Positions 1 through 64,000 of a stretch of 64,000 nucleotides of DNA are shown here, piece by piece. The DNA comes from Caldicellulosiruptor hydrothermalis 108 (GTDB lineage Bacteria; Bacillota; Thermoanaerobacteria; Caldicellulosiruptorales; Caldicellulosiruptoraceae): assembly GCF_000166355.1 (NCBI RefSeq), contig NC_014652.1, forward strand, positions 1,065,001-1,129,000. Reading direction: 5' to 3'. The position numbers and the translations under genes were made by a program. Positions within the stretch are counted from its first letter, which is position 1; the number at the start of each line of letters is the position of its first letter. The notes under the pieces are model-generated. The model worked only from the letters and a program-made list of their open reading frames with translations, ran no database searches and was not told where the DNA came from.

Positions 1-2563
<2,563 letters not shown>

Positions 2564-2621
2564 AGTGAGCTTTCCACCTATTCACTTGCGAGGCTGCTTA
2601 AAAAATGAATATAGGTAACAA

Positions 2622-2739
<118 letters not shown>

Positions 2740-2842
2740 TTTTATTTTTTGTATTAAAATGTTAAATATTTAACAATACCCATATTCCACCTGGCATCTT
2801 TGTACTTATGGCAGCATATATAAAATTCCTGTGAATGAGAAT

Positions 2843-3601
2843 TCAATTTACTTCTAAGCTATTAAATCGAAAAACGGTTGTCACTAAAAATATAAGAGTC
2901 AGCAGAATGGTAGTAACCAACGTTGTTTTTACATCTTGTGAGCCAAAATTACTTGTAAGCAAAATCAAATTATATGGGCTGAACTTCTTAAGTTTTTCAA
3001 ACTGAGAGAGTAAAGCAGTAGAATAAGAGGCTGTACACGCCAAAATTCCGGCTGAGATATTTTTCTTTGTAAAGCTGCTAAGAAGTAATGTAAGCGAAAT
3101 CACAAACAGGTAGTAAATACACAAGAGAAAGTAAACAGGAACTATGTCAGAGACAGCAATTTTTTGTCCTTCAAAAAGAAGATTAGCGTAATATTGGTTG
3201 AAGAATAAACCAACAAACAAGAGCAAGCAAATTGCAATTTCAAAATGTAAATACTTTGCCAGTACAATTTGGGATTTATTAGCACCTTTTGAAAAAGGGA
3301 AAACAATTTTTTGGGAATATATTTCCTCATTTATACTCCCAGCAGCAGTGAATATTATAAATAGCGTACCAATCTGAAAAAGCTCTTTGATATAATTTGC
3401 CAATGCGTCTTTAGGCTTAAACTCAAATAGCTGATGTATTAAATTGGCAGGAATCTTGTTGCTAACAAAAGAAGGAAGAAGCTTTAACATTACTGGATCT
3501 AAGATAGAGAACAATATTATACCGGTTGCAAGAGCAATGTATTTGTACTGTCTTATCCCTTCAATGAATTCTTTTTTAAGATATGCTTTAAATGTCATCA
3601 T
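2843..3601 (-). CDS. ABC-2 type permease, YxlG-like, last gene of a sigY-type operon
   Basis: 252-aa membrane protein with about six hydrophobic segments (near residues 20-38, 95-115, 120-142, 165-185, 190-210 and 225-245), the layout of ABC-2 transporter permeases. The N-terminus MMTFKAYLKKEFIEGIRQYK is a typical cytoplasmic start for this family. Its ATG overlaps the end of the upstream ABC ATPase gene by 14 bp, so the two are translationally coupled and presumably form one exporter. In B. subtilis the equivalent gene, yxlG, closes the sigY operon. The transported substrate is unknown and cannot be read from the sequence. Assignment to YxlG rests on gene order plus topology. Confidence 0.85.
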   Translation of the reverse strand: MMTFKAYLKKEFIEGIRQYKYIALATGIILFSILDPVMLKLLPSFVSNKIPANLIHQLFEFKPKDALANYIKELFQIGTLFIIFTAAGSINEEIYSQKIVFPFSKGANKSQIVLAKYLHFEIAICLLLFVGLFFNQYYANLLFEGQKIAVSDIVPVYFLLCIYYLFVISLTLLLSSFTKKNISAGILACTASYSTALLSQFEKLKKFSPYNLILLTSNFGSQDVKTTLVTTILLTLIFLVTTVFRFNSLEVN

Positions 3602-4526
3602 TTTTATCTACCACCCTTATGAAGATATCTTCCAGCGAGGGCTTTTTTAAATAAAAGGATAAAATGGGCTTATCTATCTGTGCTAGTACTTTTATTAACT
3701 CTCTTTTTGCTATTTCAACATTGTTAACATAAATTGAGACTTTCCCATAGTTGTCAATATCGATTTTTCGAATATAAGGAAACTGGGACAATTTTTCTTC
3801 CAGCTTATCAGGGATACTTTCAAACTCAATACAAAAAATAGGTTGAATGTATCGTTTTTGGAGGTTTCCTAAACTACTACTTACAATTACTTTGCCTTCA
3901 TGTAATATAGTGACATGGTCGCATATTCTCTCTACATCGCTCAATATATGTGTTGAGAAGAAAACAGTGATTCCTTCTTCTTTCAAAGATTTTATATGTT
4001 CTAACACTTCAGCTCTTCCTTCTGGGTCTAAAGAAGCGGTTGGTTCATCAAGAAGCAATAGTTTAGGCTTATTAAATATTGCGACAGCTATTCCAAGTCT
4101 TTGAAGCATTCCGCCCGAAAAAGTTGAGATTTTTCTTTTAGAAACGTTTGAAAGTTTTACAATCTCAAGAACTTCTTCAGTCCTCTTTTTAATAGTTCTA
4201 CTTTCAAAATTGCAAATTTGTCCTATTAAGTTTAAATACTCAACTGGTGTGAGATAACCATAGAATACAGGATTTTGAGGAAGGAATCCAATTTGTTTCA
4301 CTATGGCATTTTTGTTTGTCTTATAATTAAGATTCTCAAATAAGATTGTTCCTTCATCAAAACTAATTAATCCAGAAAGAATTTTCATTGTGGTTGTCTT
4401 ACCTGCTCCATTTGGTCCGAGAAAACCATGAACAGTAGCAGGTTTTACTTCAAATGATATGCCTTTTAAAGCTTTTACTTTTCCAAAGCTTTTGTGAAGA
4501 TTTATCACTTTCAGCAAACTAATCAC
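3588..4526 (-). CDS. ABC transporter ATP-binding protein, YxlF-like
   Basis: 312-aa ABC ATPase. Walker A GPNGAGKTT is at residues 37-45, the signature FSGGMLQR at 136-143, Walker B LLLLDEPTASLD at 156-167 and the H-loop STH at 191-193. About 90 extra C-terminal residues form the accessory domain common in drug- and lantibiotic-type ABC-2 exporters. A GTG start (reads MISLLKV) lies 10 bases downstream of GGAAGAGAG and overlaps the stop of the preceding small gene. The downstream overlapping permease is its partner. In B. subtilis the sigY operon has this ATPase (yxlF) in the same place. An export role is inferred from the family; the substrate is unknown. Confidence 0.9.
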   Translation of the reverse strand: MISLLKVINLHKSFGKVKALKGISFEVKPATVHGFLGPNGAGKTTTMKILSGLISFDEGTILFENLNYKTNKNAIVKQIGFLPQNPVFYGYLTPVEYLNLIGQICNFESRTIKKRTEEVLEIVKLSNVSKRKISTFSGGMLQRLGIAVAIFNKPKLLLLDEPTASLDPEGRAEVLEHIKSLKEEGITVFFSTHILSDVERICDHVTILHEGKVIVSSSLGNLQKRYIQPIFCIEFESIPDKLEEKLSQFPYIRKIDIDNYGKVSIYVNNVEIAKRELIKVLAQIDKPILSFYLKKPSLEDIFIRVVDKNDDI

Positions 4527-4725
4527 GCTCTCTTCCGAGTAGCAGGTAAACTATAGGACCTACAAAGTTGAAAATAATTATTATTAGCGCCCATGCCCAT
4601 TTTGGAAGGTATTTTACTTTGTCATTTTTCAACTTAACAAGACAGAAAATCATAAGAACAAACTGCAGAACAATTACAGGTGCAAGTAATTTTAGCATTT
4701 CTTCCATATCCATATTTCCGAGCAT
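4519..4725 (-). CDS. small PLDc_N-type membrane protein, YxlE-like
   Basis: 68-aa protein with two hydrophobic helices (about residues 13-31 and 42-62) around a short basic loop, ending YLLLGRERD. The pattern KWAWALIIIIFNFVGPIVYL is that of the phospholipase D N-terminal-like transmembrane domain (PLDc_N), here standing alone without any nuclease. AAAGGAG precedes the ATG by 9 bases. YxlE of B. subtilis is this kind of protein and sits immediately before the ABC ATPase, as here. It probably acts with its neighbours in sensing or restraining the sigma factor, but no direct function can be read. Confidence 0.82.
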   Translation of the reverse strand: MLGNMDMEEMLKLLAPVIVLQFVLMIFCLVKLKNDKVKYLPKWAWALIIIIFNFVGPIVYLLLGRERD

Positions 4726-4741
4726 TCCAAAACACTCCTTT

Positions 4742-5038
4742 TCAGTAAGTTTTTCTATTTTTATCTTTTATAATTACCCTCGTGATAAGAAGATATATTA
4801 TAAGACTGCTGGGGAAATTCAGAAGTCCAAATAGCCCCCAAAGAAAATAGTATTTTTCGCCTCTGTTTTTAGCATCGAAGAATATATATACAGCCTGAGC
4901 CATCAACAGGGTAAATAAAATTATGAAAAGACCCATTGGTATTTTTTCATCAGAAAACTGCTGGACTAAAAAAAGCAAAAAGCTCAAGCAAGCGATAGCA
5001 GTGATGAAAAAAAATATAAATGTTTTATTAATCTTCAT
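4742..5038 (-). CDS. small membrane protein, YxlD-like, candidate part of the anti-sigma complex
   Basis: 98 aa with three predicted membrane helices (about residues 7-26, 36-53 and 68-91). The segment DAKNRGEKYYFLWGLFGLL between helices two and three resembles the short-loop motif (basic residues, then WG-hydrophobic) seen in YxlD-like and related small membrane proteins. It lies 4 bases after the preceding gene and 16 before the next, so it is part of the same transcript. In B. subtilis YxlD acts with YxlC to hold SigY inactive; a similar job here is inferred from operon position only. Confidence 0.72.
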   Translation of the reverse strand: MKINKTFIFFFITAIACLSFLLFLVQQFSDEKIPMGLFIILFTLLMAQAVYIFFDAKNRGEKYYFLWGLFGLLNFPSSLIIYLLITRVIIKDKNRKTY

Positions 5039-5042
5039 GTTC

Positions 5043-5444
5043 TCACACCTTTCCTTTTGAGAATATCAATGATGCAGGAATCAAAATCCATGGCATCAGC
5101 GTTCCGAAAAGTATCTGAAGCCTTACAAAAAATCCAAAACCATTGATGTTAATTAGCAAAATATAAATGGAAAAGACAAGAAAGCTCAGAAGCAAGAATA
5201 ATAGAAAATTAACTTTTTCCTGCTTTTTGGCTTTTGCTTCTATTGCATCTTCAATGACTTTCTGGATATCTATCTTTACCAAAGGGGATTTATTCATAGG
5301 CTCGAGTTTGTTTTTTAAGAGTTTTAGCTTTTTTTCAAGCAAAACATTATTACAATCTAATTTTTCTAAAGCTTCATTTTCTAATTCTTCATAGTATTTA
5401 TCAATAATTAAATCTTGAATTTTCTCATTCTTTTTTGCTTTCAC
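5043..5444 (-). CDS. putative membrane anti-sigma factor, YxlC-like
   Basis: 133 aa from a GTG start at 5444. That start has AAAGGAG nine bases upstream inside the end of the sigma gene; a TTG at 5468 would add eight residues but has no ribosome site of its own. Residues 1-75 are hydrophilic, charged and probably helical, followed by two transmembrane helices (about 79-99 and 106-127). A cytoplasmic N-terminal sigma-binding part anchored by membrane helices is the usual shape of ECF anti-sigma factors. It overlaps the sigma gene by 20 bp. No zinc-binding HxxxCxxC motif is visible, so it is not a ZAS-type anti-sigma. Position two in the operon matches yxlC. Confidence 0.72.
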   Translation of the reverse strand: MKAKKNEKIQDLIIDKYYEELENEALEKLDCNNVLLEKKLKLLKNKLEPMNKSPLVKIDIQKVIEDAIEAKAKKQEKVNFLLFLLLSFLVFSIYILLININGFGFFVRLQILFGTLMPWILIPASLIFSKGKV

Positions 5445-5976
5445 TTTCCAGCACTCCTTTCTTTTCAAGCTCTTTTATCAGAAACTTTATGGCAAAATGG
5501 AGCCTTGACCTTACTGTCCCGACAGGACAGTTTAAAATTTTGGCAATTTCTTTGTATTTATACCCATAAAAATGTTTTAGAATAAAAACAGCCCTGAATT
5601 TATAATCAAGCGATAAAACAGCTTTGTAAATATCATTGTATTCACTATTTGATATGGCAGCATGTTCTACGTCCTGCATATAATCTTTGTATGAGTCATC
5701 CAAGTAGGTATATCTTTTATTTTTTCTCAAAAAGTTCTTGTACACGTTTATAGAGATTTTTATAAGCCATGTCGAAAACTTTGCATCTGGTGAGAACTTA
5801 TCTATGTTCATGATAGCTCGCAAAAGTGTTTCCTGCACAACATCCTGGGCAAAATGATAATCTTGAGTCATCTTCGTCACAAAACCCGAGAGAATATTTA
5901 AGTTATTTTCAATGAGCTTGTAGAGAGCTTCTTTGTTTCCTTTCTTTGCCTCTTCTATTAACCTTTTTTCATCCAC
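5425..5976 (-). CDS. ECF-family RNA polymerase sigma factor, SigY-like
   Basis: 183-aa extracytoplasmic-function sigma factor. Region 2 spans about residues 20-88, with the typical QDVVQETLLRA helix at 44-54 and FSTWLIKI at 67-74. Region 4 spans about 118-170, with the helix-turn-helix YKEIAKILNCPVGTVRSRL at 141-159. The GTG start at 5976 has AGGAG nine bases upstream. It heads a tight operon of six genes whose order (sigma, two small membrane proteins, PLDc_N protein, ABC ATPase, ABC permease) equals B. subtilis sigY-yxlCDEFG. A perfect-spacing ECF-like promoter lies 26 bp upstream of the gene, suggesting that it drives its own operon. Confidence 0.93.
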   Translation of the reverse strand: MDEKRLIEEAKKGNKEALYKLIENNLNILSGFVTKMTQDYHFAQDVVQETLLRAIMNIDKFSPDAKFSTWLIKISINVYKNFLRKNKRYTYLDDSYKDYMQDVEHAAISNSEYNDIYKAVLSLDYKFRAVFILKHFYGYKYKEIAKILNCPVGTVRSRLHFAIKFLIKELEKKGVLESESKKE

Positions 5977-6001
5977 TACTTATCACTCCTGCTATAAATT
6001 A

Positions 6002-6027
6002 AACGCTATTGATTGCAAAAAAGTTCA
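6002..6027 (-). promoter_or_regulatory. candidate autoregulated ECF promoter of the sigY-like operon
   Basis: Reading the minus strand, TGAAC (6027-6023) is followed after exactly 17 bases by CGTT (6005-6002). ECF sigma factors typically recognise a GAAC-containing -35 element and a CGT-containing -10 element at this spacing, and B. subtilis SigY uses a TGAAC...CGTC promoter in front of its own gene. The element lies 26 bp upstream of the sigma gene's start codon, which fits autoregulation. Judged by eye only. Confidence 0.6.
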
Positions 6028-6151
6028 AAGTGATTTGGATTACAAAAATATTAAAAAATCTTGTAAATTTGCTTATCAGTATTGATACCCCTTTTTTGAT
6101 GGAGTATGATTATAATTAGAAGGACAGACATTATGTAAAGGATGAGTAAGA

Positions 6152-7000
6152 ATGCTCAAAAGAATAATAACAAAAGCTCTGATATTACTTATAATTTCAT
6201 TAATAATAGCCCTTATTATCGAAAGCTTGTTTATGGCAGCAAGCGCTAAAAATTTAAACAAGTTGCCGGCTTCAGTTCAAAAAGCTTCAAAATCTGCAAA
6301 GCAAAATATCCAGAGAGAATTGGTTTTCCAGCAGCAGATTGATTTGAACTCAGATGCGCAGGTAGACATAGTAAGCATTTGGCTTGATAAGAACCAGAAA
6401 AAATATGTGCTGAGTGTAAACAATGCGCTTTATCAACCAAAAGAAAACATTTTGCAGGTAATTGGAACTGAGATTGTAGATATAGACAGCAGTGATGGAT
6501 ACAAGGAGATCTTGCTACATTACAGGTCAAACAAGGTTGAAAAGTATGTTATATTAGAATATAACGGTAAAGCTTTAAAAGAACTTCTGAATACTGATTC
6601 AAAACCAATCATCGATGGAAATAAAGAGGTCATTGTTGAAAGGAATATGGATTTCTGGGTAAAAAAAGAAAGATACGTTTTGGAGCAGACTGCATCTGGC
6701 GTGCGAACTTTAAAACTTTCTCCGCAAGAGCTTTACTATGTTGGGGTGTTTGCATATGTTAAAAGACCTTTTGTGTTATATTCGTACAGGGAACAGAAAA
6801 CTAAGCTCACAACCACAAAAAAGGGTGAAAAAATAGAGATAGTACAATGCGATCCTTCAAACTGGTTTAAGGACCAATCAAAGAAGAACAACAAGATGTA
6901 CGATTGGTATATGATAAAGACCGAAAAAGGTTTGCTTGGATGGGCAATGTTGAAAGATTTTATAAACTGCATTGACATTGTGAAAGCTCAGGGACAGTAA
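6152..7000 (+). CDS. secreted or membrane-anchored protein with C-terminal SH3-like domain
   Basis: 282 aa. A strong N-terminal hydrophobic helix (residues 5-30) serves as a signal or anchor. It is followed by a basic linker and a beta-rich middle part with a calcium-loop-like DLNSDAQVDIV segment (about 64-74). The last 65 residues (from VLYSYREQKTKL to GLLGWAMLKDF) have the pattern of a bacterial SH3 domain, usually a cell-wall-binding or protein-binding module. It is divergent from the sigma operon and ends in its own terminator, so it is monocistronic. Function unknown; an extracellular wall-associated role is inferred. Confidence 0.7.
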   Translation: MLKRIITKALILLIISLIIALIIESLFMAASAKNLNKLPASVQKASKSAKQNIQRELVFQQQIDLNSDAQVDIVSIWLDKNQKKYVLSVNNALYQPKENILQVIGTEIVDIDSSDGYKEILLHYRSNKVEKYVILEYNGKALKELLNTDSKPIIDGNKEVIVERNMDFWVKKERYVLEQTASGVRTLKLSPQELYYVGVFAYVKRPFVLYSYREQKTKLTTTKKGEKIEIVQCDPSNWFKDQSKKNNKMYDWYMIKTEKGLLGWAMLKDFINCIDIVKAQGQ

Positions 7001-7017
7001 AATTAAAGTTAATAACC

Positions 7018-7050
7018 AAAAAGGCCATTCATGAGAATGGTCTTTTATTT
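7018..7050 (+). terminator. rho-independent terminator after the SH3-like gene
   Basis: Stem AAGGCCATTC / GAATGGTCTT with a 4-base loop ATGA, followed by TTTTATTTTTT. It lies 18 bp after the stop codon and separates this gene from the aro/trp region. Confidence 0.85.
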
Positions 7051-7128
7051 TTTCAATGGCAAAAATTTATGATATAATAGATACAAACTCTTACCCTATA
7101 ATTCGTACAAAAAAGGAAAGGTATTCAC

Positions 7129-7647
7129 ATGAAAAATATTGTGCTCACAGGTTTTATGGGAAGTGGCAAGACAACCATAGGAAAATTAATTGCCGAAAAA
7201 CTCGATATAGAGCTTATTGACACAGACTCAGAGGTAATAAAAGAGTTTGGTATGACAATTGACAAGATATTTGAAGTGCATGGTGAAAAAAAATTCAGAG
7301 AGGTTGAAACAAGGGTAATTGAGAGAGTTTCAAAGCTTGAAAATGTTGTTATCTCAACAGGCGGGGGAGTTGTTTTAAATCCCGAAAACGTAAAGCTTTT
7401 GAGAGAAAACGGGGTAATATATTTTTTGTATGCCTCTGCCGAAAGTATTCTCAAAAGGCTAAAAGACGATGATACAAGACCTCTTTTGAAAAATGGTGAT
7501 AAGCTCAGCAACATCATCAGGCTTTTGAACATGAGAATGCCATTTTATAAAAACTGCGATTTTGAAATAAACACAGACATACTCACTCCAGAGCTTGCAG
7601 CAGAAAAGATAATTTCAATTCACTTAGCAAAGGAGAGTAAAAGATGA
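7129..7647 (+). CDS. aroK: shikimate kinase
   Basis: 172 aa, normal family length. It phosphorylates shikimate with ATP in the pathway to chorismate. The P-loop GFMGSGKTT is at residues 8-16, the shikimate-binding DTDSEV follows at about 32-37 with FREVETRVI at 57-65, and STGGGVV at 77-83 is the conserved glycine-rich substrate loop. The lid segment RPLL is near residue 116. AGGAAAGG precedes the ATG. Its stop overlaps the start of the next gene, and aroQ follows, so aromatic-pathway genes sit directly upstream of the trp operon. A TATAAT at 7073-7078 may be its -10 box, with no good -35. Confidence 0.95.
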   Translation: MKNIVLTGFMGSGKTTIGKLIAEKLDIELIDTDSEVIKEFGMTIDKIFEVHGEKKFREVETRVIERVSKLENVVISTGGGVVLNPENVKLLRENGVIYFLYASAESILKRLKDDDTRPLLKNGDKLSNIIRLLNMRMPFYKNCDFEINTDILTPELAAEKIISIHLAKESKR

Positions 7648-8504
7648 TAAGATTTGGTCCTGCAGGAAACTCTCAGAGTTTTTACGATGCTGGTTATAAA
7701 TCGAGCGTTGATGCGCCAAAGTGGCTAAAATCAATAGGTCTTTCTGCTTATGAGTACCAGTGTAACAAAGGGGTGAACATTTCAAAAGAAAAGGCAAGAC
7801 AGATTGGTCAGGAAGCGCAAAAGTATGATATACTTGTCTCCATCCACGCACCTTACTATATAAACTTTGGAAGCCAGGAAGAAGAAAAGTTGCAAAAGTC
7901 AAAAGAGTACATCTATGAATGCGTAGAAGTTGCAAAGGAGATGAAAGCGCAAAGGATTGTGTTCCACCCCGGTTCATGCGCAAAGGTAGATAGAAGCTTG
8001 GCTTTTGAAACAGCAAAAAAGGCAATATTGGAAGTTGTAAACGTGGTAAAAGAAATGCATGCAGATGGGATTTTCTTGTGCCCGGAAACAATGGGCAAAA
8101 AAAACAATCTTGGCAGTAGCGATGAGATAATAGAGATTTGCAAAATGGACGAGATGCTGCTTCCAACCATTGATTTTGGGCACATAAATGCTTTCGAAGG
8201 CGGCAGCTTAAAGACAGAAGAGGATTTTGAAAATTTACTCAAGAAATTTATTGACCAGCTTGGATATGAAAGGATGAAATACTTTCACAGCCATTTTAGC
8301 AGGATAGAATACACATCACAAGGTGAAAAAAAACACTGGAACTATGAAGACAAACAGTTTGAGCCTGACTTTGAACCACTGGCAGAGGCTCTTTACAAGC
8401 TAAAGCTTGAACCTGTGATAATCTGTGAATCAAAAGACTATATGGCAGAGGATGCTCTTGTTCTGAAAAAGATCTATCAAGAAACTTTAGAAAAAAGGGT
8501 GTGA
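7644..8504 (+). CDS. endonuclease IV-like TIM-barrel protein (AP endonuclease family 2)
   Basis: 286 aa. The metal-ligand pattern of the endonuclease IV superfamily is visible in order: VSIHAPYYIN (about residues 56-65), IVFHPGS, LCPETMG, TIDFGHINAF, YFHSHFS and ICESKD. Several motifs differ from true Nfo: PETMG replaces ENTAG, and HSHFS replaces HLNDS. It is therefore a divergent subfamily and may act on abasic DNA or on another phosphorylated substrate. It overlaps aroK by 4 bp and is followed 9 bp later by aroQ, so it is cotranscribed with aromatic genes without an obvious metabolic link. Confidence 0.8.
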   Translation: MIRFGPAGNSQSFYDAGYKSSVDAPKWLKSIGLSAYEYQCNKGVNISKEKARQIGQEAQKYDILVSIHAPYYINFGSQEEEKLQKSKEYIYECVEVAKEMKAQRIVFHPGSCAKVDRSLAFETAKKAILEVVNVVKEMHADGIFLCPETMGKKNNLGSSDEIIEICKMDEMLLPTIDFGHINAFEGGSLKTEEDFENLLKKFIDQLGYERMKYFHSHFSRIEYTSQGEKKHWNYEDKQFEPDFEPLAEALYKLKLEPVIICESKDYMAEDALVLKKIYQETLEKRV

Positions 8505-8513
8505 GTATTTGTA

Positions 8514-8951
8514 ATGAAAAAGGTCTTGGTCATAAACGGCCCAAATCTTAATCTTCTTGGAATAAGAGAAAAAAATATATATGGCAGCGTATCGTACGAA
8601 GATGTCCTCAAATCTATTTCACAAAAAGCACAGGAACTTGGATTTGAAGTCGAGTTTTTTCAATCTAACCATGAAGGAGAAATAATAGATAAAATTCACA
8701 GTGCATATTTTGAAAAGGTTGATGCTATTATAATAAACCCAGGTGCTTATACTCATTATAGCTATGCAATCCATGATGCAATAAAAGCTGTAAACATTCC
8801 CACGATTGAAGTGCATATTTCCAACATTTATGCAAGAGAAGAGTTCAGACGCAAGAGTGTGATTGCTCCTGCTTGCACAGGTCAAATCTCCGGTTTTGGT
8901 ATCAAAAGCTATATAATAGCACTTTATGCTTTGAAAGAGATTTTAGAGTAG
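8514..8951 (+). CDS. aroQ: type II 3-dehydroquinate dehydratase
   Basis: 145 aa, the standard length of the small dodecameric type II enzyme, which converts 3-dehydroquinate to 3-dehydroshikimate. Motifs: INGPNLNLLGIRE at the N-terminus, with the catalytic Tyr in the following NIYGS; NPGAYTHYSYAIHDA in the middle; and the catalytic-His segment EVHISNIYAREEFRRKS, which includes the flexible lid arginines. It lies 9 bp after the endonuclease IV-like gene in one transcript with aroK. Confidence 0.96.
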   Translation: MKKVLVINGPNLNLLGIREKNIYGSVSYEDVLKSISQKAQELGFEVEFFQSNHEGEIIDKIHSAYFEKVDAIIINPGAYTHYSYAIHDAIKAVNIPTIEVHISNIYAREEFRRKSVIAPACTGQISGFGIKSYIIALYALKEILE

Positions 8952-8971
8952 AAAGGAGCAAAGCTTTAGCA

Positions 8972-10036
8972 ATGGTAAGCACAAGAATTGAAAAAATATT
9001 CAAAAGAGATGAGAGCATCGAAGCAGTTTTTGTGTCCAAAAAAGAAAACGTCAGATACCTTAGCAATTTCAAAGGCGATGAAAGCTATCTATTTATTACA
9101 AGAGAAGGATCAAAATATCTTTTAACAGACTTTAGGTATACCGAGCAGGCAAAAAAAGAAGCAACTGAATTTGAAGTTGTTGACTACAAGGGAAAACTTT
9201 ATGATACTATAAAAGACTTGATGGTATCGCATAACATTTCAAAGCTTTTTATTGAAGGGTATCATCTTACATTTTCGTTTGTGAGTGAGATGAAAGAAAA
9301 GCTTGAAGACAGGGTATGTACACTTTCATTTTCTTTGGATGAACTAAGGTCTGTGAAAGACGATGAAGAGATAGAGAAAATAAAAAAAGCTGTTGAGATT
9401 ACTGACAGAGCATTTGAGCACATCTTAAAGTTCATAAAGCCAGGTATTTCAGAAAATGACGTGGTTGCAGAGCTCAACTACTTTATACTGAAAAACGGTG
9501 CAAAAGGCTTTTCATTTGAACCTATAGTTGCCTCCGGCAAAAGAAGTTCTCTTCCACACGGCGTCGCAACAGACAAAAAGATTGAAGCTGGAGATACTGT
9601 TACAATTGACTTTGGATGCAACTTTGACGGCTACATGTCTGATATGACAAGGACAGTATTTGTAGGGAAAGTGGAAAATCAGATGGTAAAGATATACCAT
9701 ATAGTAAAGGAAGCTCAGCAAAAGGCAGAAGAGTTTATAAAAGAAGGTTTAAAAGCAAACGAAGTTGACAAAATTGCCCGCGACTATATAGGTTCTTTTG
9801 GTTATATGGAAAAGTTTGGACACTCTTTGGGACATGGTGTTGGACTTGAAATTCACGAACTTCCAAGACTTTCACCAAAGTCTGAGATGGTCTTAGAAGA
9901 AAATATGGTTGTGACAATTGAACCGGGCATTTATATTGAAAATTTTGGAGGTGTGAGGATAGAAGATATAGTTGTTGTGAAAAGTGGTGGATGTGAGATT
10001 TTGACAAAGTCGTCAAAGGAGCTAATTGTAATTTAG
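8972..10036 (+). CDS. Xaa-Pro aminopeptidase / Xaa-Pro dipeptidase (M24B)
   Basis: 354 aa from the ATG at 8972, preceded by GAAAGGAG; the frame is open further upstream into aroQ but has no ribosome site there. An N-terminal creatinase-type domain (about 1-125) precedes the pita-bread M24 catalytic domain. Metal ligands are visible: the two Asp in TIDFGCNFDGYMSDMTRTVF, the His in GHSLGHGVGLEIHE, and the two Glu in TIEPGIY and GVRIEDIV. It cleaves peptides with proline in the second position and acts in the cytoplasm. It follows aroQ by 20 bp and precedes the trp leader; a shared transcript with aro genes is likely. Confidence 0.93.
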   Translation: MVSTRIEKIFKRDESIEAVFVSKKENVRYLSNFKGDESYLFITREGSKYLLTDFRYTEQAKKEATEFEVVDYKGKLYDTIKDLMVSHNISKLFIEGYHLTFSFVSEMKEKLEDRVCTLSFSLDELRSVKDDEEIEKIKKAVEITDRAFEHILKFIKPGISENDVVAELNYFILKNGAKGFSFEPIVASGKRSSLPHGVATDKKIEAGDTVTIDFGCNFDGYMSDMTRTVFVGKVENQMVKIYHIVKEAQQKAEEFIKEGLKANEVDKIARDYIGSFGYMEKFGHSLGHGVGLEIHELPRLSPKSEMVLEENMVVTIEPGIYIENFGGVRIEDIVVVKSGGCEILTKSSKELIVI

Positions 10037-10046
10037 AAATTTGGTA

Positions 10047-10075
10047 TTGTCAGATGAGAAGTTTTCTGATATACT
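10047..10075 (+). promoter_or_regulatory. candidate sigma-A promoter of the trp operon
   Basis: TTGTCA (10047-10052) and TATACT (10070-10075) are separated by exactly 17 bp; each differs from consensus at one base. A start near 10082 would give a leader of about 100 nt before trpE, beginning just ahead of the first (T/G)AG triplet. Confidence 0.7.
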
Positions 10076-10087
10076 TAAAAATAAGAA

Positions 10088-10176
10088 TAGCTTTAGGCTT
10101 TAGAGAGTTTAGAAAGAGCATATTTTTTAAGCTTGGAAAAGATGAGAAGAGAATAGAAGAGATGAGAGGAGATGAG
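10088..10176 (+). promoter_or_regulatory. candidate TRAP-type RNA-binding site: clustered (G/T)AG triplets in the trp leader
   Basis: (T/G)AG triplets begin at 10088, 10094, 10101, 10105, 10110 and 10116. After a 25-nt gap, seven more begin at 10144, 10149, 10154, 10159, 10164, 10169 and 10174, each separated by exactly 2 nt. The B. subtilis TRAP 11-mer binds eleven (G/U)AG triplets spaced mostly by 2 or 3 nt in the trp leader. The last triplets contain the 5' strand of the antiterminator and the trpE ribosome site (AGGAG, 10167-10171), so a bound protein could both favour termination and block translation. An mtrB homologue is not in this window, so the regulator is inferred. Confidence 0.65.
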
Positions 10177-10232
10177 CTGTAAAATGAAAAAGGTGGCAAA
10201 CGTGCGCCCCGATAGCTCATCGGGGCTTTTTT
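10171..10232 (+). terminator. trp attenuator: mutually exclusive antiterminator and terminator hairpins
   Basis: Terminator: GCCCCGAT (10206-10213) pairs perfectly with ATCGGGGC (10219-10226) around a 5-base loop, followed by TTTTTT. Antiterminator: GATGAGCT (10171-10178) pairs perfectly with AGCTCATC (10214-10221), which uses the terminator loop and part of its 3' arm, so the two cannot coexist. The antiterminator's 5' arm is the last member of the GAG repeat array. The terminator lies after every usable in-frame trpE start codon, hence inside the trpE reading frame. Confidence 0.8.
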
Positions 10233-11557
10233 GTTATCATGATATTGGAACCTATATACCTTTCTTTGAAGAATATTCAAACGATTCAATTGACCTATCA
10301 AATATAGATTTTGATTCAATCGAAGGGGATTTCTTTTTCTTTGAAAATTCCCAGATGGCAGCTTTTTGCATTGATAGGTTTTTGTGCGTTACAGTCTATC
10401 GTGACAAAATTGAGGTTGATTCTGAAGGTACAAAAAAAGTTTTTTATGGCGATGTTCACCGAATGCTTGATAGCATATTGGAAGGTCTAATTCAAAAGAA
10501 TGCTTATATCACCTGTCAGTTTAACTATCATGCGGTAAATCTATTAGAAGACATATATTCTGCTGACAGTCCCTATATAGTTCTAAATGTTTACAGAAAA
10601 AATGTATTTGTTGACAAACTTACAGGCAAGAAAACTCTTTTGGTGAGCAGCAAAGAATTTGAAAAAGCTGCTGTAATAAATTTGAAGAAGTACCAAAGAA
10701 CTTTGTTTGATGTAAAAAGCGATGTGGTCTTTTCAACTCCAAAAGAGTACTTTATCAGCACAGTCAAGCAGGCAAAAGAGGATATCAGAAATGGTGAGAT
10801 TTTTCAGATTGTTCTGTCTCAGATAATATTGGTCAAAAGCAATATCCTAACCAGCCATCTTTTTTACACAATGAAAGAGAGAAATCCTTCAGAGTACAGC
10901 ATTGTGATAAACAATGAAGAAAGCCAAGTGATTTGTTTTTCGCCAGAGACTCTTATAAAGAAAAAAGGAAACACAGTAAAGACATTTCCAATTGCAGGAA
11001 CATACAGGATAAACGAAGGCGATGATATTGCCCAGAAAAAGATAGAGATACTAAAAGACAAAAAAGAGATAAGTGAACATGTCATGCTTGTTGACCTTGC
11101 GCGAAATGACCTTGGCAGGATTTCAAAACCCGGCACTGTAAAAGTAGAAGAATACTTGAGAATAAAAAGGCTTTATAACCTCATTCATATATATTCAGTT
11201 GTTACAGGTGAACTTGAAGAAAAGAGCCTCACAAAAACGATACTATCTGTTTTCCCGGCTGGCACGCTGACCGGCGCGCCAAAGATAAGAGCTATGCAGC
11301 TGATTGAAAAGTACGAAAGGCAGAGAAGAGACCTTTACGGAGGAGCAATCGGATATATTTACAAAGACCAGTTTGACCTTGCCATAGCTATAAGAATGGC
11401 TGTAAAGGACAAAAAAGAAAACATTATCAAGCTTCAAAGCGGTGCGGGGATTGTGAACTTGTCAGTACCCGAGAATGAGTATCAGGAGTGTTTGACCAAG
11501 CTCAGAGCGTTTTTGAGGATAATGGAGGTGGATGAAAATGATATTGTTAATAGATAA
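10184..11557 (+). CDS. trpE: anthranilate synthase component I
   Basis: 457 aa from the ATG at 10184, which has AGGAG twelve bases upstream; an in-frame ATG at 10172 sits too close to that site. It joins chorismate and ammonia to give anthranilate, with TrpG supplying ammonia from glutamine. C-terminal chorismate-binding motifs: TFPIAGTYR (about residues 270-278), LVDLARNDLGRIS and FPAGTLTGAPKIRAMQLI. The amino-terminal family similarity begins near TYIPFFEEY (about residue 24), so the first ~22 codons, which hold the terminator hairpin, are a non-conserved extension. No other ATG, GTG or TTG in frame lies between the hairpin and the conserved part. Its end overlaps trpG by 20 bp. Confidence 0.93.
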   Translation: MKKVANVRPDSSSGLFCYHDIGTYIPFFEEYSNDSIDLSNIDFDSIEGDFFFFENSQMAAFCIDRFLCVTVYRDKIEVDSEGTKKVFYGDVHRMLDSILEGLIQKNAYITCQFNYHAVNLLEDIYSADSPYIVLNVYRKNVFVDKLTGKKTLLVSSKEFEKAAVINLKKYQRTLFDVKSDVVFSTPKEYFISTVKQAKEDIRNGEIFQIVLSQIILVKSNILTSHLFYTMKERNPSEYSIVINNEESQVICFSPETLIKKKGNTVKTFPIAGTYRINEGDDIAQKKIEILKDKKEISEHVMLVDLARNDLGRISKPGTVKVEEYLRIKRLYNLIHIYSVVTGELEEKSLTKTILSVFPAGTLTGAPKIRAMQLIEKYERQRRDLYGGAIGYIYKDQFDLAIAIRMAVKDKKENIIKLQSGAGIVNLSVPENEYQECLTKLRAFLRIMEVDENDIVNR

Positions 11558-12149
11558 CTATGACTCTTTTACATTCAATCTTTACCAGATGATTGCAAGT
11601 AAAACACAGGTTTTGGTGTTCAGAAACGACAAGGTTACAGTGGATACAATAAAGAAGTTGAATCCGGCCGGCATAATAATTTCTCCAGGTCCGGGCAGTC
11701 CAAAAGATGCGGGTGTGAGCAAAGAGGTTGTAAATACATTTGCGGGTAGTATTCCAATCTTGGGTGTGTGTCTTGGTCATCAGGTGATTGGAGAGTGTTT
11801 CGGGGCACGAGTAATTCATGCAAAAATGATTTACCATGGAATGAGATCGAGGGTTGACCTGCTTGAAAGCGGTAAAAGAAGCAGACTTTTTAAAGGTGTG
11901 CCAGAGAGATTTTTTGCAGGAAGGTATCATTCACTTGTGGTTGAGAAATCTGCATCTTTGAAACAGCTTGAAATAGCTGCTGTGAGTGAAGATGATGAGG
12001 TCATGTCCCTGGTAAACGATAGCTTGAGAGTCTATGGGATTCAATTTCATCCTGAGTCAATCCTGACTCCTGATGGTGAGACAATTATTCAAAACTTTTT
12101 AGAAATATGCTATGATGGGGTGGGAAAAGATGCTCATCGATGTGCTTGA
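11538..12149 (+). CDS. trpG: anthranilate synthase component II (glutamine amidotransferase)
   Basis: 203 aa from the ATG at 11538, with GGAGG nine bases upstream; an ATG six bases earlier is too close to that site. A class I glutamine amidotransferase releasing ammonia for TrpE. The nucleophile Cys78 is in GVCLGHQ, and the His171 and Glu173 of the triad are in [16 protein letters not shown] (about 49-59) forms the oxyanion region. It overlaps trpE at its start and trpD at its end. No folate genes are nearby, so any PabA role is unsupported. Confidence 0.95.
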
Positions 12150-13140
12150 GCTTGTGACAAACAAAAAGGATTTGGAATATGACCAGGTAAAAAATCTTCT
12201 TGACGACATCTTGGAAGGAGAACTTGATGAGATAAAGTTTGGTGCATTTTTGGCAGCACTAAAAACGAAGGGTGAAACAGAAAAAGAGATTTCGGCATTT
12301 GTTGATGCCTTTTATGACAAGGCAAGAAAACTTAACTTTGACCATCCAGCTACAATTGATACATGTGGAACAGGTGGCGATGGAAAAGGCACGTTTAACA
12401 TCTCAACAGCCGCGGCTATTGTTCTTAGCTGTTTTGACGTAAAAGTAGCAAAACATGGTAACAGAAGTATTACAAGCAATTCAGGATCAGCCGACATCTT
12501 AGAAAAACTTGGTATAGATATCCAGCCTGGGGAAGATAAAGTTTTGAAAGGGCTTGAGAAACTGAACTTTGCATTTTTGTTTGCGCCACTGTATCATCCT
12601 GCCATGAAAAAGGTTGCAAATTTAAGAAGATCACTTGGTATCAGAACAGTTTTTAACATCTTAGGTCCGCTTTTGAACCCTGTACCACTGAAATATCAAG
12701 TGGTTGGGACATTTAGCTTTGATGCGCAGGAGAAAGTGGCTTCTGTGCTAAGAGGCAAGAGAAAAAAAGCCGCTGTCATACATAGCCTTGACGGACTTGA
12801 CGAGATTTCTGTTTCTAAAAAGACAAGGGTGCTTGAGATACAAGACAAGAATATCAAAGAATATTATATTGACTCAAAAGACTATGGAATTGAATTTGAT
12901 ACAAGCTCAATTAGAGGCTTTTCGCCTGAAGAAAATGCAAGGATTTTGATAAGTGTGCTTGAGGGAGAAAAGTCGCCTTATTTTTGGGCTGTTGTTTTAA
13001 ATTGTGGATTTGCACTTTACATTTGTGAGGTTGCAAAAGATGTTGAAGAAGGAATTAAGCTTTCCTCAAAAGCAATCGAGAGCAAAGAAGCTTATTTAAA
13101 GCTCAAAGAGTTGCAGCAGTTTTATAAATCGGGAGTGTAA
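12130..13140 (+). CDS. trpD: anthranilate phosphoribosyltransferase
   Basis: 336 aa from the ATG at 12130, with GGGGTGGG six bases upstream; an in-frame ATG at 12112 would add six residues. It transfers the phosphoribosyl group of PRPP to anthranilate. The glycine-rich PRPP loop is in [17 protein letters not shown] (about residues 76-92), followed by [18 protein letters not shown], the family signature for the anthranilate and PRPP sites. The N-terminal helical domain is of normal size. It overlaps trpG by 20 bp, so the two are translationally coupled. Confidence 0.95.
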
Positions 13141-13146
13141 TTGAAA

Positions 13147-13929
13147 ATGAGTGTGCTTGAGCGTATTTTAAGTTATAAAAAGGAAGAGGTTGAAAAGTGC
13201 AAAAATCTCATACCTGTTGAGAAAATGAAGAAACTTGCAGTTGAGAAGATTAAAGGTGGCTATTTAGAAAACAAGTTCAAAAGAATATTCAAAAAAGATA
13301 AATTCTGTATAATTGGTGAAATAAAACGGGCATCACCTTCGGAGGGCGTAATATCAGAGGATGCCAATGCAAAAGCAATAGCAAAGATGTACGAAGATTT
13401 GGGATTTTTTGCTATATCAGTTTTGACAGAAAGATTTTTTTTCAAGGGTTCGGAGCAAGATTTGATGGAAGTAAAAAAAGAGGTATCTCTGCCCGTGCTA
13501 AGAAAAGACTTTATCATTGATATCTGGCAGCTTTACCAGACAAAGATGATAGGCGCAGATGCAGCTTTGCTTATCACAAAAGCTTTGTCAGAAAAACAGC
13601 TTGCAATATTCATCAAAATTTTAGAAATTCTTGACATTGTCCCGCTTGTTGAGGTTGAAAATGAGTATGAAATTGAAAAAGCTTTGAAGTGTGGTGCAAA
13701 ACTCATAGGAATCAACAATAGAAACCTGGATGATTTGTCCATCGACATAACAAAAACAGAAAGGCTTTTGAAGTATATTCCAAAAGAAGTTGCTGTGATA
13801 AGCGAAAGTGGAATTAAGACAAAAGAGGATTTTGACTATATTCTCTCGCTCGGTGTTGATGGATGTTTGATAGGGACATCTTTTATGAAATCGCAAAATC
13901 CGCTTGAAATAATTGGTGATAGGATATGA
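13147..13929 (+). CDS. trpC: indole-3-glycerol phosphate synthase
   Basis: 260 aa from the ATG at 13147. A TTG at 13141 is an equally close alternative adding two residues; GGGAG lies at 13131-13135. A TIM-barrel enzyme that closes the indole ring. Motifs: the N-terminal KKEEVEKCK helix; IGEIKRASPSEG carrying the catalytic Glu and Lys; LTERFFFKGSEQDL; LRKDFIID carrying the catalytic Lys; INNRNLDDL; and ISESGIKT with the Glu. It is not fused to TrpF. It follows trpD with no gap and overlaps trpF by 4 bp. Confidence 0.95.
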   Translation: MSVLERILSYKKEEVEKCKNLIPVEKMKKLAVEKIKGGYLENKFKRIFKKDKFCIIGEIKRASPSEGVISEDANAKAIAKMYEDLGFFAISVLTERFFFKGSEQDLMEVKKEVSLPVLRKDFIIDIWQLYQTKMIGADAALLITKALSEKQLAIFIKILEILDIVPLVEVENEYEIEKALKCGAKLIGINNRNLDDLSIDITKTERLLKYIPKEVAVISESGIKTKEDFDYILSLGVDGCLIGTSFMKSQNPLEIIGDRI

Positions 13930-14540
13930 TAGTAAAGTTTTGCGGGCTAAAGAGGCTTTTTGATGTTGAGATGTGCAATAAACTTCAGCCTGATATGATA
14001 GGCTTAATATTTGCTCAAAGTTCGAGAAAGGTTGAAAAAGACCTTGCAAAAGATATGGTTTTGGCTAAAAGTCCCTCAATAAAATCAGTGGGAGTTTTTA
14101 AAGACCAGAACATATCAGAGGTTATAGAAATAGCAACACAGCTTCAACTTGACTTTGTGCAGCTGCACGGGAAGGAAGATTATGAGTATATAAAACATTT
14201 GAAAGATCTTGGATTTAGGGTTATAAAGGCTATTGAAGTTAAAAGACAAGAAGATATAAAAAGAGCTAAACGCTATGTAGAAATAGCCGACTTTGTGCTT
14301 CTTGACAGGCCCAAAGGCAGTAGTTTGGATATCACAGAGGTTGCAAAACTTGCTGACTTTGATTATATCATTGCAGGTGGAATAACACCTGAAAATATAG
14401 ATAAATACTTAAATCTAAATCCAATTGGGATTGACATCAGCTCAGGAATTGAGACAAATGGTTTTAAAGATTTTATAAAGATGAAAAAGATTATTGAAAA
14501 GGTAAATAAATACAAGGTTGGTGAAACAAAAAATGGATAG
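13926..14540 (+). CDS. trpF: phosphoribosylanthranilate isomerase
   Basis: 204 aa TIM barrel performing the Amadori rearrangement before TrpC. The catalytic cysteine is in VKFCGLKR (residue 6 region). The catalytic Asp and phosphate-binding segments appear in [11 protein letters not shown] and [14 protein letters not shown], and the C-terminal [15 protein letters not shown] matches the usual VDVSSGVE motif. It overlaps trpC by 4 bp and trpB by 8 bp. Confidence 0.94.
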
Positions 14541-15714
14541 GTATTTTGGAAGATTTGGTGGGATGTATGCACCAGAAACTCTTATGCCAGCTCTTTTAGA
14601 GATAGAAGAAGAGTTTTGCAAGCTTGTGAAAGATGAAAATTTTCTCTCTGAATATGAGTACTATCTCAAAAACTATGTTGGAAGACCATCGCCACTTTAC
14701 TTTGCCAAAAACTTGAGCAATCATCTTGGGGTTAAAATATATCTCAAAAGAGAAGACCTAAACCACACCGGTGCACACAAGATAAACAACTGCATTGGCC
14801 AGGCACTTTTGGCAAAGCATATGGGCAAAAAAAGACTTATTGCCGAGACAGGAGCAGGTCAACACGGTGTTGCAACATCTACAGTTGCTGCTCTTTTTGG
14901 GATGGAATGCGAGATATTTATGGGTGAAGAAGATGCAAAAAGGCAGTTTCATAACGTGCAGAGGATGAAAATGCTTGGCAGCAAGGTAAGAGTAGTTAAC
15001 AAGGGAAGCAAGACCTTGAAAGACGCAATAAACGAGGCAATGCGTGACTGGAGCGAGACGTTTGAGTATACCTTTTATCTTTTTGGTACAGCTGCAGGAC
15101 CTCATCCGTTCCCAACAATTGTAAAATACTTTCAAAGTGTGATTGGGAAAGAGACAAAAGATCAGATAAAAAGGCTTGAAGGAAGACTTCCAGACTATAT
15201 CTTTGCGTGTGTTGGTGGTGGTTCTAACGCAATTGGTATCTTCTCAGCGTTTTTGGAAGATCATGAAGTAAAGCTTATTGGCGTTGAGGGTGCAGGAGAG
15301 GGAATACATACAGGCAAAACGGCTGCGACGCTATGCAGCGGGTCTGTTGGAATCTTGCACGGTGCTAAAACGTATATTTTACAGGATGAGGAAGGGCAAA
15401 TTCAAAACACACATTCAATCTCAGCAGGGCTTGACTACCCGGGTGTTGGACCTGAACATGCATATTTGAAAGAGACAGGAAGGGTTGAGTATGTAGGGGC
15501 TACTGACAAAGAAGCTGTGGATGCATTTTTGCTGCTCACAAGGCTTGAAGGGATAATTCCAGCGCTGGAGTCGAGCCATGCCCTTGCAGAGGTTATTAAA
15601 AGGGCAAAGATGGGACTGTTCAAAACCAGTGACATTGTGGTTGTGAACCTTTCTGGAAGAGGTGATAAGGATATAAATACAGTACTTGAGCTTTGGAAGG
15701 ATGATGAGCTATGA
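14533..15714 (+). CDS. trpB: tryptophan synthase beta chain
   Basis: 393 aa from the ATG at 14533 ([10 protein letters not shown]); upstream TTG and GTG codons in frame have no better ribosome site. A PLP enzyme condensing indole and serine. The PLP lysine is in [10 protein letters not shown] (about residue 84), [10 protein letters not shown] is the substrate loop, GGGSNAIG binds the PLP phosphate, and [15 protein letters not shown] is the TrpB1-type signature. The length and the N-terminal [13 protein letters not shown] mark it as TrpB1, which pairs with TrpA. Confidence 0.97.
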
Positions 15715-16481
15715 ATTTAATAGATGAAAGATTTGAAAAGCTAAAAAAAGAGGGCAAAAAAGCCTTCATAGGCTATGTTACGTTTGGATATCCCTCTTTT
15801 GAAGAGACACTTGGGTTTATAAAGCTTGTATATTCATATGTAGACATTTTAGAGATTGGTTTTCCTTTTTCTGACCCTATTGCAGACGGTGAAATTATTC
15901 AAAAAGCATCAAGGAAGGCTCTCAGTGAAGGTGTTAAATTGAGCCACCTTTTTGAAAGCATTGAAAAGTTTAAAAAAGATAAGCCGGTTGTGCTAATGCT
16001 GTATGCAAACACAGTTTACAAAAGGGGAATTGATAGGTTTTTTGAAAGTAGCAAAGCTTGCGGTGTGGATGGCGTGATAATCCCAGATGTTTCGTTTGAA
16101 GAGAGCTTTGAGTTCAAAGAAGTAGCTGAAAAGTTTGGTATTGTCTATATTGACCTTGTATCAATATCTTCTCTTGAGAGAGCCAAGATGATAGGTAGGC
16201 AGAGCCGTGGTTTTTTGTATTGTGTTTCAAGAAAAGGTGTGACAGGTTTCAAAGGGCAGATTGATGATAGGATTTTTACTTTTCTAAAAGAACTAAAAAC
16301 CGTTACCTCAACACCTTTGGCAGTTGGATTTGGTATAAAGAGTAAAGAAGATGTGCAAAAGTTCAAAGACCTTGCTGATGGTATTGTTATTGGAAGCGCT
16401 ATAATCACAAAGATAGATGAAGGAAAAGACAAACTTGAGGATTTTTTGAAAGAAATCTCAGAAAGTCTAAAAGACAAATAA
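15711..16481 (+). CDS. trpA: tryptophan synthase alpha chain
   Basis: 256-aa TIM barrel that splits indole-3-glycerol phosphate and channels indole to TrpB. The catalytic Glu is in [14 protein letters not shown] (about residues 46-59), where the catalytic Asp also lies. [14 protein letters not shown] and [11 protein letters not shown] form the phosphate-binding region. It overlaps trpB by 4 bp and ends the operon, followed five bases later by a strong terminator. Confidence 0.95.
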
Positions 16482-16485
16482 ATTT

Positions 16486-16514
16486 AAGGGGATGCGAAAA
16501 ACATCCCCTTTTTA
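16486..16514 (+). terminator. terminator of the trp operon
   Basis: Stem AAGGGGATG / CATCCCCTT with a 7-base loop, then TTTTT. The flanking A-run also makes it usable on the other strand, for the small minus-strand gene that ends at 16543. Confidence 0.9.
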
Positions 16515-16542
16515 TATTTTCACCTTCCTACCGTGCTACGCT

Positions 16543-16722
16543 TCAGTTTACAGGTGCCTCCGGATTTTCGGTTTCTTTTAAAAGCCGACTGATTTTCTTT
16601 GGTGTATCCTCAATTTTTGAAAACTCTTCTGCTTCAAGATTCTCAAGTTCAACTGGCAGGTTGAATTCTTTTAAATTTATCAAGTTGTAATCAAAATAGA
16701 TGTCACACCTGGGAGAAAACAT
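16543..16722 (-). CDS. small hypothetical protein, 59 aa
   Basis: Open frame of 59 codons plus stop on the minus strand, running from an ATG preceded by AAGGGGGG at ideal distance. The product starts MFSPRCDIYFDYN and ends ETENPEAPVN. It is acidic, without a membrane segment or a recognisable domain. A TATAAT (16752-16747 on the minus strand) lies about 25 bp upstream of the ATG with a poor -35, and the trp terminator could end its transcript. I do not recognise it. The good ribosome site and its own -10 box support a real gene, but the codon count is small. Confidence 0.55.
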   Translation of the reverse strand: MFSPRCDIYFDYNLINLKEFNLPVELENLEAEEFSKIEDTPKKISRLLKETENPEAPVN

Positions 16723-16746
16723 TTCAAATCCCCCCTTCCAATATAT

Positions 16747-16752
16747 ATTATA
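16747..16752 (-). promoter_or_regulatory. candidate -10 box for the 59-aa gene
   Basis: Minus-strand TATAAT at consensus. No convincing -35 at 17 bp; CGAACA at 18 bp is weak. It sits back to back with the ecfA1 promoter region. Confidence 0.35.
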
Positions 16753-16831
16753 CCCTCTTTTTCGTTAATATGTTCGATGTATGCAGGGATACTTCAAAAA
16801 TACATGTATATTTAAGGCCAAAAATTTTTGC

Positions 16832-16837
16832 TATAAT
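16832..16837 (+). promoter_or_regulatory. candidate -10 box for ecfA1
   Basis: Consensus TATAAT 33 bp upstream of the ecfA1 start codon; the -35 position reads TATTTA and is weak. AAGGAG then sits at 16856-16861. Confidence 0.45.
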
Positions 16838-16870
16838 AGAATGTAGTTTGGCAAAAAGGAGAAAAGTAAA

Positions 16871-17707
16871 ATGAGCGCTTTTATAGAGTTTAAAAATGTC
16901 AGCTTTTCATATGTAAGCTCTGATGGGACAAAAACACCAGCTTTGATTGATATAAATCTTAAGATAGAAAGAGGAGAATTTGTTGCGATATTAGGGCTGA
17001 ATGGTTCTGGCAAATCAACCCTTGCAAAACTAATAAACGGTCTTTTAATTCCAGAAAAAGGCGATGTGATTGTAGATAGTATGAATACAAAAGATGTAGA
17101 AAAAATCTGGGATATCAGAAGAAAGTGCGGATATATATTTCAAAACCCTGACAACCAGCTTGTTGCATCGATTGTTGAAGAAGATGTTGCATTTGGGCCT
17201 GAAAACTTAGGAATGCCGAGAGAAAAGATAAGAAAAGCTGTTGATAGCGCACTTTTGACTGTTGAGATGATGGAATATAAAAACCATGCCACGTACAAAC
17301 TGTCTGGTGGGCAAAAACAGAGGGTTGCAATTGCTGGTGTTCTGGCAATGAAGCCAGAGTGCATCATATTGGATGAGCCAACCTCTATGCTTGACCCCAA
17401 AGGAAGGAAAGAGGTTATAGCTACTGTAGAAAGATTAAACAAAGAAGAGAAAAAGACCATTGTTTTGGTTACACACAATATCGACGAGATGCTCTTGAGC
17501 CAAAGAAGCATTGTGCTGGATAAAGGACATATAAAGTTTGATGGGCCTTCGTTTGAGCTATTAAAGCTTGACTGGTTTTATGAGATGGGCTTTGACATGC
17601 CACAAATTTTGAAGCTCTCAATTGAGCTTAAAAAAAGAGGTGTAAAAATTGATAAGGAAATCTGGTCGGTTGACGAAATGGAGAGATTTTTATGTTCATT
17701 GAAATGA
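16871..17707 (+). CDS. ecfA1: ECF transporter ATPase subunit A1
   Basis: 278-aa ABC ATPase of the energy-coupling-factor type, which powers uptake of vitamins and metals through exchangeable S components. Walker A LGLNGSGKST is at about residues 38-47, the signature LSGGQKQRVAIAG near 141, and Walker B CIILDEPTSMLD follows. It is the first of a tight trio, with ecfA2 overlapping its 3' end by 16 bp. The usual ribosomal-protein neighbours (rplQ upstream, rplM-rpsI downstream) are absent here. Confidence 0.93.
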   Translation: MSAFIEFKNVSFSYVSSDGTKTPALIDINLKIERGEFVAILGLNGSGKSTLAKLINGLLIPEKGDVIVDSMNTKDVEKIWDIRRKCGYIFQNPDNQLVASIVEEDVAFGPENLGMPREKIRKAVDSALLTVEMMEYKNHATYKLSGGQKQRVAIAGVLAMKPECIILDEPTSMLDPKGRKEVIATVERLNKEEKKTIVLVTHNIDEMLLSQRSIVLDKGHIKFDGPSFELLKLDWFYEMGFDMPQILKLSIELKKRGVKIDKEIWSVDEMERFLCSLK

Positions 17708-18558
17708 AAAATGTAGAGTTCATATATGGCTACAAAACACCATTTGAAAAAAAGGCGCTTGAAAATATCAACCTTTCGATAACAAAAGGAGAATTTATTG
17801 GAATTATTGGCAAAACTGGTTCAGGCAAATCTACTTTGGTTCAGCTAATGAACGGGCTTTTGGTGCCGCAGATAGGTGATGTTGTTGTTGATGGTATAAA
17901 TACAAAGGATAAAAAAAGGGCAAAGGAGATTCGAAAAAGAGTAGGGCTTGTGTTTCAATACCCTGAATATCAGCTATTTGAAGAGACAGTTTACAAAGAC
18001 ATAGCGTTTGGCCCTCAAAACCTTGGATTTTCTGAAGATGAAGTAAAAAGAAGGGTAAAAGAGGTGTGCGAGCTTTTAGAGATTCCCAAAGAGCTTTTAG
18101 AAAAATCGCCGTTTGAACTATCAGGTGGTCAAAAACGAAGGATTGCAATAGCAGGGATACTGGCAATGGACCCAGAGTGTATAATTCTTGATGAGCCAAC
18201 AGCCGGGCTTGATATGCGTGGTCGAAAAAGGATTTTTTCAATTATAGAAAAACTTCACAAAGAAGCAAAAAAGACAATAATTTTGATTTCACACAGTTTA
18301 GAAGATGTTGCAATGCTCTGTGAGAGGGTCATAATCCTTAACAAAGGGAAAATCCAATTTGATGGTCCAAAACATCAGGCTTTTGAGAATGTTGAACTTC
18401 TTGAAAAAAGCGGACTTTTGCCACCTGATATTCTTTATCTCCAGCACAGGTTAAAACTTAAGGGTTTTAAGATTGACAGATTTGAATATAGTGTTGAAAA
18501 GGTTGCTGATATGATAGTTAAAAATCTTGCATTCAAAAGAGAAGGTGAAATGCTATAA
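17692..18558 (+). CDS. ecfA2: ECF transporter ATPase subunit A2
   Basis: 288-aa ABC ATPase, the second half of the ECF heterodimer. Walker A IGKTGSGKST is at about residues 39-48, the signature LSGGQKRRIAIAG near 143, and Walker B CIILDEPTAGLD follows. It starts inside the end of ecfA1 and ends on the first base of ecfT, so the three are coupled. Confidence 0.93.
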   Translation: MFIEMKNVEFIYGYKTPFEKKALENINLSITKGEFIGIIGKTGSGKSTLVQLMNGLLVPQIGDVVVDGINTKDKKRAKEIRKRVGLVFQYPEYQLFEETVYKDIAFGPQNLGFSEDEVKRRVKEVCELLEIPKELLEKSPFELSGGQKRRIAIAGILAMDPECIILDEPTAGLDMRGRKRIFSIIEKLHKEAKKTIILISHSLEDVAMLCERVIILNKGKIQFDGPKHQAFENVELLEKSGLLPPDILYLQHRLKLKGFKIDRFEYSVEKVADMIVKNLAFKREGEML

Positions 18559-19346
18559 TGGTTGACTTTGTGATTGGTCAGTATATAAAAAAAGATTCAT
18601 TTGTGCACAGGCTTGACCCAAGGACAAAGATAATAGTTCTGTTCTTTTTTTGTATCTCAATATTTGTGGTAAATAACTTTTATGGATATATATTTTTGTT
18701 TGCCGTAATACTTCTGTGGATTTTTCTCTCAAAGGTAAACCCGCTTATACTTTTGCGCGGAACAAAACCTGTATTTATATTAATCCTTATAACAGTAGTT
18801 TTTAATCTTTTTATGACTCAAGGAAAACCTGTGATAAAGATATTAGGGCTTGTTATAACCGACAGAGGTATTGTTCTTTCTATCTTTTTAGTAATCCGGC
18901 TATTGCTGCTCATTTTTGCAACAAGCCTTCTTACTCTCACAACATCGCCCATTGAAATAACAGATGCTCTGGAAGTGTTATTAAAACCACTAAAAAAGGT
19001 GAAATTTCCTGTTCATGAAATCTCTATGATGATGTCAATTGCCTTAAGGTTTATACCAACCATCTACGAAGAGGCTGACAAGATTATGAAGGCTCAAATG
19101 TCAAGAGGTGCTGATTTTGAAACAGGGGGATTAATAAAAAAAGCAAAATCACTTTTGCCACTTTTAATTCCACTTTTTATTTCAGCTTTCAAAAGAGCAG
19201 ATGAACTTGCAATTGCGATGGAAGCACGCTGCTACAGAGGCTCAGAAGGTCGTACAAAGCTCAAAAAACTTGAGTTTGGATTTCCTGACTATATTTCGTT
19301 TGTTGTATGTGGGATTTTAATTACACTTGCAATTTTTGTGAGGTGA
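18558..19346 (+). CDS. ecfT: ECF transporter transmembrane subunit T
   Basis: 262-aa membrane protein with about five to six helices. The two cytoplasmic coupling motifs typical of EcfT are visible: MSRGADFETGG (about residue 178) and EARCYRGSEGRT (about 220). It forms the scaffold between the two ATPases and the S components; no S component is in the window. The next gene, truA, begins just after its end. Confidence 0.93.
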   Translation: MVDFVIGQYIKKDSFVHRLDPRTKIIVLFFFCISIFVVNNFYGYIFLFAVILLWIFLSKVNPLILLRGTKPVFILILITVVFNLFMTQGKPVIKILGLVITDRGIVLSIFLVIRLLLLIFATSLLTLTTSPIEITDALEVLLKPLKKVKFPVHEISMMMSIALRFIPTIYEEADKIMKAQMSRGADFETGGLIKKAKSLLPLLIPLFISAFKRADELAIAMEARCYRGSEGRTKLKKLEFGFPDYISFVVCGILITLAIFVR

Positions 19347-19351
19347 AAAAC

Positions 19352-20086
19352 TTGAGAAATATTCTCTTGACCATAGAATATGATGGCACAGAATATTTCG
19401 GGTGGCAAAAACAGCCCAATAAAAAAACCATTCAGGGAACAATTGAAGAGGCTATAAAAAAACTTACAGGCGAAGAGGTAAACTTGATTGGTTCTGGAAG
19501 AACAGATAGAGGTGTTCATGCTTTAAATCAAAAAGCTAATTTCAAAACAAGCAGCAAAATTCCAACAGACAAGTTTCCGCTTGCCTTAAATTCTGTCCTG
19601 CCTGGCGATATATCTATAAAAGACGCTGTTGAGGTACCTTTAAATTTTTCTGCGCGATACAGTGCAAAGCAGAAAACTTATAAGTATCTTATATATAACA
19701 AAAATAGTCGTCCTGCGCTTTTGCGAAACTATGCGTATTATTATCCATACCAGCTTGATGTTGATGCCATGCAAAGAGCATGTGAATACTTTATAGGAGA
19801 GTATGACTTTAAAAGTTTTTGTTCTGCTGATTCTGAAGCAAAGACAACCATAAGACGTGTATACAATTCATATTTGACCTTTGAAAATGAGTGTATTGCT
19901 ATATATATAACAGCCAATGGCTTTCTTTACAACATGGCAAGAATTATCGCAGGAACAATCTTAGATGTGGGAGCAGGAAAATTAAAACCAATGGATATTC
20001 CGCTTATAATAGAGAGCAAAGACAGAACCAAGGCAGGAAAGACATTGCCACCCTGGGGGCTTTACCTTGTGGATGTTGTTTACTGA
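19352..20086 (+). CDS. truA: tRNA pseudouridine(38-40) synthase
   Basis: 244 aa from a TTG at 19352 with GAGGTG six bases upstream; a GTG at 19343 overlaps that site and is less likely. It modifies uridines 38-40 of tRNA anticodon arms. Motifs: IEYDGTEYFGWQ at the N-terminus, SGRTDRGVHALNQ with the catalytic Asp (about residues 49-61), and NGFLYNMARIIAGT near residue 190. It is cotranscribed with the ECF genes, as in many Firmicutes. Confidence 0.95.
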   Translation: MRNILLTIEYDGTEYFGWQKQPNKKTIQGTIEEAIKKLTGEEVNLIGSGRTDRGVHALNQKANFKTSSKIPTDKFPLALNSVLPGDISIKDAVEVPLNFSARYSAKQKTYKYLIYNKNSRPALLRNYAYYYPYQLDVDAMQRACEYFIGEYDFKSFCSADSEAKTTIRRVYNSYLTFENECIAIYITANGFLYNMARIIAGTILDVGAGKLKPMDIPLIIESKDRTKAGKTLPPWGLYLVDVVY

Positions 20087-20096
20087 CAAAAATAAA

Positions 20097-20173
<77 letters not shown>

Positions 20174-20205
20174 ACCAATAAGCTTATTTACTTTTTGCAG
20201 TATGT

Positions 20206-20233
20206 ATTATAGCATATATTTTGTAAAATGCAA
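20206..20233 (-). promoter_or_regulatory. promoter of tRNA-Val
   Basis: On the minus strand, TTGCAT (20233-20228) and TATAAT (20211-20206) are spaced by 16 bp, about 32 bp upstream of the tRNA 5' end. Confidence 0.65.
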
Positions 20234-20299
20234 ATATCAAATGAAGGCTGCAATTGAACATAAAGGAAAATTTGAAGAATGTAACGGGGAGTACTTTAA

Positions 20300-20887
20300 A
20301 TGAGAAAGTTTTTAAAAATTTCGCTTTGCACCTTGGCTAGTGTAATTTTGATATTTGCAGTTACGGAAGCATCAATAATTATTTTTGGCATTTCTGCAAA
20401 GCCTAAAAAATCAGACTGTATTATTGTTTTAGGTTGTGCAGTTTATGGCGATTTTCCAAGTCCGTTTTTTCGAGAAAGGCTTAACAGAGCTTTTGAACTT
20501 TATAAAAAAGGCTATGCAAGATACATAATTGTCTGTGGTGCAAAGGGACCGGGCGAAAATATTTCTGAAGCTGAGGCAGGCAAGAGGTATCTTGTGGAAA
20601 GTGGAGTTTTGCCTGAGTTTGTTTTGAAGGAAGATAAATCTTTTTCGACATATGAAAATCTTCTCCATGCAAAAAGGATTATGAACAAGAAAGGTTTCAA
20701 AAGCGCTATAATTGTTTCAAATATGTTTCACTTAGAAAGAGCACATTTGATTGCTAAAAAATTAAAAATAAATTCTTCTTTTTCAGGTGTATATGTAAAA
20801 CAATATTTGCATGAAGAATACTATGGTTTTGTGCGCGAAAGTGTAGCTGTGTGGTATGAGATTCTCAAAACTCTTACATCTTTCTGA
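20300..20887 (+). CDS. YdcF/SanA family (DUF218) membrane-anchored protein
   Basis: 195 aa. An N-terminal membrane helix (residues 6-28) precedes a Rossmann-like DUF218 domain. Family motifs: DCIIVLGCAVYGDFPSPFFRERLNRA (starting near residue 39, quoted in part: IIVLGCAVYGD), YIIVCGAKGPGE, SEAEAGKRYLVESGV, FSTYENLLHAKRI and AIIVSNMFHLERA. Family members act at the cell envelope and one, SanA, affects vancomycin sensitivity; the biochemical role is unsettled. The gene stands alone, between two tRNA genes. Confidence 0.85.
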   Translation: MRKFLKISLCTLASVILIFAVTEASIIIFGISAKPKKSDCIIVLGCAVYGDFPSPFFRERLNRAFELYKKGYARYIIVCGAKGPGENISEAEAGKRYLVESGVLPEFVLKEDKSFSTYENLLHAKRIMNKKGFKSAIIVSNMFHLERAHLIAKKLKINSSFSGVYVKQYLHEEYYGFVRESVAVWYEILKTLTSF

Positions 20888-20908
20888 ATTTTCCCGCCCA
20901 AATACCTA

Positions 20909-20937
20909 TTGACAACATCAAGATAAGGTATTATAAT
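20909..20937 (+). promoter_or_regulatory. consensus promoter of tRNA-Gly
   Basis: Perfect TTGACA (20909-20914) and perfect TATAAT (20932-20937) spaced by 17 bp, 27 bp before the tRNA. This is the strongest sigma-A promoter visible in the window. Confidence 0.9.
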
Positions 20938-20963
20938 ATTCAATGTGCAAAGGGGAAAGACGA

Positions 20964-21037
20964 GCGGGTGTAGTTCAATGGTAGAACACCAGCCTTCCAA
21001 GCTGGCAGCGTGGGTTCGATTCCCATCACCCGCTCCA
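20964..21037 (+). tRNA. tRNA-Gly (TCC)
   Basis: 74 nt with an encoded CCA. The acceptor GCGGGTG pairs with CACCCGC, discriminator T. The anticodon stem CCAGC/GCTGG holds the loop CTTCCAA, giving anticodon TCC. The T-arm GGGTTCGATTCCC is intact. Confidence 0.97.
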
Positions 21038-21053
21038 GAAAAAGAATATAACG

Positions 21054-21086
21054 CCCTCAGCAGCAAAAAGCTGTTGAGGGTTTTTT
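21054..21086 (+). terminator. terminator of tRNA-Gly
   Basis: Stem CCCTCAGCAGC / GCTGTTGAGGG (one G-T pair) with an A-rich 5-base loop, then TTTTTT. Confidence 0.92.
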
Positions 21087-21115
21087 GTTTGCTATTAGAA
21101 AGAAAAATATTCTAT

Positions 21116-21122
21116 TTCGACA
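21116..21122 (-). promoter_or_regulatory. Spo0A box upstream of spoIIA
   Basis: The minus strand reads TGTCGAA, the consensus binding heptamer of the sporulation regulator Spo0A. It lies 20 bp upstream of the sigma-H-like -35 element, where an activator would bind. Confidence 0.65.
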
Positions 21123-21141
21123 AAATATTACATTAAATACT

Positions 21142-21168
21142 GAAGGGTTTTTTAGGGTAATATAGAAT
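21142..21168 (+). promoter_or_regulatory. sigma-H-type promoter of the spoIIA operon
   Basis: GAAGGGTTT (21142-21150) and ATAGAAT (21162-21168) spaced by 11 bp fit the sigma-H pattern RNAGGAWWT-N11/12-RNNGAAT with one mismatch. In B. subtilis spoIIA is transcribed by sigma-H RNA polymerase with Spo0A-P, so the site and the neighbouring 0A box support each other. Confidence 0.65.
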
Positions 21169-21205
21169 TAGAAATAATATAACTTTCAAATCGAGGTGCA
21201 ATAAA

Positions 21206-21535
21206 ATGGATTTTGAAACAATCATTATAGAAGGAACACTGATTTTAAAGATAAAAGGCGAGCTTGACCAGTACAATGCAGACAGATACAGACTCAGATT
21301 TGATATGAAAATTGTAAGTCCAGAAGTTCAAAAAGTTGTGATAGACATTTCAGAGCTTTCATTTATGGACTCGTCAGGTGTTGGCTTTCTTGTAGGAAGG
21401 TTCAGAACAGCAAAAGCGTTTGCCAAAGAACTTGTCCTGGTTTGCAACTCAAACTATATCAACAAGCTTCTTTCAACTTGTGGAATAGAAAAGCTGATAA
21501 AGAAATATACCACTATTGAAGAGGCATTGAGTTAA
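21206..21535 (+). CDS. spoIIAA: anti-anti-sigma factor SpoIIAA
   Basis: 109-aa STAS-domain protein. The phosphorylatable serine lies in [11 protein letters not shown] (Ser56/57). Unphosphorylated, it binds SpoIIAB and frees sigma F; SpoIIAB phosphorylates it. It is the first gene of a three-gene operon in the order AA-AB-sigF found in endospore formers, 34 bp ahead of spoIIAB. Confidence 0.95.
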
Positions 21536-21569
21536 ATTAAAAGAATTGAAAGGGTGTGAATTTTTAACA

Positions 21570-22052
21570 ATGAAGGTTTTAAATTATATGGAACTGAAAA
21601 TCCCCTCAAAAGCCCAAAACGAAGCATTTGCAAGAGTTGCTGTTGCTGCGTTTGTTGCTCAGCTTGATCCTACTTTAGATGAAATTACTGAAATAAAAAC
21701 TGCTGTATCTGAAGCTGTAACAAATTCAATAATTCATGCATATGAGGATAAAATTGGGGAAATAATAATAAAAGGAAAGATTTATGAAAATTATATTGTG
21801 GAGATTGAGGTAATTGACTTTGGTAAAGGAATTGAAGATGTTGAACTTGCACGCCAGCCACTCTTTACCACAAAACCTGACCAGGAGCGTTCTGGTATGG
21901 GATTTACTGTGATGGAAACATTCATGGATAAGCTTGAGGTTACATCAGAAGTTGGCAGAGGTACATGTGTTAGAATGTTTAAAGCTATCAAAAAACGAAA
22001 GAGCGAGGGAGTAGAAATTGAGCAAGGCTTCCCAGGAGGAATTGATAAGTAA
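21570..22052 (+). CDS. spoIIAB: anti-sigma F factor / serine kinase SpoIIAB
   Basis: 160 aa from the ATG at 21570; ATG 21588 is an alternative. A GHKL-type ATPase that binds sigma F and phosphorylates SpoIIAA. Family motifs: [20 protein letters not shown] (about residues 32-51), the N-box [21 protein letters not shown], and the ATP-lid segment [19 protein letters not shown]. The C-terminal tail ([19 protein letters not shown]) is longer than in B. subtilis and overlaps the start of sigF by 35 bp. Confidence 0.95.
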
Positions 22053-22740
22053 GGCTAAAAACGGTGATAAACTTGCACGTCAGCAGCTAATTGAAAGCAA
22101 TCTTGCGCTTGTGTGGAGTGTTGTAAAAAAGTTTGCTGCAAAAGGAGTAGAACTTGAGGATTTGTTCCAGATAGGTTGCATAGGGCTTATAAAGGCTGTT
22201 GACAGGTTTGACCCGTCGTTTAATGTCAGGTTTTCAACATATGCTGTTCCTATGATAATTGGTGAGATAAAAAGATATCTGCGCGATGATGGCAAGATAA
22301 AGGTTTCACGAAAGATAAAAGAAAATCAGGGTAAAATAAAAAAACTAAGAAACCAGTTTGTATCAAACCATGGAAGAGAACCCACAATCTCAGAGATTTC
22401 GCAGTTGACAGGGCTTTCTAGCGATGAGATTTTGCTTTGCTTGGATGCGTCATCAGAGGTTGCATCGCTGAGTGAAGTTATAAATCAGGAAGAGGGAAAA
22501 CCTATCACGCTGATGGACATTGCATCTGATGAAGAAGATTATTCGACAAAACTTTTGGATTTGATGGCACTAAAAGAAGGGCTTAAAAAATTAAAAGGAC
22601 GGGAACGCTACATAATATTTATGCGCTACTTCAAAAACAAAACACAATCTGAGATTGCAAAAGAACTTAATATCTCCCAGGTGCATGTATCAAGGATTGA
22701 AAAAAGAGCTTTAGAGAGGATAAAGAGGGAGTTTGTTTGA
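22018..22740 (+). CDS. sigF: RNA polymerase sigma factor SigF (forespore)
   Basis: 240 aa from a TTG start at 22018 with GAGGGAG seven bases upstream. A sigma-70 family sporulation/flagellar-type factor: region 2 includes [19 protein letters not shown] and [20 protein letters not shown]; region 3 includes [13 protein letters not shown]; region 4 ends [20 protein letters not shown]. The N-terminal [19 protein letters not shown] is the sigma-F/G type. It overlaps spoIIAB and ends in a terminator. Described Caldicellulosiruptor species are regarded as non-sporulating, so if the organism guess holds, the operon's use is an open question. Confidence 0.94.
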
Positions 22741-22769
22741 CACGCTGTGATTGAGAAAGCGTGTCTTTT
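22739..22769 (+). terminator. terminator of the spoIIA operon
   Basis: Stem GACACGCT / AGCGTGTC with an 11-base loop, followed by TTTTATTTTT. It begins within the sigF stop codon. Confidence 0.85.
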
Positions 22770-22844
22770 ATTTTTATATAGAAATTTTTTCCCTTTTGTG
22801 ATTTAATATAAATAAAATTACCTGTTCAGTTTTTAAAAATTCCA

Positions 22845-23540
22845 ATGGAAAAACTAATTGAATTTTTCTTTCCACCGAGATGTGCGTTTTGTGGCAGGCT
22901 TGGCAAAAGCCCGTGCGATGATTGCAAGAAAAATATAAGGTTTATTTCAGGCAATACGTGTCAAAAATGCGGAATACCTATTGGAGATACTACTTTGCAG
23001 TTTTGTTCTTCTTGTCTGAGAGAAAACTTTGCATTTGAAAGAGTTTTTCCAGTATTCTACTATGAAGGGGTAGTTCGAAGAGGCGTTCATCTTTTCAAGT
23101 ACAGAGGTTTTTATCAAAATGCAATAACCTTCTCAAGGCTTATGGCTAAAAAGATTCTTGAAGCAGGTATAAATGCGGATATAATAACCTTTGTTCCAAC
23201 AAGCTATGAAAGGTATTTACAAAGGGGTTTTAACCATTCCTCTTTGCTTGCAAAAAATATTGGGAAGATACTTAAAATTCCCACGGTTGACCTTCTTACA
23301 AGAGTAGGTTTTACAAAACCTTTTTATAACCTCTCACGCCAGGAAAGGCAAAAAGAGATAAAAGGTAAGATAAAACTTAAAAAAGGGTATGAAAATATTA
23401 TAAAAGGCAAAAAAGTCATTCTTGTTGACGACATCTTCACAACAGGTGCAACAGCAAATGAGTGTTCAAAAGTTTTGCTTGAGAATGGGGCAAAGTGCGT
23501 TTTTGTTTCTGTCCTTGCGATAACAAAGCTTGCAAGGTAA
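22845..23540 (+). CDS. comF: ComF family phosphoribosyltransferase-like protein
   Basis: 231 aa. The N-terminal zinc-binding part has paired cysteines (CAFCGRLGKSPCDDC and CQKCG...CSSC, residues 13-58). A phosphoribosyltransferase fold follows, with the PRPP loop VILVDDIFTTGATANEC near residue 190. ComF is linked to DNA uptake or fork repair in other bacteria. The ATG has no clear ribosome site. As in B. subtilis, where comF precedes yvyF-flgM-flgN-flgKL, it stands at the head of the flagellar cluster. Confidence 0.92.
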   Translation: MEKLIEFFFPPRCAFCGRLGKSPCDDCKKNIRFISGNTCQKCGIPIGDTTLQFCSSCLRENFAFERVFPVFYYEGVVRRGVHLFKYRGFYQNAITFSRLMAKKILEAGINADIITFVPTSYERYLQRGFNHSSLLAKNIGKILKIPTVDLLTRVGFTKPFYNLSRQERQKEIKGKIKLKKGYENIIKGKKVILVDDIFTTGATANECSKVLLENGAKCVFVSVLAITKLAR

Positions 23541-23578
23541 ACTGCCAATTTAAAATTTTAAAAGGGGGTTTTTAAAAC

Positions 23579-24019
23579 ATGGATGTCAGAAACTGTCGAA
23601 GATGTGGAAAAATTTATCTTTATGACGGAAGTCCTATCTGTCCTCAGTGCAGAAAAGAGGAAGAAGAGGATTTCAAAAAAGTGAAAGAGTATCTTTATGA
23701 CCATCCTGGTGCGACCTTGCCAGAGGTGTCAAATGCAACAGGCGTGTCACCAGAAAAGATTTTAAGGTTTTTAAAGGAAGAAAGGCTTGAGATTGTTGGT
23801 GAGAGCAATATCATTTTAGAGTGTGAAAGATGTGGTAAAGCAATTAAGACAGGAAGGCTTTGCGATGAGTGCAAGAAAGAAGTTGGAACAAGGTTTTTGA
23901 GCTATCTTGACGACAAAAAACTTCAAGAGTCGAAAAAGAAAAATGAGGAGTTTGCTAAAAGAAGAGAGGCTGGCTACAGGTACCTTTCGAAGGATTTTAA
24001 AGAAGAGGAGAACAAGTGA
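23579..24019 (+). CDS. flagellar operon zinc-finger protein, YvyF-like
   Basis: 146 aa. It begins with NCRRCGKIYLYDGSPICPQC, a CxxC-CxxC zinc ribbon. A helix-turn-helix-like middle (HPGATLPEVSNATGVSPEKI, about residues 40-59) and a second pair, CERCGKAIKTGRLCDEC (about 83-99), follow. This is the pattern of the flagellar operon protein YvyF, whose biochemical role is unclear. Its place between comF and flgM is the same as in B. subtilis. Confidence 0.86.
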   Translation: MDVRNCRRCGKIYLYDGSPICPQCRKEEEEDFKKVKEYLYDHPGATLPEVSNATGVSPEKILRFLKEERLEIVGESNIILECERCGKAIKTGRLCDECKKEVGTRFLSYLDDKKLQESKKKNEEFAKRREAGYRYLSKDFKEEENK

Positions 24020-24028
24020 AAAATTAAT

Positions 24029-24056
24029 TAAACTTTTTTGAATTTTCTCACGATAA
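24029..24056 (+). promoter_or_regulatory. sigma-D-type promoter upstream of flgM
   Basis: TAAA (24029-24032), 16 bp, then CACGATAA (24049-24056). This matches the flagellar sigma-D/sigma-28 pattern TAAA-N15/16-GCCGATAA with two mismatches. The spacing equals that of the hag site and the site before flaG. Confidence 0.6.
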
Positions 24057-24099
24057 TAACTGTAGAAAAAGCTTTTAAGATACAAGGCAGGGATGTAAA

Positions 24100-24387
24100 A
24101 TGAGGATAGAAGATAGAATGAGGATATTTCAGATTTACAGCCAAACAGCAAAAGTAACCAGAGTCGAAAAGAAGCAGGAACCTACTGCAACTGATAAGGT
24201 TGAAATATCAAGCGAGGCAAGAGATTTTCAAGCTGTTTTGAATGCTATAAAGCTCACACCTGATGTTCGTGAAGAGAAGGTAAATGAGATAAAAAAGAAG
24301 ATTGACTCTGGCACATACAATGTATCTGGAAAAGATGTTGTTGAAAAACTTATAAGAGAATACAAAGCTTCAAAAAAGAACGAGTAA
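24100..24387 (+). CDS. flgM: anti-sigma factor FlgM
   Basis: 95 aa, the usual length. The N-terminal half is flexible and polar. The C-terminal half carries the family pattern DKVEISSEARDFQAV (about residues 33-47), DVREEKVNEIKKKIDSGTY and GKDVVEKLI, which binds sigma D. FlgM holds sigma D inactive until the hook is complete. The sigma-D-type promoter in front fits the known feedback loop. A hairpin, GGCTGCT/AGCAGCC at 24394-24418, follows the gene. Confidence 0.93.
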   Translation: MRIEDRMRIFQIYSQTAKVTRVEKKQEPTATDKVEISSEARDFQAVLNAIKLTPDVREEKVNEIKKKIDSGTYNVSGKDVVEKLIREYKASKKNE

Positions 24388-24484
24388 AATTTTGGCTGCT
24401 TTTAAATTAATAGCAGCCTTAATGTTTATTTGAAAGTATAAAAGATTTAAATGTCGATTAAAATTTTAGAAAGGAAGCAATAAA

Positions 24485-24970
24485 ATGAATTGTATAGAAA
24501 AAATAATCAAGCTTTTAGAAGAAGAATATAAGGTATTTGAGAGGATTTTGAACCTCAGCAATGAAAAAACAAAATACATTGTGGAAAACAATCTTTCAGG
24601 GCTAATTGAAGTCTCAAATCAGGAGAAAAAAGAGACAGAAATAATCGACAAACTTGAAAGAGAACGGCAAGAAATCTTAAATTCTTTGTCAAAAGAAAAA
24701 AATATTGCTATTTCCAATCTAAACGACATTGTGAGCATTGCCACACCTGATGAATGGCAGAGAATAAATGATTTGAGAATAAAACTTGGTGAAATTATTT
24801 TTAAGCTTAAAAAAGCAAATGACCTTAACGCTTCATTAGTTTCAAGTGCGCTTGAGTATATAGATTTTATGACAAATGTAATTTCATCGCATTTTTCAGA
24901 CAACACTACATATCAAAGGGATGGGCAAACAGGGCAACAAAAGAAAAACCTTTTTGATGTTAAGCTGTAG
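24485..24970 (+). CDS. flgN: flagellar export chaperone FlgN
   Basis: 161 aa, all-helical and charged, with the FlgN layout of long coiled-coil helices: an N-terminal LLEEEYKVFERILNLSNEKT, a central EKKETEIIDKLERERQEIL (about residues 41-59) and a C-terminal variable tail. It escorts the hook-filament junction proteins FlgK and FlgL, whose genes follow directly. GAAAGGAAG precedes the ATG. Confidence 0.87.
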   Translation: MNCIEKIIKLLEEEYKVFERILNLSNEKTKYIVENNLSGLIEVSNQEKKETEIIDKLERERQEILNSLSKEKNIAISNLNDIVSIATPDEWQRINDLRIKLGEIIFKLKKANDLNASLVSSALEYIDFMTNVISSHFSDNTTYQRDGQTGQQKKNLFDVKL

Positions 24971-24990
24971 AAAAAAGGGGTTGAAATAGA

Positions 24991-26568
24991 ATGTCGTTTT
25001 ACGGGCTTGAGATTGCAAGAACAGGAATATTTGTCAACAGAAAAGGGTTAGAGGTGACATCGCATAACGTTGCCAATGCTTCAACACCAGGGTATACAAG
25101 GCAGGTTTTAAATGTAAAGTCAAATCCACCATCTGCTAAGGTTGGTTTTTATAGCCCAAAATTTCAGGTTGGTATGGGTGCTGATGTGCAAAGCCTTGAG
25201 CAGATAAGAGATATGTTTTTGGATATTCAATATAGAAACGAATATTCGCGCCAAGGAGAGTATGAAATAAAAGCTGATAACCTGAATTTTATAGAGTCCA
25301 TATTCAATGAACCAAGTGACACAGGACTTTCTTCTGTTATAGACCAATTTTTCTCAAGCTTGCAGGAGCTTTCAAAAAATCCGGAGAGTTTAACAGTTCG
25401 TGCGCTTGTTCGCCAGAGAGGTCAAGCTTTAACTGATGCGATACATAAGATGTACAAACAGCTTGAAGATTTGCAGAGCGAGCTAAATGACCAGGTATAT
25501 GATAAAATTTTAGAAATAAACAGCATAGCATCCCAGATTGCAGATTTGAACCAGCAGATATTTGTTTTAGAGCTTCGAGGCGAAAAGGCAAATGACCTTC
25601 GTGACCAGCGAAATCTTCTTGTTGACAAGCTCTCAAAGATTGTTGACACAACTGCTTATGAAGATAAAGATGGCAGGTTCATTGTGCAGATAGCTGGCGG
25701 CGAAACCCTTGTAAATCACTTTACAGTCTATGAGCTTGAGACAGACAAATCAAAAATTATGAGAAAAAGTGGATTTGATTCAAATGGTCTGCCAACAGGA
25801 TTCAATCCTGACGACCCGCTTTCACAGCAAAACCTTTACGATGTTCCAGGGCTTTTTGTTGTTATGTGGAAGGACACAGGTCAGGTTTTGAATATAAAGT
25901 CAGGTGAGCTTAAAGGACTTTTGGATATGAGAGATGGCGTTGGTGGTCTGAGTGAAGATATGACTGTAAATGGTCAGCCAGTTGATGTTCCCAATAAAAA
26001 TTCTTTTACAGGTATTCCTTATTATTTAAACAGACTTAACGAGTTTGCGCAAAAGCTTATTGAAAAATTCAATGAACTTCACACACAGGGCTGGTCACTC
26101 AACGGACAAAATACAAGTATAAACTTTTTCGAACCACCTGTTGGCCAGACATTTTTCTATGCAAGGTATATAAAAGTCTCTGATGCTATTATGAACGACC
26201 TTAACAACATTGCAACAACTTATGATGCAAGTAGTCTTCCAGGTGGGAATGACCTTGTTGTTGATATGTTGAAGCTAAGAAATGATACCTCAATTTTCAA
26301 AGAAGGAAAGTTTGAAGATTTTCTAAAGTCTTTGATTTCAAACCTTGGAGTTGACTCTCAGGGTGCAAAAAACTTTGCAGAAAACCAGAAAGTTATGGTC
26401 ACCCAGCTTGACAACAGACGCCAGGCAGTATCAGGTGTTTCCATAGATGAAGAGATGACAAATTTAATCAAATACCAGCATGGTTTTCAGGCCTCAGCAA
26501 GAATGATAAATGCATTTGATGAGATGCTTGATGTTTTAGTCAACAGACTAGGGCTTGTTGGAAGATAG
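24991..26568 (+). CDS. flgK: flagellar hook-associated protein 1
   Basis: 525 aa, normal for FlgK. The N-terminal rod/hook signature GLEIARTGIFVNRKGLEVTS with NVANASTPGYTRQ (about residues 5-40) and the C-terminal helical VSIDEEMTNLIKYQHGFQASARMINAFDEMLD form the coiled D0 domain. It makes the first junction ring between hook and filament. It is 20 bp after flgN and 41 bp before flgL. Confidence 0.95.
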   Translation: MSFYGLEIARTGIFVNRKGLEVTSHNVANASTPGYTRQVLNVKSNPPSAKVGFYSPKFQVGMGADVQSLEQIRDMFLDIQYRNEYSRQGEYEIKADNLNFIESIFNEPSDTGLSSVIDQFFSSLQELSKNPESLTVRALVRQRGQALTDAIHKMYKQLEDLQSELNDQVYDKILEINSIASQIADLNQQIFVLELRGEKANDLRDQRNLLVDKLSKIVDTTAYEDKDGRFIVQIAGGETLVNHFTVYELETDKSKIMRKSGFDSNGLPTGFNPDDPLSQQNLYDVPGLFVVMWKDTGQVLNIKSGELKGLLDMRDGVGGLSEDMTVNGQPVDVPNKNSFTGIPYYLNRLNEFAQKLIEKFNELHTQGWSLNGQNTSINFFEPPVGQTFFYARYIKVSDAIMNDLNNIATTYDASSLPGGNDLVVDMLKLRNDTSIFKEGKFEDFLKSLISNLGVDSQGAKNFAENQKVMVTQLDNRRQAVSGVSIDEEMTNLIKYQHGFQASARMINAFDEMLDVLVNRLGLVGR

Positions 26569-26609
26569 CAGGTTTTAGCTAAACGAGGAGTTTGTGAGGT
26601 GAATTTGCT

Positions 26610-27557
26610 GTGAGAATTACAAACAATATGATGATCAACAACTTTTTGATAAATCTGAATAAAAACCTTAGCAGATTAGATGACATTCAGTATAAAATGG
26701 CAACAGGTAAAAAAATTCGCTACCCATCAGATGACCCAGTAATTACCGCAAGGTCGCTGAGGCTCAGAACTGATGTTTCTGAAATAGAGCAGCTTCAGAA
26801 AAATGTTGATGATGCAACATCGTGGGTTAACACAACAGAAAGTGCGCTTGCTGATATTAACGAAAGCCTTCAGAGAGTTAGAGAGCTTGCAGTAAGGGGT
26901 GCAAACGGAACAAACACAAAAGAAGACATGGCTCAGATTGCAAAAGAGGTTGCTCAGATAAAACAGCATATAATCCAGGTTGGGAATACAAACTATGCAG
27001 GAAGGTATATCTTCTCTGGTTTTAAAACAGACACAGCACCAATAAATTCTGATGGTTCTTTTTCAGACACAGGTGATTTTACTTCAACTGGCGGGTATCC
27101 AGTAGATTTGTCAACAGGTAAAAATATAATCCAGTTTGAGCTTATGAAGGCAAATTATATTGGCATTAATAAAACAGCCAACCAGGTTTTTTATATTCAG
27201 GGTGAAACTGATGAGAACAAGGGGAATTTATTTAAGGTGCTGGATAATTTAATAAATGCACTTCAAAACGGTGATGGGAGTACGGTAAACTCACTTTTGG
27301 CTGATATTGACAGACACATTGACAATGTTGTTGCACAGCGTGGTGATATAGGTGCGCTTCAGAACAGACTTGAGCTTATTAAAAATAGACTCAGTGACGA
27401 CAATGTGAACTTTACTACATTGCTATCAAACAACGAGGATGTTGACATGGCAGAGATTATTATGCAGCTCAAAACCGCAGAAAATGTTTACAGGGCAGCA
27501 CTTCAAACAGGTGCTCAAGTTTTGCCGCCAACACTTTTGGATTTTCTGAGATTTTAA
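26610..27557 (+). CDS. flgL: flagellar hook-associated protein 3
   Basis: 315 aa from a GTG start with GAGGTG upstream. The flagellin-like N-terminus (MRITNNMMINNFLINLNKNL, then KMATGKKIRYPSDDPV) and C-terminus (DMAEIIMQLKTAENVYRAAL) fold together as the D0/D1 coiled coil. It is the second junction protein, placed after flgK as in most Firmicutes. Confidence 0.95.
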   Translation: MRITNNMMINNFLINLNKNLSRLDDIQYKMATGKKIRYPSDDPVITARSLRLRTDVSEIEQLQKNVDDATSWVNTTESALADINESLQRVRELAVRGANGTNTKEDMAQIAKEVAQIKQHIIQVGNTNYAGRYIFSGFKTDTAPINSDGSFSDTGDFTSTGGYPVDLSTGKNIIQFELMKANYIGINKTANQVFYIQGETDENKGNLFKVLDNLINALQNGDGSTVNSLLADIDRHIDNVVAQRGDIGALQNRLELIKNRLSDDNVNFTTLLSNNEDVDMAEIIMQLKTAENVYRAALQTGAQVLPPTLLDFLRF

Positions 27558-27594
27558 ATAGCATTTGGCAGAAAAGCTTGAGGAAGTGCTAAAG

Positions 27595-27972
27595 ATGCAA
27601 ATTGCAAGGATTCAAATTCACCAGGAGTTTGTTAAGGTAAAACTTTCCCAGGAACATGTAAAAGTTAAAATAAATCAAGACAGGTGCTGGGAAGAGGTAA
27701 ACCTTGGCTCAACAGACTACCTTGTGCGAAGCTCTGCACAAAGAGGTTATGAGCAGGTTTTAAGGTATATACAAAAGACAGCAGAAAATGGCAACAGACT
27801 TGCCAGAATTGAAGATGGTGGTCAGCCTATAATTGACATATGCATAGAAGAAGCATTTCCTGAGTATGACTATAACGTAGATGTCATCCCAAAAAGCCGC
27901 CCGCAAATTTACTTTGAAGGTGGCAAGGTTTATATAGATTTTGAGATGGGTAAGGTTGATGTGAGGGTATGA
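27595..27972 (+). CDS. DUF6470 family protein in the flagellar cluster
   Basis: 125 aa from the ATG at 27595, with GAGGAAG eight bases upstream; a TTG at 27565 would add ten residues. It begins MQIARIQIHQEFVKVKLSQE, with repeated beta-like KVKLSQEHVKVKINQ segments, and continues with the YEQVLRYIQKTAENGNRLA helix. This is the pattern of the YviE-like/DUF6470 proteins encoded between flgL and fliW in many Firmicutes. Function unknown. Its stop overlaps the start of the MntA-like gene by four bases, although that gene is an insertion in the cluster. Confidence 0.78.
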   Translation: MQIARIQIHQEFVKVKLSQEHVKVKINQDRCWEEVNLGSTDYLVRSSAQRGYEQVLRYIQKTAENGNRLARIEDGGQPIIDICIEEAFPEYDYNVDVIPKSRPQIYFEGGKVYIDFEMGKVDVRV

Positions 27973-28412
27973 TGGAAAAAGATAAGATTGTAAAAATTTT
28001 GAAAGAGTATTTTGAGAAAGAAAATGCTGTCATATTTGCATATTTGTTCGGTTCATATGCAAAAGGAAAAGAACGCAAAAATAGTGATGTAGACATTGCT
28101 GTATATATTAACGAAGAGATAGCAAAAGATGCAAAAAAAGTATTAGAATATCAAATTAAACATATGTCAGATATTTCTGATTTACTAAAAAAAGAAGTTG
28201 ATTTAGTAATTTTAAATCATGCTTCACCTCTATTGAGGCATGAAGTGATTTCGGAAGGCACCTTGTTAATAGAAAAAGACCATGACAAATTGGTAAATTT
28301 CAAAAAACAGAGTTTTTATTATTATCAAGATTGGCTGCATATTATGAAAATCAAGATGATGTATATAAAAGAGAGGATATCAGCTGATGGTAAAGAAAGA
28401 ACTGGTAAGTGA
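27969..28412 (+). CDS. MntA-type nucleotidyltransferase antitoxin
   Basis: 147 aa. The minimal nucleotidyltransferase motif GSYAKGKERKNSDVDIAVYI (about residues 28-47) gives the GS-x10-DxD signature, and KKEVDLVILN (about 75-84) supplies the third acidic residue. In the MntA-HepT (type VII) systems such proteins inactivate the toxin by adding AMP to it. It overlaps the HepT-like gene by 26 bp. Its place between DUF6470 and fliW breaks a conserved flagellar order, which points to later insertion. Confidence 0.85.
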   Translation: MMEKDKIVKILKEYFEKENAVIFAYLFGSYAKGKERKNSDVDIAVYINEEIAKDAKKVLEYQIKHMSDISDLLKKEVDLVILNHASPLLRHEVISEGTLLIEKDHDKLVNFKKQSFYYYQDWLHIMKIKMMYIKERISADGKERTGK

Positions 28413-28806
28413 AAAAATAGATAGGATATGGTTTAGTTTGAACAGAGTAAAAAGATTTCAAAATATGGGTTTTGAAGAATTTAAAAAAGACCAAGATGCT
28501 CAGGACATAGTTATCCATAATCTTTTTTTGATAATTCAAAATCTAATAGATATAGGAAACCACATAATAGCAGATGAAGGTTTTGAAACACCAGGTTATT
28601 ATGGAGAGATTCCTGAGATATTATCAAAAGAAAAGGTTATTTCGGAGAGTTTGGCTTCAGTTTTTAAAAAAATGATTTCTTTTCGAAATATAATTGTGCA
28701 TGAGTATTCTAAAGTTGACATAGCAAAGGTTTACGATATTTTAATTTACGGCATTGACGATATAAAGAAAATCATTGAGGAGATTATAAGATATGCAAAA
28801 CTTTAA
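28387..28806 (+). CDS. HepT-like RNase toxin
   Basis: 139-aa helical HEPN protein. The R-x4-6-H catalytic pattern with the adjacent tyrosine that is modified is visible as RNIIVHEY (about residues 102-109). FLIIQNLIDIGNHIIADEGF and GEIPEILSKEKVIS are typical of the HepT family. It is expected to cut RNA (or tRNA ends) when free of its partner. It is fused neither to its antitoxin nor to the flagellar genes, but lies on the same strand and probably the same transcript. Confidence 0.86.
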   Translation: MVKKELVSEKIDRIWFSLNRVKRFQNMGFEEFKKDQDAQDIVIHNLFLIIQNLIDIGNHIIADEGFETPGYYGEIPEILSKEKVISESLASVFKKMISFRNIIVHEYSKVDIAKVYDILIYGIDDIKKIIEEIIRYAKL

Positions 28807-28847
28807 AATGTTAATCATATAAAGAGTTAAAAAAGAGGAGATTTAAG

Positions 28848-29306
28848 ATGGTAGTTCAAAAATCAGTTGTGAAATCAAGAGTTTTTGGAGAGCTTGAAGT
28901 CAGTGAAGAAAACATAATATTCTTTGAAGAGGGTATTCCTGCATTTGAGAATTTGAAGAAATTTGTCATAGTAAAAGAAGACCAAAGTCCATTTTTCTGG
29001 CTTCAATCAGTTGAAGATAAAGACATTGCTTTTGTAATAATCAATCCTTTTGAAATAAAGCCAGATTATGAATTTGATTTGCCAGATGAAGTTGTAAATA
29101 AATTAGAAATAACTTCTGCTCAAGACGTTGCAGTTTTTTGTATTGTTGTAATTCCAGAGGATGTAAGACAAACAAGGGTAAACCTGAAAGCTCCAGTTAT
29201 TATAAATGTGAACAAGAGAAAGGGAATGCAGTATCTTTTAGATGATGAAAGGTATCCTCTAAGATATTACCTTTTTGAAAATTCAAATTCCAATGTGCAG
29301 AAATGA
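28848..29306 (+). CDS. fliW: flagellar assembly factor FliW
   Basis: 152 aa. Motifs: SRVFGELEVSEENIIFFEEG, IPAFENLKKFVIV, SPFFWLQSVEDKDIAFVIINPF, VFCIVVIPED and NLKAPVIINVNKRKGMQ. FliW binds either flagellin or CsrA; when flagellin is exported, FliW captures CsrA and lifts repression of hag. AAGAGGAG precedes the ATG. csrA follows 12 bp later and hag 1.2 kb downstream, so the complete switch is here. Confidence 0.95.
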   Translation: MVVQKSVVKSRVFGELEVSEENIIFFEEGIPAFENLKKFVIVKEDQSPFFWLQSVEDKDIAFVIINPFEIKPDYEFDLPDEVVNKLEITSAQDVAVFCIVVIPEDVRQTRVNLKAPVIINVNKRKGMQYLLDDERYPLRYYLFENSNSNVQK

Positions 29307-29318
29307 GGTATACAGAAG

Positions 29319-29561
29319 ATGCTTGTCCTTTCACGAAAAGAAGGTGACCAGGTTCTAATTGGAGAAAATATAATCATAAAAGTCATCAGCATAGAAAAAG
29401 ACTGTGTAAAACTTGGAATAGATGCTCCAAAAAACGTCAAGGTTTTACGATATGAGCTACTTCAAGAGGTCAAAAACGAAAATGTTGAAGCGTTGCAGGG
29501 AAGAGAGAGACTCAATAAGATTAAAGATTTAAAGGAGATTTTGTCCGATGAGCGAAGATAA
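29319..29561 (+). CDS. csrA: carbon storage regulator / translational repressor CsrA
   Basis: 80 aa. Classic start MLVLSRKEGDQVLIGENI, then IKVISIEKDCVKLGIDAPK and VLRYELLQEV. The C-terminal extension of about 25 residues is longer than in E. coli CsrA and typical of Firmicutes, where FliW binds. It binds GGA in hairpin loops. A fitting hairpin is present in the hag leader at 30439-30460. Confidence 0.95.
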   Translation: MLVLSRKEGDQVLIGENIIIKVISIEKDCVKLGIDAPKNVKVLRYELLQEVKNENVEALQGRERLNKIKDLKEILSDERR

Positions 29562-29598
29562 AGGGGTAAGATACACAAAAAATTGGAAGGTCAACTGA

Positions 29599-29624
29599 AG
29601 GCAGGTAAAAGCCTGCCTTTTTTA
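29599..29624 (+). terminator. terminator after csrA
   Basis: Stem AGGCAGG / CCTGCCT with a 6-base loop, then TTTTTTATTTT. It ends the flgM-to-csrA transcript. Confidence 0.9.
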
Positions 29625-29664
29625 TTTTCTAAGATTATTTTATTTGAGATAGATTCAAAAATAC

Positions 29665-29743
29665 AAAGTATACTTTAAAAAATTAGCTTAAAAATATAAA
29701 GTATACTTTATATTTTTAGGCTAAAAATTAGAAGTATACTTTA
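29665..29743 (+). repeat. three GTATAC palindromes spaced exactly 33 bp, with a 42-bp near-perfect palindrome
   Basis: AAAGTATACTTT at 29665-29676 and again at 29698-29709, and GAAGTATACTTT at 29731-29742; their centres are 33 bp apart. The middle one is the centre of a longer inverted repeat, 29683-29724, whose 21-bp arms match except for one G-T pair. The rest of 29625-29770 is AT-rich and non-coding. It may be an operator array or the relic of a small mobile element. Confidence 0.7.
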
Positions 29744-29773
29744 CCAAATGCAAAAATGTTTTAAAAGCAAAGC

Positions 29774-30202
29774 AGAGAATATATATATATATCTGATCCA
29801 CCTATTAGAATTGCAGTTTTAATGATAGACAATCTCTTTATTGATAGCAAAGAACTTGGAATTACGATAGAAACAGCAGTTTTTAAGCATGTATATAACT
29901 TTTACAGTGAAGTAAATGCAAAGATAGGATATTTTAGAAAATCAACTGATAATCAAAAAGAGATTGACATAGTTGCCCATTTTCCAAATGGTAAGAGCTT
30001 AATTGAAGTAAAGTTTAGAGAAGATAGCACACTTGCCGAAGATGATGCAATTGTGCAGATGTGCCAAAGAGAAAAAGATATTATCTCAGCAGTGCTTGTC
30101 ACAAAAAGAGCAGAAGACTATGGCAGACTTGAGCTAAATACAAGAGTTCCAATTATAAAGATTCCGGCTTTTGTGTTTATGTATTTGTTTGGAAGAAGGT
30201 AA
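29774..30202 (+). pseudogene. C-terminal remnant of an AAA ATPase / DUF4143 protein
   Basis: The frame is open from about 29774 with no start codon before the ATG at 29822. From the segment YISDPPIRIAVL onward it resembles the end of the AAA+DUF4143 family, including ELGITIETAVFKHVYNF and the nuclease-like EIDIVAHFPNGKSLIEVKFRE (E-I-D...E-V-K). The complete protein is about 400 aa, but only the last ~140 codons remain. The ATPase half is missing and is replaced upstream by the AT-rich palindromic repeat. If translated from 29822 it would give a 126-aa protein, but decay is more likely. Confidence 0.7.
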
Positions 30203-30274
30203 TAATGAGTGTTATTTTCCTATTTTGATGGTTAATAAATGTATTAAAGGGTAAAAAATGAGGAGGTAATTGAG

Positions 30275-30382
30275 GTGAGAGAAGGTGTCAAATTAGGAGA
30301 TATTGTTTACTGGTTTTTCAGACTAAATGGTTGTTTTACAATACAAAATTTTATTGTTCATAGCACTTATAAAAATTTTTAA
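30275..30382 (+). pseudogene. 35-codon remnant with strong ribosome site, probable 5' end of a lost gene
   Basis: A GTG start preceded by AGGAGGT opens a 35-codon frame beginning MREGVKLGDIVYWFFRLNGC and continuing FTIQNFIVH, then ends in AT-rich sequence. The text from YWFFRLNG to NFIVH resembles the start of a longer protein found in accessory regions, cut after about 29 residues. The remainder of 30203-30390 shows no gene. Together with the truncated DUF4143 gene it suggests deletion debris just upstream of hag. Confidence 0.4.
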
Positions 30383-30390
30383 ATTTAAGC

Positions 30391-30418
30391 TAAACTACAG
30401 AAACTATCTCACCGATAT
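30391..30418 (+). promoter_or_regulatory. sigma-D-type promoter of hag
   Basis: TAAA (30391-30394), 16 bp, then ACCGATAT (30411-30418), fitting sigma-D TAAA-N15/16-GCCGATAA. Initiation near 30425 gives a leader of about 67 nt, long enough for the CsrA hairpin. Confidence 0.8.
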
Positions 30419-30438
30419 ATATATTGAAAACAAAATAA

Positions 30439-30460
30439 AGCTTCACAGGGACGTGAAGCT
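30439..30460 (+). promoter_or_regulatory. CsrA-binding hairpin in the hag leader
   Basis: AGCTTCAC pairs perfectly with GTGAAGCT around the loop AGGGAC. The local sequence ACAGGGACGT matches the CsrA consensus ACARGGAUGU at nine of ten positions, with GGA in the loop. A second AGGGA (30475-30479) is part of the hag ribosome site GGGAGGG. Two such sites, one in a hairpin and one over the ribosome site, are how CsrA represses hag in B. subtilis. Confidence 0.8.
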
Positions 30461-30491
30461 AAAAAATTAAATTCAGGGAGGGTGTTGTAAG

Positions 30492-31310
30492 ATGCGTATT
30501 AATAATAATGTTCAGGCGCTCAATACTTATAACAGATTGACAATCAACAATGATATGCTTTCAAAATCACTTGAAAAGCTCTCATCTGGTATGAGAATTA
30601 ACAGAGCTGGCGATGACGCAGCTGGTTTGGCAATTTCAGAAAAGATGAGAGGTCAGATCAGAGGTTTGAATCAAGCTATTAGAAATGCTCAGGATGGTAT
30701 TTCGTTAATTCAGACAGCTGAGGGCGCTTTGAATGAAACTCATTCGATTTTACAAAGAATGAGAGAGTTGGCTGTTCAAGCTGCTAACGACACAAATACA
30801 GCTGAAGACAGACAAGCTCTTCAGGCAGAGGTTGACCAGTTGGTTAAGGAAATCGATAGAATAGCTAACACAACCCAGTTCAACACAAAGACATTATTAG
30901 ACGGTTCTTATTCATCATCTTCATTGGTATTCCAGATTGGTGCAAACAAGGATCAGAATATAGGTTTAACAATTGCAAGTGCAAAGGCAGCTGATTTAGG
31001 AGTAGATACAATAAATATTACTGACCAGACGTCAGCAAATCAAGCTATCTCAACAATTGATGGAGCAATTGGAAAAGTCTCCAGTATTAGAGCAAAACTT
31101 GGTGCTTATCAGAACAGGCTTGAGCATACAATCAATAACTTGGGCGTATCTGCAGAGAACTTAACAGCAGCAGAAAGCAGAATCAGAGATGTTGACATGG
31201 CAAAAGAAATGATGGCTTATACTAAGAACAATATTTTAATGCAAGCTGCAACTGCAATGCTTGCTCAGGCAAATCAGCTTCCACAAGCAGTATTGCAGCT
31301 TTTAAGGTAA
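30492..31310 (+). CDS. hag: flagellin
   Basis: 272 aa, a short flagellin with mostly the conserved D0/D1 parts. The N-terminus is [20 protein letters not shown], followed by [31 protein letters not shown]; the C-terminus is [20 protein letters not shown] with [11 protein letters not shown]. The central region (about residues 130-190) is serine- and threonine-rich (SYSSSSLVF and similar) and could carry O-glycans. The neighbouring sugar genes support that. Translation is probably controlled by CsrA/FliW, transcription by sigma D. Confidence 0.97.
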
Positions 31311-31338
31311 TTGAAAGGTAAAAGTGAAAGTAAAAAGC

Positions 31339-31370
31339 AAGCCCTGGTGTAAGTATACCAGGGCTTTTTT
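31339..31370 (+). terminator. terminator of hag
   Basis: Stem AAGCCCTGGT / ACCAGGGCTT with an 8-base loop, then TTTTTT. Confidence 0.92.
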
Positions 31371-31399
31371 GAAATTTTTTGAAAGGAGAGAATTAAATT

Positions 31400-33292
31400 T
31401 TGGCAGATGTAAGATTGAGCATATGCATGATGGTAATGGATGAAGAAAAGAATCTAAAGAGATGTTTGGAAAGTTTAAAACCCTTGCTTTTACGAGAAGA
31501 TGTTGAACTTATAATTGTTGATACTGGGTCAAAGGATAAGGCTGTTGAAATTGCAAAAAACTATGCCACAAAGATATATTTTAAAGAATGGAACCATGAT
31601 TTTTCTGATATGAGAAACTATACAATATCCTTAGCAAGTGGTGATTGGGTTTTTATACTGGATGCAGATGAAGAAATTGAGAATCCAGAAAATGTCATAG
31701 ATGAAATCGAAAAAGCCGAAAAGAAACAAGCAAAGACCATTTGTTTAACTGTTAAAAATTTAACTCAAGAAGAGGACAAAAAAAATTATGTGATTAATAT
31801 ATCACCAAGGATATTCAAAAAAAATTACATAAAATATTGGGGGAAAGTCCACAATCAACCAATTTATCATGAACCAGTTTATTACAGTGATATTGCTATA
31901 TATCATTATGGGTATATTCTTCTAGATACAAAATTAATGGAATATAAGTATAAAAGGACAGTAACTTTGCTCCTTAAAGAACTCGAAAAAGATCCTACCA
32001 ATATTTATTACAGGTATCAGCTTGGTGTAAGTTATAGCATGTATGGTAAATTAAAAGAGGCAAGTATAGAGTTTGAGAAAGCTTATAATTTGTTAAGAAC
32101 TCAGAATAGTGAAATAAAAAAAAGATTTGTAGTTTTATATTGCCTTTATGCAAAAACTCTCCTCGGTTTAGGCTTATATGATATTGCTCGGGAAATTGCA
32201 GAAGAAGGTATAAATTACAACAGTGATTATGTAGATTTATACTACATAGCTGGACAATCGCTTTATATGATTGGAAGACGAAAGGAAGCAGTGGAGTATT
32301 TTAAAAAATATTTAAACTTTTTTGCTAAAAATGAAAAACCTCAAATTTTAAACGATCCAAGTTTAGCTTTTTATTATGTAAATGACTATTACATTGATCA
32401 GGCAATTTCATATATTTTGCAGTACTACTTTGATACAAAAAATTTTGGTGAGGTAAAAAACTATATAGATTTATTCAGAGATAATAGCTCAAGACTCAAA
32501 CACTATGTATTGATGTATTTAGAAACACAAGAGTATAAAAAACTGAAAGAGTTTTACGTTCAAAGTGAACAAAAGGAAAAAATAGCTGAACTAATTGAGA
32601 AATTTATTGTGGATTTAAAATTAGATGAAGAAGAGAGAAATAAATTATATAAAGAATTTGCTACGGTTGACAATTTATATGGTAAATACGCAGAATTATG
32701 GATTAATCCTGTAGAAGCTGCAGACATCATAAACTATATTTTTAATTATGGAGAAATAAAGAACCTTTCTGCATTCTATTTTAAGGCATTGTTATGTCAT
32801 TTAGATAAAAAGGAATTTTTGCTTAAAAAGCTTAAAGAAATAGATATATTAACTCTCAGAGTAAAAATAGCAGAGGCGTTAACAGCAAAGTTTATTGATT
32901 TTGAAGATGTTATTAGCCTTTTAGAAGTAATAAAGACAGAAAAAGCAGATATAGATATTTTAGCTCGTTATACATCTTTAGCGTTGTTGGTATTGTTAAA
33001 TTTTCCTCGCCAAAGTGATGAAAGATTGTATGAGATATTCTTAAACTACACAGAAAATGGTATATTGTTGATGAGCAGACTTTATGAGAATGAAGAAATT
33101 AAAGAAAAATACAGATATTTTTTATCTGAGGAAGAAAAATATTTTGCTTTAATGTACTTGATTTACCTTTCATTACAAGAGAAGAGAATGGACAAAAGTA
33201 TAAAATACTTGCGTGAAGCAATAACAACAATGCCAAAATTGGTTAAACATCTTAAAAGATTCTCTAAGGACATCTTGGGAGTGGATGTTTAG
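31400..33292 (+). CDS. family 2 glycosyltransferase with TPR region, probable flagellin glycosyltransferase
   Basis: 630 aa from a TTG start with AAAGGAG upstream. An N-terminal GT-A domain (about residues 1-230) has LSICMMVMDEEKNLKRCLES, ELIIVDTGSKDK and the metal-binding WVFILDADEEI. The segments around residues 195-320 read as tetratricopeptide repeats (for example YRYQLGVSYSMYGKLKEASI and YYIAGQSLYMIGRRKEAVEY). The C-terminal half is helical and unassigned. GT2+TPR proteins directly after flagellin genes often attach or extend glycans on flagellin. The enzyme's sugar and target are inferred from place alone. It opens the AT-richer accessory island. Confidence 0.85.
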   Translation: MADVRLSICMMVMDEEKNLKRCLESLKPLLLREDVELIIVDTGSKDKAVEIAKNYATKIYFKEWNHDFSDMRNYTISLASGDWVFILDADEEIENPENVIDEIEKAEKKQAKTICLTVKNLTQEEDKKNYVINISPRIFKKNYIKYWGKVHNQPIYHEPVYYSDIAIYHYGYILLDTKLMEYKYKRTVTLLLKELEKDPTNIYYRYQLGVSYSMYGKLKEASIEFEKAYNLLRTQNSEIKKRFVVLYCLYAKTLLGLGLYDIAREIAEEGINYNSDYVDLYYIAGQSLYMIGRRKEAVEYFKKYLNFFAKNEKPQILNDPSLAFYYVNDYYIDQAISYILQYYFDTKNFGEVKNYIDLFRDNSSRLKHYVLMYLETQEYKKLKEFYVQSEQKEKIAELIEKFIVDLKLDEEERNKLYKEFATVDNLYGKYAELWINPVEAADIINYIFNYGEIKNLSAFYFKALLCHLDKKEFLLKKLKEIDILTLRVKIAEALTAKFIDFEDVISLLEVIKTEKADIDILARYTSLALLVLLNFPRQSDERLYEIFLNYTENGILLMSRLYENEEIKEKYRYFLSEEEKYFALMYLIYLSLQEKRMDKSIKYLREAITTMPKLVKHLKRFSKDILGVDV

Positions 33293-33361
33293 AAGTTAGA
33301 TTAAGTAAAACTGTAGGGGATAGTTAGTAATTTTTACATACATTTGAGGGAGTGAATTTAA

Positions 33362-35752
33362 GTGAATGAAAACATTGAGAGTAAAGTTGAGAGAATAAAA
33401 AAGCTTCTTAATGAACTTGTTGAAAAAGGAGAATTAGATTATGCGTTAGAAGTGATTAACAAATGCGAAAATGTTATTAAAAATGATGCAGAGATTATTT
33501 CAATAAAAGGGATAATATACTACGCTAAGAATGAAATTGAAAAAGCAGAAGAGGTTTTCAAAAAAGGTTTGCTTGTTGATTCTACATATGCAGATTTTTA
33601 TTATAACTTGGGTTGTGTATATGAATTAAAAGAAGAATATGAAAAAGCGGCAAAATTCTTTGCTCGATCTTTAGAGTTTGCTACTGGCGAGGAGACAATA
33701 GAAATTGGCAAAAAGTTAAATAATATTTTGTGTAAAATTTCTACACCTTTAAAAGACGAGACCAAAATAGCTTTCTTTGTAAAACCGGGGTTAGATAGTT
33801 TTTTAAACGATATAATATTAGGCTTGATGGACGAATACTTTGTAAGGAAGATTACTGTAACTGACTTTAAACAAATAGACGAAGGCATGCAATGGGCTGA
33901 TATTTGTTGGTTTGAGTGGTGCGATGATCTTGTGATATATGGGAGCAGGCATGAGCTTGCAAGGGAGAAGAAGTTAGTATGTAGAATTCATAGGTATGAA
34001 GCATTTACAAATTATATATTCCAAGTTGAATGGGAAAATATCGATAAAGTAATATTTGTGGCATCTCATATTTTCGATATTGTAAATTCAAAATTGAGTG
34101 GCAATATAGAGAATAAGAGTATTATTATACCTAATGGTATTCGCATGGAAGATTACAATTTTAGGAAGAGAGAGAAAGGTTTCAATGTAGCTTATGTTGG
34201 TTATTTAAATTATAGAAAGTCTCCTAATATGTTATTACAGATAATAAATAAACTAAAGCGAATTGATAAAAGATATCGTTTATTTATCGCAGGAGAATTT
34301 CAAGATGAAGAAAATATGATGTATTTCAAATATATGCTTAAAGAAATGAGTTTAGAAGAGCATGTAATATTCGATGGATGGCAAAAAGATATCAACGCAT
34401 GGTTGGAAGATAAAGATTATTTAGTAAGTTGTAGTATTTCTGAAGGACATCCAGTAGGAATAATGGAAGCAATGGTAAAAGGGATAAAACCTGTGATACA
34501 TAATTTTGTTGGGGCAAGGGATATTTATCCCGAAAAGTATTTGTGGAACACTATAGATGAAGCGGTAGATATGATTTTGGATAGGAATTATGATTCAATA
34601 GAATACAGAGAGTTCATAAGTAATAATTATTCTTTAAAAAAAGAAATTGATGAAATCAAAAAAGCGATTGTCAATTTAGGTGGACTACCAAAAAAAAATA
34701 GGAAGATGAATGTAATTGATTTAATTCATAAAGTGAATAGTCTTGTTCGGGATAATTATTCTGTAAATAACGAATTTACTGAATTATTAACAATAGTTAC
34801 TCCAACTTACAACAGAAGTAATATTTTAAAAGAAGATCTTGAAAATAATTTGAAAATGGGAAAGATAAAAAAAATAATTGTTGAAAATGGTTCAGAACCT
34901 AATCATGTTGCTGTTGTAAAAAGTTTCGATTTAGATAAATATGGAATTCAAAAAATTATTTACCTTAACAAAAATATAGGTCCTAATGAAGGATTTAAAA
35001 TAGGATTGGATCAAGTTGAAACAGAATTTTTTACTTCTTTACCAGATGACGATATTATTTTAGTTAAAAATTCATCGAAAAAGCTAGATGAATTATTAAG
35101 AGAAATTAGAGATGAAAATGTTTTTTTATGCTGTAGGTACGTAGTGAAGTTAATGGAGGACAAAGGACCCACAGCTTTTTATGATAGAAGTAAATATAAT
35201 AATCTTTATGGAAAAGATTTCTTAACAAATATGCTTAAAACAGGAGAAATTGAAATGTTTGGGAACGGAGCTATACTTCATACGTATGAGATGAAACACT
35301 TTCTTGAAAATTATCTTCCTGAACCAATATTCTATGCTTGTGGGGATTATGTTTTTTTGGCAAGGTTATTTGGACATAAACCTGAGAAAAAAATAATTAT
35401 AACAGATAAATATATCTATTTACAAAGATACGGTAAATACAATACATCATCTTTATACACAATGAAAGAACAAAAACTTTATTCTCATTTAATTTCAATG
35501 TTAATTGCAAGTTATTATTGTTTAAAGAATTCTTTGCTCAGTAAAGATGAAATTGTAGATTCTTTATTAAAAAGGGCGCAACTATTGAAAAACTTATATG
35601 GTTTAGAAATTGGTTTTACTAACATGATGGTAAACTATATTTTTGAGAAGAAAAACGTTGAACAGTTTATCGAAATCATCAAGGATATATATAATTTAGA
35701 TATGGGTGAAAATATACCACCTGAAATTATTGAGATTGTTAATTGTATTTAG
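33362..35752 (+). CDS. three-part protein: TPR region, GT4-type glycosyltransferase, GT2-type glycosyltransferase
   Basis: 796 aa from a GTG start. Residues 1-130 hold TPR-like helices (YALEVINKCENVI, ADFYYNLGCVYELKEEYEKA). Residues about 135-440 form a GT-B domain with PNGIRMEDYNF, VAYVGYLNYRKSPNML, FIAGEF and VSCSISEGHPVGIMEAM, the last being the E-x7-E-like donor site. Residues about 475-700 form a GT-A-like domain with LLTIVTPTYNRSNIL, IVENGSEPNH and SLPDDDIILV. Two catalytic units in one chain suggest addition of two successive sugars. It lies 69 bp after the previous glycosyltransferase gene and is probably cotranscribed with it. Confidence 0.82.
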   Translation: MNENIESKVERIKKLLNELVEKGELDYALEVINKCENVIKNDAEIISIKGIIYYAKNEIEKAEEVFKKGLLVDSTYADFYYNLGCVYELKEEYEKAAKFFARSLEFATGEETIEIGKKLNNILCKISTPLKDETKIAFFVKPGLDSFLNDIILGLMDEYFVRKITVTDFKQIDEGMQWADICWFEWCDDLVIYGSRHELAREKKLVCRIHRYEAFTNYIFQVEWENIDKVIFVASHIFDIVNSKLSGNIENKSIIIPNGIRMEDYNFRKREKGFNVAYVGYLNYRKSPNMLLQIINKLKRIDKRYRLFIAGEFQDEENMMYFKYMLKEMSLEEHVIFDGWQKDINAWLEDKDYLVSCSISEGHPVGIMEAMVKGIKPVIHNFVGARDIYPEKYLWNTIDEAVDMILDRNYDSIEYREFISNNYSLKKEIDEIKKAIVNLGGLPKKNRKMNVIDLIHKVNSLVRDNYSVNNEFTELLTIVTPTYNRSNILKEDLENNLKMGKIKKIIVENGSEPNHVAVVKSFDLDKYGIQKIIYLNKNIGPNEGFKIGLDQVETEFFTSLPDDDIILVKNSSKKLDELLREIRDENVFLCCRYVVKLMEDKGPTAFYDRSKYNNLYGKDFLTNMLKTGEIEMFGNGAILHTYEMKHFLENYLPEPIFYACGDYVFLARLFGHKPEKKIIITDKYIYLQRYGKYNTSSLYTMKEQKLYSHLISMLIASYYCLKNSLLSKDEIVDSLLKRAQLLKNLYGLEIGFTNMMVNYIFEKKNVEQFIEIIKDIYNLDMGENIPPEIIEIVNCI

Positions 35753-35863
35753 AAAGCTTTTGTCAATTTATTCATTAAACCCAATTAGTTATAAAGCTAT
35801 CCAAATGTTATAAAAAATGAAATAACATAGCAAAATTATTTTCATAAAAAGGAATGGTAGAGA

Positions 35864-37189
35864 ATGATTAAAATTTGTCATGTTACTCCCCATATGGGCG
35901 GAGGAGTTGGGAGAGTTATTTCCGGTTTAGTTAGGTTAACTGCTGATAAAATACAACATAAAATAATTTTGCTAGAACAGCCTCAAAAATGGAATTTTAT
36001 TAATTCAGCCTTTGAAGCAGGGGCTAAAATATCAATATCCCCTGATAGTTCGAAAATAGGAAATTTACTTTCTGAAAGTGATATAGTTGTTATTCACTGG
36101 TGGCATCATCCCAAAATATCAAAATTTTTATATAATTTACCTGAAGTTCCATTACGCATAATTATATGGACACATATAAATAATCTTACTGTTCCAGCGT
36201 TAAATCCGAACTTTTTATTAGAAGCAACAAGGGTTATTTTCTCTACAGAAGCATCTTATGAAGCAAAGGTTTTTGAAGGAATTCCTCCAGACATTTTAGA
36301 AAAGAAAACAGGAGTCGTATATGGCTGTCCAGGTATAGATGATTTTGTGAACATAAAAAAGAAGGAACATGATGGTTTTAATGTAGGTTATATAGGGTTG
36401 GTTGATTTCTCAAAATTGCATCCTAATTTTGTGGAGTTTTGTTCTGCTGTTAAATTAAATAAAGCTAAGTTTATTTTAGTCGGTGATGCACCAGTTAGAG
36501 AGTATATTGAAAAAAAAGGTGAAGAAAAAGGGTTAAAAGGAAAATTTATTTTTACTGGATATGTAAATGATGTAAAAACAGTACTTTCGGAAATCGATGT
36601 TTTAGGTTATCCACTAATACCATATCATACATTTGCTGCTGAAAATTCTATTATTGAAGCTATGGCTGCAGGAATTCCACCTGTTCTTCTTAATCAATTG
36701 GTAGAAAGATATATTATCAAAGACGGAGAAACAGGAATTTTGGTTAATAGTGTAGAAGAATATGGACAGGCAATAAGATATTTATATAATAATCCCGATA
36801 AGAGAGAGGAAATGGGTAAAAAGGCTCAAGAATATGTTTTAAAGAAATATACGGCTAAAAATTTTGTAGAATCTTTTATTAAAAATTGTGAATTAACCAT
36901 GGAAGAATCAAAAAAGTTAGTTAATTTCAAGAAATATCTAGGTAATACTCCTGCTGAGTGGTTTATGTCTTGTCTTGGAAAGGATTATGAAGCGTTTAAA
37001 ATTAGTTATGAAACTGGATTGAACAATCAAACCGAAGAGATAAAAAAGTTAATTAAATCAACTAGTCCATCGTTAAAGCAAAAGAATAAATCCTCTGTAA
37101 TTCACTATAGAAGAGAATTTCCAAATGATGTATATCTTAATCTATGGGCGAAAATAATGGAGGAAGAAAGTAATGAATGTTTCGAATAA
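35864..37189 (+). CDS. GT4-type glycosyltransferase
   Basis: 441 aa. N-terminal CHVTPHMGGGVGRVISGLV is the usual GT-B opening. The C-terminal domain shows VGYIGLVDFSKLHPNFVEF, FILVGDAPVREYI, FIFTGYVNDVKTVLSEIDVL and NSIIEAMAAGIPPVLLNQ, the donor-nucleotide region. About 70 extra C-terminal residues are polar. Its 3' end overlaps the FkbM gene by 17 bp. Donor and acceptor are unknown; a role in the same glycan is inferred from the cluster. Confidence 0.86.
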   Translation: MIKICHVTPHMGGGVGRVISGLVRLTADKIQHKIILLEQPQKWNFINSAFEAGAKISISPDSSKIGNLLSESDIVVIHWWHHPKISKFLYNLPEVPLRIIIWTHINNLTVPALNPNFLLEATRVIFSTEASYEAKVFEGIPPDILEKKTGVVYGCPGIDDFVNIKKKEHDGFNVGYIGLVDFSKLHPNFVEFCSAVKLNKAKFILVGDAPVREYIEKKGEEKGLKGKFIFTGYVNDVKTVLSEIDVLGYPLIPYHTFAAENSIIEAMAAGIPPVLLNQLVERYIIKDGETGILVNSVEEYGQAIRYLYNNPDKREEMGKKAQEYVLKKYTAKNFVESFIKNCELTMEESKKLVNFKKYLGNTPAEWFMSCLGKDYEAFKISYETGLNNQTEEIKKLIKSTSPSLKQKNKSSVIHYRREFPNDVYLNLWAKIMEEESNECFE

Positions 37190-38297
37190 CAATAGTTTTC
37201 AGACCAAAATAGAAAATTTGATTATGTCTTACGAAAATGCTGAACAATTTGATAAGTTTTTTAATGAAATTGCTTCTTCTGATATTTTCATTTACGGAGC
37301 GGGGAATGCAGGGAGAATGACATATGAATTATTGCAAAAGTTAAATTTGGACATAGTGGGGTTTATGGACAGAAGGGCATCTGATTTGAAAGCTTACATT
37401 GGTAAGCCTGTTTTTCCTGTTGACACTAAAGAGATAAATAAAGAAAAAGCCTTTGTTATTATTGGTTTTTTATGTAATGAGGAAGAACTGAAGAAAATAA
37501 AAGAGTATTTATTTGCACTAAAGTTTAAGAAATTTTGTTATTACTACGAAATGTGTATATTTTATAATATTTTGGACCTTGGCAAAGATGTTCTTAAACA
37601 TCATAAAGACAAAATAATTGAAGCAGCTTCTTATTTAGAAGATATAAGAAGTCAAGAAATTTTTTTCAATTTTCTTGAAGGTACTTTCTCTATAAATATA
37701 GAAAAATTGCCCAAACCGGATAAGAGCATTCAATATTTTGTTGAAGATATTGATCACAAAAAAGGATATTCACGATTCATTGATTGTGGGGCTTATGATG
37801 GTGATACTGCTTATATGTTAAATAAAATGGTAGGACAAGTTGAAAAGATAGCTTTGTTTGAACCTGAGCCGGATCACTTCAAAAGATTAGTGAGTAAACT
37901 AAAAAAAGATCCGGTTGCAAAAGAGCATATATTATTTCCGTGCGGGGTATGGAGTAGTACAACAATGTTGAAGTTTTTATCAGGTAAGGGTATGGGAAGC
38001 CAAATTTCACAAGATGGTGATATTTATGTACAATGTGTAGCTTTGGATGATGTGCTGATGGATTTTGCGCCTACCTTTATTAAAATGGATGTTGAAGGGG
38101 CTGAATATGAAGCTCTCATAGGTGCAGAGAACATAATAAAAAAGTACTCTCCCGATTTGGCTATGTGTGTTTATCACAAAATTGAGCATATATGGGAAAT
38201 TCCTTGTTTAATTAAGAAAATTAATCCTGATTATAAGCTTTATTTGCGAGCTCATGGATTATACGGAGTGGATACAGTTTTATATGCAACTTGTTAA
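37173..38297 (+). CDS. FkbM-family methyltransferase with N-terminal nucleotide-binding domain
   Basis: 374 aa. Residues about 35-110 make a Rossmann-like domain starting DIFIYGAGNAGRMTYELLQK and continuing IVGFMDRRASDLKAYIGKPV, as in sugar-modifying proteins. Residues about 195-374 are an FkbM methyltransferase: FIDCGAYDGDTAYML (SAM loop), IALFEPEPDHFKRL, VQCVALDDVL and FIKMDVEGAEYEALIGAE. It probably O-methylates a sugar of the surface glycan. The N-terminal domain is similar in kind to that of the HAD protein two genes on, so both may grip the same substrate. Confidence 0.83.
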   Translation: MNVSNNNSFQTKIENLIMSYENAEQFDKFFNEIASSDIFIYGAGNAGRMTYELLQKLNLDIVGFMDRRASDLKAYIGKPVFPVDTKEINKEKAFVIIGFLCNEEELKKIKEYLFALKFKKFCYYYEMCIFYNILDLGKDVLKHHKDKIIEAASYLEDIRSQEIFFNFLEGTFSINIEKLPKPDKSIQYFVEDIDHKKGYSRFIDCGAYDGDTAYMLNKMVGQVEKIALFEPEPDHFKRLVSKLKKDPVAKEHILFPCGVWSSTTMLKFLSGKGMGSQISQDGDIYVQCVALDDVLMDFAPTFIKMDVEGAEYEALIGAENIIKKYSPDLAMCVYHKIEHIWEIPCLIKKINPDYKLYLRAHGLYGVDTVLYATC

Positions 38298-38538
38298 TAT
38301 CAGCTGTAAGATTTTATAAATTGATTTCCTAAATAAACCTAATTTTCTTGGTTGTTATTATGGCAATTAATACGTAGAATTTTAAAAGATGTTAAAAACT
38401 TAGTAAGTACACTTGAAAAATTTTAGTAATTAAATTTGTTGATGCATGCTGTTTTTGCAATATGCCATTTGATGAACCACAACTATCCCCTGGAGAGCAA
38501 TTACAATAAATCTTTATTGTCAGAAAGGAGAGATAAAC
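38298..38538 (+). other. intergenic stretch with a possible coding scrap
   Basis: 241 bp, AT-rich. A 24-codon stretch at 38435-38509 without a start reads FVDACCFCNMPFDEPQLSPG and ends at a TAA. The cysteine cluster followed by a PGE motif looks like protein-coding text, but I cannot name the family. No promoter or terminator is convincing. AAAGGAG near 38523 serves the next gene. Confidence 0.35.
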
Positions 38539-40749
38539 ATGAATTGGATTGAATACCAAAATCAGGAAGATATTGACTATAGAAGGAGATTTATCGAAGA
38601 GTTCCGTTTTAATTTTAATGAATATAAAAATAAAAATATTGTTCTTTATGGTATTGGAGAAAAAACAAAACTTATATTAGAAGAAGCTAAAGAATTTAAT
38701 TTTGTTGGATTAATGGATAAAGACACAGTAGGAAGTGTTATTTATGGACTAAAAGTTTTATCTTATGATGAGGTTATTTCTTCAAATGTAGACTTAATAA
38801 TTATTGTGGCTAATATGTCGGTTTCTGAGTTAATATATAGGCGTATTTCGTTTTTAAAAAAAGATTATGGAATAGAAATTAAGTATATTAATGGAACTAC
38901 TCCTGTTGATTTTGGAGATGAAATAATAAGTAATGATCCATATTGGTTAAATGATATAAATAAATTAAAATCAGAAATAGAAAAACATGATGTAATTTCG
39001 TTTGATGTTTTTGATACATTACTTATGCGGAAAGTATTAAATCCTTCTGATATTTTTGATTTAGTAGAAAGAGAGTTATATTACAAATATAACATTGAAA
39101 TACCATTCAAGATAAAAAGAATTGAAGCTGAAAAATATTGTTACAATTATATAGATAAAAATTATGATATTTTCCAGATATACAGTGTATTAAAAGAATT
39201 GTTAAATATAACTGATAACAACTTGTTAAATAAAATAATGCAAATAGAAATTGAGTTAGAAATGGAATGTTGTATACCAAGAAGTGATATTATAGATGTG
39301 TATTTGTATTCAATAAAAAAAGGGAAAACTGTATGTATTACTTCAGATACGTACTTTAATAGAAAATATTTAGAACTATTACTTAGGAAAAATGGGATCT
39401 TACAATTCGATAAACTGTTAATATCATGCGAAGAGAAAAAGTCAAAGTCTGGTGGAGATATGTTTGAATATTTAAAACAATTGTATAAGCAGAAGAAAAT
39501 ATTGCATATTGGTGATAATCAAATTTCTGATAGAGAAATACCTCAGAAATATAGTATAAGTACATTCCAAGTTAGAAGCGGGTATGATTTGATTTTAAGT
39601 TCTTTATTAAAGGATTTGTTGATTAATGTCAAAAATTCCTCTGATAGTATTTTGATGGGAGTGAGTATGTTCCCTTTATTAAAGAGTCCTTTTTCGTTGA
39701 ATAAAGGAAAAGGGGCCATATATATAAATAGTATGTATGATATTGGTTATTCATTCTTTGGTCCAATGGTTTTAAATTTTGTATTGTGGCTTATTAAAAT
39801 GGCCAAAAAAGAAAGAATAGAAAAATTACTTTTCTTTTCACGTGATGGATATATTATTGAAAAGATATATAAGAAAATAGTTGAGTTCTATGATCTTGAT
39901 GCACCAGAAAGCATATATTTTTTAACATCAAGAAGAGCTTCAAGTGTAGCGGCTATTGAAAATTGGGAAGATGTAGTATTTATTATAAAAAATGTGTGTA
40001 AATGTAGAAATTTGAAAATAAAAGAGTTAATAAATATAGCTTTTGGTATTTACATAGAGGATAAAGACGAGTTCGCAGAAAAATATTATTATGAAGTTAC
40101 GGAAAAAGAGTTGTTAGACTATTTATATAACTATGCTGATTTAACATTTGAGAATGCAAAGAAAGAAAGGGCAAATTATTTGAAATATATTAGTTCATTA
40201 ACAATAAAAGAAGCTAGAAATATAGGCTGTGTTAATTTTGTAGGAAAGGGGGTAACACAGTATTGTGTTTCAAAAATAATGAAAAAAGATTTATGTGGTT
40301 ATTACTTTGCAACTGAATATGATATAAAAAACATAATTCTTCCCTCTCAAAAGGCATATGGTTTATATGGAGAGTTAATTTCTCCTCATTTAAGCAAAAC
40401 TTCTATCTCAACCAAGTATTTATTTGGCGAAATAGTATTTACTTCGCCAGATGGGCAGCTTGTAAAGTTTGATGATAATGGACAACCTGTATTCGAGAAA
40501 AATTCAATTAACGAATTTCACTTTTCAATAATAAATGAATGTCACGAAGGCATGCTCGCCTTTGTAGAGGAAATGATTAAATTAGATAGAGGATTATTAG
40601 AAAGAAATTTTGGTAATGAACTAATTGACAAGTTATATGGTTTATTTACATCACATGCGTGTTTTATATCCGATGATATAAAAAAATTTTTTATTGTTGA
40701 TGATTACTACGCTCCAAGTAGAAGAGGAACTAATTTGTTTATGGATTGA
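38539..40749 (+). CDS. large HAD-superfamily protein of a surface-glycan cluster
   Basis: 736 aa. Residues about 30-115 resemble a nucleotide-binding half-domain (NIVLYGIGEKTKLILEEA, FVGLMDKD, DLIIIVANM). Residues about 150-360 form a HAD domain: motif I SFDVFDTLLMRK, motif II CITSDTYFNRK, the lysine region SCEEKKSKSGGD and motif III LHIGDNQISDREIP. The final ~370 residues are of unknown fold, with LLFFSRDGYIIEKIYKK near residue 433. Proteins of this build occur in polysaccharide and teichoic-acid clusters, where they are thought to handle phosphate groups. The exact reaction is unknown. Confidence 0.75.
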   Translation: MNWIEYQNQEDIDYRRRFIEEFRFNFNEYKNKNIVLYGIGEKTKLILEEAKEFNFVGLMDKDTVGSVIYGLKVLSYDEVISSNVDLIIIVANMSVSELIYRRISFLKKDYGIEIKYINGTTPVDFGDEIISNDPYWLNDINKLKSEIEKHDVISFDVFDTLLMRKVLNPSDIFDLVERELYYKYNIEIPFKIKRIEAEKYCYNYIDKNYDIFQIYSVLKELLNITDNNLLNKIMQIEIELEMECCIPRSDIIDVYLYSIKKGKTVCITSDTYFNRKYLELLLRKNGILQFDKLLISCEEKKSKSGGDMFEYLKQLYKQKKILHIGDNQISDREIPQKYSISTFQVRSGYDLILSSLLKDLLINVKNSSDSILMGVSMFPLLKSPFSLNKGKGAIYINSMYDIGYSFFGPMVLNFVLWLIKMAKKERIEKLLFFSRDGYIIEKIYKKIVEFYDLDAPESIYFLTSRRASSVAAIENWEDVVFIIKNVCKCRNLKIKELINIAFGIYIEDKDEFAEKYYYEVTEKELLDYLYNYADLTFENAKKERANYLKYISSLTIKEARNIGCVNFVGKGVTQYCVSKIMKKDLCGYYFATEYDIKNIILPSQKAYGLYGELISPHLSKTSISTKYLFGEIVFTSPDGQLVKFDDNGQPVFEKNSINEFHFSIINECHEGMLAFVEEMIKLDRGLLERNFGNELIDKLYGLFTSHACFISDDIKKFFIVDDYYAPSRRGTNLFMD

Positions 40750-40806
40750 TTAAGTTATTCAAATAATTACTATTTTTCATAAAGATGATCTTTACAAATT
40801 TTATAA

Positions 40807-41091
40807 GCTAACATTTGTCCACAACCTTTTTACATGATGCAAATTAACCCAGATGGCAATGTAGTTCCATGTTGTTCTTTTTCGTATCCAATTGTTGTTG
40901 GTGATGTAACTAAAGAGTCATTTGTAGATATCTGGAATAGTTCAAAATTTAAAGCTTTTAGAAGAGGTATGTTGGATGGAATTAATAATGCAAGCAGTGT
41001 ATGCTCAAAGTGTAAACAATATAAGTATGGAATTTATGAGGAAGACGTACTTGATAATTATGCAGACCAGCTAAAGAAGCTATTTGAATAG
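40807..41091 (+). pseudogene. C-terminal SPASM-domain fragment of a radical SAM protein
   Basis: The frame opens after a TAA at 40804 and reads ANICPQPFYMMQINPDGNVV, then PCCSFSYPIVVGDVTKES, FVDIWNSSKFKAFRRGML and CSKCKQYKYG. This is a SPASM iron-sulfur domain (C-x-x-PF, DGxVxPCC, IWNS, CxxC). The radical SAM core that should precede it (about 200 residues with CxxxCxxC) is absent; upstream is the HAD gene. Translation could start at 40834, giving 85 aa, but there is no ribosome site. It is best seen as the tail of a lost sugar-modifying enzyme. Confidence 0.7.
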
Positions 41092-41114
41092 TATAAAAAA
41101 GGGGGAAAAAGAAA

Positions 41115-41888
41115 GTGAAAGCGGTAATTTTAGCGGGGGGATTTGGAACAAGGCTTAGTGAGGAAACCATAAGTAAACCTAAGCCCATGGTTGAAATAGG
41201 TGATAAGCCTATTTTATGGCATATACTTAATATATACTCTTATTGGGGAATCAATGAATTTATTATATGTTTAGGTTATAAAGGTTATATGATAAAAGAA
41301 TACTTTGTAAACTATCATTTACATAATTGTGATATTACAGTTGATATAAAAAGTGGGGAAATTTACTACCACAATAATTTCAATCAAGATTGGAAAATTA
41401 CATTAGTAGACACAGGACTGCATACTATGACTGGAGGAAGAATTAAAAGAATTCAAAAATATGTTAACAATGAAACTTTCATGTTGACCTATGGGGATGC
41501 AGTGGCAGATATAAATATCAATGAGCTTTATAAATCACACATAAAATCAAATAAAATAGCTACAGTTACAGCAGTTCGGCCTCCAGGGAGATTTGGAACG
41601 TTAATAATTGATAATGAGAACAATGTAATTGAGTTTATTGAAAAACCAGCAGGAGATGGAGCGTGGATTAATGGAGGATTCTTTGTTTTAGAACCAGAAA
41701 TTTTTAATTATATTAAAGATGACTCTACAATTTTTGAAAGAGAACCATTAGAAAGATTGGCAAAGGAAAATCAGTTGAATGCGTATAAACATTATGGGTT
41801 TTGGAAAGCAATGGATACACTAAGAGACAAAATTGAATTAGAAAATTTGTGGAATAGTGGAACTGCTCCATGGAAGTTGTGGGATTAA
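41115..41888 (+). CDS. rfbF: glucose-1-phosphate cytidylyltransferase
   Basis: 257 aa from a GTG start. The nucleotidyltransferase motif LAGGFGTRLSEETISKPKPM (residues 6-25) is followed by VEIGDKPILWHI. MLTYGDAVADININ carries the metal-binding Asp, and TAVRPPGRFGTL, EKPAGDGAWINGGFFVL and KHYGFWKAMDTLRDK are specific to the CDP-glucose enzyme. It makes CDP-glucose from CTP and glucose 1-phosphate, the first step toward CDP-deoxyhexoses. Followed 24 bp later by rfbG. Confidence 0.94.
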   Translation: MKAVILAGGFGTRLSEETISKPKPMVEIGDKPILWHILNIYSYWGINEFIICLGYKGYMIKEYFVNYHLHNCDITVDIKSGEIYYHNNFNQDWKITLVDTGLHTMTGGRIKRIQKYVNNETFMLTYGDAVADININELYKSHIKSNKIATVTAVRPPGRFGTLIIDNENNVIEFIEKPAGDGAWINGGFFVLEPEIFNYIKDDSTIFEREPLERLAKENQLNAYKHYGFWKAMDTLRDKIELENLWNSGTAPWKLWD

Positions 41889-41912
41889 GTATTTTCATTG
41901 GGGGAACATAGA

Positions 41913-42989
41913 ATGAACTTTTTAAATAGTTTTTCCAAAAAAAAAGTATTGATAACTGGTCATACTGGGTTTAAAGGTTCTTGGCTCACTATGTGGTTAC
42001 TAAAATATGGTGCAGAGATAATTGGTTATTCGTTAAAGCCTCCAACAACGCCAAGTTTATTTGAAATTTGTAAATTAAGGGACAAGATTGTTAGTATTGA
42101 GGGCGATATAAGAGATTATGAGACTCTTTCTAATGTTTTTAAGAAATATAAACCGGAGATAGTATTCCATTTAGCAGCACAACCACTTGTAAAAAGATCA
42201 TATATGGAGCCTGCTTATACTTATGAGACCAATATTATGGGTACAGTAAATGTATTAGAAGCTTCGAGATTAACAGAAAGTGTAAAAGTTATAGTCGTAG
42301 TAACATCTGATAAGTGTTATGAAAATAAAGAGTGGGTTTATGCATACAGAGAGACTGACTCATTGGGGGGAGTAGATCCGTATAGTTCAAGCAAGGCGTG
42401 TGCTGAGTTAATAGTTTCAGCATACCGAGCAAGTTATTTTAAAAAAAGTAAGGTAGGTGTCGCTTCAGTAAGAGCAGGCAATGTTATAGGAGGAGGAGAC
42501 TGGGCTGAAGATAGGCTTATGCCCGACATCATTAGGGCGATAATGCATAATAAGCCTCTTCAGATAAGGAACCCTAATGCAACGAGACCTTGGCAATTTG
42601 TGTTAGAGCCATTACTTGGATATTTAAAATTGGCGCATCTGTTGCAAAAAGAACCAGAAAAGTATAGTGAAGCGTGGAATTTTGGTCCTTTAAGTTTTAG
42701 GTTACTCAAAGTTATAGATATTGTGGAGGAAGTAAAAAAATATTGGAATAATTTAGAAGTTAAGATTGAAAAAGAAAATAGTTTTCAAGAGGCAAATGTC
42801 TTGAAATTAGATATCAGTAAGTCAATTGAAAAACTGAACTGGTATCCTGTTTATGATATATATACATCCATTAAAGAAACTATTGAATGGTACAAAGCTT
42901 TTTATTTCAAAGAAACTGAAGATATGTTTGAATATTCTTTGACCCAAATAAAAAAATATGAAGAATATGCTAAAAAATATTTGGAGTGA
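41913..42989 (+). CDS. rfbG: CDP-glucose 4,6-dehydratase
   Basis: 358 aa from the ATG at 41913, with GGGGGAA upstream; a TTG at 41898 is less likely. An SDR-type enzyme: NAD-binding VLITGHTGFKGSWLTMWL, VFHLAAQPLVKRSY (typical of this enzyme), VVTSDKCYENKE and the catalytic Y-x-x-x-K in DPYSSSKACAELI. RAGNVIGGGDWAEDRLMPDI and RPWQFVLEPLLGYL are further family signatures. It makes CDP-4-keto-6-deoxyglucose. Confidence 0.95.
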   Translation: MNFLNSFSKKKVLITGHTGFKGSWLTMWLLKYGAEIIGYSLKPPTTPSLFEICKLRDKIVSIEGDIRDYETLSNVFKKYKPEIVFHLAAQPLVKRSYMEPAYTYETNIMGTVNVLEASRLTESVKVIVVVTSDKCYENKEWVYAYRETDSLGGVDPYSSSKACAELIVSAYRASYFKKSKVGVASVRAGNVIGGGDWAEDRLMPDIIRAIMHNKPLQIRNPNATRPWQFVLEPLLGYLKLAHLLQKEPEKYSEAWNFGPLSFRLLKVIDIVEEVKKYWNNLEVKIEKENSFQEANVLKLDISKSIEKLNWYPVYDIYTSIKETIEWYKAFYFKETEDMFEYSLTQIKKYEEYAKKYLE

Positions 42990-42995
42990 TATTGT

Positions 42996-43907
42996 GTGTG
43001 GTACAGAAAGGTTCTTATTACAGGGATAACGGGATATATAGGTTCTAATATAGCAAGGTATATAGTCAATAATATGACATGCCGAGTTATAGGAATAAAA
43101 AGGAAGACAAGTAATATGGATTACGTTAGAGATATAGAAGACAAGATTAAATTATACCAAATTGAAGATTCGTTTAAAGAAATTGACGAAATTCTATCAA
43201 CTGAAAAACCAGATATAATTTTTCATTTAGCAGCACGATTTCTTCACAACCATACCTCAGATGATATAGATGATTTGATTAATAGTAATATAAGGTTTGG
43301 AGTGTATATTTTAGAGTCAATGATAAAAAATAAAGTAAAGTATTTAATTAATACATGAACTTCATGGCTGCATTACAATAATGAAGAATATAATCCTGTA
43401 AATTTATATGCAGCAACTAAAAAAGCTTTTCAGGATATTTTGAAATTTTATACAGAAACATATAATTTAAATGTGATTACATTGGAATTGACGGATACAT
43501 ACGGTCCAGGAGACAGAAGAAAGAAAATTATAAATTTGTTAAGAGAAGCATATTTAAGTGGCAAAGTTTTGGACATGTCACCAGGGAAACAGGTAATGAA
43601 CTTCGTATATATTGATGATGTTGTATTGGCGTATTTACATGCTGCAGAAATTATTTATAAACAAAATTTAAAAAACGAGTGCTTTGGTGTTGTATCCAAT
43701 GAAAACTATACTTTGCAAGAAGTGGTTAGAATGATAAATGAAATTACAGGAGATAAATTAAAAGTTAGATGGGGGGCTTTACCATATAGAGAAAGGGAGT
43801 TTTTTTCTCCTTGGATGAATTACAAAATTTTGCCTGGTTGGCAACCAAGAGTAAAATTAAGAGATGGGCTGAAAATTCTTTTTAGTAAAGAGCTTCAAAA
43901 ATTTTGA
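42996..43907 (+). pseudogene. NAD-dependent sugar epimerase/reductase interrupted by an in-frame TGA
   Basis: One frame of 304 codons from a GTG start, broken only at 43356-43358. The first 120 codons give ITGITGYIGSNIARYI (NAD loop) and IIFHLAARFLHNHTSDDI, and stop after KYLINT. The same frame continues TSWLHYNNEEYNPVNLYAAT with the catalytic Y-x-x-x-K (YAATK), then LELTDTYGPGDRRKKI. Relatives are expected to have glycine at the stop (NTGTSW), so GGA to TGA is the simplest explanation. This step would reduce or epimerise the CDP-keto sugar. Read-through or sequencing error are the alternatives. Confidence 0.85.
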
Positions 43908-43940
43908 TACTTATTATATATTATCAGGAGGGTATGTTGG

Positions 43941-44549
43941 ATGTTTAAAGAAGTAAATAAGTCGATAATTCCTGGTTGTTTTGAATTTATCCCTGATATA
44001 AAAGAAGACCAACGTGGTATGTTTGTAAAAATTTATAATACTGATTTTTATAGTAGCATATTGCTTAACACAAGTATAAAAGAAAGCTACTTTACTATTT
44101 CTCACAAAAATGTAATAAGGGGTTTACATTTTCAATTACCACCTTATGAAGTAGCTAAAATTGTGTGTTGTGTTGAGGGAGAGATAATGGATGTTGTTGT
44201 AGACTTAAGAGAGGGTTCTCCAACCTATGGTAAGTATGATATTTTTTATCTAAGCGCAGAAAAATCTAATATTTTATATATTCCCGAGGGATTAGCACAT
44301 GGTTACTGTGTTTTGAGTGAAAAGGCAATAGTAATTTATAATGTTACAAATGTATATTCAAAAGAACATGATACTGGAATAAGATGGGATAGTGTAGGAA
44401 TTCCTTGGCCAGTTGATAATCCTATACTTTCAGAAAAGGACAAAAATTTACCAGAGTTTAAATATTTCCATACTCCTTTTAAGTATAAGGGTTATGTAAA
44501 TATAAATGTTGAGAATTTAATGGATAAAATTATTGGGAATAAAATTTAG
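43941..44549 (+). CDS. RmlC-like nucleotide-sugar 3,5-epimerase
   Basis: 202 aa with CAGGAGG before the ATG. The cupin RmlC fold shows: DQRGMFVKIYN, the catalytic His region VIRGLHFQLPPYEVAKIV, GEIMDVVVDLREGSPTYGKY, IPEGLAHGYCVLSEKA and TGIRWDSVGIPWP. Such enzymes epimerise 4-keto-6-deoxy sugars. Since it follows rfbF-rfbG, its substrate is probably CDP- rather than dTDP-linked. It closes the glycan part of the island. Confidence 0.86.
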   Translation: MFKEVNKSIIPGCFEFIPDIKEDQRGMFVKIYNTDFYSSILLNTSIKESYFTISHKNVIRGLHFQLPPYEVAKIVCCVEGEIMDVVVDLREGSPTYGKYDIFYLSAEKSNILYIPEGLAHGYCVLSEKAIVIYNVTNVYSKEHDTGIRWDSVGIPWPVDNPILSEKDKNLPEFKYFHTPFKYKGYVNINVENLMDKIIGNKI

Positions 44550-44839
44550 GAAGAATTATTTATGTGTGGGATGGAGTAAACTTGTATGGCTTAATGTTAG
44601 AGATACTACTAATAAATTAAGGATAGAATAATTCATTCCAGAGCCTTCCAAAGATTGGAAGCAAGACAAAAGTTTCTGTGTCAGCAAATGGTGACCATTA
44701 CAGAGAACAAAATTAAGCCATACTCTTGTAGTTCAACAAATTTCACGCTCAATTGCGAAAGCTTTTCTTTGAGAATGGTGTAAACCAAAAGAATTTATAT
44801 GATTAAAACAGAACAACTAATCAAACTCAATGCCTAACG
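44550..44839. other. non-coding gap with a 12-bp inverted repeat
   Basis: 290 bp between the last sugar gene (plus) and zorD (minus), both of which end here. GTATGGCTTAAT (44584-44595) is repeated inverted as ATTAAGCCATAC (44712-44723), 116 bp apart. A smaller CCTTCC...GGAAG hairpin lies near 44644-44660. No transposase or gene is recognisable. The boundary of two gene blocks plus an inverted repeat could be the scar of an insertion. Confidence 0.4.
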
Positions 44840-47659
44840 TTAACACTTAGCCTCAACAAAACTATCCAAATCTAATACTTCTTCTAATTCTTCAAGTGAT
44901 ATTTCAAATTTGTTTGGAACAATTACTTCTTTGAACAATTCTTTTTTAGCTTGAAGTAGGTCATGTATGTGCTCGTCGATTGTCTTTTTGACCAAGTCAG
45001 GAGCAGTTGTAATTAAGTAGTAAACGTTGACATCTTTTTGCTGACCAATTCTGTAAACTCTGTCTGTTGCTTGGTCTTCCTTTGCAGGATTCCATTCCCG
45101 AGTATAGTGTATCACATGGTTTGCGGAGGTAATATTGAGCCCTATGCCACCAACCTGTGTGTTGAGGATTAAAACATTAAATTCTGCTGATTGATTAAAA
45201 TTGTCAATTATTTGTTTGCGGCGAGAGCTATCCCGTATTTCACCATTCAAGATGTTGACAAACAAGCCATATCTTTGTTGGATTATAGATGAAAGCATTG
45301 CTTGGACAGGTTTAAACTTTGTGAAAATCAAAGCTTTTTCATCTTTTTGCTTTATTTCATCAAGTATTTCAATTAGTTTTTTCACCTTTGCGCACTCTTT
45401 GACCACTTTGTTGATATTCTTCTTGTGTATATCGTCGTTTGATATTTCTGGAAAATCACATACGTATATTAGCTTATGAAGAGTATCAAGAAGAATTTGC
45501 TTTTTATTTTCGGATTTTTTGAAATCAGCTATAATTTTACTGTATAGCATCTTTTGATAGTCTGTCATTTCGATACGGTGAGAAATTACGAATTTTTTCG
45601 GAAGTCCATGAAGATTTTTATCCTTTGTTCGCCTGAGATAATAAGGTTTAATTATTGATAAAAGTCCCTCTATTAACTTTTCAGAATCATTACTATCTGA
45701 ATTAACAATTGGATCTTCAAATCTCTCTTTGAAATTATGATAACAGCCCAATAAACCTGGTTGAACGAAATCCATAATGCACCAAAACTCGCTTAGTCCA
45801 TTTTCAAGTGGTGTGCCTGTCAAAGCTACTCTTGTTTTTGCTTTGAGTGCTTTTGTGGCTTTTGTTCTGTAAGCGTCAGGATTTTTTATGTATTGAGCTT
45901 CATCGCACACAACAACTTTCCAATCTATCTTACCAAGAATGATCTGGTCTTTCACAAGCGTGTCATACGTTGTTATAACAATGTCGTTTTTTGCAATTTC
46001 TTCTGGTTTTCTAATTCTATTATTATTGTGGTGAATGTAAAGATTGTTTTTCAGCAACGGAGCAAATTTCTCTATTTCGTCAGACCAGTTTTTTATTAAT
46101 GTATTGGGTACAATGATTAGCGATGGTTTCAATTCTTCAATTTCCTTTAAATATGCCAAAAAAGCAATGACTTGAAACGTTTTTCCTAAGCCCATTTCGT
46201 CAGCAAGTATCCCGCCAATAGAGTTTTTGTACAGTGTTTTAAGCCAATTGATACCTTCCTTTTGAAATTCTTTAATCTCAATATTTTCACTGATGAATTT
46301 TGGTCTGATGAATTCTACTTCTTCTTTTGTGAGTTGGAGTTTAAAATTGATAACTGTTTCACTGTATTCAAGATGAGCTATATTATCAAATATCTCTAAT
46401 ACGAATTTAATTTCACTTTCTGGTATTTTAAAACCTGTTTCTTCATATACGCTTTTTATTTCCTCAATTTTTGTTTTGAAATTTTTAATATCATTGTAAT
46501 TATTTCTAACCCATTTATCGCCTATTTTTACGTATTCATCATTTGATAACTCTAAAATAGGTAAGATTTCGTCAATCTGAACATCTTCGGAATATTGGTT
46601 GTCAGATGATTCAAACTTAATTTCTCCTACTAAGTCGAATAAACCTGTTTTTGTGTCTTTATTTAGCTTTATAATTGGCTTTATATGATAAACTTTTATA
46701 CCAATTTCTTTAACCCTTTTACTGAATTCGTCTATATCTATCCAGTCGGGCAAAAACAAATGGGGGGTTTCAATCAGTTTTGGAATTTCGGGTCCTTTGA
46801 ATTTGGGAAGCCTTTTTATGGTATTGAATTTTTCCACAGCATTGTTACTGGAAAAGATTCTAATTCTTCGATACCCAATTGGAATTGTTTTGACTTTTTC
46901 AAGATATTCATCTTTGCTATGAAAAATGTGATTAATTTCTTGTGTTTTTTCACTTTGGTGAATAATAACAGGTTCAATTGCAATTTCGTCTTTATTCGGT
47001 GTTTTGATTACATAATCAACTTCATCTACATACAAGTATTCCTCGTTTTTTAAGTAATCTTCGAGAATAACATTTTCAGACTTTGCTTTGGACTGCAGTA
47101 GACTTATATATTCTGCCAACATTTCCTTTGATTTTTCTTGATTGATTTTGTTTACAATAGAAATCAAATCATACACATGCTTTTCCATTAGATATGCCTT
47201 GTTATCAAAAAACAAAACATTTTCTATAATATGATATTTGTCAATTTTCTTACCACTGGAAAGATATAAATCATATTTAAGCCTAAAATCAACAGAAGTG
47301 AAAATACCTTCAGTACGTATCTTTATTTTTAAATTTTTGATGTCTCTTGGTAAGTTGGTCAGTATTCTATCCTGATTCTCTATTTTATACAAGCTATCAT
47401 ATGAGATGATATATGCATTTTCTTTATGTGGCTGAATTATTTCATCGTTCCATAATTGTTGCAGAATTATCAATTTCTGGTATGAATCACTTGTTAGTTT
47501 CTTCAGATATTTCGTTATAATATGGTTTTTGTCAAAAGGTAGTGAAATATTTTGTCTTTTCTTGTTTGTAAAATTTAAGAAAATAGTTGTGATAATACCA
47601 TCTTTACAATAATCTATCTCAGTAGAGATAGACTTTTTGAAAAGATTAAAGAAAAACAT
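44840..47659 (-). CDS. zorD: Zorya type I protein ZorD: SNF2-family helicase
   Basis: 939 aa. The N-terminal ~460 residues are specific to the protein and without a clear motif. The SNF2 helicase core follows: Q-like FQKEGINWL (465-473), motif I ADEMGLGKT (486-494), motif Ia IIVPNTLIKNW, motif II CDEAQYIKN (585-593), motif III LTGTPLENGLSEFW (613-626). The C-terminal lobe has KALIFTKFKPVQ, GGIGLNITSANHVIH and DRVYRIGQQKDVNV. In type I Zorya, ZorD is the DNA-attacking effector. It lies 16 bp after zorC on the minus strand. Genes homologous to motor proteins upstream make a general chromatin-type or RapA role unlikely. Confidence 0.88.
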   Translation of the reverse strand: MFFFNLFKKSISTEIDYCKDGIITTIFLNFTNKKRQNISLPFDKNHIITKYLKKLTSDSYQKLIILQQLWNDEIIQPHKENAYIISYDSLYKIENQDRILTNLPRDIKNLKIKIRTEGIFTSVDFRLKYDLYLSSGKKIDKYHIIENVLFFDNKAYLMEKHVYDLISIVNKINQEKSKEMLAEYISLLQSKAKSENVILEDYLKNEEYLYVDEVDYVIKTPNKDEIAIEPVIIHQSEKTQEINHIFHSKDEYLEKVKTIPIGYRRIRIFSSNNAVEKFNTIKRLPKFKGPEIPKLIETPHLFLPDWIDIDEFSKRVKEIGIKVYHIKPIIKLNKDTKTGLFDLVGEIKFESSDNQYSEDVQIDEILPILELSNDEYVKIGDKWVRNNYNDIKNFKTKIEEIKSVYEETGFKIPESEIKFVLEIFDNIAHLEYSETVINFKLQLTKEEVEFIRPKFISENIEIKEFQKEGINWLKTLYKNSIGGILADEMGLGKTFQVIAFLAYLKEIEELKPSLIIVPNTLIKNWSDEIEKFAPLLKNNLYIHHNNNRIRKPEEIAKNDIVITTYDTLVKDQIILGKIDWKVVVCDEAQYIKNPDAYRTKATKALKAKTRVALTGTPLENGLSEFWCIMDFVQPGLLGCYHNFKERFEDPIVNSDSNDSEKLIEGLLSIIKPYYLRRTKDKNLHGLPKKFVISHRIEMTDYQKMLYSKIIADFKKSENKKQILLDTLHKLIYVCDFPEISNDDIHKKNINKVVKECAKVKKLIEILDEIKQKDEKALIFTKFKPVQAMLSSIIQQRYGLFVNILNGEIRDSSRRKQIIDNFNQSAEFNVLILNTQVGGIGLNITSANHVIHYTREWNPAKEDQATDRVYRIGQQKDVNVYYLITTAPDLVKKTIDEHIHDLLQAKKELFKEVIVPNKFEISLEELEEVLDLDSFVEAKC

Positions 47660-47675
47660 GAGTCATCTCCCACCT

Positions 47676-48890
47676 TTATTCAATGTTTTCATAATATCGT
47701 AAGCATAGAAATGTTTTGTATTTCCAATTTGTTTGGTGAGTAATTCTGAATAAGCAGGTGTTTTTGTCTTTAAAAAAATCGTTAGACTTATCTAAACTTA
47801 TATATACTTCATATGCGCTTTTGAAATAATCTTTAGAATATGCATAGATTGCATTTCCCACGTTACCGAATTCTATTACCACGATGTTTTTGAAGTACAT
47901 AAAAACTCTGTAATTTTGTCTATCAGGATATACATATTCCATATACTTAATAAATCGTTTCCAAAAACTAAATCTCTCATTGTCATCACTGAAGAAAAGC
48001 AAAAGTTTTTGTTCATTTAACCACATTAACAGTTTTTGCTTTACATTTTCATCTAACAAATTCCAAAACAAGTTTACCTTGGGCTTATTAGGTTCACCAA
48101 ACCTATCAACTAAGATTTCAAGTATCTGTCTGTCGCAGTGTTCTATATCCAAGACAGTAAGGTAATGATTGTAAAACTGTGCTAATTTTTCTATCGAATT
48201 TGTTTTCTCAAGCATGTCACAGATGTATTTTATGTTGTTTGTATCACTAAAAAAGTGTGTGGATTTTGCAGTTATGGCAACATTCCAACATAGCTCTATG
48301 AATAAAGGTTTGTCATCTTTGATAGAAAATCTTTCTTTTATACTAACAAGTGAAATATTTTCTTTTATTATAAATTCAACAAATTTGTTTATTTCGGCTC
48401 CGCTGTCAATCCACTGTTTTATAAAAAAGAATTCACGTTCACTTATACCTATTAGCTTATTTAGGTGGTCAAATTTTTTAAAGTAGAATTTTAAAGCATA
48501 CATTATAGCAGGTTCACTATATAATGTCTGGAAAGTGGACCACAATTGTTTAAAAAGCGATATCTTAGGGTTAAGCCATGTCAGCTTTATTATGTTGATT
48601 CTTGCAGTATGTTCAATTTTGTCATAATTCGAAGATAAGTAAGATAAGAGAAGGCGAACATGCCTGAGTTTAATTTTATATGAAAATTCTAGGAGATCAT
48701 AGTCCGATGTAATTTTACTCAGTGCTTCAATGAGATTATTCACCTCTGACGAAAAATTTTTATCAAATTCAAATATCGCTGGATTTTCTATTTCACCCAA
48801 AACTTTTTCTATGGTTGCTTCCATATTTCTTCTTGCAATGCTTAATTTAAAAGGGTAGAAGTCAAGTGTTGGTATATTTATTTTTTTCAT
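47676..48890 (-). CDS. zorC: Zorya type I protein ZorC (EH-signature domain)
   Basis: 404 aa, mainly helical. The C-terminal part carries the pattern that names the EH-signature family: an invariant Glu in VVIEFGNVGNAIYAYSKDYF (about residues 340-359) and an invariant His in LFRITHQTNWKYKTF (about 382-396). RFSFWKRFIKYM just before is also typical. In Zorya, ZorC is a DNA-binding partner required with ZorD. The gene overlaps zorB by four bases (ATGA) and precedes zorD, which is the order known for type I systems. Assignment rests on the E/H motifs together with this order. Confidence 0.85.
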   Translation of the reverse strand: MKKINIPTLDFYPFKLSIARRNMEATIEKVLGEIENPAIFEFDKNFSSEVNNLIEALSKITSDYDLLEFSYKIKLRHVRLLLSYLSSNYDKIEHTARINIIKLTWLNPKISLFKQLWSTFQTLYSEPAIMYALKFYFKKFDHLNKLIGISEREFFFIKQWIDSGAEINKFVEFIIKENISLVSIKERFSIKDDKPLFIELCWNVAITAKSTHFFSDTNNIKYICDMLEKTNSIEKLAQFYNHYLTVLDIEHCDRQILEILVDRFGEPNKPKVNLFWNLLDENVKQKLLMWLNEQKLLLFFSDDNERFSFWKRFIKYMEYVYPDRQNYRVFMYFKNIVVIEFGNVGNAIYAYSKDYFKSAYEVYISLDKSNDFFKDKNTCLFRITHQTNWKYKTFLCLRYYENIE

Positions 48891-49612
48891 TTTGATGCAC
48901 CCTTTAGGATTTGTTCCATTTGTCTGACCATTTCTTCCTCTTTGAGTCTGAATTTGAACTCAACACGTCTTGAAGCATCTTGATCGACCTTGCCGTTTTT
49001 ATATATCAATTGGCTGAATGAACGACCATTTGATGTTATGTATTTTTTGAGCAACTGTTTCTGGGGAAAATCAGGAAACTGGTTACTTAGAATGTATCTC
49101 ACTACTTCAAAAGCTCTTTTTTGCGATAATTCAAGGTTATATAGGTAATCACCTCTGTTATCTGTGTGACCTTCAATTATAATTTGCGATATATTGTCTT
49201 TATTTTGTGGTGATAATAAAATTCCAATATATTTGGGAATGAACTGCTGCAAGAATTTCTTTCCATTTTGTGTAAGGTTGTAGCTGTTATATTCAAATAG
49301 CACACTTTCGGAAAATGTAATTGCGCCTGTTTGAGGGTCTATTTTTAGCGAGAGTTTAGAATTTTTGAATTCCTTAATTAAATCCTCTACAATTTTTTTT
49401 CTTATTCCCACAATTGATTCTAATTTTTGTTCTGTTTTTTTGAGATTTTCAGTTAATTTTTCCCTTTCTTTTATTTTGGCTTGCAGTATTTCTGAATAGG
49501 AAAATATCAAGAGCATGAGTAACAGGATGAACATCAAAATCAAGGCAGCCATCATATCTGAGTATGACATCCAATAATCATGAGGTTTTTCATGGTCTTC
49601 AAAATCCTGCAT
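48887..49612 (-). CDS. zorB: Zorya protein ZorB: MotB-like stator with OmpA domain
   Basis: 241 aa. A single transmembrane helix (about residues 20-38) is preceded by the ion-carrying Asp19 in WMSYSDMMAALILMF, as in MotB. A coiled coil (about 40-85) leads to an OmpA-type peptidoglycan-binding domain: SVLFEYNSYNLTQNGKKFL, IIIEGHTDNRGDYLYNLELS (144-163) and SQKRAFEVVRYIL. The C-terminus has GRSFSQL and DASRRVEFKF, the usual end of the fold. With ZorA it forms an ion-driven complex anchored in the wall. It is followed by zorC and zorD, not by chemotaxis genes. Confidence 0.9.
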   Translation of the reverse strand: MQDFEDHEKPHDYWMSYSDMMAALILMFILLLMLLIFSYSEILQAKIKEREKLTENLKKTEQKLESIVGIRKKIVEDLIKEFKNSKLSLKIDPQTGAITFSESVLFEYNSYNLTQNGKKFLQQFIPKYIGILLSPQNKDNISQIIIEGHTDNRGDYLYNLELSQKRAFEVVRYILSNQFPDFPQKQLLKKYITSNGRSFSQLIYKNGKVDQDASRRVEFKFRLKEEEMVRQMEQILKGASK

Positions 49613-49635
49613 TTGTTATCCCTCCGATTTTCTTG

Positions 49636-51255
49636 TTAATTCTTTTTTGAAAGTGTTTCTATAGCTACTAACGTCTTGTTGAAACTATCGTAGAAGTTTT
49701 TCAGTGACCTATCTAAATCCTCGACCATATCATGCATAGAACTTAATAGGCGAAACAGATAATTTGTAATATTTTCTAATTCCGAATCGATATAATTTAG
49801 TCCCGTTTTTAATCCATCATTTACTCTTTGCATAAAATCTTGAGATGATGCGGTTATTGCGTCGCTTATATATGTCAATGAGGCGCTTATGTCTTTTATT
49901 GTATTTTCTACTTTGTTTACAGAGTCCAGGAAGTTTGATATTTTCATACTGATTTCTTCATCTGTATTTTCAATCTTTTCAACAAGTTTGTAATACTCTT
50001 CTTTGATCTTCTCTAATTCTATACTGAGCATTTCTAGTTGCTTTTCAAAAGTATCTTGGACTTTTACTATAAAATCGAGATTTTCTGAGGCTTTGTTGTT
50101 TACCTCTTCAATTACCTTAAGATTCGAAGTTAAACTATTCAGAATATCTGTAAAAACTGTGCTGATTTTTACTTGATTTTGTGTCGTTTCAATGACAGAC
50201 TTTATGAAGTCATCTAAAGACTGTTTTAGAGTAAGCTGCCAGGTGCAAATATTATCAATTGTGGCGGCAAGTTCTTGAAATTTATAACTCAAAGCACCAG
50301 ACATCTCATTTACAAATTTATCAACAATTTTGGAAATTCCTTCAACTTGAGTTTGAGACGCCACGTTTGAGAAGTTTTCAATCACGCTTGCAATATTATT
50401 TATCGCAGGCTCAATGATTGATTTATAGAGTTCATCATTGTAAGAAAAAAGCTGAGGTAGAATTTCATTGTTTATCTTATCTGTTAATACCTTCGAAAGC
50501 TCTGTTGATATATCAGTTGCTATCGTTTTCAATAATGATGTTTGAGTTTCCAACAAATCATGTATTTCTTTTATGTAACTCTTATTTTCTTCTCCGACTA
50601 TATCTTTGATTACCTGCTGAAATTGGTGTATGATCCTGACTCGTGAGGTTAAAAGTATTCTATCTGCTAACGTCCAGACTAGAGAGAAAAATATGCCTAC
50701 AATTGATGTATAAAAAGCTAGTTTCAAACCAATCATTAGATTTTCTATACTGCTTTTCATAGCCTCACCGGTTGCAATGTTAATATCACTTAATCCTTTT
50801 CCAAGTCCAACAAATGTTCCTAAAATACCAAGACCTGTTAGCAATCCAGGTGTTGCTTCGGCTAACCTTCTGTTTGTAAGAGCATCGATTAAATTTGCTT
50901 TGTTAAAGTGCTTATCAATCTTTTCTTCTGGGCTGAATTTGGAATTTTCTCTATATTTTTTCCAGAGAGAAATTATTATGTCCTCGTTACATGAATCTAT
51001 TATTTTGTCAACGTCATCTAACGATAGTTCTGCGTTATTTGCATTAACTGTTATCTTGTTAGTAATTTCCTTTAGTTTTTTACAAACGAAATTTACTTTT
51101 ATCCATTTGTGTGATTCCACTTTGTATGTAAAAATAAAGTTTGAAACAACAAACAACCCAGTAGCTACAACAATTATAAAAAAGCACCATGTATCAGTAG
51201 AAATAGAAAAAAACAAACTCAAGATTATATCGAATATCATTTGTGAAGTATCCAT
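49636..51255 (-). CDS. zorA: Zorya protein ZorA: MotA/ExbB-like channel with long cytoplasmic tail
   Basis: 539 aa. Transmembrane helices lie near residues 22-45, 150-170 (TPGLLTGLGILGTFVGLGKG) and 188-210 (LMIGLKLAFYTSIVGIFFSL), the MotA/TolQ/ExbB core. Residues about 220-539 form a very long, charged coiled-coil tail (for example IEKIKEEYYKLVEKIE-like heptads), which is unlike flagellar MotA (about 260 aa) but typical of ZorA. The tail is thought to pass a phage-entry signal from the membrane to ZorC/ZorD. GGAGG precedes the ATG. First gene of the operon. Confidence 0.9.
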   Translation of the reverse strand: MDTSQMIFDIILSLFFSISTDTWCFFIIVVATGLFVVSNFIFTYKVESHKWIKVNFVCKKLKEITNKITVNANNAELSLDDVDKIIDSCNEDIIISLWKKYRENSKFSPEEKIDKHFNKANLIDALTNRRLAEATPGLLTGLGILGTFVGLGKGLSDINIATGEAMKSSIENLMIGLKLAFYTSIVGIFFSLVWTLADRILLTSRVRIIHQFQQVIKDIVGEENKSYIKEIHDLLETQTSLLKTIATDISTELSKVLTDKINNEILPQLFSYNDELYKSIIEPAINNIASVIENFSNVASQTQVEGISKIVDKFVNEMSGALSYKFQELAATIDNICTWQLTLKQSLDDFIKSVIETTQNQVKISTVFTDILNSLTSNLKVIEEVNNKASENLDFIVKVQDTFEKQLEMLSIELEKIKEEYYKLVEKIENTDEEISMKISNFLDSVNKVENTIKDISASLTYISDAITASSQDFMQRVNDGLKTGLNYIDSELENITNYLFRLLSSMHDMVEDLDRSLKNFYDSFNKTLVAIETLSKKN

Positions 51256-51335
51256 AGAAAAGTTTCCTCCTTTATAGTCATTGGACCATAGCCTTGGTTT
51301 GTTTGTGAGAATTTAGTTTTTAGAGATTAATACGT

Positions 51336-51364
51336 ATTGTATGTTTAAAAATATTTTACCACAA
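51336..51364 (-). promoter_or_regulatory. candidate promoter of the zorABCD operon
   Basis: On the minus strand TTGTGG (51364-51359) and TACAAT (51341-51336) are spaced by 17 bp, about 80 bp upstream of the zorA start. The rest of the 296-bp divergent region (51256-51551) is AT-rich; I see no other clear element in it. Confidence 0.4.
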
Positions 51365-51551
51365 GACGAATCAAATGTAATACTCAGAGTTTAAAATTTT
51401 CTATTTCTCATCTTAGAACAAACGTAAATTTTTTTCTAAACTTTGTCAATATATAGCAAAAAGGCAAAAGCCGTTTGAAAAAAGTAATAGACGGGAAAAT
51501 TGATTAGGAAAATATCAAAAATTAAAAATTGACTTTGGCGAGGTGGTTTAT

Positions 51552-52200
51552 ATGAGTAAAAATTCTATAGAAACGTTTGTAGCAGACCTCTGGGAAAAGA
51601 TATTTTCTTATCTAAGCAGAGTTTCAATATTCTACTGGCTCAGAAAAGTAACAAAAAATACAAGTTATTTTTTTGTTGATGCATGGGTATTAGGAAATTT
51701 ATTTCTATACATTTTTGGCTGTTATACTAACCTACTACATAAATATCCGCTTTAAATTTTTATTTTGGATAATTTTAACTTATGGTATTTTGAGAGTTTT
51801 CGAAATAATAATATACCAACTCAATGTATTATTTTTTGATAGAATAAGGGCGCAGAAGAAAAATCAAGATTATTCTATAAAATCAGCAACCAGAATGGTT
51901 ATATTACTACTTCACAATTTTGCTGAAATAATGTTTTGGTATTCGTCTATGATGATTTGTATTTTAAAGCTTGAAGGAAACTTTTCTCAACAAAGTACTG
52001 TTTGGGATTATATAAGATCAAATATTTTAAATGTGGCAACATTTAATAGTAATGAAATAGAGAAAATAGTAAATAAAACAAATTCAAATATAGCTAATCT
52101 AATATTTTTTGAAAATATTACAGGCTTATTTATGACATTATTGTGCTTAGCGAGATTTATTAATTTATTGCCAACAGTTAAGACTAAAGATGAAATGTAA
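51552..52200 (+). pseudogene. membrane protein gene with a one-base frameshift, divergent from Zorya
   Basis: The ATG at 51552 follows GAGGTG and opens MSKNSIETFVADLWEKIFSY. The frame continues to WVLGNLFLYIF at 51716 and then ends at 51755. Frame two continues from the T5 tract at 51712-51716 as LAVILTYYINIRFKFLFW to a stop at 52200. Removing one T joins them into about 215 aa with four or five membrane helices and a polar loop (IRAQKKNQDYSIKSA). So the gene is frameshifted, or the T-run was misread. I do not recognise the family; its hydrophobic layout resembles small ion-channel-like proteins. It reads away from zorA. Confidence 0.65.
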
Positions 52201-52381
52201 ATATAGGTACATCTGTAATATTTATGTATCTTAATCAAACAAGCAAATGGTAACCAATTTTTAGCAATAAAGAACCTCTCAATGAAGTATATAAGCTGCA
52301 TGTGAAGAAAATATTCAAGGTTGAGAACAAATCAGAAACTACACAGCAATATCAATGACACTGTCATTCTGACAATATCCT

Positions 52382-52409
52382 TAAACTTTTCCCTTTCCAC
52401 AACCGATAA
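52382..52409 (+). promoter_or_regulatory. sigma-D-type promoter of flaG-fliD-fliS
   Basis: TAAA (52382-52385), 16 bp, then ACCGATAA (52402-52409). It matches sigma-D consensus except one base and is nearly the same as the hag promoter in both boxes and spacing. It lies 37 bp before flaG. The remainder of the gap 52201-52381 holds no gene. Confidence 0.82.
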
Positions 52410-52445
52410 TATAAAAAGAAAGATTAAAAAGAGAGGGAAGCGATA

Positions 52446-52844
52446 ATGGTTGTTGATGGTATTGGAGTCAAAACCATTGATATATCGAATGCAGTATCAA
52501 GGATTCAAGACAGCAGAACAAGACCCGAAAATATTGAAGTTAGCTTGCAGGAAGAAAAGGGTATAAATAAAGAAGGAGTTAATGATAAATTTACAGAGAA
52601 GAATGACAAAAAGGAACTTGATGAAGATACACTCCTAAAGATGATAAACCAAGCCAACAAAGCATTTGAAGCAAAATACACACGGCTTGAGTTTTCTATT
52701 CACAAAGAGACACATGAAATTGTTGTAAAGGTATATGACAAAGAAACAAATGAGCTTATAAGAGAAATACCACCCGAGAAGATTTTGGATATAATTGCAA
52801 AGCTTTGGGAGCTTGCAGGCATTTTTGTGGATGAGAGAAGATAG
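52446..52844 (+). CDS. flaG: flagellar protein FlaG
   Basis: 132 aa. A variable polar N-terminal half precedes the FlaG domain: DEDTLLKMINQANKAFEAKY, TRLEFSIHKETHEIVVKVYD and ETNELIREIPPEKILDII. FlaG influences filament length in other bacteria. The gene heads the flaG-fliD-fliS operon, as in B. subtilis, with fliD 13 bp downstream. Confidence 0.92.
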   Translation: MVVDGIGVKTIDISNAVSRIQDSRTRPENIEVSLQEEKGINKEGVNDKFTEKNDKKELDEDTLLKMINQANKAFEAKYTRLEFSIHKETHEIVVKVYDKETNELIREIPPEKILDIIAKLWELAGIFVDERR

Positions 52845-52857
52845 GTGGTGATAAAAA

Positions 52858-54432
52858 ATGAATGTTAACTCAACTAATTCGACAAGCTATACAAATCCTT
52901 ATGACATGTATAAATACTACACAAGAGTAGGTGGACTTGCAAGCGGACTTGACACAGATTCAATTATTCAGGGTTTGATGAGTGTTGAGAAGACAAAGTA
53001 TAATAAGCTGTATCAGCAAAAACAGCTTTTAGAGTGGCAAAGACAGGATTATATGGACATAGCAAGTGCTATATCGAGTTTTAAAGATTATGTTTTTAAT
53101 CTCAAGCTTTCAAGTAACTTTGTAAAGTATAAGACAAGTGGAGAGGCTGTTGACTCTGGTTATGTTTCTGTTACAGGGACAGCTAACGCACTTGAGGGGA
53201 ATTATCAAATAAAAGTTGAACAGCTTGCAACCCAAGCAAATGCTGTGGTGAATGATCTTACGGCAATTAAAAAAGATGATCAGAACAAAGTAAAACTTCA
53301 AGTTGAACTGACAGTTGGCAGTTCGACTGTCACAAAAACAATAGAGCTTACTTGGAATCCAGGAGATTCTACTTCAACTTTTGGTGCTAATTTGGCAAAA
53401 TCGATAAATGAGGCATTTAGTAGTGATGGTGGGTTGAAGGCTTATTACGACTCAACATTAAATAAACTTATAATAGCTTCTCAAAAGACAGGCAGCAATG
53501 TAAGTTTTACTGTGATAGATGTAAATAACAATAATGCTCAAATAGCAAGTGGAACAGGCACAGATGCAAAGGTTTATATAAAAGATAGTTTTAACAACGA
53601 ATCACTTGTTACCTCAGCCACTAATACAATAAATGTCTATGGAATGAGCATAACATTGAATAAAACAACATTGGATGTTCAAGGCAGTGCGCAATATAAA
53701 TCTTTTTCAATTTCAAAAGATGTTGATGCGATTGTAAACAATATCAAAGATTTTATTAATAAATACAACGAGCTTGTCAGCAAAATTTATAGTAAAATAA
53801 CAGAAAAGCGAAATAGAGACTATTTGCCACTGACAGAAGAACAAAAAGCCCAGATGAAGGACACGGACATTCAAAAATGGGAGGATGTAGCTAAAAAAGG
53901 GCTTTTGTATGGTGATTCTATACTTTCAAGTTTTTTGGACAATATGCGAAACTACTTATACAAACAAGTTCCAGGTCTTCCTTCTAACTTAGATACGATA
54001 TCTGAAGCAGGAATAGAAACATACAGCTATTTTGAAAGCAAAGAAGGAAAAATTTATATCAAAGATGAAGCTAAGCTCAGAGATGCGATAGCAAATAATT
54101 TTGATGCATTTGTGAAGCTGTTTACAAGCAGTGGTGACGACACAAAATCTATTGATGATGATGGGATTCTCCAGCGATTTTACAGCCTTGCAAATGATAC
54201 CCTAAAGAAGATATACGACAAAGCTGGCAAACCATATTTTACAAACACATATGACCCGAATAGTTCTATAGGAAAGCAGCTAAGAAGCATTATTGACCAA
54301 ATGAATGCTGAGCAAGAGAGACTGCAAAAGGTGGAAGATAGATATTACAGGCAGTTTACTCAGCTTGAGCAGTTAATTGCCCAAATGAATACTCAAAGCT
54401 CGTGGTTATCTCAACAGTTTAGTGGCAGGTAA
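52858..54432 (+). CDS. fliD: flagellar filament capping protein FliD
   Basis: 524 aa. FliD_N signature near the start: GGLASGLDTDSIIQGLMSVE (about residues 25-44), with LYQQKQLLEWQRQDYMDI following. The C-terminal FliD_C domain includes VNNIKDFINKYNELVSKIYS and the final coiled coil ERLQKVEDRYYRQFTQLEQL with IAQMNTQSSWLSQQF. It caps the growing filament and guides flagellin assembly. The chaperone gene fliS follows 80 bp later. Confidence 0.94.
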   Translation: MNVNSTNSTSYTNPYDMYKYYTRVGGLASGLDTDSIIQGLMSVEKTKYNKLYQQKQLLEWQRQDYMDIASAISSFKDYVFNLKLSSNFVKYKTSGEAVDSGYVSVTGTANALEGNYQIKVEQLATQANAVVNDLTAIKKDDQNKVKLQVELTVGSSTVTKTIELTWNPGDSTSTFGANLAKSINEAFSSDGGLKAYYDSTLNKLIIASQKTGSNVSFTVIDVNNNNAQIASGTGTDAKVYIKDSFNNESLVTSATNTINVYGMSITLNKTTLDVQGSAQYKSFSISKDVDAIVNNIKDFINKYNELVSKIYSKITEKRNRDYLPLTEEQKAQMKDTDIQKWEDVAKKGLLYGDSILSSFLDNMRNYLYKQVPGLPSNLDTISEAGIETYSYFESKEGKIYIKDEAKLRDAIANNFDAFVKLFTSSGDDTKSIDDDGILQRFYSLANDTLKKIYDKAGKPYFTNTYDPNSSIGKQLRSIIDQMNAEQERLQKVEDRYYRQFTQLEQLIAQMNTQSSWLSQQFSGR

Positions 54433-54512
54433 GCATACTTATAGATATTTAGTTGTTTAGAATAACAAATTAAAATTTAAGAAATAAACAAAAATATGAG
54501 GAGGCAAAATTT

Positions 54513-54890
54513 ATGGACGCAGCAGCAAGATATCAAGAGGAAATGATAATGACAAAACCGCCAGAAGAATTGACGCTTATGCTTTATGATGGGTGTATAA
54601 GATTTATAAAACTTGCAATGCAGGCAATTGATGAGAAAAAGTTTGACAAAGCAAATGAGAATATTATCAAGGCAGAGAATATCATCACAGAACTCATGTC
54701 AACCCTTGATATGCAATATGAGATATCAAAAAATTTGATGAGCCTATATGATTTTATCTACAGATGGCTTATTCAAGCAAATCTTAAAAAAGATAAGAAA
54801 TATTTGCAAGAGGCACTTGAAATTGTGCAGGATTTGCGAAACACCTGGGCAGAGGCAATAAAGATTGCAAGACAGCAAAAGAATAAATAA
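54513..54890 (+). CDS. fliS: flagellin export chaperone FliS
   Basis: 125 aa, the normal length. Motifs: YQEEMIMTKPPEELTLMLYD, GCIRFIKLAMQAIDEKKFDK, NIIKAENIITELMSTLDM and LYDFIYRWLIQANLKKD, the typical four-helix FliS pattern. AGGAGG precedes the ATG. It keeps flagellin unpolymerised before export. Confidence 0.94.
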   Translation: MDAAARYQEEMIMTKPPEELTLMLYDGCIRFIKLAMQAIDEKKFDKANENIIKAENIITELMSTLDMQYEISKNLMSLYDFIYRWLIQANLKKDKKYLQEALEIVQDLRNTWAEAIKIARQQKNK

Positions 54891-54905
54891 AAAGGGCTGG
54901 GGTTT

Positions 54906-55370
54906 ATGTATAATAAGCTTGTAAGTCTTCTTGAAGAAAAAGAAAAGCTTGTGGATAGGTTTTTGACTCTCACAAGTTTGCAGCAGGAGTATATTTTAAA
55001 TGACAACTTTGATGAGCTTTCTAAGATTGTTGATGAAAAAGGAGATTTGATTGAGAAAATAAATAGAATAGACAGTGAGTTTTTAGAGGAGTTTGAAAGC
55101 ATCAAAACTCAAAAGGGAATAAAAAGTTTTGATGAGATAACAGATATTGACAAAGAAACAGGCATTTTGCTCAAAAGCCTCACATCATCCATTTTACAAA
55201 AGCTTCAGGTGATAAAGGACATAGATGAAAAGAATAATATTTTAATTCGAGCAAAATTTGATGAGATAAAAAGGGCTCTAAAAAGCATGAGGTACAAAAA
55301 AGAGGCTTTGAAAGACTATTCACAGTACAAACAAACCCAGTTTCCATCCGGCTTTGACAAAAAAGAGTAA
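54906..55370 (+). CDS. FlgN/FliT-like flagellar chaperone
   Basis: 154 aa, helical and rich in charged residues (LVSLLEEKEKLVDRFLTLTS, KIVDEKGDLIEKINRIDSEF), with the same layout as FlgN at 24485-24970. It sits 15 bp after fliS, where fliT is found in other bacteria, so it probably serves FliD. Sequence alone does not distinguish FliT from a second FlgN. Confidence 0.75.
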   Translation: MYNKLVSLLEEKEKLVDRFLTLTSLQQEYILNDNFDELSKIVDEKGDLIEKINRIDSEFLEEFESIKTQKGIKSFDEITDIDKETGILLKSLTSSILQKLQVIKDIDEKNNILIRAKFDEIKRALKSMRYKKEALKDYSQYKQTQFPSGFDKKE

Positions 55371-55395
55371 AGGGGCTTAAAAAGCCCCTTCTTTG
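55370..55395 (+). terminator. bidirectional terminator between flagellar and DUF2442 genes
   Basis: Stem AAGGGGCTT / AAGCCCCTT with a 3-base loop, then CTTTG. It separates converging genes and overlaps the stop of the DUF2442 gene on the other strand. Confidence 0.75.
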
Positions 55396-55721
55396 TCACT
55401 CTTTTGCCTGAATTCATTTTCAATCTTTTCAAAAAGCCAAGTAGGCTCTTGTACCTCAGGGCAAGTTTCATACAGAACAAGTGGGTCTAAGTCAAGGCAG
55501 GTTGTTTCATCGTAATTTCCACTTACATCCCATGCAAGTGTTCCATTTAAAACAGTGCATCTTTCCATAAAGAATTTTTTATCTTTGAGTCTTTGAAACT
55601 CACCCTTTTCAAGCAGAGTAGAGGCATCAAATAGTTTTATGCTACCATCATCAAAGTATATATACACCTTGTAATCCTCAGTAGGAATAACCTGTACAAC
55701 CTCAGGATAGTATTCCATCAT
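55377..55721 (-). CDS. DUF2442 family protein
   Basis: 114 aa. The pattern PEVVQVIPTEDYKVYIYFDD, GSIKLFDASTLLEKGEFQRL, FFMERCTVLNGTLAWDVSGN and DPLVLYE is that of DUF2442, a small beta-rich family usually beside toxin-antitoxin or DUF4160 genes. No DUF4160 partner is seen here. About 35 C-terminal residues (from TCPEVQEPT) go beyond the domain. Function unknown; it is a single-gene unit. Confidence 0.8.
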   Translation of the reverse strand: MMEYYPEVVQVIPTEDYKVYIYFDDGSIKLFDASTLLEKGEFQRLKDKKFFMERCTVLNGTLAWDVSGNYDETTCLDLDPLVLYETCPEVQEPTWLFEKIENEFRQKSDKEGAF

Positions 55722-55888
55722 ATATTAATCACCTCAAAAATTTTAAACTAAAGGATTAATTCTCATCAGCCGTAGAAAATACAAATTTCTGGCATTTTTG
55801 TTTTTCACCTCAGTTTGCACAATAGGTTTGTTCTTTATAAAATTATACTCTAAATTTCACAAATCATATCTTAAAATTTTAAAGGTAA

Positions 55889-57076
55889 CTAACTTTCAAC
55901 TTTTATCTTCCTTACAAAATATAAATTCCCAAGCGCAAAGAAAGCTGCAAGTAAGAACACATATTCATACCCGAATTTATTCCACAGAAAACCAGATAGC
56001 ATAGGAAGGCTCATTGAAACTGCATGGTCCATGCTTGTGCCTGTTGAAAGAGTAGGAGTTAGGTCGTCAGGATGCTTTATAATCTTCTTTATGTATGTTG
56101 ACCTTGCCATTGATGTTGCAAACATCAAGTTGTCAATGATGTAACACCCATATGCAATGGCAAGTGCGAGCCATTTTATTTTTATATTCTCAGTTGCAGC
56201 ATATCCAAGACATATGAGAAAAATAACTACCGCGTCAAATGTAAGTATCTTCTTTTCGCCAAGTCTGTCAATGAGCCTACCGATTATATTTCTAAAACCA
56301 ATTCCTAAAAATGAACAAATGATTCCCACAAGCGCAAAATTTGCAACAGGTTGTTTGAAAATCTTAATCAAGACCCAGGGTGCAAAGGTGATAAATATTT
56401 GTTTTCTTGCTCCAAAGAAGATTGAAAGCACGTAATAAAGCCAGTAATCTTTTTTGATGACAAACTTGAATCCTTTGTGTTCAGGTTTTCTTGGGAGTTT
56501 AACAGGCAGTAAAAATAATGCTGCAAATAGATACATCAGAGCAGCAATAACATATGCTGTCTTGAAAGAAAAATTCAGAAATTTAAATCCTACCATAACT
56601 ATAAAATAACCTATTATAGATGCAGCTGTTGCTACAGAACCGATAAGACCTAAAGTTTTTCCGTATTCCTCTTCTTTAGAAAGCTCCATTCCAATACTTG
56701 AGCTCAAGACCATGTTTAGATGTGTTCCTGTATTGTAAATAGCAGTCCATACAATCAATAGCAGAAAAGTTGGAGCAAAAAATCCAAGACCAATCAGAGC
56801 AAATGAACACAAAGATGTTGCAATTATACTTACCCTCAAATCACCGAGGAAATATAAAAAGCCTATTAAGAATATAATCAAAAAACCAGGAGTTTCACGG
56901 GGAAACTCCAAAATTCCTCTTGCCATTGGAGAGATATTGTAGTTTGCAGCGATGTAGTTGTTAAATATTGTATCGTTTATTCCACCGCCTATTCCCATAA
57001 AAGCGTTGGCAAATATAAATAGTATAATACTTGAGAAAACAGCGCTTAAACTTTGTTTGGCAAAATGTTTTGACAC
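55889..57076 (-). CDS. major facilitator superfamily transporter
   Basis: 395 aa from a GTG start with AAAGGA upstream. Twelve hydrophobic segments in two groups of six, with the charged central loop LPVKLPRKPEHKGFKFVIKK (about residues 201-220). The cytoplasmic-loop motif after helix 2 is weak; NIIGRLIDRLGEKK in the second half (loop 8-9) is the clear MFS signature. The substrate cannot be read. It stands alone between DUF2442 and thpR, on the minus strand. Confidence 0.86.
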   Translation of the reverse strand: MSKHFAKQSLSAVFSSIILFIFANAFMGIGGGINDTIFNNYIAANYNISPMARGILEFPRETPGFLIIFLIGFLYFLGDLRVSIIATSLCSFALIGLGFFAPTFLLLIVWTAIYNTGTHLNMVLSSSIGMELSKEEEYGKTLGLIGSVATAASIIGYFIVMVGFKFLNFSFKTAYVIAALMYLFAALFLLPVKLPRKPEHKGFKFVIKKDYWLYYVLSIFFGARKQIFITFAPWVLIKIFKQPVANFALVGIICSFLGIGFRNIIGRLIDRLGEKKILTFDAVVIFLICLGYAATENIKIKWLALAIAYGCYIIDNLMFATSMARSTYIKKIIKHPDDLTPTLSTGTSMDHAVSMSLPMLSGFLWNKFGYEYVFLLAAFFALGNLYFVRKIKVES

Positions 57077-57123
57077 AGTTATTCAGTCCTTTCTTTTGCA
57101 AAATTCTAAAATAAATTTTGCAA

Positions 57124-57675
57124 TCAGTGTAGCTGTATCTCAAATAGGGGTGTATAGACTCTTTTTCTATCTATCTCCTCACTCAAAAAAAGAATGACCT
57201 TTTCAACAGGAATTTCATCAAAAGAAAAGCTTTCAACATACTTTTGAAAATTCTCAAAAGGCTCATTTAACACAACATCCTGGGCAATTGTTATATGGGG
57301 TGTGTACTCTCTTTTTTCTCTTTCAAAGCCAACCTCCGCCATTGCATCCTCAACAAGAGAAAAAATGTTATTGAGTTTTTCAAGATTGCCATCTGGCTTT
57401 AGATACACAACTCTCAAGTTCCCATGCCCTTTAAAATATCCACAGGATGAGATTTTCAATGAAAAACGGGAAAAATCTTTTAAATTTTTTTCAAGCGCCT
57501 GTCTGATTTTTTCTACCTTTTCATATTCAATCTCACCCAAGAATTTGAGGGTTAAATGAAAGTTGTCAATGTACTTCCATCTGCCTTTTTTACTGATTGA
57601 CTTTAAAAAGCTTTGCACTTCAACAATCTGCTCTTTTAAGCTTTTTGGGAAGTCAATACCAATGAATGTTCGCAT
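57124..57675 (-). CDS. thpR: RNA 2',3'-cyclic phosphodiesterase (2H family)
   Basis: 183 aa. The two H-x-T/S-x motifs of the 2H superfamily are HLTL (residues 40-43) and HITI (127-130), with the family start MRTFIGIDFPKSLKEQI. It opens 2',3'-cyclic phosphates on RNA ends in vitro; the cellular role is unclear. It is on the minus strand ahead of the MFS gene, possibly cotranscribed with it. Confidence 0.92.
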   Translation of the reverse strand: MRTFIGIDFPKSLKEQIVEVQSFLKSISKKGRWKYIDNFHLTLKFLGEIEYEKVEKIRQALEKNLKDFSRFSLKISSCGYFKGHGNLRVVYLKPDGNLEKLNNIFSLVEDAMAEVGFEREKREYTPHITIAQDVVLNEPFENFQKYVESFSFDEIPVEKVILFLSEEIDRKRVYTPLFEIQLH

Positions 57676-57793
57676 TCTATCTTCATTCCTTTCAATACAG
57701 AATTTTTAGAAAAATCTTTGAAGGGTACACATTAATTTGATAGAATAAATATAAGCAGCTCATATCTTAAATTTTATCAGGGGGAAGGACATT

Positions 57794-58096
57794 ATGGAAG
57801 TACTTTATAACGTAAAACTTTTATATCCAACAGACATCCCTGTATCACCAGGTGTCATACACGTTGAAATTTATAAACCCCAACAAGGAAAGCTTCCAAT
57901 ATACATCAAAAGCCTTGATGAAAACGACCCGAAAAGATTTATACCAAATATTGCTTCCATCATACAAGAAGAGCTTTTAAACAGAATAAATATTGATATT
58001 GTAATCCAAACCCAGCTTTATGTGGTTGACGAGAATTCAAAGTATAAAATCATTTTTAACAATAGCTTGAAAGATTTTACCATAGAAAAGGAGTAG
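57794..58096 (+). CDS. conserved-looking hypothetical protein, 100 aa
   Basis: 100 aa, preceded by GGGGGAAGG at good distance. It has no signal peptide and no membrane helix; alternating hydrophobic stretches (VIHVEIYKPQQGKLPIYIKS, INIDIVIQTQLYVVDENSKY) suggest beta strands. It lies 10 bp before proB and is probably cotranscribed with proBA. I do not recognise the family. Confidence 0.7.
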   Translation: MEVLYNVKLLYPTDIPVSPGVIHVEIYKPQQGKLPIYIKSLDENDPKRFIPNIASIIQEELLNRINIDIVIQTQLYVVDENSKYKIIFNNSLKDFTIEKE

Positions 58097-58106
58097 AAAG
58101 TGGAAA

Positions 58107-58907
58107 ATGCGAGACTTTGGAAATGTAAAAAAGGTTGTTGTAAAAGTTGGAACAAGCACTGTAACATATCCAACAGGTAAGTTAAATCTTTCACGATTAG
58201 AAAAACTTGCAAGAGTTCTTTCTGACATAAAAAATGAAGGAAGGGACGTTGTGCTTGTCACATCTGGTGCTGTTGCATCAGGGTTAGGAAGGCTTGGGCT
58301 TACCAAAAATCACAAAACAACCCAGGAAAAACAGGCGCTCGCGGCAATTGGCCAGGGAATTTTAATGCAGATTTACGAAAAGCTTTTTGGTGAATACGGA
58401 GTTGTGGTTGCTCAGGTGCTTCTTACAAAGGATGTTGTTGATGAAGAGAAGAAGATGCTAAATGTTAAGAACACATTTGAGTACCTGTTCAAATATGGTG
58501 CAATTCCAATTGTGAACGAAAACGACGTTGTTGCAATTGAAGAGCTTGAGTTTGGCGACAACGATACTTTGTCTGCTTATGTTGCGACAATAATTGATGC
58601 TGACCTTTTGATTATTCTTTCTGACATAGATGGACTTTACTCATGTGACCCGAGAATTGACAAGAGTGCAGAGCTTATAAAAGAGGTTTTTGAGATTGAC
58701 TCATATATAGAAAGCATTGCAGGAGGAGCTGGCAGTGTCAACTCAACAGGCGGTATGCAGACCAAAATTGAAGCTGCCAAAATTGCAATGCAACATGGGA
58801 TTCCTATGGTTATTGCAAACGGTGAAAATCCGACAGTTGTAAAAGAGATTTTAGAGGGCAAGGAGATAGGGACGTTATTTGTTAGTAAAAACACTGTTTC
58901 AAGATAA
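58107..58907 (+). CDS. proB: glutamate 5-kinase
   Basis: 266 aa, an amino-acid kinase domain: KKVVVKVGTSTVTYPTGKLN at the N-terminus, LVTSGAVASGLGRLGL, PIVNENDVVAIEELEFGDND (substrate region), ILSDIDGLYSCDPR and GAGSVNSTGGMQTKIEAAKIA. The C-terminal PUA domain of the E. coli enzyme is absent, as in many Firmicutes. It is the first step of proline synthesis from glutamate; proA follows 22 bp later. Confidence 0.95.
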   Translation: MRDFGNVKKVVVKVGTSTVTYPTGKLNLSRLEKLARVLSDIKNEGRDVVLVTSGAVASGLGRLGLTKNHKTTQEKQALAAIGQGILMQIYEKLFGEYGVVVAQVLLTKDVVDEEKKMLNVKNTFEYLFKYGAIPIVNENDVVAIEELEFGDNDTLSAYVATIIDADLLIILSDIDGLYSCDPRIDKSAELIKEVFEIDSYIESIAGGAGSVNSTGGMQTKIEAAKIAMQHGIPMVIANGENPTVVKEILEGKEIGTLFVSKNTVSR

Positions 58908-58929
58908 ATGCAAAGGGGGCAGAATAAAG

Positions 58930-60189
58930 ATGAGCGATTTGATTGAAAAAGCGAAAAAGGTGAAAGAAGCGTCAAAAAAGCTCATGAACCTTTCTGAAAA
59001 TGAAAAGAACAGGGCACTTTCATGCATATCTCAAAAGATATTAGAGAAGATGGATTTTATTTTGCAGGAAAACCAAAAAGACATGGAAAATGCTGTCTCT
59101 AAAGGCATCAAAGGAGCACTTTTAGACAGGTTAAAGCTAACAGAGGACAGAATAAAGCAAATCTGCAAGGGGATTGAGGATGTTATAAAACTTCCTGACC
59201 CGGTTGGAGAAGTTATTTCTATGTGGAAGCGTCCCAACGGGCTTGTAATTGGTCAAAAGAGAGTGCCGATTGGTGCAATTGGAATAATCTATGAGGCAAG
59301 ACCAAATGTTACTGTTGATGCAGCCGTTTTGTGTTTAAAAGCAGGGAACAGTGTCCTTTTGCGAGGAGGATCTGAAGCAATAAACTCAAATATTGCACTT
59401 GTAAAGGTAATGAAAGAGGGTTTGCTTGAGGCTGGAATTGAGGAAGGCAGCATAGAGATTGTTGAGGACACATCACGTGAGACTGCTGTTGAAATGATGA
59501 AATTAAATGAGTATTTGGACCTTTTGATTCCGCGAGGTGGTGCAAACCTTATAAAAACTGTTGTGCAGAACGCAACAGTTCCTGTGATAGAAACTGGTGT
59601 TGGAAACTGTCACGTTTTTGTTGATGAAAGTGCTGATTTTGAGATGGCAAAAGCAATTGTTGTAAATGCAAAAACACAACGGCCAGGTGTTTGTAATGCA
59701 GCTGAAAAGCTTTTAGTTCACAAAAATATTGCAGAAGAATTTTTGCCGATGATTGTAAAAGAATTGATAGGAAAAAATGTTGAGATAAGAGGATGCTCTC
59801 TGGTAGTTGAAATTTGCAGAAAAAATGGAATTGAAATAAAGTTAGCAACTGAAGATGACTGGTATACAGAATATTTAGATTTGATAATGGGTGTTAAGGT
59901 AGTTAACAGCATCGATGATGCAATTGAACATATTAACAAATATGGTTCAAAACATTCAGAAGCTATTGTAACTAAGGACTACTTCAACGCTCAAAAGTTT
60001 TTGGACTATGTAGATGCTGCGGCCGTGTATGTGAACGCATCAACAAGGTTCACAGATGGCTTCGAATTTGGGTTTGGAGCAGAGATTGGAATCTCAACTC
60101 AAAAACTTCATGCAAGAGGTCCTATGGGATTAAAAGAGCTCACAACTATAAAATATATCATCTATGGCAGCGGACAAATAAGAAGATAG
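58930..60189 (+). CDS. proA: gamma-glutamyl phosphate reductase
   Basis: 419 aa from the ATG at 58930, with AAAGGGGG upstream; an in-frame codon at 58879 inside proB is unlikely as a start. Aldehyde-dehydrogenase fold: IGIIYEARPNVTVDAAVLC, LKAGNSVLLRGGSEA, LLIPRGGANLI, PVIETGVGNCHVFVDESAD and the catalytic Cys in RPGVCNAAEKLLVH. It converts glutamyl phosphate to the semialdehyde that cyclises on the way to proline. Operon with proB. No proC is in the window. Confidence 0.95.
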   Translation: MSDLIEKAKKVKEASKKLMNLSENEKNRALSCISQKILEKMDFILQENQKDMENAVSKGIKGALLDRLKLTEDRIKQICKGIEDVIKLPDPVGEVISMWKRPNGLVIGQKRVPIGAIGIIYEARPNVTVDAAVLCLKAGNSVLLRGGSEAINSNIALVKVMKEGLLEAGIEEGSIEIVEDTSRETAVEMMKLNEYLDLLIPRGGANLIKTVVQNATVPVIETGVGNCHVFVDESADFEMAKAIVVNAKTQRPGVCNAAEKLLVHKNIAEEFLPMIVKELIGKNVEIRGCSLVVEICRKNGIEIKLATEDDWYTEYLDLIMGVKVVNSIDDAIEHINKYGSKHSEAIVTKDYFNAQKFLDYVDAAAVYVNASTRFTDGFEFGFGAEIGISTQKLHARGPMGLKELTTIKYIIYGSGQIRR

Positions 60190-60226
60190 AGATTTTGAGG
60201 TGTTTATTTATGGAACAAAAAATCAC

Positions 60227-60256
60227 AAGGACGACCATGATGTTGTCCTTTTTTCT
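60227..60256 (+). terminator. terminator of proBA
   Basis: Stem AAGGACGAC / GTTGTCCTT (one G-T pair) with a 6-base loop, followed by TTTT. Confidence 0.85.
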
Positions 60257-60344
60257 TTATGAGGGAAAGCCTTGTGTGCTATAATAAACAAAAAAGACAC
60301 TTTTGCTGCGATTTAAAAACTGAACAAGAAGGGGTAATGCAAGC

Positions 60345-62708
60345 TTGAATCAAAAGACCTTCAGAGCTTTAGAATATGACAGGATATTAGAAATGTTAAT
60401 ATCTTTAGCACATTCTGAACCTGCAAAAAGGTACTTTCAAAATCTTGTGCCTTCAACAGACAAGGATTTTATCCAAAAAGAACTTGACAAGGTTGAAGAG
60501 TGTTTTATCTATATACTAAAATATGGAAGACCGCCCATATTAGAGTTTTCTGATATCTCATTGATTTTGAAAAAGGCAAGAGCACAGGCAATTTTAACAC
60601 CACACGGAATCTTAGCAGTGGGCAGAATATTAAAGCTTTCACAAGAGGTAAGGTCATACCTTGCAAATGCAGATGGTAGCTATCTAAAAAGCAGTCGAGA
60701 GAAGCTATTTTATCTTAAAGAGCTCACAGCCCGTATTGACCAGACATTTTTGACTCCTGAGGAGATTTTAGACACTGCATCGCCAAGGTTAAAAGAGATA
60801 AGAGACAGAATAAGACGGCTTGAGACAAGGATAAGAGATGAACTGAACAGGATGATAAGAGACCATAAAATCCAGAGGTTTTTGCAAGAACCTATCATAA
60901 CAGTTCGTGGGGATAAGCTTTTGCTTCCTGTGAAGGCTGAACACAAAGACAGCATCAAGGGTATTATTCACGACCAGTCTGCAACAGGTGCAACACTTTT
61001 TGTTGAGCCGTTTGTGTGTGTTGAAATTTCAAACCAGATAAGGGTTGCGAGGTCAGAAGAAAAAGAAGAGATAGAAAGGATATTACAGGAACTCTCCCAG
61101 CTTATTTCCCGCAACTATAATGAGATAAAACAAAATTTCGAGAGTCTTTCTGAACTTGATATTCTATTTACCAAAGCGCAGTGGGCACATCAATTTCGGG
61201 CTTCAAAGCCAATCCTCAACACAGCTGGATATATTAATCTCAAAAAAGCAAGACATCCGTTGATTGAAAAAGAAAGGGTTGTGCCAATTGATGTACATTT
61301 GGGTAAAGAATTTGACGTTCTTGTCATTACAGGACCAAACACAGGTGGCAAGACTGTGACGTTAAAGACCATTGGGCTTTTCTGTCTTCTTGCTCAAAGT
61401 GGAATGTTTCTCCCGGCAGATGAAGGGTCTGAGGTGTGTGTATTTTCAAAGATATTTGCAGATATTGGCGATGAGCAGAGCATAATTCAGAGCCTTTCAA
61501 CTTTTTCAGCGCATATGAAAAATATAATTGAGATAACACAAAATGCAGACAGCTCAACACTTGTTCTTTTGGACGAGATTGGTTCTGGCACAGACCCCGA
61601 AGAAGGCGCTGCGCTTGCCAAAGCAATTTTAAAGTTTCTCTACAGAAAAGGCTCTAAAGTTGTTGCTACAACACACTATGGAGAGCTTAAAACCTTTGCT
61701 CAGCAGGAAGAGAGATTTGAAAACGCTTCTTGTGAGTTCGATATCAATACTTTAAAACCAACATACAGGCTTTTGATTGGAATTCCCGGTATGAGCAATG
61801 CGCTTTATATATCTTCCAATTTGGGTTTGAAAGAAGAGATAGTAGAGCTTGCTAAAAGCTACATGTCTAAAAAGACGCTGGAGCTGACTGACATTATAAA
61901 CGAGATGGAAAGAAAACGAAAAGAACTGGAAGAAGCCCTGGAAAGTGCAAATAAACTAAAGATTGAGGCAGAGAACTTAAAGAGAAGCTTGGAAGAAGAA
62001 AGAAGAAGGTTTGAAGCAGAAAAACAGAGGATAAAAGAAAGATCAGTAAAAGAAGCACGTGAGTTTGTGCAAAGGGTTGAAGATGAGGTTGAAAAGCTAT
62101 TCAAAGAGCTTAGGAAGATTGCAGAGAGCCTGAAGGAAAAAGAGATGTTAAAACAGCTTGAGGAGAAGAAGAGAGAATATGAAAATCTTGTAAAGAGTAT
62201 AGAACAGGCATCACAAAAAGAGAAAAAACTGCAGTCAAAGTTACCTGAAAACCTTCGGCTTGGGCAAAAGGTATATGTCAAAAGCTTTGATGCAGAAGGG
62301 TTTGTTGAATCACTGCCTGACTCTAAAGGAAATCTCACAGTTAGAATTGGCATTATGAAACTTTCTGTGAATATATCTGATGTATTTGAAATAGAAGAGG
62401 ACACGACTGTTAAAAACTTGGGATTGTCTTCAAAAAAAGGTGTTGAAGTTGTTCAAAAGAGTATTGACATTTCCATTGATGTTAGAGGAAAAACAAGTGA
62501 TGATGCCATTTTAGAGGTTGACAAGTATTTGGATGACGCATACACAGCGGGACTAAAACAGGTGACAATAATCCATGGAAAAGGTACAGGGGTTTTGCGT
62601 CAAGCTATAAGGAATTTTTTGAGACGGCATCCGCATGTAAAATCATTCAGAGATGGAACATATGGTGAAGGTGAACAGGGTGTTACGGTGGTTGAGCTGA
62701 AAGACTAA
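60345..62708 (+). CDS. mutS2: MutS2: Smr-domain MutS-family ATPase (ribosome rescue / anti-recombination)
   Basis: 787 aa from a TTG start with AAGGGGT upstream. The MutS core ATPase has Walker A VITGPNTGGKTVTLKT (near residue 331), Walker B LVLLDEIGSGTDPEEGAALA, and the TTHYGELK switch. A long coiled coil (about 520-640) precedes a KOW-like linker. The C-terminal Smr domain, about 705-787, has IDVRGKTSDDAI and the HGKGTG motif. It lacks the mismatch-recognition domain. MutS2 is implicated in splitting collided ribosomes and in limiting recombination. TATAAT at 60280-60285 may be its -10 box. Confidence 0.95.
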   Translation: MNQKTFRALEYDRILEMLISLAHSEPAKRYFQNLVPSTDKDFIQKELDKVEECFIYILKYGRPPILEFSDISLILKKARAQAILTPHGILAVGRILKLSQEVRSYLANADGSYLKSSREKLFYLKELTARIDQTFLTPEEILDTASPRLKEIRDRIRRLETRIRDELNRMIRDHKIQRFLQEPIITVRGDKLLLPVKAEHKDSIKGIIHDQSATGATLFVEPFVCVEISNQIRVARSEEKEEIERILQELSQLISRNYNEIKQNFESLSELDILFTKAQWAHQFRASKPILNTAGYINLKKARHPLIEKERVVPIDVHLGKEFDVLVITGPNTGGKTVTLKTIGLFCLLAQSGMFLPADEGSEVCVFSKIFADIGDEQSIIQSLSTFSAHMKNIIEITQNADSSTLVLLDEIGSGTDPEEGAALAKAILKFLYRKGSKVVATTHYGELKTFAQQEERFENASCEFDINTLKPTYRLLIGIPGMSNALYISSNLGLKEEIVELAKSYMSKKTLELTDIINEMERKRKELEEALESANKLKIEAENLKRSLEEERRRFEAEKQRIKERSVKEAREFVQRVEDEVEKLFKELRKIAESLKEKEMLKQLEEKKREYENLVKSIEQASQKEKKLQSKLPENLRLGQKVYVKSFDAEGFVESLPDSKGNLTVRIGIMKLSVNISDVFEIEEDTTVKNLGLSSKKGVEVVQKSIDISIDVRGKTSDDAILEVDKYLDDAYTAGLKQVTIIHGKGTGVLRQAIRNFLRRHPHVKSFRDGTYGEGEQGVTVVELKD

Positions 62709-62722
62709 TGATTTTCTTGATA

Positions 62723-62751
62723 TTGACTTGGCAAATAAATTCAATTAAACT
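62723..62751 (+). promoter_or_regulatory. candidate promoter of lepB
   Basis: TTGACT (62723-62728) and TAAACT (62746-62751) spaced by 17 bp, about 50 bp before the gene. The -10 box is only a moderate match. Confidence 0.4.
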
Positions 62752-62802
62752 TATATTTAAGCTTCTATTTTTTAACTTCAGAAAAGAAGGAGACGAATAT
62801 TG

Positions 62803-63360
62803 ATGATGGAACAGCATCAAACGCTGAAACTTCAAAACAAAGTGGTAAAAGAAGCAGTTGAGTGGATTTTATGGATTGGCGGTGCAGTGCTTATTGCTCT
62901 TATCCTGCGCACTTATGTCTTTTCACTTGTGATTGTCCCGACCGGCTCAATGCTCAACACAATTCAGCTAAACGATAGACTCTTTGTATATAAGCTTGGT
63001 TATGTTCTTCATATAGAAGATGTCAAAAGAGGAGACATTGTGGTTTTCAAGTATCCAGACGATAGAAAAACTTTATATGTCAAAAGAGTTATAGGTCTTC
63101 CTGGCGACACAATCGAGATAAAAGATGGTGTTTTGTACATCAACGGTAAAGTCTATAAAGAAAATTATTTAAAAGAACCCATGGTAGGAAGCTTTGGACC
63201 ATACAAAGTTCCGCCCGGACACTATTTCATGATGGGTGATAACAGGAACGACTCTCACGACAGCCGGTTCTGGGAACACAAGTATGTTCCAAGAGATGAT
63301 ATTTTGGGCAAAGTTGTGTTTAGGGTATATCCGTTTAGTCGCGCAGGAATAGTAAAGTAG
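62803..63360 (+). CDS. lepB: signal peptidase I
   Basis: 185 aa from the ATG at 62803, with AAGGAG ten bases upstream; ATG and TTG codons directly beside it are alternatives. A single N-terminal membrane helix (about residues 20-42). The catalytic Ser49 is in VPTGSMLNT, and the catalytic Lys94 is in TLYVKRVIGLPGD. Box E is MMGDNRNDSHDSR. It cleaves signal peptides of exported proteins. A Gram-positive-type short enzyme. Confidence 0.95.
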   Translation: MMEQHQTLKLQNKVVKEAVEWILWIGGAVLIALILRTYVFSLVIVPTGSMLNTIQLNDRLFVYKLGYVLHIEDVKRGDIVVFKYPDDRKTLYVKRVIGLPGDTIEIKDGVLYINGKVYKENYLKEPMVGSFGPYKVPPGHYFMMGDNRNDSHDSRFWEHKYVPRDDILGKVVFRVYPFSRAGIVK

Positions 63361-63455
63361 ATGAAAACAAAAACTACTGATGGTGATAAAAGTTTATTTT
63401 TAGATAGATTTGTTGTTTAAAAAATTAGAGTTATTCGGAGGGTTGATTGTAAATT

Positions 63456-63980
63456 ATGAACGATGTTTTCCATGAACAGCTAATTGTCAGAAAAAAGACC
63501 TCTGGTGAAAAGGCAAAACAAGTGCTCATTATTATCGGCGGGGTGTTGGTTGGACTTATAACATTCTTTATACCAATCATAAACACCTTAGGTCCTGTTC
63601 TTTTAGTTTTGGCTATATGGGGTGCAATTTATCTTTCGAGAAACTACAACATTGAGTATGAATATGCTGTAACAAACCACTATCTTGACATAGACAAGAT
63701 AATTGCTCAGAGAAAACGAAGCAGGGTTGTGTCTTTGGACATCCGAAAGATTGACTATTTTATTTCTTCAAAAGACTCAAGTATGTTCAATGCTCAAAAA
63801 AATGACAAAAGTATTATCCAGTCATTTGACTGCACGTCAAACAGTGGTGAGGAGAATGTATATGCTATTGTTGCTAATGTAGAAGGTAAAAAAACAAGAA
63901 TTTTGTTTGAGCCGAACGAAGAGATAGTTCAGGCAATAAACAAGTTCTTCCAGAAAAAGCCTTACCAAATTTATAGATAA
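63456..63980 (+). CDS. membrane protein, DUF6106-like
   Basis: 174 aa. Two hydrophobic helices (about residues 23-40 and 43-62) are followed by a soluble domain starting YNIEYEYAVTNHYLDIDKII and continuing AQRKRSRVVSLDIRKIDYFI, a beta-sandwich, PH-like pattern. The family is common in Clostridia but has no known role. GGAGGG lies about 20 bases before the ATG. Another AAAGGAG at the window's end (63991-63998) suggests a following gene. Confidence 0.7.
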   Translation: MNDVFHEQLIVRKKTSGEKAKQVLIIIGGVLVGLITFFIPIINTLGPVLLVLAIWGAIYLSRNYNIEYEYAVTNHYLDIDKIIAQRKRSRVVSLDIRKIDYFISSKDSSMFNAQKNDKSIIQSFDCTSNSGEENVYAIVANVEGKKTRILFEPNEEIVQAINKFFQKKPYQIYR

Positions 63981-64000
63981 AAATTCTTCCAAAGGAGATT

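Follow-up and report, generated by a model that had tools for sequence, protein, structure and literature searches.

The trp operon of Caldicellulosiruptor hydrothermalis 108 very probably carries a tryptophan-responsive TRAP attenuator, in which a single TRAP site would do two jobs at the head of trpEGDCFBA, one in transcription termination and one in translation. The operon lies in a stretch of 64,000 nucleotides (contig NC_014652.1, positions 1,065,001 to 1,129,000 of the forward strand), called here the window, and coordinates count from its first letter unless a contig is named. The TRAP gene, the triplet array, both pairing arms, the terminator, the position of the trpE start and their conservation can be read directly from the DNA. 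The predicted stop signal is written in the enzyme's own codons, and one 12-nt segment is common to the Shine-Dalgarno, the antiterminator 5' arm and the last triplets.

The trp leader and its TRAP site

The features of the leader and operon are as follows.
10047..10075 (+), trp promoter: TTGTCA, 17-nt spacer, TATACT, with an extended TG before the -10
10088..10118 (+), irregular upstream (T/G)AG triplets, whose count and spacing differ among species
10144..10176 (+), predicted core of the TRAP site: an array of seven (G/T)AG with an exact period of 5 nt
10167..10171 (+), trpE Shine-Dalgarno AGGAG, formed by the last array triplets
10171..10178 (+), antiterminator 5' arm GATGAGCT, including the last GAG
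10184..11557 (+), trpE: 457 codons from ATG 10184 plus stop
10184-16481 (+), trp operon trpE-G-D-C-F-B-A; trpE and trpG are backed by Pfam, and the others we take to be trpD, trpC, trpF, trpB and trpA
10206..10213 (+), terminator 5' arm GCCCCGAT, spanning trpE codon 8 (from its second base) through the end of codon 10
10214..10221 (+), antiterminator 3' arm AGCTCATC, equal to the terminator loop plus the first 3 nt of the terminator 3' arm
10219..10232 (+), terminator 3' arm ATCGGGGC and T6, the predicted transcript end, within trpE codons

An earlier note on this DNA had proposed a promoter ahead of trpE, triplets of which seven stand at an exact 5-nt period, and a trpE ribosome site inside the triplet array, and all three are borne out. 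TATACT is kept upstream of the trp leader in 12/12 genomes of the genus. Promoter-like sites number four in the 800-nt stretch around the trp promoter against a mean of 2.7 in shuffles, so the promoter scan by itself proves little. Transcription would start near 10082-10083, and the leader is about 101 nt long.

A usual TRAP site has about 11 (G/U)AG triplets with spacers of 2-3 nt. Between the expected transcription start (~10083) and ATG 10184 there are 15 (G/T)AG triplets. Among 200,000 mononucleotide shuffles of the leader, a chain of seven was reached by none and a chain of six by one, and the exact pattern (KAGNN)x4-KAG occurs at the trp leader as its sole place in the 2.77-Mb genome (reversed control, 0). 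With strict spacers of 2-3 nt, the longest exact chain is 4-10 triplets across the 12 genus genomes, and 7 here, which is short of the usual number and counts against our main reading; the chains lengthen if irregular spacing or AAG/CAG is admitted. The array is kept in all 12, although the exact 5-nt period, the conservation of which had been put forward as a check, is interrupted in some species; the 25-nt gap that splits the triplets (10119-10143) is likewise present here but not conserved, with 10 unbroken triplets in G002. The upstream triplets vary in number and spacing among species and their role is therefore uncertain. A genus-wide search for seven triplets with at most 2 mismatches recovered the leader in 10/12 genomes (G009 and G010 were missed), and its reversed control also gave matches in 10/12. 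A second triplet-like place (G000:C1:922073-922105, 2 mismatches, TAGAATAGAAGAAAGTAGGGTAGCGGAGAGTGG) was seen in near-identical form in 8/12 genus genomes. TRAP-controlled trp attenuators have a 5' stem-loop that contacts TRAP; the part of the leader where such a stem-loop was looked for, 10083-10143, shows no folding beyond that of shuffled sequence (z -0.19).

The Shine-Dalgarno AGGAG stands 12 nt before ATG 10184, a spacing that is fixed in 12/12 genus genomes and that is long, which we count against our main reading. The search of the genome for mtrB that the earlier note had advised found a TRAP homologue at G000:C1:1493116-1493319 (E 4e-38, above cut-off), next to what is presumably a dnaE-like gene, with a pfkA-like gene presumably lying beyond a small frame. 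Among solved TRAPs the best match to the protein has E 4.2e-51, and the RNA-binding residues of TRAP, K...K-R, are intact, as K...KVR, in 12/12 genus genomes. The absence of TRAP combined with loss of the GAG period in close relatives, which the earlier note had named as fatal to the TRAP reading, is the opposite of what was found, as both TRAP and the array occur in all 12 genomes. No convincing anti-TRAP was found in these genomes with a query of 53 residues run without a positive control (best E 0.89, in 1/12). Anti-TRAP under a tRNA-Trp T-box belongs to the B. subtilis group only. A search for the T-box (RF00230) gave 0 matches in the genome and none in the window, while 5/14 control genomes matched, 2 of them above cut-off; T-box control of trp was rejected because the genome holds none.

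At the end of the array and beyond it are two hairpins that share bases, exactly as the earlier note had drawn them. The antiterminator pairs 10171-10178 with 10214-10221 in 8 exact base pairs, its 5' arm containing the last GAG, and the terminator is GCCCCGAT-AGCTC-ATCGGGGC (10206-10226), an exact 8-bp stem followed by T6 (10227-10232). By sequence and predicted folds the two are mutually exclusive, with the array overlapping the antiterminator. Terminator-like sites number 2 (overlapping) against a shuffle mean of 0.3, and the fold z-scores against shuffles are -3.87 for the terminator (10196-10232) and -3.29 for the antiterminator (10165-10221), but just -1.4 to -1.9 for longer segments holding both. 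All 12 genus genomes retain the triplet array and both hairpins, and in each of them the terminator sits within trpE codons; one species (G009) has lost one terminator pair. The earlier note had asked for covariation in both hairpins; both antiterminator arms are invariant across the 12 genomes, and hence there is no covariation in the antiterminator.

As for the protein itself, the N-terminal domain of TrpE is unmatched in Pfam, where Chorismate_bind alone matches (window 10184-11557), and the usual LLES stretch of TrpE aligns with a segment bearing DFDS/FDSI. Feedback inhibition of the enzyme by tryptophan may differ.

TRAP arrays in other lineages

In a sample of 398 genomes of the phylum, TRAP was found in 200, and the exact seven-triplet array in 70, the reversed control being equally frequent in some. 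Outside the genus we read 62 array loci, a subset of the array places made up of 30 from the search output and 32 chosen by hand, and assigned them to classes by eye. A TrpE match accompanies 32 of the 62. The terminator is followed by a plausible start codon in 21 of these 32, including L104, whose frame in addition runs on through the terminator without a stop; it lies in the trpE frame in four (family f18); in five (family f42) there are two arrays, and a gene other than trpE comes first; one is without a terminator found, and one has TrpE upstream of the array. Among 30 loci read in other genomes, short frames from GAGATGAG run through terminators, mostly in a different frame, and we make no claim for them as leader peptides.

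A search of family f18 gave a TrpE match in 35/54 genomes, and the first 20 loci (L133-L152) were read, L153-L162 being left out. The terminator is in frame in 12/20, from 9 genera; one further locus ends at a contig end inside the terminator, and seven are without an in-frame terminator, among them L152, which has a broken frame and an unreadable start. The first ATG runs into a triplet (ATGAG) in all 12 in-frame cases. When the 398 phylum genomes were searched by pattern, 29 matched, and the 30 loci read yielded one more case, G183 (L243, family f31), in which the terminator is again in the trpE frame and the ATG overlaps a triplet. TRAP is present in all 8 of the 13 f18/f31 in-frame genomes that lie in the phylum sample. 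The terminator-coding window of f18 ranks first of 509 in synonymous conservation (0.863 vs 0.438), computed on 10 of the 12 sequences, one near-duplicate and one unparsed sequence being left out. The placing of the terminator in trpE codons, which the earlier note had called unusual, is unlike B. subtilis, but it is not unique to the genus, since f18 (12 cases) and f31 (one) share it.

With the 3' arm omitted, 12/13 of the f18/f31 leaders pair all or part of ATGAG with the terminator 5' arm or loop, while in the thirteenth, L140, pairing begins only at the GC after ATGAG; L133 and L134 are identical in the leader. The fold scores z <= -2.3 in 8/13 and is weak in five (-0.3 to -1.7), and with the 3' arm included the best predicted fold is the terminator in 8/13 and the antiterminator in five. 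The pairings vary by genus: AGATGAGCAGGT pairs with ACCAGCACATTT in one case (two mismatches), GAGCCGG with TCGGTTC in another, and the use of different bases in different genera points, by inspection, to selection on the pairing. Recurrence elsewhere with different bases suggests selection for merging both controls.

Arrays were also seen in other settings. In two f18 genomes (L259 in G145, L260 in G026) the array, ATG and terminator head a frame of ~96 codons, with no trpE there; the gene that follows is presumably trpD-like, and a TrpE match lies ~7 kb downstream in a frame of 734 or 749 codons, as though loss or replacement of the head trpE had spared its regulated first codons. In L105-L109 (f42), array 1 is followed by a terminator and array 2 covers the ATG of a gene that begins ~MSQPAKELYPLAG, upstream of trpE; mtrB stands just upstream of array 1 in L105, L107 and L109. 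Arrays cover, or stand immediately ahead of, the start of frames of 172-181 residues at L110, L111, L114, L091 and L092, which we take to resemble tryptophan transporters; at L121 and L122 an array covers the start of a frame of 453 residues, presumably TrpB. At L116 (G191), read by eye, a short frame (GAGatGAGtcgGAG) has its ATG in the array and a terminator-like hairpin in its codons, and precedes a lipoprotein-like gene.

The proposed switch and alternative readings

We infer TRAP binding, termination, a tryptophan response and the blocking of ribosomes as follows. When tryptophan is low, the RNA would be free of TRAP, GATGAGCT would pair with AGCTCATC and the terminator would stay open, so that RNA polymerase reads through and ribosomes load at AGGAG/ATG 10184. 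When tryptophan is high, the TRAP ring would wrap the triplets, including the antiterminator 5' arm and the Shine-Dalgarno; with the antiterminator blocked, the terminator would form and transcription would stop ~16 codons into trpE. Because the Shine-Dalgarno, the antiterminator arm and the last triplets overlap, one ring should both permit termination and block translation. The same ring would bar ribosomes from the stop-less terminated RNA and from read-through RNA, and a hidden ribosome site would spare the cell from translating terminated RNA without a stop codon.

Translation itself could play a larger part. There is some chance, though not a large one, that attenuation is coupled to the ribosome, as the earlier note had suggested: in the absence of TRAP a ribosome would load on trpE as soon as its site emerges, trail the polymerase into codons 3-8 and hold the terminator 5' arm single-stranded, TRAP would mainly block loading, and untranslated RNA would terminate by default. 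The terminator does lie within translated codons, and the Shine-Dalgarno and ATG stand upstream of it at a fixed distance in 12/12 genus genomes. The predicted energies also leave room for a ribosome melting the hairpin, and they count against our main reading. At 37 C the antiterminator is favoured in 9/12 genus leaders, but at 70 C, near which the genus presumably grows, the terminator (about -6 to -7 kcal/mol) is favoured in 8/12 and the antiterminator by <=0.4 kcal/mol in the other four, its helix alone being worth just -1.2 kcal/mol in 10/12 leaders and -2.1 and -2.3 in the other two. The switch could therefore need co-transcriptional folding, a pause, or a ribosome. Against such coupling, the genus shows no variation in the antiterminator arms or in the CT that follows the last GAG, a CT for which TRAP should have no need; f18 and G183 make a comparable pairing with other bases; and by our reckoning loading would be required within ~25-50 nt of transcription, and hence a pause. 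A translation-gated TRAP attenuator in which the ribosome melts the terminator when tryptophan is scarce, and which arose independently at least twice, is accordingly offered as a tentative proposal, the simpler reading being that TRAP covers the ribosome site directly. The leader is a natural test case for whether translation takes part in TRAP attenuation.

TRAP could instead act solely as a translational repressor, the hairpin and T-run being a weak or accidental terminator. The arrays over gene starts ahead of transporter-like genes (L091, L092, L110, L111, L114) would suit this, yet it is unlikely, as the hairpin and T-run are the most synonymous-conserved part of trpE, the hairpin has a z-score of -3.87, and it turns up again in other lineages, built from different bases. 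The top window of 447 in synonymous conservation is codons 8-19 (0.962 vs 0.544 overall, from 37 distant pairs of genus trpE). A mere 5'-end effect is disfavoured by the control windows at the 5' end of trpG, which reach just 0.47-0.67. The 5' windows of trpD (0.74-0.95) and the last codons of trpG (0.82) are also high, and these two ends overlap each other, in keeping with high synonymous conservation where a second constraint acts.

The case in which trpE truly starts past 10232 at a non-canonical codon, behind an ordinary leader, turns on the reading frame and is a shade less likely again. The canonical in-frame starts ahead of the terminator are ATG 10172, ATG 10184, GTG 10193 and GTG 10202. 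The earlier note's claim that all usable in-frame starts precede the terminator holds, for trpE codons 17-45 are free of ATG, GTG and TTG in 12/12 genus genomes, which places the terminator inside trpE; equally, the later start that would have made this an ordinary leader did not turn up. The first canonical starts past the terminator fall at codon 46 to 92, with none common to all 12, and of codons 17-75 only three (41, 46 and 58) are start-like or near-cognate throughout the 12. No Shine-Dalgarno was seen by eye past the terminator in this leader, the frame runs through the hairpin without an indel, and the AGGAG-ATG length is fixed in 12/12. Translation would thus begin before the terminator, unless at a codon of non-canonical type. 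The best candidate start is ATG 10184, with an in-frame stop 21 nt ahead of it in 11/12 genus genomes and 30 nt in one, and from a start upstream of the terminator the predicted N-terminal peptide is MKKVANVRPDSSSGLF; in-frame ATG 10172 is less likely, and GTG 10202 was ruled out, since one relative has GTC there (and two have ATG). In favour of a downstream start, AlphaFold gives TrpE residues 1-41 a pLDDT below 50, so that these N-terminal residues lack fold support, although the fold supports the terminator-coded residues neither way; a 28-row TrpE alignment is ambiguous at the N-terminus. Past the terminator there is, unlike in the genus, a TTG in most of the 12 f18 genomes and an ATG in some, with no Shine-Dalgarno seen before them, so a downstream start is less firmly excluded in f18 than in the genus; G183 has no canonical start from codon 13 to codon 100. 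A parallel for a downstream start is the S. meliloti metA SAM-II riboswitch, in which, in the extract of PMC9373788, the terminator follows an in-frame AUG1 and translation proceeds from AUG2.

That the likeness to a TRAP leader arose by chance, with control by a T-box, ribosome stalling or other means, is scarcely credible: no point in its favour was found, the genome has TRAP and no T-box, and the unreached seven-triplet chain in 200,000 shuffles, the unique array and the hairpin z-scores mean that chance is no explanation.

Comparison with known systems

Among the open-access titles and abstract openings searched, this arrangement was not found described. Its closest relative is the B. subtilis trpEDCFBA operon, which shares TRAP, a (G/U)AG array overlapping the antiterminator, and an antiterminator/terminator switch ahead of a trp operon, and where the terminator, in the extract of PMC3913778, occupies +108 to +133 of a 203-nt leader. 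There the terminator precedes trpE, a trait that is usual and not logically required; here it lies in trpE codons behind a leader of half that length, and anti-TRAP and the T-box were not found. Repression of trpE translation in B. subtilis works by a hairpin in which the Shine-Dalgarno is hidden (PMC12288461, in extract), whereas here the Shine-Dalgarno is part of the array itself.

TRAP also represses several B. subtilis genes by covering the Shine-Dalgarno, and the TRAP sites of trpG, trpP and ycbK overlap it as the present array does (extract of PMC13170310). The metA leader of S. meliloti likewise has a terminator between an in-frame AUG1 and the gene body and a controlled Shine-Dalgarno, but is a riboswitch with AUG2 past the terminator (PMC9373788, in extract). 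In the genus studied here no such AUG2 is conserved. In the E. coli pyrBI attenuator, translation across the terminator decides read-through; unlike here, it is a leader peptide that is translated, not the structural gene, and no RNA-binding protein is involved. The f42 two-array leaders also appear to place both transcription and translation under TRAP arrays, but with separate arrays for the terminator and for the ATG of the first gene, where here one array would do both. We know of no terminator switch on the same site at trpG, trpP or ycbK. The trp leader of C. hydrothermalis looks like the B. subtilis TRAP attenuator joined with TRAP repression of a ribosome site, a known switch compacted until TRAP site, ribosome site and antiterminator arm are one segment.
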